Shown here in pieces: positions 1-64,000 of a DNA stretch of 64,000 bases. The notes beneath the pieces are model-generated. The model made no database searches, was not told the origin of the DNA, and was given only the letters and a program-made list of their open reading frames with translations. The stretch is from positions 62,001 to 126,000 of the forward strand of contig NZ_JAPDMU010000003.1 of NCBI RefSeq assembly GCF_026319325.1, given 5' to 3'. The translations under genes and the position numbers were made by a program. This stretch comes from Methylophaga sp. OBS3 (lineage in GTDB: Bacteria; Pseudomonadota; Gammaproteobacteria; Nitrosococcales; Methylophagaceae). How positions within the stretch are numbered: position 1 is the stretch's first letter; each line of letters starts with the position of its first letter.

Positions 1-229
1 ACTCTTTAACTTGTAACTGTTCGATATAATCCTGCAAAGCATCCATATCACCAGATTGATAAAGTGCTGCTGCATGATTGGCATACTCTTGAAGTGTTTC
101 TTGATGCTGCTTATCGATGAAGCTCATATGCAGCTCAGTACGAACAATTAACCAATGTACCAATAACATTAATACGACACTGCCAATCACTGTAAGCAGT
201 AATAATTTCCACAGCAGTTGCCGATTCAT
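1..229 (-). CDS. Sensor histidine kinase, N-terminal fragment (cut by window edge)
   Basis: Only the first 76 codons are in the window; the gene continues past position 1. Its ATG overlaps the stop codon of the response regulator gene (ATGA), so the two are translationally coupled. The fragment has a short basic N-terminus, a strongly hydrophobic segment at about residues 5-27, and the start of a polar, probably periplasmic domain. This is the usual architecture of a membrane sensor kinase. The HAMP, HisKA and ATPase domains are not visible. Identity as the kinase is inferred from the coupled OmpR-family regulator. The Fur-like box upstream of the pair suggests an iron-linked sensor, which is inference. 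Confidence 0.75.
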   Translation of the reverse strand, partial: MNRQLLWKLLLLTVIGSVVLMLLVHWLIVRTELHMSFIDKQHQETLQEYANHAAALYQSGDMDALQDYIEQLQVKE

Positions 230-909
230 TGCAAACAGTAACCCGTGCCATGAACCGTTAACAATTTATCAGCCGGCATCCCTGCAGCGACCAATTTGCG
301 TCTAACTCGGCTGATATGCATATCTAAACTACGATCATAACGACTGAAGTCTTTCAGCAGTACTCGCCGATATAGCTCAGCTTTACTAAGTGGTTGCTGA
401 TAATGTCGAGCCAGCGTCCATAACAGTTTAAATTGCACTGTCGTCAAGGTGATTTCTTGTTGGTTATAAACTACTGAATAAGGTTGTTTTTGTAATCGAA
501 GTGGACCCAGTGTGAGTCGGTTAGGCTCTTGTGACTGAGTATGTTGGCTACTTCTCCGTAATACCGCTTCAATACGTAACTGCAACTCAAGAAAATTAAA
601 TGGCTTCCCCAAAAAGTCATCAGCACCATTTTGCAAACCTAATATGCGTTCTGACTGGGCATTTCGGGCAGTAATCAAAATTACAGGCACATCGGATTGT
701 TGCCGAATCTGTTGCAGTAAATCATGACCACAACTATCGGGTAAGGTCAGATCTAATAACACTAAATGAATGGTGTGACTGGAGAGGATTGTTGTTACTG
801 AGTAGGCATCATGTGATTGCCAAACGGAAAATCCCGCCTTGGTCAGCATTTGCTTAAGTTGATCATTTAAAACCTGATCATCCTCAATGATCAAAATGCT
901 GTATTCCAT
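226..909 (-). CDS. OmpR/PhoB-family response regulator, possibly Fur-controlled
   Basis: A 227-residue regulator with an N-terminal receiver domain (acidic pair D10/D11, phospho-acceptor D53, conserved Lys near 102) and a C-terminal winged-helix DNA-binding domain ending in the typical HGTGY turn. An upstream in-frame start at 933 exists, but the ATG at 909 begins directly at the first receiver strand and matches the family length. It should activate or repress transcription in response to the sensor encoded next to it. A Fur-like palindrome lies 21-39 bases upstream of the start. Fur control of a regulator pair recalls PfeR/PfeS and PirR/PirS, which respond to siderophores in Pseudomonas. 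That parallel is inference; no receptor gene is in view. Confidence 0.85.
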   Translation of the reverse strand: MEYSILIIEDDQVLNDQLKQMLTKAGFSVWQSHDAYSVTTILSSHTIHLVLLDLTLPDSCGHDLLQQIRQQSDVPVILITARNAQSERILGLQNGADDFLGKPFNFLELQLRIEAVLRRSSQHTQSQEPNRLTLGPLRLQKQPYSVVYNQQEITLTTVQFKLLWTLARHYQQPLSKAELYRRVLLKDFSRYDRSLDMHISRVRRKLVAAGMPADKLLTVHGTGYCLQ

Positions 910-929
910 TTTTACCCAAACCCTTAAAT

Positions 930-948
930 GCAAATGATTTTCATTAAT
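930..948 (-). promoter_or_regulatory. Fur-box-like palindrome upstream of the two-component operon
   Basis: The 19 bases GCAAATGATTTTCATTAAT match the classical Fur box GATAATGATAATCATTATC at 13 of 19 positions by my count, including both central ATGAT/TCATT arms. The site lies between the mucD terminator and the regulator start, where its promoter must be. Binding would repress the operon when iron is plentiful. AT-rich promoters can resemble Fur boxes by chance. Confidence 0.5.
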
Positions 949-967
949 GATAAAGGGTTTTCAAGGC

Positions 968-1002
968 AAAAAAAAGCGGCGAATCATTTCTGAGTCGCCG
1001 CT
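968..1002 (-). terminator. Intrinsic terminator after mucD
   Basis: Read on the minus strand, AGCGGCGA (1002-995) pairs perfectly with TCGCCGCT (982-975) and is followed by a run of eight T (975-968). It ends the rpoE-mucD operon and separates it from the two-component system. Confidence 0.9.
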
Positions 1003-1022
1003 ATTTGTATAGCTAAAGCTTT

Positions 1023-2459
1023 TTATTCTTCAATCTTCAACGCTAAGAACTGCGCCGAACCACCACGTTGAACCAGAACTGGAATAGATTTACCAACAGG
1101 TAAATTCTTCGCTACCTCAACAAACTGCTTACCATCAGTAATCTGCTCATTGTTTAAACTAATGATGACATCAGTTAAGGTAATTCCCGCTTGCGCAACT
1201 GGACCCGCTTCGATTTTCATGACCATAACACCACCAGCTTCAACACCTGTTTCCTGGCGTTGCTGCGGTGTTAATTCAACCACTTCTACAGCCAAGTTAT
1301 CAGCTCTGAAACGGCCATCTGGCGTTGCGTTCGAGCCACTAGCGATTTTTTCATCTTCAGGCAGCTCTTCAACTTTCACGCTCAGTGTTTGGCGTTTGTT
1401 TTTACGCATGATTTCAACTGGCGCTGTTTTACCAACTTCCGTGCTACCAACAATTGGTGGCAAATCAGATGAGGCATCAACATTACGACCATTAAACTTC
1501 AAGATAATGTCGCCTGCTTCAAAACCTGCTTTAGCAGCAGGACTATCAGCAATAACTCTTGAAACCAGTGCACCACGTGGTTTAGCTAGACCAAATGACT
1601 CAGCTAATTCACGCGTTACATCTTGAATGACAACACCTAACCAGCCACGGCTGACATAGCCTTGTGATTTGATCTGGTTAACTACGTTCATCACAACATC
1701 CATTGGGATGGCGAATGACACGCCCATAAAACCACCGGTTCGACTATAAATCTGTGAGTTAATACCGATAACTTCACCGTCGAGATTAAATAGAGGGCCG
1801 CCAGAGTTACCTGGATTAATTGCGACGTCAGTTTGAATAAACGGAACATAGCTATCGCTTGGTAGGCTTCGACCTAAGGCACTGATAATGCCAGCAGTGG
1901 CTGAGTAATCAAAACCAAATGGTGAACCAATCGCCAGTACCCACTCACCGACTTTAAGATCTTCTGAGTGACCTAGTTTGACTGCTTTAAGATCCAGACC
2001 TGAAGCATCAACTTTTAGTAATGCAACGTCACTACGTTCATCACTTCCTAATAGTTCTGCTGTCAGCTCCGTACGGTCGCTAAAACGAACCACAATTTCA
2101 TCAGCATCTTTGATGACATGGTGGTTGGTTAAAATAAAACCATCTTCGGACAATACAAAACCCGAACCTAGAGAGTTTGCTTGTGGTGGCTGTGGTTGTC
2201 CCGGCTGGCCAAAGAACCGTTTGAAGAAATCATCAAAAGGTGTGCCTTCTGGAATATCCATACCTGGTGGCATACCTTGAGCAAACGGAGAGTTTGCAGT
2301 CTCATCTTTGTTAACTTTAGTGCTGATATTCACTACGGCATCAGCATTTTCTTCAACTAACTCAGTAAACTCCGGCAGGTTACGTGCCTGCACCGTCATA
2401 CTGGTTAGCAACCAAGTCATTGCTAAAACAACAATCGCCCAGGATTTGGTTTGTGTCAT
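1023..2459 (-). CDS. mucD: Periplasmic serine protease/chaperone, DegP/MucD family
   Basis: A 478-residue HtrA-family protease. It has a signal peptide (about residues 1-25), then a trypsin-like domain with catalytic His114 (TNHHV), Asp144 (SDVALLK) and Ser219 (GNSGGP). Two PDZ domains follow, at about 275-370 and 385-478. A Gln/Pro-rich loop lies at about 84-94. It degrades misfolded envelope proteins. Its ATG overlaps the rseC stop, so it is the last gene of the sigma-E operon, as mucD is in the Pseudomonas algU-mucABCD cluster. That position favours MucD over a stand-alone DegP. A strong terminator follows. Confidence 0.95.
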   Translation of the reverse strand: MTQTKSWAIVVLAMTWLLTSMTVQARNLPEFTELVEENADAVVNISTKVNKDETANSPFAQGMPPGMDIPEGTPFDDFFKRFFGQPGQPQPPQANSLGSGFVLSEDGFILTNHHVIKDADEIVVRFSDRTELTAELLGSDERSDVALLKVDASGLDLKAVKLGHSEDLKVGEWVLAIGSPFGFDYSATAGIISALGRSLPSDSYVPFIQTDVAINPGNSGGPLFNLDGEVIGINSQIYSRTGGFMGVSFAIPMDVVMNVVNQIKSQGYVSRGWLGVVIQDVTRELAESFGLAKPRGALVSRVIADSPAAKAGFEAGDIILKFNGRNVDASSDLPPIVGSTEVGKTAPVEIMRKNKRQTLSVKVEELPEDEKIASGSNATPDGRFRADNLAVEVVELTPQQRQETGVEAGGVMVMKIEAGPVAQAGITLTDVIISLNNEQITDGKQFVEVAKNLPVGKSIPVLVQRGGSAQFLALKIEE

Positions 2460-2881
2460 TTTGTATCCTCTATTATTTGCGTTGGTATGACTGCGTTTTT
2501 TTGTTTCAGCCGCGATGCTACCCAGAAAAAACCACCTAGCAATCCCATCAGCCCAGCAAAAATCTGCAAAACTTCAGGTAATGCTAACCATCGCGCCACG
2601 CCCGCACCTGCAAACATGGCTAATAACGGTAACAAATACATTAAGAAGGCACCTTGTAACAAAGCATCTTCTGGAATCGCTACCGTCACCTGCTGACCAA
2701 TTTCCACAGCCTTATTGTTTGGGACAGCAATTCTGTTGAAACGTTTACCAACATGTTTCGCGAGCATTCCCGTACCACAACCTTGACGCATCTGACAGCC
2801 GCCGCAGGTAGACTGCCGCTCGGCTTCGACCCAGATGCGATTGGGTTCAATTGCAATAACTGTTGCTTTTTGAGAAATCAT
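2456..2881 (-). CDS. rseC: Sigma-E regulatory protein RseC/MucC
   Basis: A 141-residue inner-membrane protein with the RseC/MucC pattern. A cysteine cluster (C26, C29, C35 in a CGGCQMRQGC context) comes first, then a short beta-rich region, then two hydrophobic segments at about 77-97 and 102-122. RseC is a positive modulator of sigma-E and in some bacteria is tied to Fe-S or SoxR-reducing systems; its exact activity is not settled. The gene lies between rseB and mucD and overlaps both by 4 bases. Confidence 0.92.
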   Translation of the reverse strand: MISQKATVIAIEPNRIWVEAERQSTCGGCQMRQGCGTGMLAKHVGKRFNRIAVPNNKAVEIGQQVTVAIPEDALLQGAFLMYLLPLLAMFAGAGVARWLALPEVLQIFAGLMGLLGGFFWVASRLKQKNAVIPTQIIEDTK

Positions 2882-3855
2882 AAAGAGTCTGAGAGATTAA
2901 ACTTAATGCCTGCACTTATCTTTTCAACTGTCACAGGCGGCACTTCACCAACAACTGTCACAAAATGAGAGTGGATGGTAATACCAAAGGCATTCACTGC
3001 TCCCATATGAGAATTCCCTTGTAAATGGCTATGTTCTGCTTTCATTGGTTCAATGAATACGGAAACTGAAGTCAAGCCATCACTATAAACTCGCTGCTCA
3101 ACCAAGCCACCATTTTTAGCTTTTAGTCTATGTTGAGAAGCCACAAGACTAAAACCATCTGGTAACCAATCGGCTTCCCAACGGGAAATCAAATTATCAC
3201 TAATCGCTGACGGTTTACCTGGCTCGGACTGATGCCAAGTCATTTCCTCACCACGGATCTGTGGTTTCAGATCATCGTCACTAATATAGGTATCAGTTTC
3301 AATAGACGAAAAAGCAAAGGTTTCAAGTACATCACCATCAGAAGCCAACAATTCTGATTTCAATAAAAGGTTTGTTTCTTTATCTACCCATAAGCGGTAG
3401 CCATAACGATATTCATCAATTGGTTCAATAGACAATTCTTGCGTCATGCGTCCAGCCACACGTTCTTCATCACCTAATGTAACTTCGTAATAAGGTGTTG
3501 CTGAGCCTAACCTTCTAGGTAAATCACTTGGAAAGCCTCGACCCAGTGGTCTACGACTAATGTTGATTTGTTTACCGGCTGGATTGATACAGGTCACCAT
3601 ATCATTGGAACGTAACACTTCTCGCGCTTCACCGTTCAATGACATTAAGCGTTCAATTTCACCTTCAGCATCATTACGATGATATATCTGTACTGACTGT
3701 AATGTACGTCCGGTTTGGTAAGCAAAAACCCCTTGATAGCTTAATTCTTTACCTGCTTGAATCATGCGTTCCATCAAGTCGACTGCATCGCTTTCTGCCC
3801 ATGCCACTAAAGGCGCGTAAAACAGTAAGCAAAAAGCCAGAACCTTACGCATCAT
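2878..3855 (-). CDS. rseB: Periplasmic sigma-E regulator RseB/MucB
   Basis: A 325-residue protein with a cleavable signal peptide (about 1-20, ending AWA) and the two-domain MucB/RseB fold: an LolA-like domain and a smaller C-terminal domain. RseB binds the periplasmic part of the anti-sigma factor RseA and shields it from DegS-type cleavage until mislocalised envelope molecules displace it. The start codon overlaps the rseA stop (TAATG), so the anti-sigma factor and its protector are made together. Confidence 0.94.
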   Translation of the reverse strand: MMRKVLAFCLLFYAPLVAWAESDAVDLMERMIQAGKELSYQGVFAYQTGRTLQSVQIYHRNDAEGEIERLMSLNGEAREVLRSNDMVTCINPAGKQINISRRPLGRGFPSDLPRRLGSATPYYEVTLGDEERVAGRMTQELSIEPIDEYRYGYRLWVDKETNLLLKSELLASDGDVLETFAFSSIETDTYISDDDLKPQIRGEEMTWHQSEPGKPSAISDNLISRWEADWLPDGFSLVASQHRLKAKNGGLVEQRVYSDGLTSVSVFIEPMKAEHSHLQGNSHMGAVNAFGITIHSHFVTVVGEVPPVTVEKISAGIKFNLSDSL

Positions 3856-4421
3856 TACTGCTCCGTACCGTATGAAACCACGCGTCCATAGGAGAACATG
3901 CCTGAACCACCTGAATATTCGCTATGGTCAACTAGATAATTGTTTAGGCGCTCTTCCACTTCTTGTTCACCAACAGTCCAACGGTTCATTTGGCTCACTA
4001 ACTGTGTATCTGTCACGGGTTCAGCAACAGCTAAAGGCATGTCTTGAAATCCAGGGTTAGTTGGTTCATTCATAAAGCCAACAACCGCCATCGCACCAAA
4101 TGACGCCGCCATTGCCAGACCAGCAGCTTGCTTCCAAACTGTTTTCGGGAATGCCAAGATCTTCGCTTTAGGCAGTAATGATGTATTCGTATATGTTGGT
4201 TCAGCCGCTAATTGCGCTGCCAGCTTCTGGGCAAGATCAACCGGCTGCTGACCTGCCGCTCTGGTATAACCATGTAAAACGTCGCTGGTATATTGCAGTC
4301 GCAAATACTCTGCTCGCGCCGCAGGGTTTTCGCTGATATACGCGATTGCCTGAGTCAGTTCATCCCCCTGCAACTGGCCATCGACCAGTGCGGATAACAT
4401 TTCGCGATGATTGACTGTCAT
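3855..4421 (-). CDS. rseA: Anti-sigma-E factor RseA/MucA
   Basis: A 188-residue single-pass membrane protein. The N-terminal about 75 residues (REMLSALVDGQL start) form the sigma-binding domain typical of RseA/MucA. An Ala-rich membrane segment lies at about 98-116 and the rest is periplasmic. It holds RpoE inactive at the inner membrane and is destroyed by regulated proteolysis under envelope stress. It starts 3 bases after the rpoE stop. It could be named MucA by analogy with Pseudomonas; function is the same. Confidence 0.93.
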   Translation of the reverse strand: MTVNHREMLSALVDGQLQGDELTQAIAYISENPAARAEYLRLQYTSDVLHGYTRAAGQQPVDLAQKLAAQLAAEPTYTNTSLLPKAKILAFPKTVWKQAAGLAMAASFGAMAVVGFMNEPTNPGFQDMPLAVAEPVTDTQLVSQMNRWTVGEQEVEERLNNYLVDHSEYSGGSGMFSYGRVVSYGTEQ

Positions 4422-4424
4422 GAT

Positions 4425-5000
4425 TTAATCCTCTTCACCCATTACTGCTTTAACTTGAATATCAATGGCTTCACGAGCACGGAATATCCGTGATCTTACC
4501 GTTCCAATTGGGCAGTCCATTGCCTGTGCTATCTCTTCGTAACTCATGCCCTCAAACTCACGCAGCTTGATGGCTGTCGCGGTATCTTCGGGCAAATTAT
4601 CTATCGCCTGCTGGATTGCCTGTTCCAGCTCTACACTCATGAGACTATTTTCTGGGGTCTCAAATTCCTTAAGTTCGGGCGCATCGTAGTAAATAGTTGC
4701 ATCCATCGCATCGACGTCAGTGACAGGTGGCCTTCTAGAGCTTGCTGTCAGGTGATTTTTCGACGTATTGATCGCAATGCGATACAACCATGTATAAAAA
4801 GCACTATCACCACGAAAACCAGGCAGCGCACGATAAGCTTTAATGAATGCCTCTTGCGCAACATCCATCGCCTCAACCGGATCGTGAACAAAGCCCGTGA
4901 TCACATGGATGATGCGTTGCTGGTATTTCATGATCAACAAGTCAAAAGCCTTCTTATCGCCGGCCTGTACCCGCTTAACCAGTTCTTGATCGATGCTCAT
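4425..5000 (-). CDS. rpoE: ECF sigma factor RpoE/AlgU
   Basis: A 191-residue group-4 sigma factor. Region 2 covers about residues 10-90 (DLLIMKYQQRI, then the core-binding AQEAFIKAYRAL segment). Region 4 covers about 130-185, with the GMSYEEIAQAM helix-turn-helix and the GTVRSRIFRARE recognition helix. It directs transcription of envelope-stress genes and very likely its own operon. It heads the rpoE-rseA-rseB-rseC-mucD cluster and is divergent from nadB, the classical gammaproteobacterial arrangement. Confidence 0.96.
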   Translation of the reverse strand: MSIDQELVKRVQAGDKKAFDLLIMKYQQRIIHVITGFVHDPVEAMDVAQEAFIKAYRALPGFRGDSAFYTWLYRIAINTSKNHLTASSRRPPVTDVDAMDATIYYDAPELKEFETPENSLMSVELEQAIQQAIDNLPEDTATAIKLREFEGMSYEEIAQAMDCPIGTVRSRIFRAREAIDIQVKAVMGEED

Positions 5001-5052
5001 CCTAAATTCCGGCCTGCTCCGACATGCCGGAGGTTAGTTTTATTGATAGCTT

Positions 5053-5082
5053 GATTGACCAATAGCATTTTCTTTTTGTTCC
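5053..5082 (-). promoter_or_regulatory. Weak sigma-E-like promoter candidate for rpoE
   Basis: On the minus strand a GGAACA hexamer (5082-5077) is followed after 18 bases by TCAATC (5058-5053). The family consensus is roughly GGAACTT, 15-17 bases, then TCTGA. The -35 fits well and the -10 poorly, and spacing is a base long. rpoE operons are usually autoregulated from such a site, so it is recorded as a candidate only. Confidence 0.25.
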
Positions 5083-5129
5083 ACAATCAGTGCAAAATAG
5101 CTGCTGGCATTCTACCCGTTTCCGGATTC

Positions 5130-6725
5130 ATGACCACAACTCTACGTTTTGACTTGCTTATTATCGGCAGCGGCACAGCCGGCTTAACCTTGGCATTAAA
5201 GATGGCAGATCATGCCAAAGTTGCCATTTTGTCTAAAAGTCAGCTCGAAGAAGGCGCTTCATTATACGCGCAGGGCGGCATATCTGTTGTACTCGATAAG
5301 ACCGACACCCTGCAATCCCACATCGATGATACATTAAAAGCCGGCCATGGCTTATGTGATCCTGATGTTGTTCAATTTACTGTTGAACATGCCCGCGAAA
5401 GTGTTAATTGGCTCATTGAACAAGGTGTGTCATTTACTCGCGATGAAGAGACAGACAAAAACTATCATTTAACCCGTGAGGGCGGCCATAGCCACCGACG
5501 TGTTATTCATTCAGCAGATGCGACTGGTCGTGCAGTTGAAACAACGCTTTTAGATAAAGCCAAAGCTCACCCGAATATTAGCCTTTTCCCCTACCATATC
5601 GGTATTGATCTCATCACCAGCCGTAAGCAGCTTGGTACGACAGAAAACCGTGCACTTGGTTGTTATGCATTAGATATCAAAGCTGATAAGCCAATTACTT
5701 TTTTAGCACCTGTGACCGTATTAGCAACCGGCGGCGCTGGCAAAGTTTATCTTTATACCAGCAACCCTGATGTATCAACAGGAGATGGTATTGCAATGGG
5801 TTGGCGTGCCGGCTGTCGAATTGCCAATATGGAATTTATTCAATTCCACCCTACTTGCTTATTTCATCCCAAAGCCAAATCATTTTTGATAAGTGAAGCA
5901 CTTCGTGGTGAAGGGGCATTATTAAAATTAGCCGATGGCAGCAGATTTATGCCGGCATTTCATCAACAAGCTGAGCTTGCTCCTCGGGATATTGTCGCGC
6001 GAGCTATTGACCATGAGATGAAGCGGCTTGGTCATGATTGTGTTTACTTGGATATTACACATCATTCCCTTGAATTTATTCAGTCACACTTCCCGACCAT
6101 ATATCAGCGTTGTCTGACTTTTGGTATTGATATCAGCAAAGAACCTATCCCGGTGGTACCCGCTGCTCATTACACTTGTGGCGGTATCATGACTGACCAA
6201 AATGGTCGTACTGACATCTCTGGATTATATGCTGTGGGTGAAACTGCCCATACGGGTTTACATGGTGCCAATCGCATGGCGAGTAACTCATTGTTAGAGT
6301 GTTTGGTATTTGCGACCGCAGCAGCAAAAGATATCCAGCAACAACACTTCCCAGCAGTTCCTAACAATGTCCCAGATTGGGATGACAGCCGTGTTCACCC
6401 TGCCATTGAGGCGGTAGCGATCAGTCATAACTGGGATGAACTACGCCGTTTTATGTGGGATTACGTCGGCATTGTCAGAAGCAACGATAGGCTGAAAAAA
6501 GCCCAACAACGTCTGAAATTATTAAAACAAGAAGTTGATGCTTATTACAGCCAACATCACATCAGTAACGACTTACTGGAGTTACGAAACCTTGCAGATG
6601 TGGCTGAGCTCATCATTTTGTCAGCATTAGCACGTAAAGAAAGCCGCGGCTTACATTACAACCGCGATTATCCTGAAGTAGATGATGAGCAACCCGCACA
6701 AAACACGGTTATCCCAGGCTGTTAA
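5130..6725 (+). CDS. nadB: L-aspartate oxidase (quinolinate synthesis)
   Basis: A 531-residue FAD enzyme that oxidises L-aspartate to iminoaspartate, the first step of bacterial NAD synthesis with NadA. The N-terminal dinucleotide fold reads IIGSGTAGL (about residues 10-18). The succinate dehydrogenase/fumarate reductase-like FAD domain contains HSHRRV and HGANRMASNSLLE, and a C-terminal helical domain follows. The reading frame extends upstream to 5055, but the ATG at 5130 immediately precedes the conserved fold and fits the E. coli length. It is divergent from rpoE. NadE, the last enzyme of the pathway, is encoded at 17123-18769. Confidence 0.95.
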   Translation: MTTTLRFDLLIIGSGTAGLTLALKMADHAKVAILSKSQLEEGASLYAQGGISVVLDKTDTLQSHIDDTLKAGHGLCDPDVVQFTVEHARESVNWLIEQGVSFTRDEETDKNYHLTREGGHSHRRVIHSADATGRAVETTLLDKAKAHPNISLFPYHIGIDLITSRKQLGTTENRALGCYALDIKADKPITFLAPVTVLATGGAGKVYLYTSNPDVSTGDGIAMGWRAGCRIANMEFIQFHPTCLFHPKAKSFLISEALRGEGALLKLADGSRFMPAFHQQAELAPRDIVARAIDHEMKRLGHDCVYLDITHHSLEFIQSHFPTIYQRCLTFGIDISKEPIPVVPAAHYTCGGIMTDQNGRTDISGLYAVGETAHTGLHGANRMASNSLLECLVFATAAAKDIQQQHFPAVPNNVPDWDDSRVHPAIEAVAISHNWDELRRFMWDYVGIVRSNDRLKKAQQRLKLLKQEVDAYYSQHHISNDLLELRNLADVAELIILSALARKESRGLHYNRDYPEVDDEQPAQNTVIPGC

Positions 6726-6728
6726 AGA

Positions 6729-7136
6729 TCAATGACTTTCTTGAAGGATAAGGCGTAACTGACGCATTGCTTGCGAATCTATAGCCCCTGACACCAGTAA
6801 TAGCCTGCTGCGGTATTTTGCTTTTTGGTAATTGATAATTATCAACGGCATGCTGATAAAACACTGTTGTATTTTGATCGAATGCCAAGTCTGTTTATCA
6901 AACGCTATTTGCCAGCCTTTTTCTTGCTGGTATCGCAATAGCACACCACCACCAGACATTAATTGTCGCCAATAATAAATTGCACTCACAATTAGCAACA
7001 TGAACATGATTGCTTTCTGCCACCATAGTAATGCTGTCATGACGACCGCGATCACTGATAGAAAATGCATGAGCATGCTTAACCAAGCGACAGCTTTGGG
7101 TGACTTCACCGTAAGAGATAAACTATTGTCGGCCAT
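6729..7136 (-). CDS. ygfX: YgfX/CptA-family membrane protein
   Basis: A 135-residue protein with two adjacent hydrophobic segments (about 17-37 and 40-58) and a basic C-terminal domain, the layout of the YgfX family. E. coli YgfX (CptA) has been described as the toxin of a pair with SdhE (YgfY/CptB). Assignment rests on size, topology and position between nadB and ygfZ, the usual locus. Its normal partner sdhE is not present here: only 67 bases separate it from ygfZ. Its 3' end abuts that of nadB, convergently. The sequence is weakly conserved, so confidence is moderate. Confidence 0.65.
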   Translation of the reverse strand: MADNSLSLTVKSPKAVAWLSMLMHFLSVIAVVMTALLWWQKAIMFMLLIVSAIYYWRQLMSGGGVLLRYQQEKGWQIAFDKQTWHSIKIQQCFISMPLIIINYQKAKYRSRLLLVSGAIDSQAMRQLRLILQESH

Positions 7137-7203
7137 ATTGCTTTGGGCTTCATGCTAGTGAAACGTTACAATAGCAGTTTTAAAGAATACCGGGACGCAG
7201 TAA

Positions 7204-8094
7204 ATGACCGATAGCCTCAACCACTTATTAACTCAACAACAAGAATTAGATGAAATCATCAATCAAGACGCTTCTGGCTTTGCTGTTTTATCTGATTGGC
7301 AAGCCGTTGAAGTTAATGGTGAGGATGCAGAAACCTTTCTCCAAAGTCTGCTTACCAACGATGTGAAAGCCAGTGTCTCGGGTCAGGCACAATTGAATGG
7401 TTTTTGCCAAGCCAAAGGACGTTTACTTGCTATTTTCTGGTTAATTCGCAGAGAACAAGGCTTTATCTTAATGTTACCAGTCGATCAGGCTGCCTTTTTA
7501 GCCCAACGTCTAAGCATGTTCAAGCTGCGTAGCAAAGTGAATATTACGCCAATGACAGATGCCGCCATTGTTGCTTTTAATCAAGCAGACATGCCAAGCA
7601 GTGCGTCAATTGATACAAATCTTACCGTCGTGCTGGTCACCGAAGAAACAGTCACACAATTAACTGAGACAGGTTTAACACAACAGCCAAGCCATGCATG
7701 GCAGCAACAATTGCTGCGTGCTGGCTACCCTATGATTTTTGCTTCGTCACGCGAAAAATTCACCGCCCAACAAGTAAATCTCGATATCGCTAGAGGCGTG
7801 AGTTTTCGTAAAGGTTGCTACCCTGGCCAAGAGGTAGTTGCTCGCTTGCATTACCTCGGAGAAGCCAAACGCCGCTTATTTATTGGTGAAGTAACCAGCC
7901 ATGACCTGCCCGAGGCTGGTGCAGATATTTTGACCAAAGACGGTGAGGTTGCAGGTCAATTGGTACAAAGCTGTTCGATTTCTGACACGACTAGCCTTGT
8001 TCAGTTAACACTCAAGCTCGCATTGGCCGAACAAACCATGTTTATTAATGACGGTGTTGAAATCACTGAACTACAGCAATTTAGCGAAGCTTAA
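7204..8094 (+). CDS. ygfZ: Folate-binding tRNA-modifying/Fe-S protein YgfZ
   Basis: A 296-residue protein of the glycine-cleavage T-protein-like superfamily. It carries the YgfZ signature KGCYPGQE at about residues 203-210, including the conserved Cys. YgfZ uses tetrahydrofolate and supports certain iron-sulfur enzymes such as the MiaB tRNA methylthiotransferase. It is divergent from ygfX. Its TAA stop overlaps the stop of the convergent pilR gene within a shared TTAA. Confidence 0.92.
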   Translation: MTDSLNHLLTQQQELDEIINQDASGFAVLSDWQAVEVNGEDAETFLQSLLTNDVKASVSGQAQLNGFCQAKGRLLAIFWLIRREQGFILMLPVDQAAFLAQRLSMFKLRSKVNITPMTDAAIVAFNQADMPSSASIDTNLTVVLVTEETVTQLTETGLTQQPSHAWQQQLLRAGYPMIFASSREKFTAQQVNLDIARGVSFRKGCYPGQEVVARLHYLGEAKRRLFIGEVTSHDLPEAGADILTKDGEVAGQLVQSCSISDTTSLVQLTLKLALAEQTMFINDGVEITELQQFSEA

Positions 8095-9461
8095 TCGATA
8101 TCCAGTTTTTTCAATTTATACCGTAATGCCCGGAAGCTGATCCCCAGCTTCTTGGCAGCAGCGGTTCGATTCCAACGGGTCTCCTCAAGCGCTTGTTGGA
8201 TGATAGCTTTCTCTTGTAACTCCAGATGTGTTTCTAAATCACCTGATGCAGCTGTTAATTGAGCGTTATCCTCGATATCAACAGATTTAGAAACATTCGT
8301 TGCTTTATGGTCATTAAACACCGGCAACATAAGATCAGCAGCCTCAATGGTATCGCCCTCTGCCCACGTTAATGCTCGCTCAAGGGTATTTTCTAACTCA
8401 CGCACATTTCCGGGGAATGGATATTGTTTTAATGCCGAAAGCGCTTTTGCACTTAACTTCGGTTTCTTTTGCTGATTCTTGGCCGCTAACTTTTGAAGGA
8501 TATGTTCGGCCAGTAATGGGATATCACTTTGTCTATCGCGTAATGCAGCAACCTGAATCTCAATAACATTTAAACGATAAAAAAGATCCTCACGAAAAGT
8601 CCCATTTTTAACGCCTGCCGTAAGATCTTTGTGTGTCGCAGACAATATTCTGACATCCACATTAATTTCTTCATGACTACCGACAGGGCGAATCGTTTTC
8701 TCTTGAATAGCCCTCAAAAGCTTCACTTGCATCATCAAAGGCAAGTCAGCAACCTCATCGAGAAACAAGGTACCTCCATGAGCTGCTTGAAATAAGCCTT
8801 GTTTATCGGCAACCGCCCCAGTAAACGCCCCTTTCTTATGACCGAAAAACTCACTTTCAACCAATTCAGCGGGAATGGCACCGCAGTTAACTGGAACAAA
8901 TGTTTTATCTTTTCGAGCGCCGAGTTCATGAATTAGCCGCGCCACCAACTCTTTACCCGTGCCTGATTCACCACTGATATAAACTGGTGCCTGACTACGC
9001 GCTAACTTGGTCACTTTGCCACGCAGCTCGCGCATAACCTGAGTCTCACCTAATAATCGATCTCGCGAACGACGTTCATGTAAAACAGGTTTTGAAGGCG
9101 ATAATTTTAAGGCTGCGCCAACAAGCTCTCGAAGTACACGTAGCTTCACCGGTTTGGAGACAAAATCAAATGCGCCAGCTTTTAATGCCTGCACCGCTAA
9201 ATCCATGTTGCCATGCGCTGTAATCACCGCAACAGGTAAATCAGGATTGTTTTGCTGTATCCAAGTCACTAAATCGATACCATTACCGTCGGGTAATCGC
9301 ATATCGGTAAAACATAAATCAAAAGACTGTTGTTGTAAGGCCTGCTTAGCCTGAGCAACATTTTCTGCAGTGACACACTCAATATCCATGGCGCCCAGCG
9401 TCATAGATAACAGCTCTAGAATATCGGCTTCATCATCGACTATTAAAGCTTGCGGCATCAT
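8091..9461 (-). CDS. pilR: Sigma-54-dependent response regulator, PilR-like
   Basis: A 456-residue NtrC-type activator. It has a receiver domain (acidic pair D10/E11, phospho-site D53), an AAA+ sigma-54 interaction domain with Walker A GESGTGKE, the sigma-54 contact loop GAFTGA and a Walker B FLDEVADL. The C-terminal Fis-type helix-turn-helix ends in the expected WNRTAAAKKLGIS segment. In Pseudomonas PilR activates pilin transcription. No pilus gene lies in the window, so the name rests on the paired PilS-like kinase and the upstream PP0621-like gene. The start ATG overlaps the kinase stop. Confidence 0.85.
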   Translation of the reverse strand: MMPQALIVDDEADILELLSMTLGAMDIECVTAENVAQAKQALQQQSFDLCFTDMRLPDGNGIDLVTWIQQNNPDLPVAVITAHGNMDLAVQALKAGAFDFVSKPVKLRVLRELVGAALKLSPSKPVLHERRSRDRLLGETQVMRELRGKVTKLARSQAPVYISGESGTGKELVARLIHELGARKDKTFVPVNCGAIPAELVESEFFGHKKGAFTGAVADKQGLFQAAHGGTLFLDEVADLPLMMQVKLLRAIQEKTIRPVGSHEEINVDVRILSATHKDLTAGVKNGTFREDLFYRLNVIEIQVAALRDRQSDIPLLAEHILQKLAAKNQQKKPKLSAKALSALKQYPFPGNVRELENTLERALTWAEGDTIEAADLMLPVFNDHKATNVSKSVDIEDNAQLTAASGDLETHLELQEKAIIQQALEETRWNRTAAAKKLGISFRALRYKLKKLDID

Positions 9462-11050
9462 TGGATCATTTCTCGTCTTTGTAGCGGGTAGCTTATTCTA
9501 AAACAGCAATCTGGCGCGGCAAGATAGCTTAAGCGTGCCCCATTAGCCTGACACAATTCACGGGCTAAATATAACCCTAAACCAGTACCACCCGGACGGG
9601 CGGAATAAAACGGCTCAAATAAATGTTTTAACGCCTCATCACAGACACCAGGACCATTATCAACAACATCGATAATGACTTCATTAGCCTGAATATCTAC
9701 AGCCACTTGTAGCGGTGTTGGTTTTACTAAATCGGCATGATGCAGGGCATTTTCTAATAGATTCCATAAAATCTGATGTAATTGCTGGGCATCCATCCAC
9801 ACCCGAGCAAGCGGTGCTTTGATATCCAAAGTCACAATATCAGCATTTAACTGTTTGGTTTCTCTAAACTCCTCAACAAATGTCGACAACCAGCTTGCTA
9901 ACACGACCACCTGCGGCTCAACACTTTTTCGACGACTCATTTGTAAAATAGTCTCGATAATCGCATTCATGCGACTGCTATGTCGCTCGATAATCCCGGT
10001 CAATTTTACTAATGCCTCATCATCAGCGCGCTGCTCTGACAGTAATTCGCCTGCATGACTTATGGCAGCTAGTGGGTTACGAATTTCGTGGGCAATACTG
10101 GCCGTTAATCGCCCCAATGACACTAACTTTAACTGCTGCGCTTGCTGAGCAACTTCTGAGGTATTTTCAATAAAGAGTAGAACTTCACCGGAATCTAAAC
10201 GTGTTGCTCTGGCGCGAAGCTCAGGTAAGTCTGCCCGCGCTTGAAAAGGCTTAAATGCGTCTGGATTATGCTGCTGCCAACTAATCAGCTGTTTTGATAA
10301 TTCAGGTACTTGGCTTCTTAAACTAAAGCCTGATTGCAAGGTATCAAATCCGAGTAGGCGCTGAGCTGATTCATTCATAAGACTCACTCTGCCAACATCA
10401 TCAACAACCAATACACCAACCTGCATTCGACTGATGATGTGTTGATTTAACGTTGCCAATTTGGTGAGCTCTGCTGCACGTTCTTCGGCTAAGGTTTGCG
10501 AATGCATCATCGTGCGAGACACAAGCTGGGCGAGCATCGCTGTGATAAAGAAGATAGCGCCCAACATACCCGCTTGGCCAAAGTGATTAACGGTATCACT
10601 AGAAAAGTGACCATAGCTTGCTTCAAAAAGTACTGCTAGTGTGGCTATGGCAGCAACAAAAGCAGCCATTCGCCCAGGGATGAGCGCGCCACCGGCAACA
10701 ACAATCACCACTAACAAGGCACCTAGGCCAGTTTGTAAACCACCACTGAGGTGAATTATTAAGGCTAAGGCAATGATATCAATCAGTAGTTGAATACTAC
10801 ATTGGGCAATAAACTCGCCCCACTGACGACTGCTAAAGACCAAAAGCACCACCGCCAATAGCATGTAACCAAAGCTAGCAACTTGGTAAAGCGCAGGATA
10901 TTTTTGACCTAGAAAATCAGGTGGTAGATGCAAGTAGGCGACAAAGAAGAGTACCGATGCCAGAAACAATCGGTAACCGGAAAATAGTCTTAGCGCCCGC
11001 CACGATGCCTCGGTTTGTTCAACAGCACTGGCAATTTCAGACGTTGCCAT
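9458..11050 (-). CDS. pilS: Sensor histidine kinase, PilS-like
   Basis: A 530-residue kinase. The N-terminal about 190 residues hold roughly six membrane segments, as in PilS. A PAS-like domain follows at about 205-310, then HisKA with the H-box SIAHEIRNPLAAISHAGELL and a HATPase domain with NALHH, DNGPGV and GTGLGLY motifs. It should phosphorylate the PilR-like protein encoded downstream. An upstream TTG at 11053 is possible, but the ATG at 11050 overlaps the preceding stop (TGATG) and is more likely. PilS of Pseudomonas senses pilin subunits in the membrane. Confidence 0.87.
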   Translation of the reverse strand: MATSEIASAVEQTEASWRALRLFSGYRLFLASVLFFVAYLHLPPDFLGQKYPALYQVASFGYMLLAVVLLVFSSRQWGEFIAQCSIQLLIDIIALALIIHLSGGLQTGLGALLVVIVVAGGALIPGRMAAFVAAIATLAVLFEASYGHFSSDTVNHFGQAGMLGAIFFITAMLAQLVSRTMMHSQTLAEERAAELTKLATLNQHIISRMQVGVLVVDDVGRVSLMNESAQRLLGFDTLQSGFSLRSQVPELSKQLISWQQHNPDAFKPFQARADLPELRARATRLDSGEVLLFIENTSEVAQQAQQLKLVSLGRLTASIAHEIRNPLAAISHAGELLSEQRADDEALVKLTGIIERHSSRMNAIIETILQMSRRKSVEPQVVVLASWLSTFVEEFRETKQLNADIVTLDIKAPLARVWMDAQQLHQILWNLLENALHHADLVKPTPLQVAVDIQANEVIIDVVDNGPGVCDEALKHLFEPFYSARPGGTGLGLYLARELCQANGARLSYLAAPDCCFRISYPLQRREMIQ

Positions 11051-11271
11051 CAAGATTGTTTCTGGAAGGCCTCAAGGTGTTCCTGACAGCAAAAATATTG
11101 CTGCTCACTTCTAATCGCTTCTTCAGGTAATAAATGTAACCCACAATGCTGACAGCGCACCATGCTTGTTTCTTTGGTGTGACTTTGTTGCTCAATACGC
11201 GCCTTACGAAACAGATTTCGGAAAATTAAATAGAGCAGTAAGCCAATAGCCAATAAAATCAAAATACGCAT
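11050..11271 (-). CDS. PP0621-family small membrane protein with cysteine cluster
   Basis: A 73-residue protein with one N-terminal hydrophobic segment (about 3-20), a short basic linker and a C-terminal domain with CxxC (about 40-43) and CC (about 61-62) cysteines followed by a histidine. That pattern resembles TRASH/YHS-type metal-binding modules. Related genes commonly precede pilS in gammaproteobacteria, and function is unknown. The stop overlaps the pilS start, so the three genes form one operon. Metal binding is inferred from the cysteine spacing only. Confidence 0.75.
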   Translation of the reverse strand: MRILILLAIGLLLYLIFRNLFRKARIEQQSHTKETSMVRCQHCGLHLLPEEAIRSEQQYFCCQEHLEAFQKQS

Positions 11272-11279
11272 AAAAACCT

Positions 11280-11314
11280 CAAAAAAAAGGGTATTCCAAA
11301 TAGAATACCCTTTT
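11280..11314 (-). terminator. Intrinsic terminator after typA
   Basis: On the minus strand AAAGGGTATTC pairs with GAATACCCTTT (right arm 11296-11287) across a six-base loop, followed by eight T (11288-11281). It separates typA from the PP0621-pilS-pilR operon. Confidence 0.9.
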
Positions 11315-11336
11315 ATGATGCGAAACCGCTAACCTA

Positions 11337-13169
11337 CTAGCCGCGTGACGCTTTTTTACGCTCATGCTCCAGCAGGAATTTTTTACGTAAACGCAAAGAT
11401 TTAGGGGTAACTTCTAGCAATTCATCTTCACCGATAAATTCCAGAGCTTGCTCCAAACTCATACGAATTGGCGGAACCAGAGTTACCGCTTCATCAGAGC
11501 CTGATGCACGCATATTAGTCAGCTGTTTACCTTTTAGTGGGTTAACAACCAAGTCGTTATCACGTGAGTGAATACCGATGATCATACCTTCGTATACTTC
11601 ATCACCATGACCGATGAACATACGGCCACGTTCTTGTAAGTTAAAGATAGCAAAAGCAACTGCTTTACCAACACCATTAGCAATAAGAACACCGTTAATA
11701 CGTTTACCAAAAGTACCCGGTTTTACTGGCGCATAGTGATCAAATACGCTGTAAATCAGACCTGTACCCTGAGTTGCTGTTAAGAACTCAGTTCGGAAAC
11801 CAATCAGACCACGTGACGGGATCATAAAGTCAAGACGAACACGACCTTTACCATCTGGCGACATATCTTTCAGTTCACCACCACGGGTACCCATTTTTTC
11901 CATGATGGTACCTTGATGTGCTTCTTCCACATCGATGGTCACTGATTCAAAAGGCTCTTCTTTAACACCGTCGACTTCGCGAATAATAACTTCTGGTCTT
12001 GAAACACCTAACTCAAAACCTTCGCGACGCATGTTTTCGATCAGAACTGACAAGTGCAACTCACCACGACCCGATACACGAAATTTGTCTGGATCTTCAG
12101 GCAACTGTTCAACACGCAGCGCAACGTTATGAATCAACTCACGATCTAAACGCTCTTTGATTTGACGTGTAGTAACAAACTTACCTTCTTTACCAGCAAA
12201 CGGTGAGTTATTGACCTGGAAAGTCATGGTGACTGTTGGCTCATCAACGCTCAATGCAGGTAATGCTTCAACAGCACTTGGATCACACAACGTATCTGAA
12301 ATGTTAAGTGGATCTAAACCAGTAAAGGCAATGATGTCACCCGCTTGTGCTTCTTCAACTTCTTCGCGGTTCAAGCCCATAAAGCCCATGACCTGCATGA
12401 CACGGCCGTTACGTTTTTTGCCTTCACGGTCCACAACCGTAACAGGTGTATTCGTTTTCACACGACCACGTTCAATACGACCAACACCAATAACACCAAC
12501 ATAGCTGTTGTAATCCAGTGAAGATACTTGCATACGGAAAGGACCGTCTACATCAACATCTGGCGGGCTTACTCTGTCGACGATTTTTTGGAACAGCGGC
12601 GTCATATCACCATCACGAACAGACTCATCATCACCAGCGAAACCATTTAAACCTGATGCATAAATAACTTCAAAGTCTAACTGTTCATCAGTTGCGTCAA
12701 GGTTAGCAAACAAATCAAAGGTTTGATCCAACACCCAGCCTGGACGTGCACTTGGTTTGTCAATTTTGTTGATAACAACAATCGGTTTTAAACCTAACGC
12801 CAATGCTTTTTGTGTAACGAAACGTGTTTGTGGCATCGGACCTTCAGCTGAATCAACCAGCAAAAGAACCGAGTCAACCATAGACAGAACACGCTCAACC
12901 TCACCACCAAAGTCAGCATGGCCTGGGGTATCAACGATATTGATACGGTAATCATTCCAACGGATTGCCGTATTTTTAGACAAAATGGTAATACCGCGCT
13001 CACGCTCAAGGTCATTAGAGTCCATGACGCGTTCCTGCAGCTCTTCGTGCTCACTGAAGGTACCGGATTGACGCAGCAGCTGGTCCACCAAAGTGGTTTT
13101 GCCGTGGTCAACGTGGGCAATAATGGCAATATTGCGCAGCTTGCTGATGTCTTTCGAAAATTCAGTCAT
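11337..13169 (-). CDS. typA: Ribosome-associated translational GTPase TypA/BipA
   Basis: A 610-residue translational GTPase related to EF-G and LepA. The G domain begins [14 protein letters not shown] and contains DTPGHADF and NKIDKPSAR. It is followed by a beta-barrel domain 2, EF-G-like domains III and V, and the BipA-specific C-terminal domain. BipA assists 50S subunit assembly and cold or stress adaptation. It is a single gene with its own terminator. The sequence is highly conserved, with no anomaly. Confidence 0.97.
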
Positions 13170-13210
13170 AAAAATTCATTTAAATGGGCGTATGCGTAGG
13201 CACACAGTTT

Positions 13211-13233
13211 TAAGAAAGCCTAAAATTATAGGC
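13211..13233 (-). terminator. Weak hairpin after suhB
   Basis: On the minus strand GCCTA pairs with TAGGC across a six-base loop and is followed by TTTCTT. The stem is only 5 bp, so it is a poor terminator candidate lying between the suhB stop and the typA start. Confidence 0.3.
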
Positions 13234-13238
13234 ACTAA

Positions 13239-14033
13239 TTATTTCAAACTATCATTCACAAACGGGTGGATTGCCGCATGTAAATGTTTGTGTAAAACAA
13301 GTCCTGAGGCAATGACGTTGCCTTTACCAAAGATTTGGTCACGACCAGTAAAGTCAGTCACGGTACCACCGGCCTCTTCAACCAACAGTAATCCAGCGGC
13401 CAAATCCCAGTCTTCCAAACCGATTTCCCAGTAGCCATCAACCCGGCCTGCTGCAACATATGCTAAATCCAATGCTGCACTTCCTGTACGACGGATATCC
13501 GCGACTTTAGGCAATACATTGGCAAACATTGCAAGGTAAGCTTCATGATGTTGTGGGTATTTGAAAGGGAAACCTGTAGCAATCAGTGCATGATCTAATT
13601 CTTTTCGTTTACTAACACGTAAGCGGCGATCGTTTAACTGTGCACCAGCGCCACGTGTGGCAGTAAATAATTCATCACGCAATGGATCGAAAATAACGGC
13701 ATGTTCTACGCGACCTTTAATTCGGACAGCGATAGAAACGCAGTAGTGTGGAAAGCCGTGAAGAAAGTTTTTTGTACCATCTAATGGATCGATGATCCAT
13801 ACGGTGTCATTTGCACCGCTGTCACCAGACTCTTCAGCTACGATAGCGTGTTCTGGGTAAGCTTTTTTAATCACACTGATGATTTCTTGCTCGGCTAAGC
13901 GGTCAACATCAGAGACGTAATCATTACGTCCTTTGGTAGTAATTTCCAGGTGCTCGACGTGCTGTAATGAGCGCAAGATCAGAGAGCCAGCCTGACGTGC
14001 CGCGCGAACGGCAATATTCAGCATTGGGTGCAT
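13239..14033 (-). CDS. suhB: Inositol-1-monophosphatase family protein SuhB
   Basis: A 264-residue Mg-dependent phosphatase. Motifs include VAEESG (metal-binding Glu), IDPLDGTKNFLHGFPHY (metal-binding Asp residues) and a C-terminal GLEDWDLAAG (metal-binding Asp). SuhB hydrolyses inositol monophosphates in vitro; in E. coli it also acts with Nus factors in rRNA transcription. The frame runs upstream to 14153, but the ATG at 14033 gives MHPMLNIAVRAAR, the family's standard N-terminus. Confidence 0.94.
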   Translation of the reverse strand: MHPMLNIAVRAARQAGSLILRSLQHVEHLEITTKGRNDYVSDVDRLAEQEIISVIKKAYPEHAIVAEESGDSGANDTVWIIDPLDGTKNFLHGFPHYCVSIAVRIKGRVEHAVIFDPLRDELFTATRGAGAQLNDRRLRVSKRKELDHALIATGFPFKYPQHHEAYLAMFANVLPKVADIRRTGSAALDLAYVAAGRVDGYWEIGLEDWDLAAGLLLVEEAGGTVTDFTGRDQIFGKGNVIASGLVLHKHLHAAIHPFVNDSLK

Positions 14034-14262
14034 AGACAGATTTTTCCAGAGCAAATAACTTGTGAATGGGCATTTTTGGCCGATTCGCGACCAACGCACC
14101 ACTTTAAGGCGCGCATTAGTATACCAACAATTTGCACTGTTTCGCAGAATCAATTCAATCCAATAGACAGCTAATTTTTTTCCTGATAGCTTATATCTGG
14201 CTTGCGTTTAACCATATTCCATGGAAATGCCAATCCCAAAACCTTAAATCAAGGAGATTTAA

Positions 14263-14562
14263 ATGAAATCATTAGTAAAACTGGGTGCTGTTGTTCTGCC
14301 TTTAGCTATGCTGACTGCATGTGCTAACACAGAAGAAATGAATGCTCTGAAATCATCTGTCGAAACTGCACAATCAACTGCTGATTCAGCAATGGTTGCA
14401 GCTCGCAATGCTCAAAGCACTGCTGATACTGCTCAACGTACTGCTACTGATGCAGAATTAGCTGCTATGAACGCTCAAAAAGCAGCTGAAAATGCACAAG
14501 CACAAGTTGATGAGTGCTGCGCAAAAATCGACCGTATGTTTGAAAAAGCAATGAGCAAATAA
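14263..14562 (+). CDS. Lpp/OprI-type alanine-zipper outer-membrane lipoprotein
   Basis: A 99-residue lipoprotein. The signal peptide ends in a lipobox LTAC with the lipidated Cys at residue 20. A long Ala-rich heptad coiled coil (about 24-90) follows and the chain ends in Lys99. Lpp and OprI have this layout and can be linked to peptidoglycan through the terminal Lys. An AAGGAG Shine-Dalgarno lies before the start. Two adjacent cysteines at 85-86 in the helix are unusual for Lpp and could crosslink helices. An L,D-transpeptidase gene, the enzyme class that attaches Lpp, lies convergently downstream. Confidence 0.88.
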   Translation: MKSLVKLGAVVLPLAMLTACANTEEMNALKSSVETAQSTADSAMVAARNAQSTADTAQRTATDAELAAMNAQKAAENAQAQVDECCAKIDRMFEKAMSK

Positions 14563-14580
14563 GCTTCAGCTTTACAAACA

Positions 14581-14612
14581 AAAAAGCCGGGACATTGTCC
14601 CGGCTTTTTTTT
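14581..14612. terminator. Strong bidirectional terminator between the lipoprotein and LDT genes
   Basis: A 13-bp perfect stem (14581-14593 with 14597-14609) with a three-base loop ATT. The core is GCCGGGAC/GTCCCGGC, flanked by A-tracts on the left and T-tracts on the right, so it can terminate transcription from both convergent genes. Confidence 0.95.
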
Positions 14613-14628
14613 TGCCTACAATAAACCC

Positions 14629-15798
14629 TTAAAGCATGGTATCCGGTAACTGCACTGTCCAAACTGGAGTACCGGCAGCCTCAGAAACACGTGCAGCCAT
14701 GTCATCTGCTTGCTCACGACTTTCAAATGGTCCTAAGACAATTTCACCAACCGTGCCGCCCCGAACAGGCCAGAACAGGTTTTCAATTTGTAGCTGCTTA
14801 ATTGCGCTATGCATTTTCGCCGGTACTTTTTGGCCTGTACCACCGTGAATAAACCAAATGTCTTCAACGATTGGCGCTTCTTCACCGCTTAAGCTGTGTA
14901 CGACACCATTACTATCCAGCAGTACATTGTCAGCCTTAGTCCATACATCACCTTCCGGTAATTTATCGGTCACCGCCAACATCGCTTGGATAATAGGCGT
15001 CATATTGTAGGCATCTGCATCGCCCTTATCTAAATCGTCCAATTGTTTGTGAGACTCGATGTAAAGCGCATTATTTTGCATACCCGCTTTAAACGGTGAA
15101 TAAATGATATTCACAGAGGTATTCATTGGGACTTTGCTATATAGGCTTTCAATATCTTCAGGAAAAAGACGAATACAGCCACTACTAACTCGTAGACCAA
15201 CACCGTAAGGACGATGTGTACCGTGAATCAAATAACTTGGATTAGATAAACGCATAGCACGAGTACCTAACGGATTGTTAGGACCTGCTGGCACAACTGC
15301 GGGCAAAATATCACCTTCAGCAGCATGTTCTTTGCGAATTGACTCTGGTGGTGTCCAAGTTGGATTTTCACGTTTTTGGATAATCGAAAATTTACCAAAT
15401 GGTGTATCGCGACCTTCACGGCCAATACCGATAGGATGTGTTACCACTTGTTGTGGCTGACCTGATACGGCTTTTGGGTAGTAATACAAGCGCATTTCAG
15501 GAATATTAATCACGATTCCTTCGCGTGGCGCATCCGGTAAAACAAAACGTGTTGGTACGATAATGCGTTTGTTATCGCCAGGAACCCAAGCATCAATATC
15601 TGGGTTTGCGTTAACAATATCGCCATAGCCCAAATCAAAGTTACGCGCGATATCCAGTAACGTATCCTCTTTATTGGTATAGACGACAATATTTTGGCCT
15701 ACTACTTGTGTTTGTTCGTCAGGTATTTCAAATACAGCTGACTGAGCGGGAATGCTCACGGCACCGGCTATTAGCACGGCGATAACACGTTTGATCAT
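14629..15798 (-). CDS. L,D-transpeptidase with LysM domain (ErfK/YbiS/YcfS/YnhG type)
   Basis: A 389-residue periplasmic enzyme. A signal peptide ends near residue 20 (AQSA), a LysM peptidoglycan-binding module spans about 38-83, and the YkuD catalytic domain spans about 94-230 with His192 (IHGTHRP) and catalytic Cys208 (SSGCIRL). The C-terminal about 130 residues look SPOR-like at the end. The family either forms 3-3 peptidoglycan crosslinks or anchors Lpp. The adjacent Lpp-like gene favours an anchoring role here, which is inference. An AGGA ribosome site precedes the ATG. Confidence 0.9.
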   Translation of the reverse strand: MIKRVIAVLIAGAVSIPAQSAVFEIPDEQTQVVGQNIVVYTNKEDTLLDIARNFDLGYGDIVNANPDIDAWVPGDNKRIIVPTRFVLPDAPREGIVINIPEMRLYYYPKAVSGQPQQVVTHPIGIGREGRDTPFGKFSIIQKRENPTWTPPESIRKEHAAEGDILPAVVPAGPNNPLGTRAMRLSNPSYLIHGTHRPYGVGLRVSSGCIRLFPEDIESLYSKVPMNTSVNIIYSPFKAGMQNNALYIESHKQLDDLDKGDADAYNMTPIIQAMLAVTDKLPEGDVWTKADNVLLDSNGVVHSLSGEEAPIVEDIWFIHGGTGQKVPAKMHSAIKQLQIENLFWPVRGGTVGEIVLGPFESREQADDMAARVSEAAGTPVWTVQLPDTML

Positions 15799-15943
15799 CG
15801 AAGTTCCTGTTGTGGGTTCAAAAGCTGCACATTATTGTACAAGGTTTCATTTCAGTAAGTTACCGATTTTAAGGTGCTTTCGGATGCTAAAAAGTCTACA
15901 ATCCTGCTTTACCGATAACAAACCGCTAGCGTATTCTAGGCCC

Positions 15944-16726
15944 ATGAAAAAAATAACCCTGCCGCTACTTTTAATGCTCTCTCTGAGTGCTTGTTCCATC
16001 TTTGGTGATAAAGAAGAAGTCAAAGCTGACGAAAACTGGACTGTAGAACGTATTTACGCTGAAGCGAAAGCGGCACTAAATATTGCCGATTACCGAACAG
16101 CGATCGAATACTACGAACAGTTAGAAGCTAGATTCCCATTCGGTGTTTATGCTCAACAAGCCTTACTAGAATCTGCCTACGCACACTATAAAAATGACGA
16201 TCCTGAGACGGCCATCGCCACCATTGATCGTTTTATGCGCGTTTATCCACTAAACGAAAATATCGACTACGCGCTGTACTTACGTGGCCTAGTTAATTTC
16301 CATAAAGATGTTGGCATCTTGGAAAAATACATTCCACGTGATGAATCACAACGTGATCCTGCCTCAGCAGAAAAAGCACTTGCAGACTTCAACACACTGA
16401 TTTCGCGGTATCCGCAAAGTAAATACTCTGATGATGCAGCGCAACGGGTCGTTTATTTACGTAACCGTTTAGCTCAGCATGAAATCAATGTCGCCAATTA
16501 CTATATGCGCCGTACGTCTTATGTTGCTGCAGCAAACCGCGCCCGCTATGTGGTTGAGAATTATGCGCGCACGCCTGCTGTGCCTGAAGCCTTGGTTATC
16601 ATGGCGAAAGCATACAAAATTATGGAAATGGATGATTTATCTGAAGACGTAATGCGCGTGCTTGAATTGAACTACCCAGCTCATCCAGGTATTGCTGACG
16701 TTCGTCGTTCAATCTTAGAAGAGTAA
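15944..16726 (+). CDS. bamD: Outer-membrane assembly lipoprotein BamD
   Basis: A 260-residue lipoprotein with a signal peptide and lipobox LSAC (Cys17), followed by TPR-like helical repeats (WTVERIYAEAKAAL, then IEYYEQLEARFPFG). BamD is the essential lipoprotein partner of BamA in inserting outer-membrane beta-barrels. The frame is open to 15752, but the ATG at 15944 starts the lipoprotein signal and gives the usual length. It is divergent from the L,D-transpeptidase gene. Confidence 0.95.
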   Translation: MKKITLPLLLMLSLSACSIFGDKEEVKADENWTVERIYAEAKAALNIADYRTAIEYYEQLEARFPFGVYAQQALLESAYAHYKNDDPETAIATIDRFMRVYPLNENIDYALYLRGLVNFHKDVGILEKYIPRDESQRDPASAEKALADFNTLISRYPQSKYSDDAAQRVVYLRNRLAQHEINVANYYMRRTSYVAAANRARYVVENYARTPAVPEALVIMAKAYKIMEMDDLSEDVMRVLELNYPAHPGIADVRRSILEE

Positions 16727-16733
16727 TGAATCT

Positions 16734-16758
16734 GGCTGCTGTTATTGCAACAGCAGCC
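16734..16758. terminator. Hairpin between bamD and glnB, no T-tract
   Basis: GGCTGCTGTT (16734-16743) pairs perfectly with AACAGCAGCC (16749-16758) across a five-base loop. It sits between the convergent stops of bamD and glnB. Neither side has a proper T run, so it may protect 3' ends or act as a weak terminator rather than a canonical one. Confidence 0.5.
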
Positions 16759-16774
16759 ATCTCTCATCAACGGT

Positions 16775-17122
<348 letters not shown>

Positions 17123-18769
17123 CTACTCTATTGTTGATGTTACGGTGTAGCCAGATGTTATCGGGTAACGACGATCTCTACCAAACGCACGACCAGTGAT
17201 ACGAATTCCTGGTGGCGCTTGTCGCCGTTTATATTCGTTACGATCTACCATTTTGATGACCTGTGCAACTGTATCAGCGGCAAAGCCTTCTGCCACTAAA
17301 TCTTCAAAGCAGCCATCATCAGCAATATAACGTTCCAGAATTTTATCTAGCACTGGATACGGCGGCAAGGAGTCTTCATCACGTTGGTCATCCGCTAACT
17401 CAGCCGATGGAGGTCGGGTAATGATCCGCTCGGGGATCACCTGCGAAATCTCGTTGCGGTAATTTGAGAGTGCAAACACTAGGGTTTTATACACGTCTTT
17501 TAGTGGTGAAAAACCACCAGCCATATCACCGTATAAAGTTGAGTAGCCCACGGCCATCTCACTTTTATTACCAGTAGATAACACCATTGCACCCGTCTTA
17601 TTGGAAATCGCCATCAATAATACGCCGCGGCAACGCGCCTGAATATTTTCTTCAGTGGTATCGACTGCTTTGCCAGCAAAGGTTTCACTTAGACTATCTA
17701 AAAAGCTATTAAACATTGGCTCAATCGACAGTTCAGAATAGGCAACCTGTAACTGACCCGCCATTTGTGCGGCATCATCCAAGCTCATTTGCGCCGTATA
17801 TCGTGATGGCATCATCACTGCCTGAACTCGCTCAGCACCCAATGCATCTACCGCCAAAGCTAATGTTAATGCTGAATCAATACCGCCAGATAAACCTAAA
17901 ACCACACCTGGGAATCGGTTCTTTTCAACATAATCTCTTAACCCCAAAACGAGCGCCTGATAAACACTGGCAAGTGGTGGTAAATCTTCAACAATATGAC
18001 CCGTTAAGGAAATGCCATTATCAGAGGTTTTAGTAATCACAACAGGGATGAGATCTTCTTCAAATGCAACCGCTTGCATGGCAAGGTTTCCCATTGCATC
18101 TAACGCAAATGAACCACCATCAAATACGAGTTCATCTTGCCCCCCAACTTGATTGACATACAAAATGGGTAAATGATTTTCTTGGGAACGTTGGCGAACG
18201 GTATTGCGACGTAAAGCAGGCTTACCCTGCTGAAATGGTGAAGCATTGATATTAAGTAATACTTCAGCACCCGCATCTTTAGCCTGTGCTGCTGGCGCTG
18301 TAAACCAAATATCCTCACAAATGGTTACGCCAAAGGTGATGTCTTTCAGTGTGAAAGTGCTGGGTAAATGACCATCGACAAAATAGCGTTTTTCATCAAA
18401 CACACTATAGTTTGGCAACATTTGCTTAAAGTATTGGCAAACAATTTCACCATCAGCAATCACACTGGCAGCGTTGTATAGCTCTTGTCCTACTTTGCCT
18501 GAGGGGTGGCCGATAACAATATGAACACCGCTCACCTTTTGTTTTAAGGTATCAATCGCTTTATCAATACGTTTTTGTAAACCCGGTCGAAGTAATAAGT
18601 CCTCCGGTGGGTAACCAGTCAGACAAAGCTCAGGAAAGACCACGATATCGGCGCCCGACTCGTCCCTACCTTGAGTTGCTGCTGCCAATACTTTGGCAGC
18701 ATTGCCAGCGACATCGCCAACAACTGGATTAATTTGGGCCAGAACTACCTTTAAGGTCTGGCTAGTCAT
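17123..18769 (-). CDS. nadE: Glutamine-dependent NAD+ synthetase
   Basis: A 548-residue two-domain enzyme. The N-terminal nitrilase-like glutaminase (about 1-260) has the Glu-Lys-Cys triad, with Cys in VTICEDIWF. The C-terminal ammonia-dependent synthetase has the ATP loop LGLSGGIDSAL. It converts deamido-NAD to NAD using glutamine nitrogen. The ATG overlaps the sucD stop by one base (TAATG). The glnB gene follows directly; PII has been reported to bind the glutamine-type NadE2 in Azospirillum. Confidence 0.96.
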   Translation of the reverse strand: MTSQTLKVVLAQINPVVGDVAGNAAKVLAAATQGRDESGADIVVFPELCLTGYPPEDLLLRPGLQKRIDKAIDTLKQKVSGVHIVIGHPSGKVGQELYNAASVIADGEIVCQYFKQMLPNYSVFDEKRYFVDGHLPSTFTLKDITFGVTICEDIWFTAPAAQAKDAGAEVLLNINASPFQQGKPALRRNTVRQRSQENHLPILYVNQVGGQDELVFDGGSFALDAMGNLAMQAVAFEEDLIPVVITKTSDNGISLTGHIVEDLPPLASVYQALVLGLRDYVEKNRFPGVVLGLSGGIDSALTLALAVDALGAERVQAVMMPSRYTAQMSLDDAAQMAGQLQVAYSELSIEPMFNSFLDSLSETFAGKAVDTTEENIQARCRGVLLMAISNKTGAMVLSTGNKSEMAVGYSTLYGDMAGGFSPLKDVYKTLVFALSNYRNEISQVIPERIITRPPSAELADDQRDEDSLPPYPVLDKILERYIADDGCFEDLVAEGFAADTVAQVIKMVDRNEYKRRQAPPGIRITGRAFGRDRRYPITSGYTVTSTIE

Positions 18770-19641
18770 TATTTGGCTAAAGCCGCCAACATGGCGTCAC
18801 CAATTTCTGCAGGCGAGCGACAAATTGTTACGCCAGCAGCATTCAATGCAGCCAGTTTGGCTTCTGCCGTACCTTGACCACCACTGATGATGGCTCCTGC
18901 ATGGCCCATACGTTTACCCGGCGGTGCCGTTAAACCAGCAATGTATGCCACAACAGGTTTAGTGACATGTTCCGCAATATAAGCTGCTGCATCTTCTTCA
19001 GCCTGACCACCGATCTCACCGACCATGACAATACCTTCGGTTTGTGGATCAGCTTGGAAGAGTTCTAGGCAATCGATGAAGTTCATGCCTTGAATAGGAT
19101 CACCACCGATACCAACGCAAGTACTTTGGCCCAAACCATTTAAAGTGGTTTGATGTACCGCTTCATAAGTTAATGTCCCAGAGCGAGAGACAATACCAAT
19201 TTTACCCGGTAAATGAATGCTGCCAGGCATGATTCCGATTTTGCATTCACCCGGTGTAATTAAACCAGGACAGTTAGGGCCAATTAAATATACGTCACTG
19301 CCTTCGAGCGCATATTTAACACGCAACATATCTAGAACCGGAATACCTTCAGTGATACAAGCAATGACTTTAATACCCGCATCAGCCGCTTCCAAAATAG
19401 CATCGGCAGCAAATGCAGCCGGTACATAAATCATTGTGGCATTAGCACCAGTTGCTTCAACGGCATCATGTACTGTGTTAAACACCGGACGATCTAAATG
19501 GATCTGACCGCCTTTGCCTGGAGTCACACCACCAACAAAGTTAGTGCCATAGGCAATTGCCTGCTCAGAGTGAAAAGTACCTTGTTTGCCGGTAAAGCCT
19601 TGGCAAATGACTTTGGTTTCTTTACCTACTAAAATACTCAC
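18769..19641 (-). CDS. sucD: Succinyl-CoA synthetase alpha subunit
   Basis: A 290-residue subunit with an N-terminal CoA-binding Rossmann domain ([17 protein letters not shown]) and the phosphohistidine region [17 protein letters not shown]. With SucC it interconverts succinyl-CoA and succinate, coupled to ATP/GTP. It overlaps the sucC stop by 4 bases. Malate thiokinase MtkB of serine-cycle methylotrophs is homologous; the sequence looks more like ordinary SucD. Confidence 0.94.
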
Positions 19642-20810
19642 GCTGACAACTCCCCTGCCGCTGCAACAGCAAGTTTCGCTGCTGCAGTTAAATCTTGAGC
19701 AGCTTGTAAATTCATGCCACTTTCAGCCAATAGTTTTCTACCTTGCTCGGCGTTTGTGCCTTCGAGTCTGACAACCACTGGAAGCGACAAACCGACTTCT
19801 TTCGCTGCCTGAATGATGCCTTCGGCAATCAAATCACAACGGACAATACCACCAAAGATATTGACCAAAATCGACTTAACCTTGCTATCAGACAAAATCA
19901 ATTTAAAGGCTTCCGCTACACGTTCAGCAGTGGTACCACCACCAACATCAAGAAAGTTTGCTGGCTCACCGCCTTCTTTCTGAATCAAGTCCATGGTTGC
20001 CATCGCTAAACCTGCACCATTAACCATGCAAGCGACATTACCATCTAAGGCAATATAGTTCAGACCGAAATCTCTAGCCGTTACCTCTGCTGGATTTTCT
20101 TGGCTAGGATCAAACATTGCGGCCAATTCGTTATGACGAAATAAACCGTTTTCATCTAAGTTAATTTTGGCATCAACGGCTAATAAGTGACCTTCGCCAT
20201 TTACTGCCAATGGATTAATCTCTACAAGACTTGCATCGTTATCAATGAACAATTGATACAGTCCGCGCATAACCGATTGCAACTGTTTGAAGGCATCACC
20301 GGTTAATCCTAAAAAGAAGCCCGCGCGACGACATTGGAACCCTTGCAAACCAACCACAGGATCAACTGCCAACGTTAAAATAGCTTCAGGATTGTTTTCA
20401 GCGACTTCTTCGATATCCATGCCACCTTGTGCCGACACCATAAATGTCACGCGTTTACTGACACGGTCTACTAACAAGGCTAAATAAATTTCTCTAACGA
20501 TTTCACTTGGCTGTTCAATCAAAACTTTCTTTATAGGTAGGCCTGCTGCGGTCGTTTGCTGGGTGACTAATGACGTACCGATTAGGCTTTTTGTCGCTTG
20601 GATAACGTCATCTTCACTATCGACGACAAGAACTCCGCCCGCCTTACCACGACCACCACTATGGACTTGCGCTTTAACTACCCAACGCGAGCCACCAAGA
20701 CGGGTGACCACTTGTACAGCAGTCTCGACATCTTCCGCCACCTCACCGTGCGGCGTGGCAATTCCATAACGATTAAATAACTGTTTGGCCTGATATTCGT
20801 GCAGGTTCAT
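19638..20810 (-). CDS. sucC: Succinyl-CoA synthetase beta subunit (ADP/GDP-forming)
   Basis: A 390-residue subunit with an ATP-grasp domain ([22 protein letters not shown]) and the C-terminal ligase/CoA domain ([29 protein letters not shown]). These motifs match SucC better than the malate thiokinase MtkA, whose counterparts as I recall them read GARGKAGG and NIFAGINRCD. It heads the sucC-sucD-nadE-glnB operon. No sucA or sucB accompanies it; the upstream neighbour is a divergent peptidase. Confidence 0.93.
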
Positions 20811-20942
20811 TTCAGTAAGCCTTGATTGTGTTTTCTAAACGATCTTAAGGATCAAAAATAAACCGTATATTTTCGCCGATCAGGGCAATAATTACCATCA
20901 TCAATGCTATAGTGCCGGTCATGTATTCGAACAGGCTTTAAA

Positions 20943-21911
20943 ATGTTGTCTTTTTACCCCGACATTGAACCCTTCCACAGTCAGTTATTACCTCGAGAAA
21001 CACTGGCAAATGGTAAACAGCACGAGATTTACCTAGAGCAATGTGGCAATCCAAACGGCCTACCCATTTTGTTTTTGCATGGTGGTCCAGGTTCAGGCTG
21101 TCGCCCACAACACCGCCGATATTTTGATCCCGAGCGTTACCACATTATTTTGTTTGATCAGCGAGGCTGTGGTCGCTCCCAACCTAGTGGTGAACTTTCC
21201 AATAACGATATTGAACACCTTATTGGTGATATTGAAGCTATTCGCCAAAGCCTGAATATTTCTAAGTGGCATTTATTTGGTGGCTCTTGGGGCGCAACCC
21301 TTGCCCTTTGCTATGCAAGGGAATATCCACAACATGTTGCATCAATGATTTTGCGTGGCACCTTCCTAGGACGCCAACAAGATATTGATTGGGTATATGG
21401 CGCTGGCGGTGCATCAGTTGTATTTGCCGATGCCTGGCAGGCGTTTATTCAAGATGTCCCTGCATCAGAGCAGTCTGCACCATTAAATTTTTATTATCAG
21501 CAGCTAACGCATCAAGATCAGGCTGTACAACAAGCTGCAGCGAATACATTGCAGCAATGGGAAGCCACCATTGTTATGATGAGAGATACGCCTTCTTATC
21601 AGTTGCCTGAAGACAGTTCGCCAGGCCCGCTTGATCATAGCCGCATCCAATTACACTTTGCTTTGAATAAGTGCTTTATCGAAGATAGGCCAATACTATC
21701 TGACTTATCAATGTTGCATGATATTCCTACCATCATCATTCATGGACGTTACGATATGGTGTGTCCATTCCAACAATCATGGTTACTCAAGCAACAGTTA
21801 CCACAAGCAGATCTGCGTATCGTACCTCTGGCAGGTCACGCTGCTGGTGAGCCGGGCTTGATTGACGCGCTGGTTCAAGCAACAAATGAAATAGCTGAAC
21901 AGTTTGTATGA
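20943..21911 (+). CDS. pip: Proline iminopeptidase (alpha/beta hydrolase)
   Basis: A 322-residue cytosolic peptidase that releases N-terminal proline. The oxyanion loop is LHGGPGSGC, followed by DQRGCGRS, and the nucleophile elbow is GGSWGATLAL. The catalytic His is near the C-terminus (LAGHAAGE). Its stop overlaps the dtd start (ATGA), so the two are translationally coupled. Confidence 0.94.
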   Translation: MLSFYPDIEPFHSQLLPRETLANGKQHEIYLEQCGNPNGLPILFLHGGPGSGCRPQHRRYFDPERYHIILFDQRGCGRSQPSGELSNNDIEHLIGDIEAIRQSLNISKWHLFGGSWGATLALCYAREYPQHVASMILRGTFLGRQQDIDWVYGAGGASVVFADAWQAFIQDVPASEQSAPLNFYYQQLTHQDQAVQQAAANTLQQWEATIVMMRDTPSYQLPEDSSPGPLDHSRIQLHFALNKCFIEDRPILSDLSMLHDIPTIIIHGRYDMVCPFQQSWLLKQQLPQADLRIVPLAGHAAGEPGLIDALVQATNEIAEQFV

Positions 21912-22345
21912 TTGGCTTAATTCAACGTGTGCGTTCAGCATCTGTCAGTGTCGATAACAAACAAATCGCAGATATAAAACAAGGTATCCTGTTACTGCTC
22001 GGAGTAGAAAAACAAGATACCCAAGTACACGCTGATAAGTTATTACAAAAGGTGCTTCAGTACCGCATCTTCTCAGATGACAATGACAAGATGAATCTAA
22101 ACCTTCAACAGATAAATGGTGGCTTGTTGGTTGTACCACAATTTACGCTGCCAGCAGACACCCGTAAGGGCAGCCGGCCAAGCTTTACGCCAGCAGCTCC
22201 TCCCACTTTAGGTAAAGATCTTTTTGACTATTTTTGTGAGCAATCACAACAAGTACATTCAACTACAGGTTTTGGCCAGTTTGGCGCAGACATGCAGGTT
22301 AGCCTCATCAACGATGGCCCCGTCACTTTTTGGTTACAAGTATAA
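21908..22345 (+). CDS. dtd: D-aminoacyl-tRNA deacylase
   Basis: A 145-residue enzyme, near the E. coli length, that hydrolyses D-aminoacyl-tRNA and Gly-tRNA(Ala). The NDGPVTFWLQV C-terminus and GSRPSF motif are intact. The usual catalytic SQFTL reads PQFTL here, with Pro77 in place of the Ser at the equivalent E. coli position. The gene overlaps pip by 4 bases. Despite the substitution, the rest is well conserved and no frame damage is visible. Confidence 0.93.
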   Translation: MIGLIQRVRSASVSVDNKQIADIKQGILLLLGVEKQDTQVHADKLLQKVLQYRIFSDDNDKMNLNLQQINGGLLVVPQFTLPADTRKGSRPSFTPAAPPTLGKDLFDYFCEQSQQVHSTTGFGQFGADMQVSLINDGPVTFWLQV

Positions 22346-22353
22346 GAATTACG

Positions 22354-22989
22354 ATGAAATTACTAATTAAAACTCTCGCAATCATCACACTGGTGTTTAT
22401 TGGCATTCTGTCTTTAGCCCTAATCCCTTCGCCACAGCCAGATGGACCAAAGCCTTGGGAAATCAGCATGCAGCCAAATGGTGACATCACTGTGTTTGAT
22501 ATCCATTTAGGTCAAGATACTTACCAAGATGCACAAGTACGTTGGCGTGAAAGTGGCGAAGTCGCTTTATTTACAACAGAAGGCGAAGCTACCACCGCTG
22601 AAGTGTTTTTTGATCGCATTAACTTGAGCGGCTTATCAGCCAAGATTGTGGCAAACCTCTCAGTACCAGAAGAGACACTTAACGAAATGGTTAGCCGTGC
22701 CCACAGTAATAAATTACAACCAAGTGGTTCACGCCGAATTGAGCCAGCTTTTGAAGATAAAGCATTGTTGCTGACGGCACCTATTGTGGCAATAACTTAC
22801 ATTGCCAACTATCGACCAGATCATGACGTGTTATTGGCGCGTTTTGGTGAACCAAATGAAATTACTGGCGATCCAGAAGATCCTCAAGCTGAGATTTGGC
22901 AATATCCGGAAAGCCATCTCAGCATTCGCTTACACCCAGATGATAAGCCCGTATTTGAGTATCAGGCGCTGAGCACTCTCTCACGCTGA
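22354..22989 (+). CDS. Conserved periplasmic protein with N-terminal membrane anchor, function unknown
   Basis: A 211-residue protein I do not recognise. An N-terminal hydrophobic segment (about 5-26) looks like an uncleaved anchor or signal peptide. The rest is polar and beta-rich, with a C-terminal FGEPNEITGDPE...IWQYPES region resembling a small lipoprotein-like beta domain. The ATG at 22354 begins 8 bases after the dtd stop, suggesting a pip-dtd-unknown operon; the frame is open to 22330 but that overlaps dtd. Its last 28 bases overlap the convergent GGDEF/EAL gene. Confidence 0.75.
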   Translation: MKLLIKTLAIITLVFIGILSLALIPSPQPDGPKPWEISMQPNGDITVFDIHLGQDTYQDAQVRWRESGEVALFTTEGEATTAEVFFDRINLSGLSAKIVANLSVPEETLNEMVSRAHSNKLQPSGSRRIEPAFEDKALLLTAPIVAITYIANYRPDHDVLLARFGEPNEITGDPEDPQAEIWQYPESHLSIRLHPDDKPVFEYQALSTLSR

Positions 22990-25895
22990 GCGATATAGTC
23001 CATTAAATCAGTTAGGTGCAAGGCTTTACTGAAAAAGTAACCTTGCGCCCGCTGACAATGTTTTTGCTCTAAGAATGAAAGCTGTTCTTCCGTTTCCACA
23101 CCTTCTGCAACAACTTCTAGACCGAGGCTATCAGCCATCGCCATGATGGCGCCTACAATTGCAGCATCATCTTTATCAATCGTTAAATCACGAACAAAAG
23201 CACGGTCAACCTTCAGCACGTTAAGTGGAAACTGCTTCAAGTACGATAAAGAAGAGTAGCCCGTACCAAAGTCATCAATCGCAAGCGTCACTCCAAGGCT
23301 ACTTAATTCCCGAAGCGTATCAATCGCGGAATCCGTATTGTCCATCAATAAACTTTCAGTGATTTCTAACTCAAGGTTAGTGGCTGGCATTTCAGTTTCG
23401 GTCAGTAAGTTTTTGATATAGCTTAATAAACGTCCACCTTTAAACTGTCGTCCAGAGAGGTTCACAGCAAACAAGAAGTTCTCTGGCAAGGCGTGTCGGT
23501 TTTCCATAAACACCCGACAAGTCTCACTTAACACCCACTCCCCGACCAAACCGATAAGGCCAGTATCTTCTAAAACAGGAACAAATCGAGCCGGAGAGAC
23601 TTCCCCCCATTGTTCGGTGTGCCAACGTAATAAGACCTCAGCACCAACGACTTTGCCATTCTCTAAATCAATTTGTGGTTGGAACTGTAAATAGAATTCT
23701 TTTTGCTCTACAGCACGACGTAAACTGGTTTCTAACGCCAACCGGTTCGCCGCTTCAGCATTCATCTCAGCTGAGTAGAATTGGAAGTTATTACGACCTG
23801 AATTTTTCGCGTGATACATGGCAGCGTCCGCGTTACGGATCAGCATATCAACATCGCGGCCATCAGCTGGATATAAGCTTACCCCAATACTCGGGCTAAT
23901 ATTTACCTCGATATTGTCGATCATGTACGGCAAAGCTGTTGCACTTAAAATCTTCTCAGCCACGCGCCCGACATACTGGGCTGATGAAATATCTTCAAGC
24001 ACCACGGTAAACTCGTCACCACCTAAACGAGCTACTGTGTCACTTTCCCGAACACAAGAGCGAATTCGCCCTGACACCTCACAAAGTAGTGCATCACCAG
24101 CTTTATGACCTAAAGAGTCATTAATATGTTTGAAATGGTCAAGATCGATAAAAAAGACAGCAAGACGGCCACCATTACGTTGTAGCTTATGAATCGCATG
24201 CTCTAATCGATCATTGAATACACCACGATTCGGCAATCCAGTTAGCGAATCGACACTGGCTAATCGTGTGAGTCGGTCCTCATTTAAACGTTGCTGCGTT
24301 ACATCTTCGTATAACCAGATACTACCGGCATCTGGATTCTCACTATCAACAGCCTGACCAGATAATGAACACCAAAAACGCTCGCCATTAAAGCGCTGCA
24401 TTTCCAATTGAGCTTCAAAGCTTTCACCTTGCATCAAAGCACTTTGTGCCTGCTCACCGAACCGATCAAATGCATCATCGCTGATATGTGTACAACGTAA
24501 ACTTTTCCCTTCAAGCTGATGCCGCTCCGCCATAAAGAGTTGCTCAAACTTATGATTAACGCGGATCAACTGACGATCTTTTACCAAGGCAATGCCCACT
24601 AAGGCATTTTCTAAAATGGCATTCAGCTCATTAGTCGTCTGTTGTAACGCTTGCTTTGTTTGTTTCCAGTTAGTGATATCAGAGACAACGGCAACCCAAA
24701 CCATATTACTTTGATTAATGAGTGGACTCAGCGATAACCAAAGGAAAATGGGATTGCCCTCAAAATCACACCCTTCAAACTCAAAATCGGTTTTGTTCCG
24801 GCCCACCAACTCATCAAAACGAAGGGTATCAGCCTGCTTCACAAACCTTGAAAATGGCTGTCCCTCAATTTCATTTTCTTTCGCGGTAAAGATTTTTTGG
24901 GCAGCAGGATTACAAGCGATAATAGTGCCATCAGCGGATAGGGCCAGAATTGCCTCAGGCACATTATTTAATATCGCGGATAATTGCTGCTCGCGATCTT
25001 GTAGCTGCAATTTGGCATTATCCAATGCCAAAATTAATTTCTCTGTATTCGCTGCAAACTGATTGAAGTCCTTCGCTAACAAGCCAAATTCATTTTGACC
25101 AATTGTCTCAGGTAAACGGGTATCGAAATTTTCAGCTGTCAGCTCCCGCATACCTTCTCTTAAACTCTGTAATGGCTGCTGAATACGTTTTGACAGTGCT
25201 GTAATAAACAACAACATCGCAAGTACCAACAAGCTGCCAATCGCCCATACCCATAATTCAAATTTATCAATTAAAGCTGCTGATTTAACCAGTTGAAATT
25301 CGTAATGGACACTCACACTATCAGTTAACTGTTTAAGGTTATCGCGAATACTTTCCAGTGAATGTAAGCTCTGGTTAAGCAAAATCTGACGTTGTTGAGA
25401 GTCATCGGTTAGCTGTTGGCGTAGGAGTTTTGCAGCTTCTGAAGTTGGGTTTAATGCACTAATTTGCTCTTCAAGCCGCTGCTCATTTTGTGCGAGTTCT
25501 AATAGCTGTTGATCAGTAGCTAAAAACTGTTGATAAGCTTGTTGAAGCGGCAATAACAGCTGTTGTTCAATTGGCAACTGATGACTAAGCGTTTGTAATG
25601 CTCGCCATTGCTGCTCAAAGCTTTGTTCAAGTTTATTGCGTTTTGGTAATTGGGATAAGGCTTGTCGACTATCAGCATTCAGAATCAACTGCTGCCGAAG
25701 AATTAAGTCTGTTGCTAACACGGCAAGTTCACGACTATTTACTTGTAGCGGCAGTAACTCATTCACGAGCATTGCTTGATTATCAGCATATTGCTTGTGA
25801 TTTCTTAGCGACAACACTGACATGATAACGATAGTGCATACTGCAACTACCGCCCATAAGCGCAGTAAATGACGAAGTTGCCAGCTTTTAAACAT
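22962..25895 (-). CDS. Membrane GGDEF/EAL c-di-GMP enzyme with HAMP and PAS domains
   Basis: A protein of about 977 residues. In order it has a membrane segment (about 12-32), a periplasmic helical region, a second membrane segment (about 210-235), HAMP, two PAS domains (about 300-530), GGDEF and EAL. The cyclase site is GGDEF with an inhibitory RESD five residues before it. The EAL domain keeps catalytic features: EVLLRW, NLSGRQF, ITESLL, DDFGTGYSSL, KVDRAFV, EGVET and QGYFF. Both activities could be functional. It follows ccoS by some 30 bases on the same strand. A TTG at 25919 is an alternative start; neither start has a clear ribosome site. Confidence 0.93.
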   Translation of the reverse strand: MFKSWQLRHLLRLWAVVAVCTIVIMSVLSLRNHKQYADNQAMLVNELLPLQVNSRELAVLATDLILRQQLILNADSRQALSQLPKRNKLEQSFEQQWRALQTLSHQLPIEQQLLLPLQQAYQQFLATDQQLLELAQNEQRLEEQISALNPTSEAAKLLRQQLTDDSQQRQILLNQSLHSLESIRDNLKQLTDSVSVHYEFQLVKSAALIDKFELWVWAIGSLLVLAMLLFITALSKRIQQPLQSLREGMRELTAENFDTRLPETIGQNEFGLLAKDFNQFAANTEKLILALDNAKLQLQDREQQLSAILNNVPEAILALSADGTIIACNPAAQKIFTAKENEIEGQPFSRFVKQADTLRFDELVGRNKTDFEFEGCDFEGNPIFLWLSLSPLINQSNMVWVAVVSDITNWKQTKQALQQTTNELNAILENALVGIALVKDRQLIRVNHKFEQLFMAERHQLEGKSLRCTHISDDAFDRFGEQAQSALMQGESFEAQLEMQRFNGERFWCSLSGQAVDSENPDAGSIWLYEDVTQQRLNEDRLTRLASVDSLTGLPNRGVFNDRLEHAIHKLQRNGGRLAVFFIDLDHFKHINDSLGHKAGDALLCEVSGRIRSCVRESDTVARLGGDEFTVVLEDISSAQYVGRVAEKILSATALPYMIDNIEVNISPSIGVSLYPADGRDVDMLIRNADAAMYHAKNSGRNNFQFYSAEMNAEAANRLALETSLRRAVEQKEFYLQFQPQIDLENGKVVGAEVLLRWHTEQWGEVSPARFVPVLEDTGLIGLVGEWVLSETCRVFMENRHALPENFLFAVNLSGRQFKGGRLLSYIKNLLTETEMPATNLELEITESLLMDNTDSAIDTLRELSSLGVTLAIDDFGTGYSSLSYLKQFPLNVLKVDRAFVRDLTIDKDDAAIVGAIMAMADSLGLEVVAEGVETEEQLSFLEQKHCQRAQGYFFSKALHLTDLMDYIAQRERVLSA

Positions 25896-25927
25896 TTCGT
25901 GAGACGCCGTCGTAGGCAAAGAATAAT

Positions 25928-26137
25928 TTAATTACGAGGTTTCCCAGAAGCGTCTTCATATTGGCTATCGTCAGTTTCGGTTGTGTGACTAACCGGCTCG
26001 TCATCATCCATTAACACCCGGTGCGCAGCACCATCCATATCATCATACTGACCATTGCGGACTGCCCAAAAGAACACCGCTACGCCAACAATACCTAGCA
26101 ATAGCATACCCGGCAATAGTCCATAAATCACTTCCAC
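25928..26137 (-). CDS. ccoS: cbb3 oxidase maturation protein CcoS
   Basis: A 69-residue single-span membrane protein (hydrophobic about 4-25, then FFWAVRNGQYDDMDGAAHRVL, cut to key residues AVRNGQYDD). This motif after one membrane span is the CcoS/FixS signature. It is needed for cofactor insertion into the catalytic subunit. It begins 3 bases after ccoI. The C-terminal tail is acidic and low in complexity. Confidence 0.92.
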   Translation of the reverse strand: MEVIYGLLPGMLLLGIVGVAVFFWAVRNGQYDDMDGAAHRVLMDDDEPVSHTTETDDSQYEDASGKPRN

Positions 26138-26140
26138 AAC

Positions 26141-28594
26141 TTACCTCTTAAACAAACGACTAATGCGGGCAGCATTACCAATGACAAGTAATGAGCTAAT
26201 TGGCATTGTCACCGCCGCTAGCAGTGGACTAACCATTGCCATCATAGCCAGCGGAACCATAATTAGGTTGTAGCTTATGGATAATACAATATTCTGTCTA
26301 ATCGTGCGTAACGTCCGGGCGGCAAGCTGACGAGCATCAATGACTAGCGATAAACGGTTGTGTGACAGGACAATATCAGCACTTTCTATTGACACGTCGG
26401 TCCCAGCAGCAAGGGCAATCCCGACATCGGCTTGAATTAATGCCGGTGAGTCATTAATACCATCCCCTACCATCGCAACTTTCTGGCCTTGTTGCTGTAT
26501 GTTGATAATGCATTTCTGTTTATCTTCAGGTAATACTTCAGAAAACACACCAACGTGACCGAGTTGTTTTGCAACTGAGGTAACGACTGCTTGTCGGTCA
26601 CCACTCAAGACCGTGACGTTTATGCCTTGGTCAAGCAGATAACTGACGGTTTCTTTTGCATCTGGGCGAAGCGTATCGCCAAAACCTAGCAAACCAATAA
26701 CGACTTCATCTCTAACGACAAGAACGGCACTGATACCCTGGGCATCAGCATCTTTCACTAGTTGATGCCAATTATCTGAAATATCTAATCCGTTTTGTTG
26801 CAGCCAAACGAGCGTGCCGACTTTAATGGTATGGCCATCAAGTTGAGCCTCTACACCACGTCCGGGTAACACCTTAAATGCTGACACAGCTTGATAACTA
26901 AACCGATGTGCTTCAGCGTAATTCAATATTGCCTTTGCTACAGCATGCTCCGAGCCCTGCTCAACAGAGGCGGCTATTCCAACTAATTCCTGCTCATTTA
27001 ACAAGTCGGCAGGTTTAATAAAATTTAACTGCAAGTCACCTGTCGTTAATGTGCCGGTTTTATCAAATACCACATGATCGACGGCAGACATGGCTTCTAA
27101 TGCTGCGCCCTGCTTTACTAACACGCCGCGTTGCGCACCAGCACCACTGGCAACCGCAATCGACATAGGTGTTGCCATACCAAAAGCACATGGACAGGTT
27201 ACAACCAAAACAGAAGCAGCAGCTAATAATGCAATTTCAAAATCTTGCTGGATCCAATAAACAAACGTGATCGTTGCAAGGCATAACGTCACTAAAACAA
27301 ACCACGGCACAATACGATCGGCAAGGCTTTGGATCGGCGCTTTTGATGTTTGCGCTTCATCCATAAGCTGCAGAATTCTGGCGAGTGCCGTGTTACGTAA
27401 TACGGCTTCGGTCCTTACTTGAAAAGCCCCTTCACCATTCACACTTCCCGCAACGACTTTATCACCAACTGTTTTCACAATAGCGCGAGACTCGCCACTT
27501 AACATTGACTCATCAACACTACTATCGCCACTTATTAGCTCACCATCAACAGGTATTTTTTCACCTGGTCTCACCAAAAGTACGTCACCAGCTTGTAAAG
27601 TGCGAACAGGCACAATGCGCTGACCTTCTGCCGTGACCAATGTGGCTAGTTTGGGTTGTAACTCTAATAAGCGTCTTGTTGCAGATAGTGCATTACGACT
27701 AGAAATTGCCTGTAAATATCGACCTACCAGAATGACAAATATAAAATTCACTACAGTGTCGAAAAAAACTTCGCCTTGAACGGAGCCTGTCACCGTGATG
27801 TATACGGAATAAAGATAAGTTGCCGTTGCACCAATCGCAATAGGCAAATCCATGGTCAAGTGCCAATGACGTAAACCAATCAATGCGTTTCGGAAAAATG
27901 GATAGCCTGAATACAGTAACGTTGGCGTAGCTAAAGCCATCCCTATCCAATGAAACCAGTTTCGAAACTCATCTTCTGCTGCACCGGCATAAAGTGCAAT
28001 CGATACCCACATGATATTCATCATGCAGAAACCAGCAAAAGCCATGCGGTAAATTAAGTCACGATGGCGTCTAGCTAGAGCACCTTCTGCAGTTTCGGGA
28101 TCAAATGGAACTGCTGCATAACCCAGCTGCGCCAAACGATGAATAACATGAGAAAGTTTTATCTTATCGTTATCCCAACGAAGTCTTAGTCTTTTTGCAC
28201 TAAGATTAACATCTGCCGCTAAGACACCTGGTAGCTTATGTAATGCTTGTTCAATCAACCAAACACAAGCCGCACAATGAATACCTTCAATAAGTAAATG
28301 GATTGTTCGCTGTTGACCATGACGAGTTACATAATCTTGTTGAACATCATCTGAGTCATAAGCTTCTAGCTCACTAGGAACGTCAGGTGGTGGGGCAAGT
28401 GTTTCACCAGTTGGTGTTTTTTGATAAAAACTTTCTAGACCAGCAGCAAAAATTGTTTCGCTGACACTTCGACAACCATGACAACAAAACTGACGAGTAA
28501 CACCACCTATCTCTGCCTCAATGTTGGTTGAGGGAGAAGTCTCTAAGCCACAATGAAAACAATCGTTAGTCGCTTTCGCATTTACTTCAGACAA
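26141..28594 (-). CDS. ccoI: Copper-exporting P-type ATPase CcoI/FixI for cbb3 assembly
   Basis: An 817-residue P1B-ATPase. A cysteine-rich N-terminus (CFHC at 12-15, CCHGC at 37-41) is followed by a heavy-metal-associated domain with C107/C110 (GIHCAAC). The membrane CPC motif is in [12 protein letters not shown], the phosphorylation site is DKTGTLT and the hinge is [10 protein letters not shown]. CcoI supplies copper to the periplasmic or membrane side for the CuB centre. The N-terminal cysteine domain is typical of the FixI subgroup and distinguishes it from CopA. It lies between ccoH and ccoS. Confidence 0.96.
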
Positions 28595-28618
28595 AAAACA
28601 GCCTTTCCCAGCTTTGGA

Positions 28619-29122
28619 CTAAGGGTTAATGTAAATACGGCGTGTGATTAGATACTCGTCTTCGCCACGTTTGGCTTCAACGATCAGATCCCAATTTCCC
28701 GGCAGAGTAAATGCAACATCGGCACTATAGCGACCTGCTGACATTTTATTTAAGGGAATACTAAAGTCAGCATCCATATCTGAAGGGCGATATGCAAACA
28801 GCGTGACTGAATCCAGATCTAAAGCAACTGAGTTCTTACCTTGAATAAGAACTTCAAAAGGTTGCGCTTGATTTACCCGGCTGTTGGCTGGTGCCATGAT
28901 GACACCGTTCCAGCCCAACAGTTTCTGTTTATCAACAGCCTCTTCTTTCATAGCGTAGGCTTTGCCACGCTCATAAAAATTATCAACAACTAAATTTGGC
29001 GGCTGTCTAAATGCCAAATAGATGAAAACCGTATTCATCGTAATAACAACAAACAGAAAACCAATTACACCTAGAACCCATGGATTTTTGAGTGCTTCAT
29101 TGCTGTGTTGTGAAATTGCCAT
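28619..29122 (-). CDS. ccoH: cbb3 oxidase assembly protein CcoH/FixH
   Basis: A 167-residue protein with an N-terminal cytosolic tail, a single membrane span (about 15-35) and a periplasmic beta-sandwich FixH domain. CcoH associates with the cbb3 oxidase during assembly. Its ATG overlaps the ccoG stop. It ends 24 bases before ccoI. Confidence 0.92.
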   Translation of the reverse strand: MAISQHSNEALKNPWVLGVIGFLFVVITMNTVFIYLAFRQPPNLVVDNFYERGKAYAMKEEAVDKQKLLGWNGVIMAPANSRVNQAQPFEVLIQGKNSVALDLDSVTLFAYRPSDMDADFSIPLNKMSAGRYSADVAFTLPGNWDLIVEAKRGEDEYLITRRIYINP

Positions 29123-30543
29123 TATTGTGGGCCCATAAAAACAGTCTTAGAACGCGTATTTAAGCTAGGGTTCTCGATAACTTCAGCATCAAAATAAAGT
29201 GGCGTTGTTGCTGAATCAATATCATCAGTATGAACACGAACTAAAGCCTGAATTGGTACAACATGGCCCGGCTGAATAATAATTGCTTCATCAAACTCAT
29301 GTAAGACCGCACCATCAATCCCTGATACGTGGTAACGAACGGAAATTGGTTGTTTGGTTTTATTGAGCATTTTCAGCGTATAGCGATTTTGAATCGAGCC
29401 ATCACTGAGGCTAACATAAGGTGGCTGTCTATTATGCGTCACCTTAAACTCGGTTGGTGACAGGCTGATAAAGCCATAAATAACCCCACCCAGCGCCATC
29501 ATTAAAATCAACGAATAAATAATAACCCTTGGTCTTAAATACAATGGAACGGCTTTGCCATTGTGATGCAGCTCTTTGTATGAGGCATAACGGATAAGAC
29601 CACGAGGTTGGTTCGTTTTATCCATGATCGAATCACAGGCATCAATACACATACCGCAGGTGATACAACCCTCTTGTTGGCCTTTGCGGATATCAATACC
29701 TGTTGGACAAACGGCTACACAGACTCGACAGTCAATACAACTACCTTTGCTATGCTCAACTTCGCCACGTTTCAATTTACCGCGAGGCTCACCTCGTTCA
29801 GCATCATAAGCTGGTAAGACGGTATCTTGGTCGTACATCACGCCTTGCAAACGAGCATACGGGCATAGCCAGAAACACACCTGTTCACGCATAAAACCAG
29901 CAAACACATAGGTGCCAGTCGCAAACATACCTAATACAATCCAAGCCGCCATCGAGGCTTGAAGCGTGAAGTAGTCATGCCATAACTGGAATGCATCGGT
30001 AAACCATGCGGCAAATGACAAACCTGTCAGTAAGGCAATCGACAGCCAAAGAAAATGTTTGCTGGCAATGCGTACAATCTTGTTTGCATTGAGAGGTGAC
30101 TGACGAAATTTAAGATTTTTTTGCGGTGTATCGCCTTCGATTTTAGTTTCGATGAAGGTGAACACATCTGTCCAGACTGTCTGAAAACAGAAGTAACCAC
30201 AAAAAACACGGCCAGCAATACTGGTAACGGCGGCGAGTAATATGGCGAAAAACAGTAACGTCAGCGACAACATCCAAATATCTTGCGGATAGATGGTGAC
30301 ATTGAAGAAGTTAAACTGGCGGTTTGGAATATCAAACAGAACGGCTTGTTCACCATTCCAGCGTAAATATGGGCCTAAAAAGAACACAAGCCATACTGAC
30401 ATGCCATACCATTTCAGCAGACGAAAGCGTCCGCCCATTCTTTTGGCGACGACTTTTTTACCGCCGGCATTTACATCCCAGTCTGCAACTTCACTGTAAA
30501 TACCTGAAACGTCGATAGGCACGGCTTGTTGATGTTCGGACAC
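29122..30543 (-). CDS. ccoG: cbb3 maturation ferredoxin-like membrane protein CcoG/RdxA
   Basis: A 473-residue polytopic protein with about five membrane segments, a CGYFCFQTVW motif in the membrane region and two 4Fe-4S ferredoxin motifs (CIDCRVCVAVCP and CITCGMCIDACD). A C-terminal periplasmic Ig-like domain follows. CcoG reduces Cu(II) to Cu(I) during cbb3 assembly. It begins the ccoGHIS unit, separated from ccoP by a terminator and a small gene, so it probably has its own promoter. Confidence 0.95.
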   Translation of the reverse strand: MSEHQQAVPIDVSGIYSEVADWDVNAGGKKVVAKRMGGRFRLLKWYGMSVWLVFFLGPYLRWNGEQAVLFDIPNRQFNFFNVTIYPQDIWMLSLTLLFFAILLAAVTSIAGRVFCGYFCFQTVWTDVFTFIETKIEGDTPQKNLKFRQSPLNANKIVRIASKHFLWLSIALLTGLSFAAWFTDAFQLWHDYFTLQASMAAWIVLGMFATGTYVFAGFMREQVCFWLCPYARLQGVMYDQDTVLPAYDAERGEPRGKLKRGEVEHSKGSCIDCRVCVAVCPTGIDIRKGQQEGCITCGMCIDACDSIMDKTNQPRGLIRYASYKELHHNGKAVPLYLRPRVIIYSLILMMALGGVIYGFISLSPTEFKVTHNRQPPYVSLSDGSIQNRYTLKMLNKTKQPISVRYHVSGIDGAVLHEFDEAIIIQPGHVVPIQALVRVHTDDIDSATTPLYFDAEVIENPSLNTRSKTVFMGPQ

Positions 30544-30623
30544 GCTGCATTCCTCGCCAATTTAGCCCAAGAATTATAACATAAGCGCTTTGCTATCAGC
30601 ACTTTAGATACACAAAAGTCAGA

Positions 30624-30655
30624 TAAGAAAAAACCGACATGATGTCGGTTTCTTC
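30624..30655 (-). terminator. Intrinsic terminator after the ccoNOQP/small-protein unit
   Basis: AAACCGACA (30651-30643, minus strand) pairs with TGTCGGTTT (30639-30631) across a three-base loop, followed by TTTCTTAT. It lies between the 37-residue gene and ccoG and should end the oxidase structural operon. Confidence 0.85.
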
Positions 30656-30677
30656 CTTGAAAATATCAACGCTTCAA

Positions 30678-30791
30678 TTAGCTTTCGTCGCTGGCATCTT
30701 CCATATTTTTAATAATTTTGTAGGCGATTACACCAATCACCGCAATGGTAAGTACTAACGAGACAATTGCTCCAATAACAACCGCATCCAT
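30678..30791 (-). CDS. 37-residue single-span membrane protein, possible CcoM-like cbb3 subunit
   Basis: A short gene, 37 codons plus stop, with a strong CAGGAGAG ribosome site 6-7 bases before its ATG. The product has a hydrophobic stretch at about residues 3-24, a basic YKIIKN turn and an acidic C-terminus (EDASDES). It lies 56 bases after ccoP and just before the operon terminator. Pseudomonas stutzeri cbb3 has a single-span subunit CcoM of similar size, which stabilises the complex. I cannot align the two sequences convincingly, so the role is inference from size, topology and place. Confidence 0.7.
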   Translation of the reverse strand: MDAVVIGAIVSLVLTIAVIGVIAYKIIKNMEDASDES

Positions 30792-30847
30792 GTTGACTCT
30801 CCTGTATCAATAGCGGCCACCGAAGCAGCCGCATAACTTCTATCAGC

Positions 30848-31774
30848 TTATTGACCACCACCAAGTTGGTGAACATAAACTGCCAGTTTCTTGATTTCTG
30901 TTTCACTCAGGCGTTGAGTTTCAGTACCTTCATATTCAGGTTCTTCATCCCACTCTTCTGCCTCAAGACGTACAGCTAACTTCTCATTCCAACCTGGCAT
31001 GACCGCAATACGTGTTTGTGGATCGTTCATATCGTTAACACCATGCAAGATAGTGTGACGAATCTCAGTTTCCTCACCAGAGAAACGCCAAATTTTATCA
31101 GTTAGATTTGCTGAGCCCAGCATCTGAACACCTTTAGCATCGGCGCCATGACAAGCAACACAACCTTTTTCGTTGTACAGCTTCCAACCAGCATCAGTTG
31201 CTTCATTGTTAGAACTATTGATAACAAACTGAACTAAGCCATCAACTTCTTCTTCACTCAACATAGTTGCATGAGCAGGCATCATGCCTTGGCGACCTTT
31301 AGCCAAAGTTTCTACGATCTTGTTGACTGTACCGCCGTATAACCAATCATCATCAGCAAGGATTGGGTAGCCAGACCCGGTATGGGGTTGTCCACCTGTA
31401 CCATGGCAAGCCGCACAGTTATCACCGTAAAGAACTTTACTGGAACCGATTGCGTAGTTACGCATTTCTTCATCAGCCAGAATTTCTTCAGCTGTCATTG
31501 CTGCAAGCTTATCTTCATAAGGCGCTCGACGAGCTTCAACTTCTGCCAAGTCTTCTTTGTACTCTTTGATCATCGTCCAACCAAGAACACCTTTGGTGCT
31601 TCCCGTTACCAATGGTAATGACGGATACAAAATAAAGTAGACAAGAACTAACAAACCACTCAAATAAAGAGCGATGACCCACCAGCGTGGCGGTGGATTA
31701 GTCAGCTCAGTGATGCCATCCCACTCATGGCCCGTATCCGGGCATTCATGCGGATTCTTATTGTTATCAGCCAT
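30848..31774 (-). CDS. ccoP: cbb3 cytochrome c oxidase diheme subunit CcoP
   Basis: A 308-residue membrane-anchored diheme cytochrome c. A cytosolic N-terminus is followed by a membrane segment at about 36-56. Two heme-binding sites follow, CAACH (about residue 122) and CVACH (about 205). It passes electrons to CcoO and CcoN. The frame is open to 31807, but the ATG at 31774 has a GGAG site and matches the family start (MADNN). It overlaps ccoQ by 8 bases. Confidence 0.95.
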   Translation of the reverse strand: MADNNKNPHECPDTGHEWDGITELTNPPPRWWVIALYLSGLLVLVYFILYPSLPLVTGSTKGVLGWTMIKEYKEDLAEVEARRAPYEDKLAAMTAEEILADEEMRNYAIGSSKVLYGDNCAACHGTGGQPHTGSGYPILADDDWLYGGTVNKIVETLAKGRQGMMPAHATMLSEEEVDGLVQFVINSSNNEATDAGWKLYNEKGCVACHGADAKGVQMLGSANLTDKIWRFSGEETEIRHTILHGVNDMNDPQTRIAVMPGWNEKLAVRLEAEEWDEEPEYEGTETQRLSETEIKKLAVYVHQLGGGQ

Positions 31775-31982
31775 CTTTTTTCTCCGAATAACCCTCGTTG
31801 TCGTCATCGTTCAACGGTAAGTTACGATGTGACTCGAGTGTGTCTTTATTTTTAGGGCGTAACACCCAAATATACATACCAAACATCAGTAAGAAGATAA
31901 TGACGGTCAAGATGGTGCCAATCCAATCATTGGCCGTCATTGCACTCCAATTTGTCTCAAAATAAGACTGGAGTTTACTCAC
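31767..31982 (-). CDS. ccoQ: cbb3 oxidase subunit CcoQ
   Basis: A 71-residue protein with one membrane segment (about 21-40, then WVLRPKNKD) and a polar C-terminal tail, typical of CcoQ/FixQ. It stabilises the core complex. It overlaps ccoO and ccoP, each by 8 bases. It is somewhat longer than the usual 50-60 residues because of the acidic tail. Confidence 0.88.
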
Positions 31983-32652
31983 GATAATCTCTACCTGGCT
32001 CGAAGTTAATCATGGTGCCCAGTACTTGCAGATAGGCAACCAAAGCTTGCATTTCAGTTTTACCTTCAACAGCTTCCGCAGCACCCACGATTTCTTCGTC
32101 AGTATATGGAACACCCAGTGTCTTCATTGCTTTCAGACGAATGACCATATCATCACCACTTACCGTGGCATCCTCTAACCATGGATAGCTAGGCATGATT
32201 GACTCAGGAACAACACTACGTGGATCACGTAAATGTTGGATATGCCATGCATCTGAGTATTTACCACCAACTCGCGCCAAATCAGGACCTGTACGTTTTG
32301 AGCCCCATTGGAATGGGTGATCGTATTTAGACTCAACGGCTAATGAATAGTGGCCATAACGATCTTTTTCATCACGGAATGGACGAACCATTTGTGAATG
32401 ACACAGGTAGCAACCTTCACGTTGGTATACGTCACGACCAGCCAATTCTAAAGCGGTATAAGGACGGACACCTTTCAGCTCTTCATACTCTGGGAAGACA
32501 TCGTCTTCAAACGTTGTTTCCAAATAGAACAAAGGTACGATTTCAACAATACCACCGACTGAAACGACCAGCGCAGTTGCTAATGCCAGTCCCCAAACGT
32601 TTTGTTCAACCCACTCTTGGAAGCTAACGCGTTTGTTTTTCTTTTTAGCCAT
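31975..32652 (-). CDS. ccoO: cbb3 oxidase monoheme subunit CcoO
   Basis: A 225-residue membrane-anchored cytochrome c with an N-terminal span (about 16-38) and one heme site CYLCHSQ (about residue 80). GAGGA precedes the ATG. It starts 10 bases after the ccoN stop. The MPSYPWL element, with the likely Met axial ligand, is present. Confidence 0.95.
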
Positions 32653-32662
32653 TCCGATGTCC

Positions 32663-34087
32663 TCAAATATTCGCAGCTGTGGCCATTTCAGCAGACGGTT
32701 TTGCGACTGCTCGGCGAATGGTAACGGTCACGTTGTAAAGCATGATTACCGCACCAGTGAAGAAGATGAAGCCACCAACTGCACGCATTGCGTAATATGG
32801 ATGCATTTGGGCGACTGACTCAACAAAGGTATAAGCCAAGTTGCCGTATTCATCGTATGCACGCCACATCAAACCTTGCATGATACCGGCAACCCACATC
32901 GCGGTGATGTAGATAGCTGTTCCAATGGTTGCTAACCAGAAATGTACGTTAACCAGTTTGACTGAATACATACGTGTTGCCCACATACGTTCAACCATGT
33001 GATAAAGCGCACCGATAGAAACCATTGCAACCCAACCTAACGCACCTGAATGTACGTGGCCGATTGTCCAGTCAGTGTAATGTGACAAAGCATTAACTGT
33101 TTTCGATGCCATTACTGGGCCTTCGAAAGTAGACATTGCGTAGAAAGCTAACGATACGATCAAGAAACGTAAAATATAGTCAGTCCGCAGTTTGTCCCAT
33201 GCACCACTCAGTGTGAACATACCGTTCAATGCACCACCCCACGAAGGAATGATCATCGCTAACGAGATTGCCGCACCCAATGAACCAGTCCAGTCTGGTA
33301 ATGCTGTGTATTGAAGATGGTGAGCACCCAACCAAACATAACCAAATACCAATGCCCAGAAGTGAATTACTGACAGACGGTATGAGTAAATAGGACGGTT
33401 TGCTTGTTTAGGCACGAAGTAATACATGATGCCAAGGAAACCTGCAGTTAACAGGAAGCCAACCGCATTATGACCCCACCACCATTGGATCATTGCGTCT
33501 TGAACACCAGAGAAAATTGAATATGATTTCCACATACCTACTGGAATAGACAGGTTATTCACGACGTGCAGGTAAGTGATCATGATCATCATGGCAAGGA
33601 AGAACCAGTTCGCAACATAGATATGCGAGTTACGACGAACTGATAACGTCATGATGAAGTTAAACATGTAGGTCAGCCAAACGACTGCAATCAAAATATC
33701 CAGAGGCCATTCTAACTCTGCATACTCTTTAGATTGTGTAAAACCAAGTGGTAATGTGATCAGCGCACCAATCCAAACCAAGTTCCAACCCCAGAAGGTG
33801 AACCAAGCTAGTTTGTCACTCCACAAACGTACACCAGAGGTACGCTGAACCACATAAAAGGCAGTTGCCATCAGCGTACAACCGCAGAAAGCAAAAATTA
33901 CCGTATTTGTGTGTAATGGACGCAAGCGACCAAAGGAAATATAGGGGTTGTCAAAGTTCAGTACCGGCCAGGCTAATTCTGACGCGATCCAGACACCAAT
34001 GCCCGTACCAATGACCAAATAAACACAGGCCATATAGGCAAACCACTTGACGACGTCATAGTTGTATTGCTCTTGTTTCGCTTGCAT
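32663..34087 (-). CDS. ccoN: cbb3 cytochrome c oxidase catalytic subunit CcoN
   Basis: A 474-residue heme-copper oxidase subunit I of the C type, with about 12 membrane segments and conserved histidines including LRPLHTNTV (low-spin heme), [10 protein letters not shown] (CuB ligand) and [11 protein letters not shown]. It reduces O2 to water at low oxygen and pumps protons. A GTG at 34096 is possible, but AAGG ten bases before the ATG at 34087 favours that start. A perfect FNR-type site lies about 140 bases upstream. Confidence 0.96.
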
Positions 34088-34450
34088 AGCGATCACACCT
34101 TATTCTGTGAGTTACTCTCTCGACTTCTTTATCAATTGAAATAGAAGTAGACCCATTTCATTGTCAGCTTTAAAGCTTCAACAAAGTTTACCCTAATTCA
34201 CTATCAACTAGTGCTTACAGTTGATTGATCTATATCAATTAAAGTCAATTTTTTTGGGTTAAAACACGCCAGACTGATATCTAAGCGTGGGAGAATTTTC
34301 CTGACTTCAAACATGAGGGTCAAGATTAAGACACGCATTTATTAAGGGATATTTATAGCAACTTATTTAGAAACAGTAACTTGTATCACTGAATTGATGT
34401 AGGGATAAAGTCTCAAGTTGAGAATTATTCCGGATTACTCCGCAAAGAAC
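34088..34450. other. Non-coding region between ccoN and the Mth938-like gene
   Basis: About 360 bases, AT-rich, with no credible reading frame or ribosome site. It contains the FNR box, the ccoN promoter and a long untranslated leader. A palindrome TCTCAAGTTGAGA lies near 34411 and a weak CGGATTACTCCG inverted repeat near 34431, but neither has a T-tract. I see nothing else. Confidence 0.7.
34225..34238 (-). promoter_or_regulatory. FNR/ANR box upstream of ccoN
   Basis: TTGATCTATATCAA, an exact match to the FNR/ANR consensus TTGAT-N4-ATCAA. It is centred about 145 bases before the ccoN ATG. A loose -10 candidate (GATAGT on the minus strand near 34200-34205) lies close to the distance expected for activation at -41.5. 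Low-oxygen induction of cbb3 genes by FNR/ANR is standard. Confidence 0.85.
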
Positions 34451-34834
34451 TTATAAGTTTGCCCAAATCAGTGGTTTACGGCCTTCTGCTAGTAATAAAT
34501 TAAAGGTTCTACATGCTGGACCTAAACTCATAATTTCAGCAGCAATGCCAGCTCTGCGAAAACTTAACATTAGCTCAGCCATATTTTTGTTAATTTGTTC
34601 ATCAACAATGACAATTAATACATCAAAATTATAATCAGCTAAGAAATTACGACCGTCATCTACATTCAATGTATTTTGAATATTTGGGGATTGCATTTGC
34701 AGTGTTTCACTGCCGAGGAGGAAGTTGCCTGTCAAACGTTGCGTTTGACCATCGGCTAATTGCAGCAGGAGAAAACCGTCACCGTAATCGCGAATTTGGT
34801 GCGTAGCGGTGATGGCCTCCTGACTAATTTTCAT
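34451..34834 (-). CDS. Mth938-like domain protein
   Basis: A 127-residue single-domain protein of the Mth938/DUF498 fold, related to the complex I assembly factor NDUFAF3 and Xcc1710. The recognisable core is FDVLIVIVDEQINKN and the later LGPACRTFNLLLAEGRKP. The bacterial function is not established. It starts 6 bases after the ihfB stop and is co-transcribed with ihfB. Confidence 0.82.
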   Translation of the reverse strand: MKISQEAITATHQIRDYGDGFLLLQLADGQTQRLTGNFLLGSETLQMQSPNIQNTLNVDDGRNFLADYNFDVLIVIVDEQINKNMAELMLSFRRAGIAAEIMSLGPACRTFNLLLAEGRKPLIWANL

Positions 34835-34840
34835 TCTTTA

Positions 34841-35131
34841 TTAAATTTTTGCCGCGTCATTTACACGGTCACGTAACTCTTTACCTGGTTTGAAGTGCGG
34901 TACGTATTTTTCGTCGAGTTCAACCGATTCCCCACTCTTCGGGTTACGGCCAACACGAGGCGGACGATGGTGCAGTGTAAAACTGCCAAAGCCCCTGATC
35001 TCAATACGATCACCGCGTGACAAGCTGTCACTCATTTGTTCTAAAATTAATTTGACGGCCAATTCGACGTCACGATAATTCAATAGAGATTGTTTTTCAG
35101 ATAGGATGTCTATCAAATCAGACTTGGTCAT
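34841..35131 (-). CDS. ihfB: Integration host factor beta subunit
   Basis: A 96-residue DNA-bending protein of the HU/IHF family. The DNA-binding arm reads [23 protein letters not shown], given here by key residues GFGSF and RPPRxGRNP, and the C-terminus has [15 protein letters not shown]. It pairs with IhfA. It lies after rpsA, as in E. coli and Pseudomonas. It is separated from rpsA by a strong terminator and thus has its own promoter. Confidence 0.96.
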
Positions 35132-35205
35132 GTATTCAAATTTCCTGGCAAAATGCTGAGTCTTCTAAAGACTTATAAGCGATTGCTCTGTGGCATCGGT
35201 TAGAG

Positions 35206-35241
35206 CAAAAAAACAGGCACCCGACTTATGTCGGATGCCTG
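35206..35241 (-). terminator. Intrinsic terminator after rpsA
   Basis: A 12-bp stem with one mismatch (35214-35225 with 35230-35241, minus-strand sequence starting CAGGCATCCGAC) and a four-base loop. It is followed on the minus strand by seven T (35213-35207). Confidence 0.93.
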
Positions 35242-35254
35242 CCCATAGACAGTT

Positions 35255-36928
35255 TTAGCTGTCTTTTTGATCCATTTGCTCTTTGAGCAAATCACCCAGC
35301 GTTGTGTTGCCAGATGAAACGTTGCTGTACTCTTTCACTGCATCAGATTCTTCTTGATCATCTTTTGCTTTGATAGACAGATTCAACGTGCGATCTTTAC
35401 GTGACATGCCAGTAAACTTAGCTTCGACATCATCACCAACACTCAGAACTTTGCTTGCATCTTCGATACGTTCACGCGCAATATCCGCTGCACGAACGTA
35501 ACCTTCAACACCTTCAGCCAGTTCAATTGTTGCGCCTTTAGCATCAACAGCTGTGACTTTACCAGTTACGATACTGCCACGTGGGTTTTCAGACAGGTAA
35601 GCTGAGAATGGGTCGTCTTGGAGTTGTTTGATACCCAGTGAGATACGCTCACGTTCTGGGTCAATTGCCAAAACAACAGCTTCAACATCATCACCTTTCT
35701 TGAAGTCACGAATCAGTTCTTCGTTTTCTTCTTCCCAAGAGATATCAGACAGGTGAATCAGACCATCGATGCCACCATCCAGACCGATGAAGATACCGAA
35801 GTCAGTGATTGATTTAATCGCACCACTCACTTTGTCGCCTTTGTTATGGGTCATCGAGAACTCTTCCCAAGGGTTAGCTTGGCATTGTTTGATACCCAAA
35901 GAAATACGACGACGTTCTGCATCAATATCCAGAACCATAACTTCAACTTCATCACCCAGAGAAACCAGTTTAGATGGGTGAACGTTTTTGTTAGTCCAGT
36001 CCATTTCAGACATGTGGACTAAACCTTCAACGCCATCTTCGATTTCAACGAAGCAACCGTAGTCAGCAATGTTAGTAACTTTACCATGCATACGAGTGCT
36101 ATTTGGATAACGACGTGCGATGTCTTTCCAAGGATCGTCGCCTAATTGTTTCAGACCCAGTGATACACGCTCACGATCTTTATCAAATTTCAGAACTTGA
36201 ACGTCGATCTCGTCACCGATAGCAACAACTTCAGATGGGTGTTTAACACGTTTCCATGCCATATCAGTGATATGCAACAGACCATCGATACCACCTAAGT
36301 CTACGAATGCACCGTAGTCTGTCAGGTTCTTAACGATACCTTTGACAACGATACCTTCTTCTAAGGTTTCTAACAGCGCTTCACGCTCTGCACTGTTTTC
36401 TTGTTCCATGATGGCGCGACGTGACACAACGATATTGTTACGTGGACGATCCAATTTAATGAGCTTGAACTCCAGCTCTTTGTTTTCCAGGTGAGAAGTA
36501 TCGCGGATTGGGCGTACATCGACCAGAGACCCCGGCAGGAACGCACGGATATTTTCCAGATCAACAGTGAAACCACCTTTAACCTTACCTGAAATGATAC
36601 CGGTAACAGTTTCATTCGCTTCAAATGCATGTTCCAGACGAACCCACGCTTCAGCCGCTTTCGCTTTTTCACGTGATAACTGAGTTGCACCAAAGCCGTC
36701 TTCCAGAGATTCCAGCGACACATCGACCAAATCACCAACAGAAACGGTAATTTCACCTTTTTCGTTCAGGAATTCAGAAACTGGAATTGCGCCTTCAGAT
36801 TTCAGACCGGCATTAACCATCACCACGTCAGGACCGACATTTACAACCGTACCGGTAACGATTTTACCTGGTTGCATTGGTGTGGCGTTTAGACTCTCTT
36901 CAAAGAGTTCTGCAAAGCTTTCGCTCAT
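35255..36928 (-). CDS. rpsA: 30S ribosomal protein S1
   Basis: A 557-residue protein with six S1 RNA-binding repeats. The first two bind the ribosome; the later four carry the ...DYGxFV... and GLVHxSE-type motifs (for example [10 protein letters not shown] and [10 protein letters not shown]). It brings mRNA to the 30S subunit. The start [13 protein letters not shown] matches E. coli MTESFAQLFEESL. An upstream frame extends to 36964 but would run into the leader hairpins. Three hairpins precede the ATG, as for the autoregulated E. coli gene. Confidence 0.96.
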
Positions 36929-36941
36929 TATTGACATCCTT

Positions 36942-36987
36942 GATTCCGTCGATGACAGAATCACCCGTTAAACCTGCAAAATGCAGG
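36942..36987 (-). promoter_or_regulatory. Structured rpsA leader: two hairpins before the start codon
   Basis: On the minus strand the first hairpin is CCTGCA/TGCAGG with a TTT loop (36987-36973, 6 bp). The second is GATTCTGTC/GACGGAATC with an ATC loop (36962-36942, 9 bp including one G-U), 13 bases before the ATG. The spacer AAGGATGTCAATA lies between it and the ATG. The E. coli rpsA start region folds into successive hairpins and is repressed by S1. This leader has the same plan, including the terminator hairpin upstream as a possible third element. Confidence 0.6.
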
Positions 36988-36995
36988 ATAGTTAC

Positions 36996-37025
36996 AAAAA
37001 ATCTAAATGGACCATCCATTTAGAT
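36996..37025 (-). terminator. Intrinsic terminator or attenuator between cmk and rpsA
   Basis: An 11-bp perfect stem (37025-37015 with 37011-37001, minus strand ATCTAAATGGA/TCCATTTAGAT) with a three-base loop, then TTTTT (37000-36996). The stem is AT-rich, so read-through into rpsA is plausible. Confidence 0.8.
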
Positions 37026-37037
37026 CACCCAATAGAA

Positions 37038-37700
37038 TTAGAGAACGAATTCTCTAACCCGTTGAAAAACAGCATCAATACCTAAGGCTGTGGAATCGAG
37101 TATCATCGCATCAGTAGCGGGTTTTAATGGCGCCACATCTCGTTGCTGATCTCGCTCATCACGCTCAGTGATTTCTGCAATAAGATCGGAAAGGTTACTA
37201 TCAATTCCTTTTTCTTTCAACTGCTTATACCGACGTTGCGCTCTAACTTCGGCGCTTGCAGTTAAATATACTTTAAATGGCGCATCTTCAAAGACGACGG
37301 TACCCATATCTCTTCCGTCGGTGACAAGGCCTGGTGCTTGTCGAAAATCTCTTTGGCGTTGCAATAGAGCCGCACGAACTTCTGGGATTGCAGCAACTTT
37401 AGAGGCGGCATTACCCGCTTGCTCACTACGAATGAGTAAAGACACATCTTCACCATTTAGCAGCACGACAAGCCCATCATCTTCAACTTTAAACGTAACC
37501 GGCAGCTTCTCAGCCAATGCTGTTAATGCGACCACATTAGAGAAGTCGATATTGGCTTGCAGCGCAGCTTGCGCGAGAACACGATAAATCGCACCACTAT
37601 CAAGGTAGTGCCAGCCAAGTTCTACCGCTAAACGTTGCGCCAAAGTCCCTTTGCCGGAACCGCTTGGCCCGTCAATCGTTAAAACAGGAACGTCAAACAT
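37038..37700 (-). CDS. cmk: Cytidylate kinase
   Basis: A 220-residue CMP/dCMP kinase. The P-loop is [10 protein letters not shown], the NMP-binding region includes LDSGAIYR and [12 protein letters not shown], and the lid contains the [13 protein letters not shown] segment. It overlaps aroA by 8 bases. The aroA-cmk-rpsA order is standard in gammaproteobacteria. Confidence 0.96.
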
Positions 37701-39012
37701 CCTGCGTCTCGATAGTTAAACCTGCTTGTTGCGCTAACTCGACGAATCCCGGGAATGACGTCGCAACATTGGCGCAATCATTAATTAAGATGCTACCGCC
37801 GGCTTGCAGTCCGGCCATTGCAAACGACATGGCAATCCGGTGGTCACCATGACTTGTGACTTCACCACTACCAATAACACCACCTTGAATAATCATGCCA
37901 TCCCCAGTTGGCTGAGCATCGATACCTAATGCCTGTAAACCATCAGCCATGACTTGAATTCGGTCACTTTCTTTAACGCGCAATTCTTCTGCACCAGTTA
38001 ACACTGTCTGGCCATCAGCACAGGCTGCTGCAATAAAAATGGCTGGAAATTCATCAATCGCCAATGGCACTTGATCCTCAGGAATTTCAATACCATGGAG
38101 TGGTGCGAAGCGAACACGAATATCAGCGACGGGTTCACCACCGGTTTCTTTTTCATTTGATAAAGCAATATCAGCGCCCATTAATCGCAAGATATTAATG
38201 ACGCCAATACGTGTGGGGTTGATGCCAACGTGTTGTAATGTGATATCGGAGCCTGGGGCAATTGCAGCGCCCACCATAAAGAATGTGGCAGAGGAAATAT
38301 CAGCAGGCACATCAATTTTGGCAGCCGTTAACTTACCACCACCACGAATAGTTACTTTATTACCATCCACTTTGACGTCATAGCCCATGCCTTTGAGCAT
38401 CCGCTCTGTGTGGTCACGTGTCGGTGCTGGCTCAGTAACGCTTGTTTCGCCATCAGCGTACATACCGGCAAGTAATAAGCAGGATTTCACCTGTGCACTT
38501 GCCATAGGTAATTGGTAATCAATACCTTTCAAGGTATTGCCACTGTGAATGGTGAGCGGTGGTTTGCCTTCGAGCGTATCAATTTTTGCGCCCATCAAAG
38601 ACAAAGGTTCGGTAACACGTAGCATGGGGCGTTTTGCCAATGAGCTGTCACCACTCATTGTGACACCAAAGGTTTGGCCAGCCAGTAAACCACTTAACAA
38701 ACGAATTGATGTACCGGAATTACCTACATCTAGATTTTTTTGCGGGTCTTTAAGGCCATGCATGCCAACACCATGAATGGTCACTTTGCCGTTATCAGGG
38801 CCTTCAATTTGTACGCCCATGCTACGAAAAACAGCTAATGTTGCTAGCGCATCTTCGCCTTCGAGAAAACCAGTGACTTCAGTGGTTCCTTCAGCTAATG
38901 AGCCCAACATAATGGTGCGGTGCGAAATCGACTTATCACCCGGCACACGGATATGACCACTTAATTTGCCACCCGGTTGGACAATAAACTGTAAATTACT
39001 TTGTTCGCTCAC
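37693..39012 (-). CDS. aroA: 5-enolpyruvylshikimate-3-phosphate synthase
   Basis: A 439-residue shikimate-pathway enzyme. Motifs are [24 protein letters not shown] (phosphoenolpyruvate/shikimate site) and RVKESDRI. The longest frame starts with a TTG at 39048 inside tyrA. A GTG at 39012 with TGGAG about ten bases before it and just after the tyrA stop is the better start. In Pseudomonas tyrA and aroA are fused; here they are separate genes 16 bases apart. Confidence 0.94.
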
Positions 39013-39028
39013 GATGTAACTTGCTCCA

Positions 39029-39916
39029 TTAAACTTCGCTGTTATCAATTAAGCCTGGTTCAGCAAAGCGGCTGTCTCGGGCACGCTTTGCCCGACTGAA
39101 AAAATCTATTAAATAGTCGCCATTATCTTCACGGATGGCTGCCTCAATTTTGTCGAGGCCAACACGATACTGTCTTAACAATTCAAGAATGGCGTCTTGG
39201 TTACCCAAACATATATCTCGCCACATCACAGCATCACTTGATGCGATTCGCGAAAAGTCGCGAAAACCACCTGCTGCATAGCGAAGAACTTCATCGCAAT
39301 CATCCCGCGCGGCCAGCATGCCCACTAAATTAAATGCCAACACATGTGGCAGGTGACTTGTCGCAGCCAGTACTAAATCATGATGTTGTACATCCATCAC
39401 AAACACTTCAGCACCACAGTGACGCCACATTGTCTGGACTGTATTTAATGCATCGGCGTTGGTCACATCCGTTGGCGTTAATACCACGCGATGCGCTTCA
39501 TATAATTCTGCAAATGCTGCTGAAGGACCACTTCGTTCTGTTCCCGCAATTGGATGTCCAGGAACAAAGTTTGTGTAGTGCTCACCCAGCGTTGCTTTTG
39601 CTGCATCAATCACCTGCTGCTTAGCACTGCCACCATCAGTCACAATAGTACCGGGCTGTAATGACGACGCTATTTCAGCAAAAACAGTTTGCATCGCGCC
39701 CATAGGCACCGCGACAAAAACCACATCTGCGTTTTTGACAGCATCCGTAATATTGTCAGCTGCTGTATCGATTAATCCCAATTGCAATGCTTCTTCACGG
39801 GCATCAGCAGATCGAGAATACCCCGTTACATGCTCAACTTTGCCAGCTTTTTTTAAAGCCAGTGCCAAAGAGCCACCAATCAAACCAACCCCAATAATGG
39901 CGAGGTTTTTAATCAT
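39029..39916 (-). CDS. tyrA: Prephenate dehydrogenase (tyrosine synthesis)
   Basis: A 295-residue enzyme with the NAD-binding GVGLIGGSLALAL motif at the N-terminus, the catalytic-region GHPIAGTERSGP and QHHDLVLAATSHLPH. It oxidatively decarboxylates prephenate (or arogenate, not distinguishable here). No chorismate mutase domain is attached. It overlaps hisC by 8 bases. Confidence 0.93.
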   Translation of the reverse strand: MIKNLAIIGVGLIGGSLALALKKAGKVEHVTGYSRSADAREEALQLGLIDTAADNITDAVKNADVVFVAVPMGAMQTVFAEIASSLQPGTIVTDGGSAKQQVIDAAKATLGEHYTNFVPGHPIAGTERSGPSAAFAELYEAHRVVLTPTDVTNADALNTVQTMWRHCGAEVFVMDVQHHDLVLAATSHLPHVLAFNLVGMLAARDDCDEVLRYAAGGFRDFSRIASSDAVMWRDICLGNQDAILELLRQYRVGLDKIEAAIREDNGDYLIDFFSRAKRARDSRFAEPGLIDNSEV

Positions 39917-41003
39917 GGTTAAGCACCTTTGTTAACGCTATTAAGCAGCGAGCATTATCTTGTTCAAGGCCGATACTGATCCGCAAATGATTTGGCAAAC
40001 CGTATCCCGCAACAGGACGAACAATCACCCCTTCACGCAGCAAGCCTTCGTAAACGTCAGCTGCAGAGCGACCAACATCTACGCAGATAAAGTTACCTTT
40101 TGATGGAATATAGTTCAGACCTAAAGCTGCAAAGCCTTGCTCATATTGCAACATGCCGGCTTCGTTAATCGCTTTCGCACGTTCGAGATAATCATCATCA
40201 CCAAGTGCTGCGACCGCTGCCGTCAAAGCTAAACTATTCACATTAAACGGCTGACGCAGACGATTTAACAAATCAGCGACTTCAGGATGAGACAAAGCAT
40301 AACCAACTCGTAAACCCGCTAAGCCATATGCTTTTGAAAATGTCCGACAGATAATGAGGTTAGGAAACTTCGCTAACCACGTCAGTGTATTCACTGAGTT
40401 ATCGTTATATTCCAGATACGCCTCATCTAAAACGACCATGACATTTTGTGGCACATCAGCCAAAAATTGTTCAAGTTTGCTATGAGCAACAGCCGTACCG
40501 GTTGGATTGTTTGGATTAGCAATAAAAATTAGTTTGGTTTTATCAGTCACTGCAGCGAGCATGGCTGATAAATCATGACCATAATCCACGGCTGGTACTT
40601 CAACTGCTGTAGCACCAACTGCTTTGGTGGCTATTGGATACACCGCAAAAGCATGCTGGGCAAACATGACCTCGTCACCGGGGCCGGCAAAACAACGTGC
40701 TGTCAGCTCTAAAACATCATTACTGCCATTACCAAGGGTAATTTGTTCTGGTTGTAAGGCAAATTTTGTGGCCAAAGCCTGTTTCAGCTCGAAACCATTA
40801 CCATCTGGGTATAAAGTTGTTTCACGCACAGCCAAAGCAATCGCTGCTTGAACGGCTTGAGATGGACCAAGCGGGCTTTCATTCGAAGCCAGCTTAACGA
40901 TATCTTTAATACCGTACTGACGCTGTAACTCAGCAATCGGCTTACCCGGAACGTACGGTTGTAAATCGGCCAGTTGGCTTACGGCTAATGCTTGATAATT
41001 CAT
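39909..41003 (-). CDS. hisC: Histidinol-phosphate / aromatic aminotransferase
   Basis: A 364-residue class II PLP enzyme of the HisC family. The N-terminal VKLASNESPLGPS motif, IFIANPNNPTGT and the PLP-lysine segment TFSKAYGLAGLRVG are present. Its position before tyrA-aroA resembles the hisC2 of Pseudomonas, which often works in tyrosine and phenylalanine synthesis. Sequence alone does not decide between histidinol phosphate and aromatic keto acids. Confidence 0.9.
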   Translation of the reverse strand: MNYQALAVSQLADLQPYVPGKPIAELQRQYGIKDIVKLASNESPLGPSQAVQAAIALAVRETTLYPDGNGFELKQALATKFALQPEQITLGNGSNDVLELTARCFAGPGDEVMFAQHAFAVYPIATKAVGATAVEVPAVDYGHDLSAMLAAVTDKTKLIFIANPNNPTGTAVAHSKLEQFLADVPQNVMVVLDEAYLEYNDNSVNTLTWLAKFPNLIICRTFSKAYGLAGLRVGYALSHPEVADLLNRLRQPFNVNSLALTAAVAALGDDDYLERAKAINEAGMLQYEQGFAALGLNYIPSKGNFICVDVGRSAADVYEGLLREGVIVRPVAGYGLPNHLRISIGLEQDNARCLIALTKVLNHD

Positions 41004-41467
41004 GCTTTCTCTGCAGGTTTACGGAAACTGTCAATGATGAGTAATACTGCACCCACACAAATAGCAGAGTCCGCGATATTAAATGCAGGCCAATGATTGG
41101 TGCCGACATAGACATCTAAAAAGTCGATCACATGACCGTGCATCAGACGATCAACGACATTACCAACTGCACCACCGATAATTAATGCCAAAGAAATTGC
41201 TTCAAGTTTTGCAGTTTTAGCAAGCCGACTTAACCAAACCGTCAACACCGTGACAATAACGGCTGCCAAAATCACAAAGAACCAACGTTGCCAGCCACCA
41301 GCACTCGCTAAAAAGCTAAATGCAGCACCGGTGTTATAAGCCAATGTCAGGTTGAAAAATGGCATGACTGGAACGGTTTGATACAAGTCCAACCAGTTCA
41401 AAATAATGGTTTTGGTTGCTTGATCAGCAACTATTACCGCAAAGCTAAGCCATAAATATTTCAGCAT
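41000..41467 (-). CDS. lspA: Lipoprotein signal peptidase (signal peptidase II)
   Basis: A 155-residue aspartic peptidase with four membrane spans. The catalytic aspartates are in GNVVDRL and FNIADSAI, and the DQATK motif is near the N-terminus. It removes signal peptides from prolipoproteins such as the Lpp-like protein and BamD encoded in this window. Candidate starts at 41479 (TTG) and 41470 (ATG) are closer to the GAGG site; the ATG at 41467 has the best spacing. The ileS-lspA pair is conserved. It overlaps hisC by 4 bases. Confidence 0.95.
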   Translation of the reverse strand: MLKYLWLSFAVIVADQATKTIILNWLDLYQTVPVMPFFNLTLAYNTGAAFSFLASAGGWQRWFFVILAAVIVTVLTVWLSRLAKTAKLEAISLALIIGGAVGNVVDRLMHGHVIDFLDVYVGTNHWPAFNIADSAICVGAVLLIIDSFRKPAEKA

Positions 41468-41482
41468 CATCAACCTCAAGCT

Positions 41483-44266
41483 TTAGGCAAACTGACGGTT
41501 TTCACCATCACCAAAAGCGTTATCAACACATCGTCCACAAAGCTCTGGATGATCGGCATGACTGCCAACATCATCAGTTTGGTGCCAGCAACGTTCACAA
41601 CGTTGATGTTCACTACGCTGAATCGTAATGCGGTAGTCATCACCAGCGGTATCATCAGCAACCAAGGTCAATCCCGACACAATGAATAAAAACTTCTGCT
41701 CATTGCCCAGTTTCTGTAATGACTTGCTGACCGGTGCATTTTCATTGGCAAAGATTTGCACATCAGCAGTCAAACCACCTTTGATTTCACCACGGTTGCG
41801 TGCATCTTCTAGCTCTTTAGCAACCCGCTCTCTAACATCAAAAATGTTATCCCAATCTGCTGATGAAATTAACGCATCAGTATCTTGTGGCAGAACACCT
41901 TGATACCACTCATTGAGCAATACAGAGTCGTTACATTTCCCAGGAATAAACTCCCAAAGCTCATCAGCAGTAAAGCTTAAGATTGGCGCGATCCAGCGAA
42001 CTAAAGCTTCTAAGATGTGATACATCGCAGTTTGCGAAGAACGACGCCCCAGACTATCCGCCTGCATGGTGTATTGACGATCTTTAGTGATATCAAGGTA
42101 CGCACTACCCAATTCGTTAGCACAGAAGTTATGTACTTTCTGGTAAATCAGGTGGAACTGATAGTTATCGTAAGCTTTGATAATGTCTTGCTGCATTTGC
42201 CATGCACGGTCTAATACCCAGCGATCCAAAGGCAATAGCTCTGATGTCTGTACTAAGTTCTCTTCTGGTAAGAAGTCATTCAGATTCGACAATAAATAAC
42301 GTGCTGTATTACGAATACGACGGTATGAATCAGCAGTACGTTTAAGGATTTCGTCAGAAACCGTCATTTCTGCACTGTAATCGGTAGCTGCCACCCAAAG
42401 ACGAATAATATCGGCACCCAGATTGTTAACTACTTGTTGTGGTGCGACGACATTGCCCTTTGATTTGGACATCTTTTTGCCTTCAGCATCCACTGTAAAG
42501 CCGTGAGTTAAAACTGCTTTGTAGGGTGCGTGACCTGTTGCAGAAACTGATGTCAGCAATGAAGATTGGAACCAACCACGATGTTGATCACTACCTTCTA
42601 AATACAAATCGGCTGGACGTGCTAATTCATCACGACGATCTAATACACAGGCGTGCGATACCCCGGAGTCAAACCAGACATCTAAGGTATCAATCACTTT
42701 GTCATAAACTGCTGCATCATCACCAATCAGCGATTCAGCAGGCAGATCAAACCAAGCATCAATTCCGCCCTGTTCTACTTTTTCAGCAACTTGCTCGATT
42801 AATGCCGCTGTATTGGGATGTAGTTCACCAGTTTGCTGATGAACAAATAATGGGATTGGCACACCCCAAGTCCGTTGACGAGAAATACACCAATCTGGAC
42901 GGCCTGATACCATATTCTCAATACGTTTTTGGCCCCAATCAGGTAACCAAGTTGTTTTGGCAATTTCTTGCATCGCCGCATCACGCAGACCATTTTGGTC
43001 CATGCTGATAAACCACTGTGGTGTTGCGCGGAAAATGATTGGCGATTTATGACGCCAGCAATGCGGATAACTATGCTGAATATCGATATGACACAGCAAA
43101 GCACCTTTTTCATTGAGTGTCTCAATCACCAATGGATTCGCTTTAAACACAGACTGACCTGCAAACAGCGGTGTATCAGGTAAAAACACACCATTACCAC
43201 CAACAGGATTATCAACGGTTAAACCGTATTGCTGACCGACGACAAAGTCATCTTGACCATGGCCAGGTGCAGTATGCACAGCACCGGTACCCGCATCTGT
43301 GGTGACGTGGTCACCAAGAATGACTGGCACTTGTCTGTCGTAAAAAGGATGCTGCAACTGTAGGTTTTCTAATGCCGCACCTTTAACACGCGCAATCACT
43401 TCACCTGTTAATTCAAAGCGTTCCAGTGCTTTTTCATAAAGTGCTTCCGCCAGCACTAAACGCTCATCGGCACACTGAACCAAAACGTAATCAAGTTCAG
43501 GATGTAAACAGACCGCTTGGTTAGCTGGCAGCGTCCAAGGCGTCGTGGTCCAGATAGCAATATTAATTGCACCGTGACCAGTATTAGCACAAGCAGCATT
43601 AAAGGCAGGGTCATCAATAACTTTGAAACGAACATCAATCGCTGGAGACTTTTTGTCTTCGTATTCAACTTCGGCTTCTGCTAATGCTGAACCACAATCA
43701 ACACACCAGTGAACCGGTTTAACACCTTTGTGCAGATGACCATTTGCAGTGATTTTGCCTAAAGTTCGGATGATGTCAGCTTCAAATTGGTAATCCATCG
43801 TTAAGTATGGATTTTCCCAATCACCTAGAACACCTAGACGTTTAAAGTCTTCACGCTGACCGTTTACCTGCTTGGCAGCATAATCACGACATGCTTGACG
43901 AAATTCCGCAGCAGAGACTTTGACACCCGGCTTACCGACTTTCTTCTCTACATTGAGCTCAATAGGTAAACCATGACAATCCCAACCCGGTACATAAGGC
44001 GTATCAAAACCACTCAGCGTTTTTGATTTGAGAATCATGTCTTTGAGAATTTTGTTAACCGCATGGCCGATATGAATATCGCCATTCGCGTACGGCGGGC
44101 CATCGTGCAAAATAAATTTTGGCTTGCCAGCGTTTTGCACACGCAATTGCTTATACAAGTCTTGTTCTTGCCAACGCTTTAGAATCAACGGTTCACGGTT
44201 AGGCAAACCTGCTTTCATTGGAAAATCAGTCGCGGGGAGATTTAACGTCTGTTTGTAATCAGCCAC
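41483..44266 (-). CDS. ileS: Isoleucyl-tRNA synthetase
   Basis: A 927-residue class I enzyme. It has [12 protein letters not shown] (HIGH), the CP1 editing domain, KMSKSKGN (KMSKS), the anticodon-binding helical domain and a C-terminal zinc motif (CERCW ... CGRC). The length and order match E. coli IleS. It begins the ileS-lspA-hisC-tyrA-aroA-cmk run, all with overlaps or gaps of under 20 bases. Confidence 0.97.
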
Positions 44267-44544
44267 AAATTTCTCGTCGTTTGTCGTTACATAAAGCGCA
44301 TGATTATACGGGTTTTTAAGCGTGACCTGAATTATCAGTGACGCTTTTATTTTATTGACTGCTTCAGCTCATTTAGGAAGCTATTTTCTGAAGATATTGA
44401 GAAGCCGTTTAGCAATAACTTTTGCTGTACTTTGACATTGAACAGATTAATCTCCATTAAACGAATTGCAGAGGTAAACAAGCTCTCGAAATTACAGTAA
44501 AATGTGCGCTTCAAAAGATATTCACCAATGAAGAGCCTCAGGCA

Positions 44545-44832
44545 ATGTCAGCAAGTGAAAAAGTCATCATCAAAGGTCTAACTGAAGACGGCGGTAAATT
44601 TCGGCCAAGTGATTGGGCTGAACGTTTATGTGGCGCCGTGGCGAGTTATGGCCCTGGACGTCGGATCATCTTTCATCCTCACGTCAAAATGGCTTCTGTT
44701 GATGGTGTTAAATCTGTCGTAATTAATGCTGAGTTAGAACAGCAAGACGAGATGTTATTTGAGTTTTTGTTAGATTTTGGCCGCGAAAATAAGTTGCAAG
44801 TTGAACGGCGCGTTCAACCCCAAGAAAATTAA
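44545..44832 (+). CDS. DUF3579 family protein
   Basis: A 95-residue cytosolic protein with the DUF3579 look: VIIKGLTEDGGKFRPSDWAERLCG, key residues GGKFRPSDWAERL, then a compact alpha/beta domain. The family occurs in beta- and gammaproteobacteria without a known function. It is divergent from ileS; the 278 bases between them hold both promoters and no other visible gene. Confidence 0.82.
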   Translation: MSASEKVIIKGLTEDGGKFRPSDWAERLCGAVASYGPGRRIIFHPHVKMASVDGVKSVVINAELEQQDEMLFEFLLDFGRENKLQVERRVQPQEN

Positions 44833-44850
44833 ACAACTATTGTCTGAAAT

Positions 44851-45303
44851 CTATTCCGGCGCATTCTCAGCGTCTGGCCAATTTTGAATGTAATTTTTCA
44901 ATAACTTATTTTCGAACTTGGCTTTTTTCAGCAATTCTTCAACGATATCGGTTATCGATAACATCCCTTCCAAGCGCCCCTTATAGACCACTGGTAAATG
45001 TCGAATATTATGTTCGACCATAATATTCATGACCTCTTCCAAGGTATTATCTGGTTCACAGGTATAAGGATCAGGGGTCATCGCATCCTTTGCTGTCAAA
45101 GGACTCCACATCGCGTGTTTTTGATGTAACACTCGAAGCAAATCACGCTCAGACAAAATCCCGATCAAAGCGCCGTTATCCGTTATCACTAACGAACCGA
45201 TACGATGCTCCATCATAAGATTAACGGCTTTATCCAAGGAGTCAGTTGGGTTTAAGCCAATAACTGGCTTGCCTTTGTTCTTGGTAATGGATCTGACTTT
45301 CAT
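44851..45303 (-). CDS. Tandem CBS-domain protein
   Basis: A 150-residue protein consisting of two CBS motifs (about 8-62 and 74-130; GSLVITDNGALIGILSERDLLR and RHLPVVYKGRLEGMLSITDIV, key residues GILSERD and GMLSITD). Such stand-alone CBS pairs bind adenosine ligands and regulate other proteins. The target cannot be inferred. The gene is convergent with the DUF3579 gene. Confidence 0.88.
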   Translation of the reverse strand: MKVRSITKNKGKPVIGLNPTDSLDKAVNLMMEHRIGSLVITDNGALIGILSERDLLRVLHQKHAMWSPLTAKDAMTPDPYTCEPDNTLEEVMNIMVEHNIRHLPVVYKGRLEGMLSITDIVEELLKKAKFENKLLKNYIQNWPDAENAPE

Positions 45304-45410
45304 GGTGTCTCCCCAAAGACCTGCGTCAAAGCTATTTTGCTTGACGAAACAGTAGGCTGCAAGTGATTTGCTAAGTCATTGAAATAATAGATACTTCAAT
45401 GACTTTTTAA

Positions 45411-47750
45411 TTAAGCCGCTTGTTGGTCTGCCGACTTTGACAGTTTGATCGCGACAAACTTCGATGTGGGCGTAAAGGTTTTATCACCATAACTTTCTAG
45501 CGGCACTAGCGGATTAGTCTCAGGGTAATAGGCCGCCGCTTGTCCTGTTGGAATATCAAATGCTAATGCGGTGAAATTACTGACCCGTCTTTCTTTACCA
45601 TCATGCCAAAGTGAAACGATATCCACTTTTTCACCATGCTTAATGCCTAAACGCGCGAGATCAGCTTCATTTACAAAAATAACATCGCGCATACCGTAAA
45701 CCCCACGATATCGGTCATTAAGACTGTAAATCGTTGTGTTGTACTGATCATGTGAACGCATGGTTTGTAAAATCAGTTCTGGTTGCTGCCCCGCATCAAT
45801 AATTTGCTGGTTGATTAGCGTTGTTGGTAACGCGTGTCGCATAAATTGCGCTTTACCAGTGTCTGTTCGCCATTGACGCTCTGCTGCCGGATTCCCAAGG
45901 TAGAAACCACCCGGTTTATCAACGTTTTCATTGAAATTGGTAAAGCCGGGAATTGTGTCAGCAATTAAATCACGAATTCTTGCATAGTCTTCAATCAGCC
46001 ATAACCAATCAACTGGGTGTTTGCCTAAGGTTGCGTTGGCGATACCCGCAATAATCGCAGCTTCAGATTTAAGTAATGGTGAAAAAGGTTTCAGCTGACC
46101 ATATGAGATATGCACCATACTAAACGTATCTTCAACGGTGACGCCTTGTTTACCCGACTGTTGAGCATCAATTTCAGTACGGCCTAAGCACGGTAAAATG
46201 AGTGCTTCTTTGCCCATGATTAAATGGCTACGATTTAACTTGGTTGAGATTTGTACCGTCAGCCCACAGTTTTGCATTGCAGCATGGGTTCTTGGTGTGT
46301 CTGGTGCCGCTTGAACAAAGTTACCGCCCAAGCCAAAAAACACTTTGACCTCACCGCGCTCCATTGCCTCAATCGCTTTTACGGTAGTGTGACCATGCGC
46401 ACGAGGAACCTTAAATTTAAAGCGAGCTTCCACAGCATCAAGTAAAGCTTCTGGCGGTTGCTCATCAATCCCCATAGTTCGGTCACCTTGTACATTACTG
46501 TGACCACGAACTGGCGATAATCCTGCACCAGGTTTTCCGATATTGCCTCGTAGCAATTGCAAACTGATAATTTCTTGAATGGTAGCGACCGAATGTACAT
46601 GTTGTGTCACGCCCATCGCCCAACACATGATGACTCTGTCAGCTTTACGATACATATTGGCGGCCATTTCGATTTCAGCCAAGGTTAAACCAGACTGATG
46701 CTCAATATGCGCCCAACTAGTTTTATCCAGCTCTGCCAAATAATCGTCTAAGCCATCGGTATGTTCGGCAATAAAATCACGATCAAATACTGGTGCAGTA
46801 TTGTTTTGCAGCGACTCTTGTTCCCATTGCCAAAGAAACTTCGCCATCCCACGAATTGCCGCCATGTCGCCACCTAATGCAGGACGAAAATAGGCTGTAT
46901 TGGTAGGCTCAGAATCATTTTTAAGCATCTCAAATGGTAATTGAGGATGTTGGAAACGTTCTAAACCGCGCTCTTTTAATGGATTAAAACATACGACTTG
47001 AGCACCACGATGCACCGCTTCACGCAGTGGCTCCAACATACGAGGATGGTTAGTACCCGGATTTTGACCAATCACAAAAATAGCATCGGCTTCAGCAAAG
47101 TCTTCGAATCTGACCGTACCTTTACCCACACCGACTGATTCTGACATGCCAATGCCACTTGCTTCATGGCACATATTTGAACAATCTGGGAAATTATTGG
47201 TACCAAAAGCTCGAACAAACAGTTGGTACAAAAATGCTGCTTCATTACTGGCACGACCAGAAGTATAAAACTCAGCTTGGTGTGGTGAATCCATTGCCTT
47301 AAGGTGTTTAGCAACCTGCTTAAAAGCAACTTGCCATGTCACTGGCTGATAAGTGTCGGTTGCTGCGTCATAACGCATCGGGTGAGTGATTCGGCCCTGT
47401 GACTCTAACCAATGATCATCATGCTCGAGTAATTCACTAACCGTATGCTTGGCAAAAAAAACAGGATCAACTCGGCGACTCGTGGCTTCCCAATTGACCG
47501 CCTTAGCACCATTTTCACAAAACTTGATCATGCCTTTTTCAGGTGTCTCGCCCCATGCACATCCGGGGCAATCTAAACCATGGTCTTGATTGGTTTTGAG
47601 CATCGCCTTGATATTGGCTACCGCATTTCGACTGCCTAACCAGCTTTTAGTAACACTGACTAATGCTCCCCAGCCTGCAGCTGGTCCGTTATACGGTTTG
47701 TAATGGCTCAAGGAAGGTCTCCACAAACAAAAATCAGAACCACCAGTCAT
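45411..47750 (-). CDS. Molybdopterin oxidoreductase, FdhF/YdeP-like
   Basis: A protein of about 779 residues in the YdeP/FdhF-like branch of molybdopterin enzymes. It has CPGC (C61, C64) and C78 at the N-terminus, the catalytic molybdopterin domain (GRASNEAAFLYQLF, IGQNPGTNHPRM, MGVTQHVHSV, RGNIGKPGAGLSPVRGHSNVQGDR in part) and a C-terminal molydopterin dinucleotide domain. Only three N-terminal cysteines are visible, fewer than the four of formate dehydrogenase FdhF, and a CxxxC is missing. E. coli YdeP is linked to acid resistance. The longest frame starts at 47858; the ATG at 47750 is my preferred start. No accessory genes are adjacent. Confidence 0.87.
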   Translation of the reverse strand: MTGGSDFCLWRPSLSHYKPYNGPAAGWGALVSVTKSWLGSRNAVANIKAMLKTNQDHGLDCPGCAWGETPEKGMIKFCENGAKAVNWEATSRRVDPVFFAKHTVSELLEHDDHWLESQGRITHPMRYDAATDTYQPVTWQVAFKQVAKHLKAMDSPHQAEFYTSGRASNEAAFLYQLFVRAFGTNNFPDCSNMCHEASGIGMSESVGVGKGTVRFEDFAEADAIFVIGQNPGTNHPRMLEPLREAVHRGAQVVCFNPLKERGLERFQHPQLPFEMLKNDSEPTNTAYFRPALGGDMAAIRGMAKFLWQWEQESLQNNTAPVFDRDFIAEHTDGLDDYLAELDKTSWAHIEHQSGLTLAEIEMAANMYRKADRVIMCWAMGVTQHVHSVATIQEIISLQLLRGNIGKPGAGLSPVRGHSNVQGDRTMGIDEQPPEALLDAVEARFKFKVPRAHGHTTVKAIEAMERGEVKVFFGLGGNFVQAAPDTPRTHAAMQNCGLTVQISTKLNRSHLIMGKEALILPCLGRTEIDAQQSGKQGVTVEDTFSMVHISYGQLKPFSPLLKSEAAIIAGIANATLGKHPVDWLWLIEDYARIRDLIADTIPGFTNFNENVDKPGGFYLGNPAAERQWRTDTGKAQFMRHALPTTLINQQIIDAGQQPELILQTMRSHDQYNTTIYSLNDRYRGVYGMRDVIFVNEADLARLGIKHGEKVDIVSLWHDGKERRVSNFTALAFDIPTGQAAAYYPETNPLVPLESYGDKTFTPTSKFVAIKLSKSADQQAA

Positions 47751-47926
47751 CGCTCGATTATTTAACAAATAATTCGCACTAAAAACTGGCTCTCTAGAAC
47801 AGAGTTTGGGAGAGCATAGCGGCAGTATTGACTTAAGAAAATATGCTAAAACCCACATATTTACTAACTTTCAGGCCATTACCACCGAGCTATCTAGCTT
47901 TATAAATTTTTGCGTATCTAAATATT

Positions 47927-49507
47927 TCAGAGATGTTCACGTGTTGCCCGGAATTCAATCTCAGGCCAGCGCTCCATGGTCAGATCAAGATTAACCCGAG
48001 TTGGGGCAATATAGGTCAGATTATCAGCGCCATCTAATGCCAAGTTAAGAGAGGCTTTACGTTTAAACTCCTCGAGTTTTTTCGCATCATCACAATAGAC
48101 CCAACGGGCCGTGTGAACTTGTACCGGCTCGTAAGCACACTCAACGCCATATTCACCTTTAAGACGATGAACAACCACATCGAACTGCAGCACACCGACT
48201 GCGCCGAGAATAAGGTCGTTGTTATCTAATGGACGGAATAACTGAGTAGCGCCCTCTTCACTCAATTGTTGTAAGCCTTTTAGCAAGGCTTTGTTTTTAA
48301 GCGGATCTTTCAGACGAACACGACGGAATAATTCAGGTGCGAAGTACGGAATACCCGTGAATTGCAGATCTTCACCAACGGTAAAGGTATCGCCAATCTG
48401 AATCGTGCCATGATTATGCAGACCAAGAATATCACCCGGCCAAGCTTCTTCTGCTTGCTCACGTTCAGCCGCCATAAAGGTCACGGCATTAGCAATCGTC
48501 ACATCTTTACCGATACGCGTTTGGCGTAATTTCATGCCTTTAGTGTAATGCCCGCTACAAACGCGCATAAAGGCAATTCGGTCGCGGTGTTTTGGGTCCA
48601 TATTGGCTTGGATTTTAAAGACAAAGCCAGTGAAGTTCTCTTCATTGGCTTCAACGCTACGCGTTTTGGTTTCACGCGCTTGTGGTGCTGGCGCGAACTC
48701 GACATAAGCATCCATGAGCTCAGTGACACCAAAGTTGTTCATGGCCGAACCAAAGAAAACAGGCGTCATTTCACCAGCAAGAAAAGCGTCTAAATCAAAT
48801 TGATCACTCGCGCCACGCACCAGCTCAATTTCATCACGTAGGTCCTGCGCCATGCTGCCAAATAATTCATCAAGGCGAGGGTTATCCAAACCTTGAATTA
48901 ATTCCCCGGCATCTTTGCTGTGCGGTTCAAATAAACGCACGCTGTCATTGTAGAGGTGAAAAATACCTTTAAAGCCTTTACCCATTCCGATGGGCCAAGT
49001 CATCGGCGCACAACGAATATCCAAGATACGCTCGACTTCATCAAGAAGTTCAAGCGGTTCACGCCCCTCACGGTCTAATTTATTAATAAAGGTCAGAATC
49101 GGCGTATCACGTAAACGACACACTTCCATCAATTTAATGGTACGTTCTTCAACACCTTTGGCGCTATCAATAACCATCAGAGCTGAGTCAACAGCCGTTA
49201 ACGTACGATAGGTATCTTCAGAGAAGTCGGCGTGACCCGGTGTATCAAGCAGGTTAACGATTCTGTCTTTGTAGGGAAATTGCATGACAGAAGATGTCAC
49301 CGAAATCCCACGCTCTTTCTCCATTTCCATCCAGTCAGAAGTGGCATGTTTGTCTGTTTTTCTAGACTTAACACTACCTGCCATCTGAATAGCACCACCG
49401 AATAACAGCAGCTTTTCAGTCAGCGTTGTTTTACCCGCGTCGGGATGCGAAATAATGGCAAAAGTACGGCGTTTATTAACCGCTGTTTGCAGGGTTGGAT
49501 TAGACAT
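47927..49507 (-). CDS. prfC: Peptide chain release factor 3
   Basis: A 526-residue translational GTPase with [13 protein letters not shown] (P-loop), the DTPGHADF switch and [10 protein letters not shown]. It recycles RF1 and RF2 after termination. Length and N-terminus match the family. It lies between the phytochrome-like gene and the molybdopterin gene, on the same strand as both but with gaps of about 80 and 180 bases. Confidence 0.96.
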
Positions 49508-49588
49508 ATTGGTTTCTTAATTAAACTGCTTAGCGCCGGTTCGGCAAGACCGCGTATTTTCGCTGAAATCTGTTAGCGTGACAAACTG

Positions 49589-51634
49589 CTAGTCTGCAAG
49601 CTCAATACAATTCCGGCCATTTTGTTTGGCGGCATACATAGCCTTATCTGCTCGCTCTACCAAAGCGCGGCGACTTTCCCCTGATTGCCACTGGGCAACA
49701 CCAATACTAATCGTCACCTGCCCTACGCCTGCGAACTGCACTTTCGCAATATGTTTGCGCAACCGATCAGCCAATTCCCCAGCTTCATTTAGAACGCTAT
49801 TTGAAACCAGCACGATAAACTCTTCACCACCCCAGCGACCTAAAAAGTCACTGCCGCGCAATAGGCTATGTACTTCAGTTGCCAGACGTTTTAACACCTC
49901 ATCACCAGTTTTATGGCCAAATTTATCGTTCACTTGTTTGAAGTGATCAACATCAAACAGTAAAACTGAAAAAGGTCGTTGATAACGTGCTGCGGCGGAT
50001 AATTCAGCATCCATCGCTTGCTCAACACGATAACGATTCCAAACTTGGGTGAGTGAATCGGTATGAGCGATTTCTTGCAGCCTTATATTTGCGGCATTGA
50101 GATGCTTATTTAGCAAGTTAATCTCATTAACGCTCAATGCCACCATTAAGTCCTCAGCCAAATCCAGCGCCGCCTTTTTCTCAATTTTTAACCATTCGGC
50201 ACTGCGGTCATTGATGATTTCAACGCAAACCTCTCGTGGCATATCATCAGATTTTCGTAACTCGCCACTACAGATATTTTTGAGCTCATCATAATGGCCA
50301 AGCCACTTTTGTTCTTGCTGCATTGCCATACGAAACATCAACATCCAGCCTTTTTTTGCTGACTCACTGGGCAGGCGGACCGCCATTAAGCCGACGCGAT
50401 TTCTTAAGTCAACCAAATCATTTAATTCGGTTTGATTTAGTTGGCTGGAGAACCAAATGACATCATCAGGAAAGTTGTGGGTCAGCCACTTAGTAATAAT
50501 TTCTATTTCATAGGCCGCCAAGGTCTCTGAGAAGCAAGAGACTTTATTGTTGTAACTCAAAGCAAAACCACACAAATCAAACAGCTTTAACCAGCTATCA
50601 ACATGGCTTTTGAATAATTCATCTGGGCTGCTAAAAATTGTTCGCTCACTGGAAAGTAGCTCACGACTGTCCATGACTTGCTGTAAGAAAGACACATCCT
50701 TAATCTGCTGTAAAAGAAATAAGCGTTGTGAGGCCATTCTCACTAAATTAACCGCAGCATCACGCTGTAATGGCGAAAGCTCTTGTGCGGAAAAACTATG
50801 ACAAACTACTAATCCCCATAAAGTACGATGACTGTGAATCGCAATACTCAACGTGGCTTTAACCCCAATCTCAGTCAAGTTATCTTTATGCATCGAAGAT
50901 ATACGACGTAAATAACCATACGTCATATCGATTTTGGGTAAGTCAGCGGATATAGCAGGTATTAATGGCACTGATGGCGCATCAATATCGGGTACTGAGC
51001 GAACCGCATTTTTGCCATATCTTTCACGAACCCACTTAGGGATAACATAAGCCGGTAGGCGATATCCCAATAAGCGACGCTCGGGTTGTTTGCAAGTTTC
51101 GGCGACCACCGTCATATTGGCATCACTATCAAACTCGTTTAACACCACCCGTTCAAACCCTGTAATAGCTTGAACACCTTGTGTCAGGGTTTGTAACAAA
51201 CTGGGGATATCATTTGCATCAGCGAGATAACTTAGCCACTCATTCACGAGTGGTAATAATCGCTGCTCTCCTGCTCGCGATAAAGGCTCAAACTCAACAA
51301 TAATGTCATCACTACTTCGATAAGCCATAACATAAAAACGCTGGTAATGACCTCGAACTTGGCGGTTGATTACCATTGCTGCCGAGAGGCTTTCACGATT
51401 TTTTAATAAGCCAGTAAGCCTAGATAGCAGAATGCTACCGAGGAGATCTTGTGGCGAAGAGGCCAAAGCATCTTCGGGTAAAATGCCGAGAAAGTCAGAC
51501 AGATTAGCACTGACTTGTCGGACCTTTACCATTGCTGCATCGAAACGCAACAAGCAGCCATTATTTTGAATGACTTGTGAGTCACTTAACGCAGAAGTAT
51601 TTCCATCAGCTTGCTGCGAGACTAGGTTAGCCAT
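49589..51634 (-). CDS. Phytochrome-like PAS-GAF-PHY-GGDEF diguanylate cyclase lacking most chromophore-site residues
   Basis: A 681-residue protein. It has a PAS-2-like domain (about 17-115), a phytochrome GAF domain (about 140-290), a PHY-like domain (about 320-500) and GGDEF (about 520-681). AGGAG precedes the ATG at 51634. The cyclase site is GGEEF (602-606) with an inhibitory RGSD (593-596), so the output looks active. By eye against Deinococcus BphP, the N-terminal biliverdin Cys is missing, PASDIP is PAYVIP (V197), and Tyr positions are N166 and N252. His249 and His279 are kept. Whether any bilin binds is open. Confidence 0.85.
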   Translation of the reverse strand: MANLVSQQADGNTSALSDSQVIQNNGCLLRFDAAMVKVRQVSANLSDFLGILPEDALASSPQDLLGSILLSRLTGLLKNRESLSAAMVINRQVRGHYQRFYVMAYRSSDDIIVEFEPLSRAGEQRLLPLVNEWLSYLADANDIPSLLQTLTQGVQAITGFERVVLNEFDSDANMTVVAETCKQPERRLLGYRLPAYVIPKWVRERYGKNAVRSVPDIDAPSVPLIPAISADLPKIDMTYGYLRRISSMHKDNLTEIGVKATLSIAIHSHRTLWGLVVCHSFSAQELSPLQRDAAVNLVRMASQRLFLLQQIKDVSFLQQVMDSRELLSSERTIFSSPDELFKSHVDSWLKLFDLCGFALSYNNKVSCFSETLAAYEIEIITKWLTHNFPDDVIWFSSQLNQTELNDLVDLRNRVGLMAVRLPSESAKKGWMLMFRMAMQQEQKWLGHYDELKNICSGELRKSDDMPREVCVEIINDRSAEWLKIEKKAALDLAEDLMVALSVNEINLLNKHLNAANIRLQEIAHTDSLTQVWNRYRVEQAMDAELSAAARYQRPFSVLLFDVDHFKQVNDKFGHKTGDEVLKRLATEVHSLLRGSDFLGRWGGEEFIVLVSNSVLNEAGELADRLRKHIAKVQFAGVGQVTISIGVAQWQSGESRRALVERADKAMYAAKQNGRNCIELAD

Positions 51635-51801
51635 TTGTAAACTCCTGCAACTCGATGCTGCTTGGGCTGCTAACAACACTAGCGTGATTATAAATCTTCA
51701 AAGCCACAAATGTGGGGTTAATCATTTTCGTAAAACGCCAATGATCAATTAGAGTCCATTATTCGCGAGTGATTAAAATGTGCTTTAACTTAGTTATAAA
51801 C

Positions 51802-52662
51802 TCAGCGTAAAACCAATAATGCAACATCACTCATGCGTAACATCGTCGCAGTATTGCTACCCAGCAATAATTGACGAATACGACTATGACCGTAGGCGCC
51901 AATCACCATTAAATCAATTGATTTATGTTGTTGATACTGATGTAAAACCGGCTCTACCGCACCTTGCAGTAAACTTGGTGTAACCGAAAAGCCCGCCGTT
52001 AATAAAGTCTTCGCCGCATTGGTGAGCTGTTGCTGATGCTGTTCGGTATTTTCAGCAACCATAACCAAATGACAAGGCAGCCCGGTTAATAACTCACTTG
52101 TTGCGACTTTTTCGGTAGCTTTATCTGCCGTAGCACTTCCGTCATAAGCAAGCATAAATGATCGTGGTGCAACAAAATTCGGTAGCGTTACCAATACTGG
52201 ACGATGCACTGCACGAATGACATTTTCCAGATGACGCCCTAGTTTTCGGCTATCTTGTTCTGAGGTCTCCCCCTGACGGCCGATAACTAGCATCCGCGTG
52301 TCTTCTTGCAGATCTTCTAAAGTGCTAATCAGATCACCATGTCTCTGGTGTGTGGTGACCTCAGTGGCACCTTGTTGCTGCACGCGTTGTCGAGCACCTT
52401 GCAACATTAATTTGCCATGCTCTAGCGCAAGTCGGCTGCGCTTTTCTTCCAGCTCCACCAGCTGTTGCAATAAATTTTCACGGCTGCCCAAGCCGATATT
52501 GCCTGACAGATTTTGTCCTTCACTTTGTTTAATGTATTCCGACTTATCCAGCACATGTAATAAGTCTAAAGGCGCATTTAAACGCTGACAGGCCCAAGCT
52601 GCTGCATCACAAGCGGCTTCTGCGGCACTCGATCCATCAATACACGCAATAATTTTTGTCAT
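51802..52662 (-). CDS. Tandem universal stress protein (UspA family)
   Basis: A 286-residue protein with two Usp domains (about 1-145 and 152-286). The second keeps the ATP-binding G-2x-G-9x-G-S pattern (GAYGHSRIRQLLLGSNT); the first has a degenerate version. It starts 9 bases after the sulP stop with a GGAG site, so the two are co-transcribed. Usp-SulP pairing is common, and a regulatory role on the transporter is inferred, not shown. Confidence 0.92.
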   Translation of the reverse strand: MTKIIACIDGSSAAEAACDAAAWACQRLNAPLDLLHVLDKSEYIKQSEGQNLSGNIGLGSRENLLQQLVELEEKRSRLALEHGKLMLQGARQRVQQQGATEVTTHQRHGDLISTLEDLQEDTRMLVIGRQGETSEQDSRKLGRHLENVIRAVHRPVLVTLPNFVAPRSFMLAYDGSATADKATEKVATSELLTGLPCHLVMVAENTEQHQQQLTNAAKTLLTAGFSVTPSLLQGAVEPVLHQYQQHKSIDLMVIGAYGHSRIRQLLLGSNTATMLRMSDVALLVLR

Positions 52663-52671
52663 GTTTTTCTC

Positions 52672-54162
52672 CTAGTGGCCGCCCAACATTTTTTCGACTT
52701 CTTCTGGTTTGTCATGCACGCCAAATTTATCGACAATCGTGGCTGTCGCGGCGTTCATGCCAATCAAATCGACTTGTGTGCCTTCTCGACGGAATTTGAT
52801 CACCACTTTATCTAAAGCGGTTACTGCGGTGATATCCCAGAAATGAGCCTGACTCAAATCAATGACGACTTTATCCAGCGCTTCTTTGTAATCAAACGCT
52901 TTGGCAAATTTATCTGATGATGCGAAAAATACCTGACCCAACACTTGATAATGACGCTCGGTATCACCATCAAGCAAGGCACTTTTTACCACCATAAACT
53001 GGCCAACTTTATTGGCAAAGAATAAAGCTGCTAGTAGGACACCCACAAACACGCCAATAGCCAAATTATGTGTCGCCACAACAACAACGACTGTCACCAC
53101 CATCACAACATTAGTCGATAGTGGGTGTTTACGCATATCGCGAAGAGACTCCCACGAAAAAGTACCGATTGATACCATGATCATGACAGCCACCAAAGCT
53201 GCCATCGGGATCTGTACTAATAAGTCATCAAACACCAGAATCATCAAAATTAAAAAGAAACCGGCAGCAAATGTCGATAAACGTCCGCGACCACCAGATT
53301 TCACGTTAATGACTGACTGACCAATCATGGCGCAACCTGCCATACCACCAAACAGACCAGCACCAATATTGGCAATCCCCTGCCCTTTACATTCACGGTT
53401 TTTATCACTGCTGGTATCGGTAAGATCATCAATAATGGTTGCTGTCATCATTGACTCCAACAAACCCACCACAGCCAAACCAATTGAATACGGGAAAATG
53501 ATCGCTAACGTTTCAAAGTTCAACGGTACATCTGGCCACAAGAAAATTGGCAATGTGTCCGGTAATTCGCCCATATCACCCACTGTGCGAATATCAAGGT
53601 TGAGCACAATCGCAACAATCGTCAGCACAATAATGGTAATCAGCGGTGAAGGCAGCAACTTGCCAACCTTTGGTACGTATGGGAACAAGTAGATAATCGC
53701 TAAACCAGCGGCGGTCATGGCATAAACATGCCAAGTGACATTGGTCAGCTCAGGTAATTGCGCCATGAAGATAAGTATCGCTAGGGCATTCACAAAGCCT
53801 GTCACCACTGAGCGCGATACGAAGCGCATTAAATCACCAAGCTTTAAGTAACCGGCAATAATTTGGAAAACACCAGTAAGCAAGGTTGCAGCTAACAAAT
53901 ACTCTAAACCATGCTCTTTAACCAGGGTAATCATCAGCAACGCCATGGCACCCGTTGCCGCGGAAATCATACCTGGACGACCACCAACAAACGCGATGAT
54001 AACGGCGATACAAAATGACGCATATAGGCCAACTTTTGGATCAACACCGGCAATAATTGAAAAAGCGATTGCCTCAGGTACCAGCGCCAGTGCAACGACC
54101 AAACCCGCAATTAAATCTGCACGCACATTGCTCAGCCAATCGCGTTTCAGCGTCTGCAGCAT
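52672..54162 (-). CDS. SulP-family anion transporter with STAS domain
   Basis: A 496-residue SLC26/SulP transporter with about 10-14 membrane segments ([16 protein letters not shown] start, [12 protein letters not shown] and [18 protein letters not shown]) and a C-terminal STAS domain (about 395-490, [15 protein letters not shown]). Substrates in the family are sulfate, bicarbonate or dicarboxylates; the sequence does not settle which. It is upstream of and coupled to the usp gene. Confidence 0.93.
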
Positions 54163-54430
54163 AAGAATTTCCTAGTTTTATTTATATTGAGATAGATACC
54201 GACGGCAGTATCTTGGACAGCTGTGAAAACAAACGGTTATTTTCGAAGATGGCTTTATTTAGTTCAGCCCCTAAAGAAGGTCAAAACAAAGATTCTAAGC
54301 ATCTGAAAAGACGGCGATTATAGCCGAATCGAGGCTGTTCACTCAAATGTAAAAGCTAAAAGTCACTGTTACTCAAAGTGATAAAACTGCTGCTACAATC
54401 CGCAACTCAATCTCACGGCAATCAAAAGTT

Positions 54431-55690
54431 ATGGAAATCTATCAGGAATTATTAACCCGACTACAGAACCATCCACAGCTATGGATGATTACTGGCGCTA
54501 TCATCTTGGTGCTTGTTGCCTGGATTGCTAACTGGATTGTTAAACGGATTCTGGTGAGAGGTATCTACAAGTTTCTTCGTACCTCAGCCATCAATAAACA
54601 TAGCAGTATTGCTGACTCACCATTTATAGCTCGACTGGCAAATATCGTCCCAGCAGTCATTCTATCTTTAGGTGTCAATTTAGTACCAGACTTACCGGAA
54701 TTTGTTGTCACCGTCGTGCAAAACGTGAGTAGTGCTTTTGTTGTCCTCACCATTGCACTTGCTATCAGTAACTTACTGACTGTCGTTAACACCGCTTATG
54801 AAAAACGCCCTGATGCCTATCTAAAACCCATTAAAGGCTATATTCAGGTCATCAAAATCGTAGTATTTGCCATCGCGACCATTCTGGTTATTGCTTCACT
54901 TATCGACCGTTCCCCCTTAATTCTGTTGTCAGGGTTAGGTGCCATGGCAGCGGTATTGTTGTTGATATTCCAAGACACCTTGCTGTCATTAGTGGCCAGT
55001 GTACAAATCAGTTCTAACGATCTGATTCGTGTTGGTGACTGGATTGAAATGCCACAGCTCAATGCTGATGGTGATGTGATTGATATCGCATTACATACGG
55101 TCAAAGTGCAGAACTGGGATAAAACCATCAGCGTTATCCCTACAAAACGTTTTTTGAGTGATCCATTTAAAAACTGGCGTGGTATGAAAGAAGCTGGTGG
55201 TCGTCGTATAAAACGCAGTATTTTGATTGACCAACAATCCATTCATTTTCTTAGTGATGACGAAAAGAAAAAGCTCTATCGATTTAATCTACTAAGTCAG
55301 TATTTGACCGACAAACAAGCTGATATTGATGGTTGGAATTTAAAGCTTGAACAATGGGGTAAGGAGCCTGTTAATACCCGTCGTATCACTAACGTTGGTT
55401 GTTTCCGCGCTTATGTCAGTCAGTATCTAAAGAATCATCCGCATATTCGTCAGGATTTAACGCTCATGTCACGCCAACTGGCACCGACTGCTGATGGTTT
55501 GCCGCTGGAAATCTATTGTTTCACGAGCACGATTGAGTGGGTTGAGTACGAAGGTATTGCCTCAGATATATTTGATCACATGCTGGCGATCATGCCGGAG
55601 TTTGGGCTTCGCGTATTCCAGCACCCAAGTGGTGTCGATATGCGTGAACTTGGTTCTCGACCAACATTTACGGAAACCTCTAGCCCATAA
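54431..55690 (+). CDS. MscS-family mechanosensitive channel, YbdG-like
   Basis: A 419-residue protein close in length to E. coli YbdG (MscM). Five or so membrane segments lead into the MscS pore domain (GAMAAVLLLIFQDTLLSLVASVQ, key residues LIFQDTLLSLVAS) and the beta domain with RVGDWIEMPQLNADGDVIDI. The downstream FKNWRGMKEAGGRRIKRSI stretch is YbdG-specific. It releases solutes during hypo-osmotic shock. A separate promoter is expected in the 268 bases after sulP. Confidence 0.92.
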   Translation: MEIYQELLTRLQNHPQLWMITGAIILVLVAWIANWIVKRILVRGIYKFLRTSAINKHSSIADSPFIARLANIVPAVILSLGVNLVPDLPEFVVTVVQNVSSAFVVLTIALAISNLLTVVNTAYEKRPDAYLKPIKGYIQVIKIVVFAIATILVIASLIDRSPLILLSGLGAMAAVLLLIFQDTLLSLVASVQISSNDLIRVGDWIEMPQLNADGDVIDIALHTVKVQNWDKTISVIPTKRFLSDPFKNWRGMKEAGGRRIKRSILIDQQSIHFLSDDEKKKLYRFNLLSQYLTDKQADIDGWNLKLEQWGKEPVNTRRITNVGCFRAYVSQYLKNHPHIRQDLTLMSRQLAPTADGLPLEIYCFTSTIEWVEYEGIASDIFDHMLAIMPEFGLRVFQHPSGVDMRELGSRPTFTETSSP

Positions 55691-55729
55691 TATGCGTCAA
55701 TAGACTCACAATAATTCGGGAGCTGCGGG

Positions 55730-56926
55730 ATGGAGTTGTCGTCACGACAAATTAATTTATTAATCTTAATGCTCGCAGCACTCACAGCTATGGCACCATT
55801 GGCAATTGATGCCTACCTGCCCGCCATGCCGTCTATTGCCAGCCAACTACATGTGGCAATTCATGATGTTGAGTTATCACTAAGTCTCTTCCTTGGTGGC
55901 TTTGCTATGGGCCAGATTATTGGTGGCCCGCTGTCAGATCGTTTTGGTCGCCGCCGCGTTATCTTTTTAGGCATCAGCTTATTTATAATTGGTACAACGG
56001 GCATCGCTTTAAGCAACGCAATCGAGTCCATTTGGTTGTGGCGTGTATTTCAAGCCTTAGGTGGTGGTCTTGCCATCGTCAATGCCTCTGCTGTAATTCG
56101 AGATATCAGTAGTGGTCGTGATAGCGCACGTCATATGTCACAGATGGCGATTATCATGATGGTGGCGCCTTTAATGGCCCCCCTTATTGGCATGGTGTTG
56201 TTACATCTTGCAGGCTGGCGGGCTATTTTTATCTTTTTACTTATCTATGCCCTGTTATTAGGTTGGATGCTGATTCGTTATTTACCGGAAACCCATAAGC
56301 GCTCAGCGATCGCCAAAAGTCCCTTTAAACGTTATGCAGAAGTCTTAACACATCGTCATGCGATGGGATTTTTACTTGCCCAGTGCTGCTCTTATGGTGC
56401 GCTCTTTACCTTCATTACCGCGTCACCGACGGTTTACATGGGATATTTCGATGTCAGTGAAACGATCTATCCCTTTTTGTTTGGTGCCAATGTGATTGTG
56501 ATGGTGGTTTTTAATCGCGTGAATATGCGATTACTACATTTCCAACCACCAGCAGTATTACTTGGTATTGGCCAGCTATTACAGTTAACCGTTGGTTTGT
56601 TGCTTCTAGCTTATGTGCTATTGAGCACTGATATTCAGCTGTGGCTGCTGGTTGTTGGCATTATGTTGTTTATAGGCTTTCAAGGCCTGACAGTAGCCAA
56701 TGCGGTCGCCAGCACCGTTGAGTTTTTCCCACATAGTGCTGCCACAGCAACAGCATTATTAGGCTCTTGTGGTTTTCTGACTGGTGCGGCCAGTGGCTGG
56801 TTAGTAACCAGTTTGAGTGATGGCAGCCCTTTCCCGATGATTTTAGTGATGAGTCTTTGCGCCGTTTTTGGTTTGGCGTTCAAACGCATTATTCAGTCCG
56901 ATTACTGGTTAAAAGCAACAAATTAA
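55730..56926 (+). CDS. Bcr/CflA-family MFS drug exporter
   Basis: A 398-residue major facilitator with about 12 membrane segments. It has the family N-terminus MAPLAIDAYLPAMPSIA, the loop motif GPLSDRFGRRRVIF and the motif C-like region GWRAIF. Such pumps export drugs such as bicyclomycin, or amino acids and sulfonamides. A GGGAG site precedes the ATG. It ends shortly before the RND efflux operon. Confidence 0.93.
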   Translation: MELSSRQINLLILMLAALTAMAPLAIDAYLPAMPSIASQLHVAIHDVELSLSLFLGGFAMGQIIGGPLSDRFGRRRVIFLGISLFIIGTTGIALSNAIESIWLWRVFQALGGGLAIVNASAVIRDISSGRDSARHMSQMAIIMMVAPLMAPLIGMVLLHLAGWRAIFIFLLIYALLLGWMLIRYLPETHKRSAIAKSPFKRYAEVLTHRHAMGFLLAQCCSYGALFTFITASPTVYMGYFDVSETIYPFLFGANVIVMVVFNRVNMRLLHFQPPAVLLGIGQLLQLTVGLLLLAYVLLSTDIQLWLLVVGIMLFIGFQGLTVANAVASTVEFFPHSAATATALLGSCGFLTGAASGWLVTSLSDGSPFPMILVMSLCAVFGLAFKRIIQSDYWLKATN

Positions 56927-56930
56927 TTTG

Positions 56931-56947
56931 TTAACCGGTCATTAACC
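56931..56947 (+). promoter_or_regulatory. TTAACC direct repeat upstream of the RND operon, candidate response-regulator site
   Basis: TTAACC occurs at 56931-56936 and again at 56942-56947, an 11-bp period that matches how OmpR-family dimers bind and resembles the PmrA/QseB repeat (TTAA, five bases, TTAA class). It lies about 57 bases before the outer-membrane-factor start. Since the operon encodes such a regulator, autoregulation is plausible. Another TTAA lies at 56923. Two 6-mers near each other can also arise by chance. Confidence 0.45.
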
Positions 56948-57003
56948 TTCCCCCGATTATTGTCGGTAGCCAATACAGAAATGTTTTCTGGAGCTGATAC
57001 GTT

Positions 57004-58371
57004 TTGTTATTCACTCATAACTTGTCAAAACTCATTGTTTCTGCCACTTTGCTGGCATTGGTGGGCTGTAGTTTAAAACCTACACAACCTGACTATAATC
57101 AGGAAATTGAGCGCGAAAAGCAGACAATTGCTGATTGGCAAAACGATGTTGATGCCACCGGTGTTAGTGATCTTAATGATTTGATTAATGCGCCAGAAGT
57201 AATGCCTTGGGTTGAAACCGCACTCAACAATAACCCTAGCTTGCAGCAAACACTACTAACGCTACTGATATTAGAAAAACAACATACTGTTGCTGAGGCT
57301 GCACGATTGCCTATGGTTGGCGCTGGCTTTGGCGCTAATAGAATTCAAGATAGTGATGATAGTTTTAACAGTGAGCTTAGCATCAGCTGGCAAGTGGATT
57401 TATGGGGTCAGCTCAGCGATTTAGAACAAGCCGCTCAACAAGATATCGTACAGCAGTCGCTGTTATTACAATCAGCTCGCGACACGCTTGCAGCCGAAGT
57501 CATGAGTAATTGGCTGACATTAATCGCTCAGCAACGTGCTGCAGATATCGAGAGTCAAAGACTTAATAGCCTAAAACAAACCGAAGCCTTTATTTTGGCT
57601 CGCTATCAACTCGGCCTTGGCGTCTTAGAAGATCTAGATAGTGCTCGCACAGCCGTTGCCAGCTCCGAAGCAAGACTCACCGGCTTACGTGAAAATCAGC
57701 GCCAACAGCAAATATTTTTAAGGACATTACTGGGTCAGACCGAATTACCCTCACTAAAGGCATTGCCAGCAGATTATCCAACGGTGTTATTGCCACTCGC
57801 GGATTTACCAGAGCAAACCTTAGCGCGTCGCCCTGACCTTCAGGCCGCTTACGTGGCAATCTTAGCCGCCGATTTACGTACCGATGCGGCTTATAAAGAT
57901 CTGCTGCCACGATTAGATTTTCAAGCCATCTTGCAAGATGCTGCCAGCTCTCCTCGAGAGGCTTTATTTGGCGCACCAGCATGGTCATTACTTGGCCAAC
58001 TGACCGCGCCGTTGTACGAAGGTGGTCAACGTAAAGCGACCGCCGAAATTAACGCATTACAAACAGCGATTAATTATCAAGCTTATCGTGACCAACTGCT
58101 GACAGCCGTTACCGAAATCGAACAAGCACTGAGTTTTGAGCAAGCTCTGCAAAGTCAGCAGCAGTCGGTGGAAAAAGCACTAGCAAGCGCTGAGAACAAT
58201 TTATTGCAATACCGAGAAAGTTATCAAAATGGTTTAAGAACCATTTTGGATCTGCTGACTGTGCAACAACAAAACTTCGATTTGCAGGCACAACGTGATG
58301 ATTTGATTTATCAGCGCCTGCTCAACCGCATTAATCTTGGCCTTGCTTTAGGAATGGAGATCAACGCATGA
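57004..58371 (+). CDS. RND efflux outer-membrane factor (TolC/OprM-like lipoprotein)
   Basis: A 455-residue lipoprotein. The signal ends in a lipobox LVGC (about residue 22), and two repeats of the outer-membrane efflux-protein fold follow, with long helical hairpins (about 150-250 and 360-450). The start is a TTG at 57004 with GGAG about ten bases before it. It precedes the adaptor and pump genes, overlapping the adaptor by 4 bases. The outer membrane factor being first is less common than last in the operon. Confidence 0.9.
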   Translation: MLFTHNLSKLIVSATLLALVGCSLKPTQPDYNQEIEREKQTIADWQNDVDATGVSDLNDLINAPEVMPWVETALNNNPSLQQTLLTLLILEKQHTVAEAARLPMVGAGFGANRIQDSDDSFNSELSISWQVDLWGQLSDLEQAAQQDIVQQSLLLQSARDTLAAEVMSNWLTLIAQQRAADIESQRLNSLKQTEAFILARYQLGLGVLEDLDSARTAVASSEARLTGLRENQRQQQIFLRTLLGQTELPSLKALPADYPTVLLPLADLPEQTLARRPDLQAAYVAILAADLRTDAAYKDLLPRLDFQAILQDAASSPREALFGAPAWSLLGQLTAPLYEGGQRKATAEINALQTAINYQAYRDQLLTAVTEIEQALSFEQALQSQQQSVEKALASAENNLLQYRESYQNGLRTILDLLTVQQQNFDLQAQRDDLIYQRLLNRINLGLALGMEINA

Positions 58372-59534
58372 CCCGACGACTTCAATGGTTAGCTTTTACC
58401 GCCATGGCCATCGTCTTAGTGATTGTCTTCTGGTATAGCCAAAAAACCCGTGATGATTTTGCCAACCGCGAAATTATCAGACCTGAACCGGAAATCATAC
58501 TTCCTGATGTCTCTGTGGTGAGCGTCTCTACTGATAAATATCAAGCAAGTATTAGTGCTTTTGGTGCGGCTAACCCGCGATTTAATGTCACTTTAAGTGC
58601 TCAAGTCACTGGTCAAGTACAAAGCCTATCACCCAGTTTTGATAATGGGCTGCGTGTTAAACAAGGCAGCACTTTGGCAAGCCTTGAAAATAGTGATTAT
58701 CAAGCCGCCGTCACACAAGCCCAACAACAACTTGCAGAAGCTGAATTATTGTTTGTGCAAGAACAACGTCAAGGTCAGCAAGCCGCCATCGAATGGCAAT
58801 CATCAGGCCTTAGTGGTGATCCAGATGCATTGGTATTAAGACAACCGCAACTCGCACAAACCCAAGCGGCGGTTAACAATGCCAAAGCCCAATTACGCAG
58901 TGCTGAAAAAGATCTGCAGTTCACTCATATCAAAGCACCTTTCGATGCACTGATTGTCAGTCGTGATGTGTCACCGGGTAGTTTTGTTCAGGCGGGTGCT
59001 CAAGTGGCAACTTTGTACAGCACTGACCGTGTTGAAATCAGCGTGTCGTTATCAGACCGTGAATGGCAAAGCCTACCTGCTATTGAAGAAATGCAGGCCA
59101 AACAATGGCCGGTTTTACTGGAAGCTGTTGAGGGTAATGGTCAATGGCAAGGTTTTGTTTTACGTAGCGAACAACACCTGAATGAAACAACACGCCAACG
59201 CGCTTTAATCATTAGCGTTGAAAACCCGCTGGATCAACAACCAATCCTCAACCCCGGCACTTTTGTTAAAGCGACGTTATCGGGTATTGAACAATCAGGT
59301 TTATGGCAGTTACCACTGACTAGCCTTAGCCAACGTGGTGATATTTGGTATGTGAATGAACAAAACCAATTAGCCAAATTTCCAAGCACGCCTATTTTTA
59401 GTAATGCAGATGCGATTTTTATTCGTCCACCAGAAAAACTTAGCAACGAAACGCAACGTGTTTTGATACAACCGATTGATAGCTATTTAGCTGGTATGCA
59501 GGTTTTACCAGTTGATGTGAATACTGATGAGTAG
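58368..59534 (+). CDS. RND efflux periplasmic adaptor (membrane fusion protein)
   Basis: A 388-residue adaptor. A membrane/signal segment lies at about 8-25, then a barrel-sandwich (lipoyl-like) hybrid (ALVSLE-like TLASLENSDY), an alpha hairpin rich in Gln (about 110-175), and a beta-barrel domain (IKAPFDALIVSRDVSPGSFVQAG, key residues IKAPFDG-like). It links the pump to the outer-membrane factor. The stop overlaps the pump start by 8 bases. Confidence 0.93.
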   Translation: MTRRLQWLAFTAMAIVLVIVFWYSQKTRDDFANREIIRPEPEIILPDVSVVSVSTDKYQASISAFGAANPRFNVTLSAQVTGQVQSLSPSFDNGLRVKQGSTLASLENSDYQAAVTQAQQQLAEAELLFVQEQRQGQQAAIEWQSSGLSGDPDALVLRQPQLAQTQAAVNNAKAQLRSAEKDLQFTHIKAPFDALIVSRDVSPGSFVQAGAQVATLYSTDRVEISVSLSDREWQSLPAIEEMQAKQWPVLLEAVEGNGQWQGFVLRSEQHLNETTRQRALIISVENPLDQQPILNPGTFVKATLSGIEQSGLWQLPLTSLSQRGDIWYVNEQNQLAKFPSTPIFSNADAIFIRPPEKLSNETQRVLIQPIDSYLAGMQVLPVDVNTDE

Positions 59535-62500
59535 CATGCATCGCAGCGGCGTTATCGGTTGGTTTGCCAATAACCCCGTCGCCGCAAACCTACTAATGGT
59601 ATTAGTGATCGTCATGGGCTTAATGTCGGTCGGCGATCTGCGTAAAGAAGCTTTCCCAGGCAGCAAACCTGACAGCATCAATATTTCGGTGTCTTATGAC
59701 AGCGGTTCGGCACGCCAATCTGAAGAAGGTTTGGCTATTAAAATCGAAGAGCAGTTACAAGGTATCACTGGTATTCGCTCTATCACCAGTTCCTCAAATC
59801 GCAGTGGTGTCACCGTCACTGTCGAGATGCAAAGTGATTATGACCTCGATACCTTACTGAGAGACGTCAAAGCTCAGGTTGATGCGATTTCTACCTTCCC
59901 TGCTGATGCCAAAAATCCGGTTATAAGCAAAGCAGAACGTGAAGAACACGCACTTTGGATCCAACTTTACGGTGACACTGATCGTCAATCACTACAGCAA
60001 ATTGCTGCGGAGATGGAACGAGATCTATTAAACCAGCCTTCTATTAATCGGGTGACGCTCTCGGGGCATCGTGATCCGATGATGATGATTGAGATTGATG
60101 ACGGACGTCTGCAATCTTACGGCTTAACACTAACGGATGTTGAACAAGCCGTTAACAACAACTCATCGAATCCGTTAACCGCCGTGTTACGGAATGAATC
60201 CATTTATCTACAATTAAAGGCTGCAGAACAAGCTTATTTAAAAAATGATTTTGCCCAAATCCCGCTAGTCACGGGTGCAAATGGTCAACAGGTATTGTTA
60301 GGTGACGTTGCCGACATTTTGGACAGTTTTGATGACGATGTATCGGTGTTATCACGCTTTCAAGGGCAAGAAAGTATCGGCCTGCAAGTTGTCACGACCG
60401 GTCTAGATGATATCGCCGACTCTGTTGCTGATGCTCGCTGGGTAGTCGACTCTTGGATTGACAACCAAAAACTGCCTGCGGGAATTCATGTTGATACTTG
60501 GTATGACCGCAGCACCAGCATCATGGAGCGTTTGCAGCTGTTATTTAACAATGCGCTGATTGGTATGGCATTGGTATTTGTATTGCTGGCCGTTTTTCTT
60601 AATCTGACTGTCGCCTTTTGGGTTGCGATGGGCTTACCGTTTGTTTTCCTCGGTACGCTGTTTTTTATGGGAGATAATTGGGCTGGTTTATCCCTCAACT
60701 CGTTTACTACTTTTGGCTTTTTGATGGCGCTGGGCATTATCGTCGACGATGCCGTTGTCGTTGGGGAAAGTATTTACAGCGTACGCTCACGTGAAGGCGA
60801 TACATTACGCAACACCATCAAAGGCACTATGCAGGTTGCCGTACCCACTATCTTTGGTGTGTTAACGACCGTTGCCGCTTTCTTTTCTTTGTCGCAAATT
60901 GAAGGCCGGTTGGGCGAGCTTTACGCACAATTTGCAGCCGTAGTCTCCATTGCGCTACTGCTATCAGTGGTCGAATCAAAATTGATTTTGCCAGCCCATA
61001 TGGCGCATTTAAACACCCATAAAAGACCTACAAAAAATCTGATTGGCCGTGGCTGGCGGAAAATTCAATCGTCAGCTGATGGTGGCCTGCAATGGTTCGC
61101 TGAAAACATTTACCAACCAGCTTTAGATTTTTGCTTACGCTTTCGGTATGCCGTGTTAATGGTCTTTATGATGGTGTTTATCGTCGTGTTTTCGATGCCG
61201 TTTAACGGCACAGTCAGAATGAGTTTCTTCCCCTCAATTGTCGGCGATACAGTGCGCTCGAATATCCAAATGCATAATGATGTGAGCTATGGTCGTACCC
61301 ATGAGACCTTACTATTTTTAGAAAAAAAGGCTTATGAAACCGATAAGCAGCTTTCTGATGGAAATGGCAGTGGTATTGCGCATCTGCAAGTCTTATCAGA
61401 AGCAGACCACAGTGGCGGTGTAACGGTCGAGCTATCACCTGATGCACCATACAATATCTTTGCGTTCCGCAGCGCTTGGGAAAAAGCGGTAGGTATGCCT
61501 GAGGGTGTGGACAGCCTGCGTATTCAAAGCGGTCGTGGTGGTGATGATCCGCTTCGTGTTGAATTACGCAGTAATGATGACAATGTCTTAACCTTGGCGG
61601 GTGAGGAAATGGCTGAGTTACTGTCCCCACTTCCCGGCATCATTGGTCTCGAAGATAATCTGCAACCTGGACAACCACAATTACAGTTAAGGCTTAACCA
61701 ACAAGGTCGTGCTTTAGGCTTAACCACCGATCAATTAGCAATTCAGATTTTGCAGGGTTTTAGTGGTCAGGTCGTACAACGTTATCAACGTAATAGTGAT
61801 GAAATCGAAGTTAAAGTTCGCTACCCCGAGACTGATAGGCAAAATCCTGCTGACGTTTTAAAATCGCGTGTCCGTCTGGATGATGGCACGGTTATTCCTT
61901 TATCTAGTGTTGCAGATGTCACTTATAGTTTTACTCGTGACAGCATCACCCGTATTGATGGCAAGCGCGCGGTATTTCTGTCTGCTGATGTCGATAAAGA
62001 TCAGTTATCAGTAACCGAATTAGTATCTCGTTTACAAAGTGATGTTGTGCCCAAGTTAGAAGCCAAATACCCTGACTTGGATATCTACTTTGCTGGTGAA
62101 GCCGAAGAACAACGTGAAACTGAAGCCAGTATGTTGCACCTGTTTTTACTGGCAATGTTAGCAATCTATGCGCTGCTCGCCATTCCACTCAAGTCTTACA
62201 GTCAACCGCTTATCATTATGACGGCAATCCCATTTGGTATTGTAGGCGCCATTTTGGGTCATTGGTTAAATGACTTATCACTTGGGATTTTGTCTCTCAA
62301 TGGAATCATTGCTTTAAGTGGTGTTGTGGTGAACGACAGTCTACTTTTAGCTGCTCGGTTTAATGAAATCAAACGTGATATGACCGACATTCGTTTAGCC
62401 GTGATTGATGCAGGGCGTAACCGACTTAGGGCGGTTCTTCTCACCTCATTTACGACCTTTGCCGGATTGGTTCCGTTATTGGGTGAAACCTCAATTCAAG

Positions 62501-62658
62501 CACAGTTTTTAATTCCGGCAGCCGTGTCACTTGCTTACGGCATTATGTTTGCCACCATTATTACTTTGTTGCTGATTCCGATGCTGTTGTTAATTCAACA
62601 TGATTTACGTCAACTGATGCCTGGTCGACAAGATCTATCCTTACCAGCAAGGGGTTAA
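59527..62658 (+). CDS. RND efflux pump inner-membrane transporter
   Basis: A 1043-residue protein with the RND layout: one N-terminal membrane span, a large periplasmic porter loop, five more spans, and the same duplicated. The LIIGIIVDDAVVVGESI region in TM4 (here MALGIIVDDAVVVGES) has the conserved aspartates of the proton path. Substrate class is not clear; it belongs to the general AcrB/MexB-like group rather than metal-specific CusA. It is coupled to the adaptor and to the downstream response regulator. Confidence 0.94.
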   Translation: MSSMHRSGVIGWFANNPVAANLLMVLVIVMGLMSVGDLRKEAFPGSKPDSINISVSYDSGSARQSEEGLAIKIEEQLQGITGIRSITSSSNRSGVTVTVEMQSDYDLDTLLRDVKAQVDAISTFPADAKNPVISKAEREEHALWIQLYGDTDRQSLQQIAAEMERDLLNQPSINRVTLSGHRDPMMMIEIDDGRLQSYGLTLTDVEQAVNNNSSNPLTAVLRNESIYLQLKAAEQAYLKNDFAQIPLVTGANGQQVLLGDVADILDSFDDDVSVLSRFQGQESIGLQVVTTGLDDIADSVADARWVVDSWIDNQKLPAGIHVDTWYDRSTSIMERLQLLFNNALIGMALVFVLLAVFLNLTVAFWVAMGLPFVFLGTLFFMGDNWAGLSLNSFTTFGFLMALGIIVDDAVVVGESIYSVRSREGDTLRNTIKGTMQVAVPTIFGVLTTVAAFFSLSQIEGRLGELYAQFAAVVSIALLLSVVESKLILPAHMAHLNTHKRPTKNLIGRGWRKIQSSADGGLQWFAENIYQPALDFCLRFRYAVLMVFMMVFIVVFSMPFNGTVRMSFFPSIVGDTVRSNIQMHNDVSYGRTHETLLFLEKKAYETDKQLSDGNGSGIAHLQVLSEADHSGGVTVELSPDAPYNIFAFRSAWEKAVGMPEGVDSLRIQSGRGGDDPLRVELRSNDDNVLTLAGEEMAELLSPLPGIIGLEDNLQPGQPQLQLRLNQQGRALGLTTDQLAIQILQGFSGQVVQRYQRNSDEIEVKVRYPETDRQNPADVLKSRVRLDDGTVIPLSSVADVTYSFTRDSITRIDGKRAVFLSADVDKDQLSVTELVSRLQSDVVPKLEAKYPDLDIYFAGEAEEQRETEASMLHLFLLAMLAIYALLAIPLKSYSQPLIIMTAIPFGIVGAILGHWLNDLSLGILSLNGIIALSGVVVNDSLLLAARFNEIKRDMTDIRLAVIDAGRNRLRAVLLTSFTTFAGLVPLLGETSIQAQFLIPAAVSLAYGIMFATIITLLLIPMLLLIQHDLRQLMPGRQDLSLPARG

Positions 62659-63344
62659 TGATGTTGTCTGTTTTACTGATTGAAGATGATTTAGACCTGG
62701 CACAAACTGTCATTGATTACTTACAGCTTGATGGCATTCAGTGTGACCACGCCAGTAATGGCGCTGCTGGTCTGACCTTATTATCACAGCATGACTATGC
62801 GGTATTGTTACTAGACTTAAACCTACCGCGTATTGATGGTTTGACTGTTTGCGAAAGACTGCGTGCGGACGGAAAAGATATACCAGTATTAATGCTTACC
62901 GCTCGTGATCAATTAGGTGACAAACAAGCTGGCTTTGCCGCCGGTACGGATGATTATCTGGTCAAACCGTTTGCTTTAGAAGAGCTTGTGCTGCGTATTC
63001 AGGCCTTATCAAGACGTCGTAGTGGTCAAGTCCAGAAACTTCAAATTGGCGGCTTAGAAATGGATCTCAGCGCCCATGAAGTGAGACGTAATGATGAAAT
63101 TATCAAACTCTCGCCTATTGGCTGGCAATTACTGGAAATTTTATTACGACATGCGCCTGATGTCGTGACGCGTCAAAAGTTACAAATGGCTGTTTGGGGT
63201 GAAGAAGTACCAGACAGTGATAGTTTAAAAGTACATATGCATCGTTTACGTAAAGCGGTTGATGGGCCTTTTGATTTCCCCATGCTACAAACGATTGCCG
63301 GACACGGTTTTGCACTTAGAGAAAGTCATGAAAAAACCGATTAG
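62658..63344 (+). CDS. OmpR/PhoB-family response regulator of the efflux operon
   Basis: A 228-residue regulator with a receiver domain (acidic pair near 10-11, phospho-site D53, Lys near 104) and a winged-helix domain ending AGHGFALRES. It starts in the TAATGATG overlap with the pump stop, so it is co-transcribed. It likely controls its own efflux operon through the TTAACC repeat, which is inference. Confidence 0.92.
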   Translation: MMLSVLLIEDDLDLAQTVIDYLQLDGIQCDHASNGAAGLTLLSQHDYAVLLLDLNLPRIDGLTVCERLRADGKDIPVLMLTARDQLGDKQAGFAAGTDDYLVKPFALEELVLRIQALSRRRSGQVQKLQIGGLEMDLSAHEVRRNDEIIKLSPIGWQLLEILLRHAPDVVTRQKLQMAVWGEEVPDSDSLKVHMHRLRKAVDGPFDFPMLQTIAGHGFALRESHEKTD

Positions 63345-64000
63345 TCTCAAAAAACTTATCTCAATCGGTTTTATCACCTTAGGGCTGGTCATCGTCATTG
63401 GCTATAGCCTACTGAGTATGCATTTCTTCATTCGTGGCATGGATAATATTGTCGCCGGCAATATGGAAAATGCCGCCCTAACATTTATCGCCAGCCGTCG
63501 AGAATTTGATGCAAATGGTCATGCTTATTTTCGTGGCAATATGGTTTCATCAGACTGGCAGTCCCAACCAGAAACCATCCAACAAGCATTTGAACGCCCG
63601 ACTGACGCCTCTGTATTGATGAAGCACAACCCGGCGGATTGGTTTGAACGCCCTGATGTTATGTATTTTGTCATGCAAGTCGAGGTAGATAACGAAAAGG
63701 TTTATATCAGTCGCACTATTAAAGCCGAAAATGTATCGACGATGGTCGGCAAAAATATGGCTGAAAGCCTGCAAATGCTGCTGCTTTTTAGTGCCATCAT
63801 TGCCATTACGATGATTGCGTTGGTCTGGCTGATCCTAAGACATATTTCGCGGCCAGTCAGTAAACTTGGCCGTTGGACCCATGCCTTAAGTGCAGAGAAC
63901 CTTCAAAAGCCAGTCCCTGACTTTATGTATCCTGAACTGAACGAGATGGCCAACTTGATTCACCGTAGTCTATGCTCAGTGCAACAAAGTTTAGAACGTG
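63328..64000 (+). CDS. Sensor histidine kinase of the efflux operon, N-terminal fragment (cut by window end)
   Basis: The gene opens at the ATG at 63328, 17 bases inside the regulator gene, and runs past the window end. About 224 codons are visible: a membrane segment at about 12-35, a periplasmic domain of about 110 residues with several aromatic residues, a second membrane segment at about 147-168 and a HAMP domain beginning RHISRPVSKLGRWTHAL. HisKA and ATPase domains lie outside the window. It is the partner of the preceding regulator. Confidence 0.88.
   Translation, partial: MKKPISLKKLISIGFITLGLVIVIGYSLLSMHFFIRGMDNIVAGNMENAALTFIASRREFDANGHAYFRGNMVSSDWQSQPETIQQAFERPTDASVLMKHNPADWFERPDVMYFVMQVEVDNEKVYISRTIKAENVSTMVGKNMAESLQMLLLFSAIIAITMIALVWLILRHISRPVSKLGRWTHALSAENLQKPVPDFMYPELNEMANLIHRSLCSVQQSLER

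Follow-up and report, generated by a model that had tools for sequence, protein, structure and literature searches.

The window analysed here, a stretch of 64,000 nucleotides from Methylophaga sp. OBS3, carries at 49589..51634 on its minus strand (as are all features of this gene given below) a gene for a PadC-like protein of 681 amino acids with the order PAS-GAF-PHY-GGDEF, delineated by its open reading frame, Pfam, alignment with IsPadC and AlphaFold2. Its product is the sole PHY match in the OBS3 genome (94.7% complete). The gene is flanked by genes for a Usp protein and for the release factor RF3, with 167 bases between it and uspA. A Shine-Dalgarno sequence, GGAG (51642..51645), stands seven bases ahead of the ATG. 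An alternative GTG start at 51679 gives a longer frame and adds a Cys 26 residues ahead of the IQ motif, compared with only 11 residues in the canonical phytochrome L110; unlike the ATG, this GTG has no Shine-Dalgarno support.

The domain order and the intact cyclase motifs proposed in the preliminary description are both borne out. Pfam finds PAS_2 (residues 19-117, 51284..51580, 3.9e-14), GAF (residues 143-303, 50726..51208, 7.1e-7), PHY (residues 337-499, 50138..50626, 3.9e-10) and GGDEF (residues 523-675, 49610..50068, 9.4e-46) in succession. The last contains GGEEF at 602-606 and the inhibitory RGSD at 593-596, an RxxD five residues upstream, and by these motifs the protein would qualify as a diguanylate cyclase. 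A 2.3-Mb genome, G000, holds 34 matches to the OBS3 protein, 33 of them at the GGDEF end. The coiled-coil linker (50060..50164) is, by linker count, as long as that of IsPadC. The AlphaFold2 monomer model has a mean pLDDT of 89.2, with values below 50 for residues 1-18, within the N-terminal segment that aligns without a Cys (residues 1-21, 51572..51634). IsPadC is both the nearest solved relative by sequence (6et7, E 1.7e-96; 5llw, 3e-96; phmmer) and the top fold match of the model (5llw_B, TM 0.82 by query length, rmsd 5.2, E 1.7e-59).

Light-sensing motifs in the OBS3 protein and its relatives

The OBS3 protein was aligned with 22 relatives using MAFFT, and the resulting 23 rows comprise 13 that we call dark and 10 that are canonical. 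Start codons of the dark rows are our choice; in L010 and L012 the open frame extends upstream to include a Cys, at a greater distance from the IQ motif than in canonical rows. Among the rows that cover the region, a Cys ahead of the IQ motif occurs in none of 12 dark and all nine canonical ones. The OBS3 protein has none before I22-Q23, confirming the reported absence of the N-terminal biliverdin Cys; its first is C27, which was ruled out as a special chromophore anchor because four of nine canonical rows have a Cys there too. The GAF position that carries the chromophore Cys in cyanobacterial phytochromes is occupied by Met248, and an alternative Cys there was likewise rejected.

Within the GAF pocket, whose residues Tyr176, His260, Tyr263 and His290 are named by DrBphP numbering, the replacements described earlier recur in the alignment. 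PASDIP reads PAYVIP at 194-199, with V197-I198-P199 (51038..51046) in place of DIP; the Asp is retained in 8/13 dark and 10/10 canonical rows. Both Tyr to Asn changes also stand: N166 (51137..51139) occupies the Tyr176 position, where Tyr is found in 0/13 dark versus 10/10 canonical rows, and N252 the Tyr263 position, likewise Tyr in canonical rows. The latter closes a short segment (50879..50890) that begins with H249 at the His260 position. H249 and H279 (His290 position, 50798..50800) are kept, as had been stated, and so are R212, R243 and Y206. His is present at the His260 position in seven of the 13 dark rows, OBS3 included, and gone from six; at the His290 position it is found in 11 of 13, again including OBS3.

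The earlier reading of the PHY tongue, with PREVC as the remnant of PRxSF, has to be given up. Both the MAFFT alignment and our reading of the phmmer alignment to IsPadC set PRxSF opposite D463-D464-M465-P466-R467 (50234..50248), so the proposed register was off by three residues and C470 falls opposite the Trp that follows the motif. With DDMPR at this site, nothing is left of the Arg, Ser and Phe of the tongue. PRxSF occurs in 0/13 dark versus 10/10 canonical rows. As a control, 25 further phytochromes from a phylum-wide draw, made among best-scoring loci and therefore biased to good matches, kept the Cys, Tyr176, the DIP Asp, His260 and PRxSF in 25/25 and Tyr263 in 24/25. As far as the alignment goes, the dark group thus shows an apparently staged loss: the Cys in all rows that cover its region, Tyr176 and the tongue motif everywhere, and pocket residues in some rows.

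These losses bear on how the protein may be named. PadCs have been defined by four motifs, namely the N-terminal Cys, DIP, PRxSF and GGDEF/GGEEF (PMC9587094), and the OBS3 protein has only the last. As regards bacteriophytochromes at large, it has the PAS-GAF-PHY module by Pfam and by fold and lacks the N-terminal biliverdin Cys; an adjacent heme oxygenase, common in such systems and not obligatory, is missing as well. We read the OBS3 protein as one that works like a PadC without light, yet falls outside the PadCs as these have been defined in print.

Distribution, neighbours and pigment supply

Dark proteins are not confined to OBS3; they occur in Methylophaga and in two other genera of the same class. 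The gene is present in 10 of 24 Methylophaga genomes: eight copies are intact, one is split at a contig end (G011), and one has several stop codons within the matched frame (L018 of G019). Among 17 genomes sampled elsewhere in the family and order, none gave a match. In the order of G402, eight of 244 genomes match; the three g273 and the two g310 genomes are dark and the remainder (G518, G517 and G513) canonical, and the phytochromes of G163 and G442 are canonical too. Twelve of the 13 dark rows, OBS3 among them, are full-length without inner stops; the remaining one, L017, is a fragment cut off where its contig ends. The G402 gene is split over two frames at the tongue (L173:5569-7574) and whole in two other g273 genomes.

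In Methylophaga, all ten genomes with the gene have uspA adjoining it, and eight have prfC after it. In G007 the dark gene is separated from prfC by a toxin-antitoxin pair, AbiEi/AbiEii (L177:8956-10709), a phage-type integrase gene takes the place of prfC in G009 (L176:3813-5051), and in G010 uspA adjoins prfC, an empty site without the dark gene (L157:3-2394). A frame of 112-121 amino acids stands between uspA and the dark gene at L177:5821-6183, L178:7831-8166 and L179:5473-5808; it was not seen in the 167-base gap of OBS3, and the L178 copy has no Pfam match. In genus g273 a MotB_plug/OmpA gene lies about 25 bases ahead of the dark gene and is itself preceded by MotA_ExbB and sigma-70-type genes, all on one strand (L172:3026-7291, likewise in L171 and L173); these neighbours suggest motility control there.

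As to pigment supply, a heme-oxygenase-like sequence adjoins the phytochrome in all five near canonical genomes, recognised by Pfam in G163 and G442, by Pfam score in G518 and G513, and by similarity to that of G442 in G517 (E 1.5e-30); the G518 frame has an inner stop (L168:7105-7728). Since the Pfam model missed the heme oxygenase of G517, the dark flanks were also searched by tblastn; of the five heme oxygenases used as queries, four, that of G517 included, came from near canonical genomes. A heme-oxygenase-like sequence was found beside the dark gene in 0/15 dark genomes by Pfam, and near it in none of the 15 by tblastn (2-14 kb around the gene; for OBS3 the whole window). In OBS3 the absence noted in the preliminary description extends, in this search, to all 64 kb. 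Genome-wide, nine of 24 Methylophaga genomes have a heme-oxygenase match above the Pfam cut-off. Among the ten with the dark gene, strong matches, away from that gene, occur in G020, G007 and G011, and six have none at E 0.01, two of these six being less than 90% complete. The single, weak OBS3 hit by Pfam, on another contig, was rejected as a bilin enzyme, scoring 115 bits as Haem_oxygenas_2 against 24.4; its protein (L133:1501-2121) adjoins frames resembling an AMP-forming ligase and a short-chain dehydrogenase.

Ancestry, pocket constraint and the linker

A maximum-likelihood tree groups all 13 dark rows (support 84/94; 82% of 200 bootstrap trees), with SH-aLRT values of 93 without the motif columns and 69 with the sensor alone; L017 and IsPadC have long branches. 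Judged from these alignments, the tree favours a single origin of the dark group. Separate origins, one per genus, could still account for the pattern, as a tree of the GGDEF domain by itself fails to unite these rows and needs two changes, yet the full tree places the 13 rows together. We would only tentatively go further, and would not be surprised to be wrong, in proposing that an entire clade of phytochromes, spanning three or more genera within a single class, switched once from light to a non-light input, losing the Cys, Tyr176 and the tongue first and pocket residues later while coupling stayed under selection.

Constraint on the pocket was compared with that on the rest of GAF at 20 positions that correspond to chromophore contacts of DrBphP. 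Identity in near canonical rows is 0.88 in the pocket versus 0.45 elsewhere; in four canonical pairs 17-19 of 20 pocket positions are identical versus 57-79 of 141 others, for example 19/20 versus 79/141 for L110-L142 (p = 0.0004). The Methylophaga relatives L011-L016 show a similar excess (0.98 versus 0.76; P = 0.0002, resampling). The OBS3 protein with L010 and L017 gives 0.23 versus 0.44, and seven dark rows chosen for spread give 0.38 versus 0.41. In pairwise comparisons the OBS3 protein (labelled P0001) shares 8/20 pocket positions with L010 versus 77/141 elsewhere (p = 0.24, a drop not significant alone), 11/20 versus 70/141 with L013, and 10/20 versus 42/141 with IsPadC (p = 0.08); by the L010 and IsPadC values, its pocket is neither clearly special nor clearly scrambled. 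Extra pocket constraint is thus kept in L011-L016 and is not seen in the group of the OBS3 protein.

Signalling seems to be kept. Sensor dN/dS is 0.075 for L012/L014, 0.126 for L011/L016 and 0.045 for L140/L141 (L138/L139 being saturated), the canonical pair L110/L136 has 0.126, and four near Methylophaga pairs range from 0.049 to 0.179 by domain across PAS, GAF and PHY. These pairs exclude the OBS3 protein and its nearest relative L010, where dS is saturated; they show purifying selection on the sensor in three dark pairs outside the OBS3 subgroup. Sensor divergence relative to GGDEF has a median ratio of 2.15 in dark and 1.65 in canonical pairs, so that constraint on the dark sensors is weaker, not absent. 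Linker lengths, counted from two residues before the native I495 of IsPadC so that only differences count, are 35 in nine dark rows and 42 in the other four (13/13), and 35 in IsPadC; the six near canonical rows have 28, 35 or 42, and the four outgroup rows 25, 28, 30 and 34. It is this selection on the sensor, together with dark linkers in steps of seven residues, that speaks for signalling being kept.

A phytochrome sensor that probably works without light

We consider it probable that the OBS3 protein is a light-blind descendant of PadC whose sensor still drives the GGEEF cyclase, without biliverdin or photoconversion, in answer to an input other than light. The PAS-GAF-PHY part would fold and dimerise like IsPadC, and the sensor would drive the cyclase via the helical spine and coiled-coil linker that IsPadC uses. 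This reading draws on the three missing PadC motifs, on the IsPadC variants described below, on the lost excess of pocket constraint, on the low sensor dN/dS and the linker steps of the dark group, and on the heme oxygenase missing beside the dark genes. We infer that the sensor would hold no biliverdin and would not photoconvert, that the apo sensor would fix the basal activity of c-di-GMP synthesis, probably at a level above that of a dark-state PadC, and that this activity would be tuned by a small ligand, a redox state or a partner protein. IsPadC of Idiomarina (PDB 5llw, 6et7) is alike in domain order, predicted fold, linker length and GGEEF cyclase; it differs in having the N-terminal Cys, DIP and PRxSF, all three absent from the OBS3 protein, and in being activated by red light, whereas we read the OBS3 protein as light-independent.

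Experiments on IsPadC indicate what such a protein might do. In one study, substitution D199L, at the DIP position of V197 in OBS3, abolished the photocycle, raised dark activity about 5-fold, left a light effect of 1.6-fold and gave 50-70% apoprotein before biliverdin addition, and the tongue change R467S likewise raised dark activity (PMC11035067). Judging by D199L, the OBS3 cyclase would be expected to work independently of light, at a raised basal activity and with its input passing through the same spine. Apo-IsPadC is, however, described as unstable in E. coli (PMC6433076), so an apo sensor would need some compensation, which counts against the light-blind reading; the retained H249, H279, R212, R243 and Y206 would also count against it. 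A comparable case in print is HmPadC+14 of Halomonas meridiana, which is described as lacking all essential motifs yet clusters with IsPadC, and was expressed too poorly for purification (PMC9587094). The linkers of the dark rows L138-L141 exceed that of IsPadC by seven residues, as a +14 class would; HmPadC+14 belongs to another genus and linker class than the OBS3 protein, and is likened to it by its published description. The literature searched, which included subscription papers in part, gave its name in PMC9587094 alone and no other light-blind PadC.

Among the meanings proposed in the preliminary description, a light-independent sensor is thus the best supported, and a non-covalent or different chromophore the weaker one for the OBS3 protein. 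That the GAF pocket binds a tetrapyrrole non-covalently (biliverdin, heme or protoporphyrin IX), and senses a ligand, redox state or gas, or light weakly, is in our view unlikely. The two His and two Arg retained in its pocket would suit such binding, as would the pocket constraint in L011-L016 and the strong heme-oxygenase matches of three genomes with the dark gene, and protoporphyrin IX is mentioned as competing with biliverdin in DrBphP D207A (PMC11035067); against this stand the low pocket identity of the OBS3 protein with L010 and L017, the loss of His260 from six dark rows, and an OBS3 genome with a Haem_oxygenas_2-type hit only, six of the nine other genomes having no match. In L011-L016, whose pocket is by sequence still constrained, a non-covalent or different chromophore may be present.

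A thiol redox sensor seems to us quite improbable. The parallel would be RpBphP4 of Rhodopseudomonas palustris, a bacteriophytochrome reported to have turned into a redox sensor after losing the Cys for biliverdin, and differing from the OBS3 protein in having a histidine-kinase output and not GGDEF; apo-bacteriophytochromes are also said, by Fixen in 2014, to modulate bacterial photosynthesis. C181 occurs in nine of 13 dark (not in L138-L141) and two of 10 canonical rows and C367 in eight and one, respectively, but no Cys in the 23-row alignment combines presence in every dark row with absence from the canonical ones, C278 being present in 13/13 dark but also in 7/10 canonical ones. Very improbable, finally, is a sensor decaying towards gene loss above a simply constitutive cyclase. 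Patchy presence in Methylophaga, the stops of G019, the frame change of G402 and the empty site of G010 fit decay, and saturation of dS on the OBS3 protein's own branch leaves selection there not measurable; yet the OBS3 copy, like 11 other dark rows, runs to full length with no inner stop, three dark pairs show low sensor dN/dS, and linker lengths remain in steps of seven.

The light-blind reading has a wider bearing. Phytochrome signalling is usually viewed as bilin photochemistry that the tongue relays to the helical spine. A group that has lost the Cys, Tyr176 and the tongue motif and retains the spine, the linker steps and the cyclase would be a natural test of what the machine requires when light plays no part. 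A light sensor seems here to have been reused for another purpose, and the dark group may supply phytochrome sensors with a different input.
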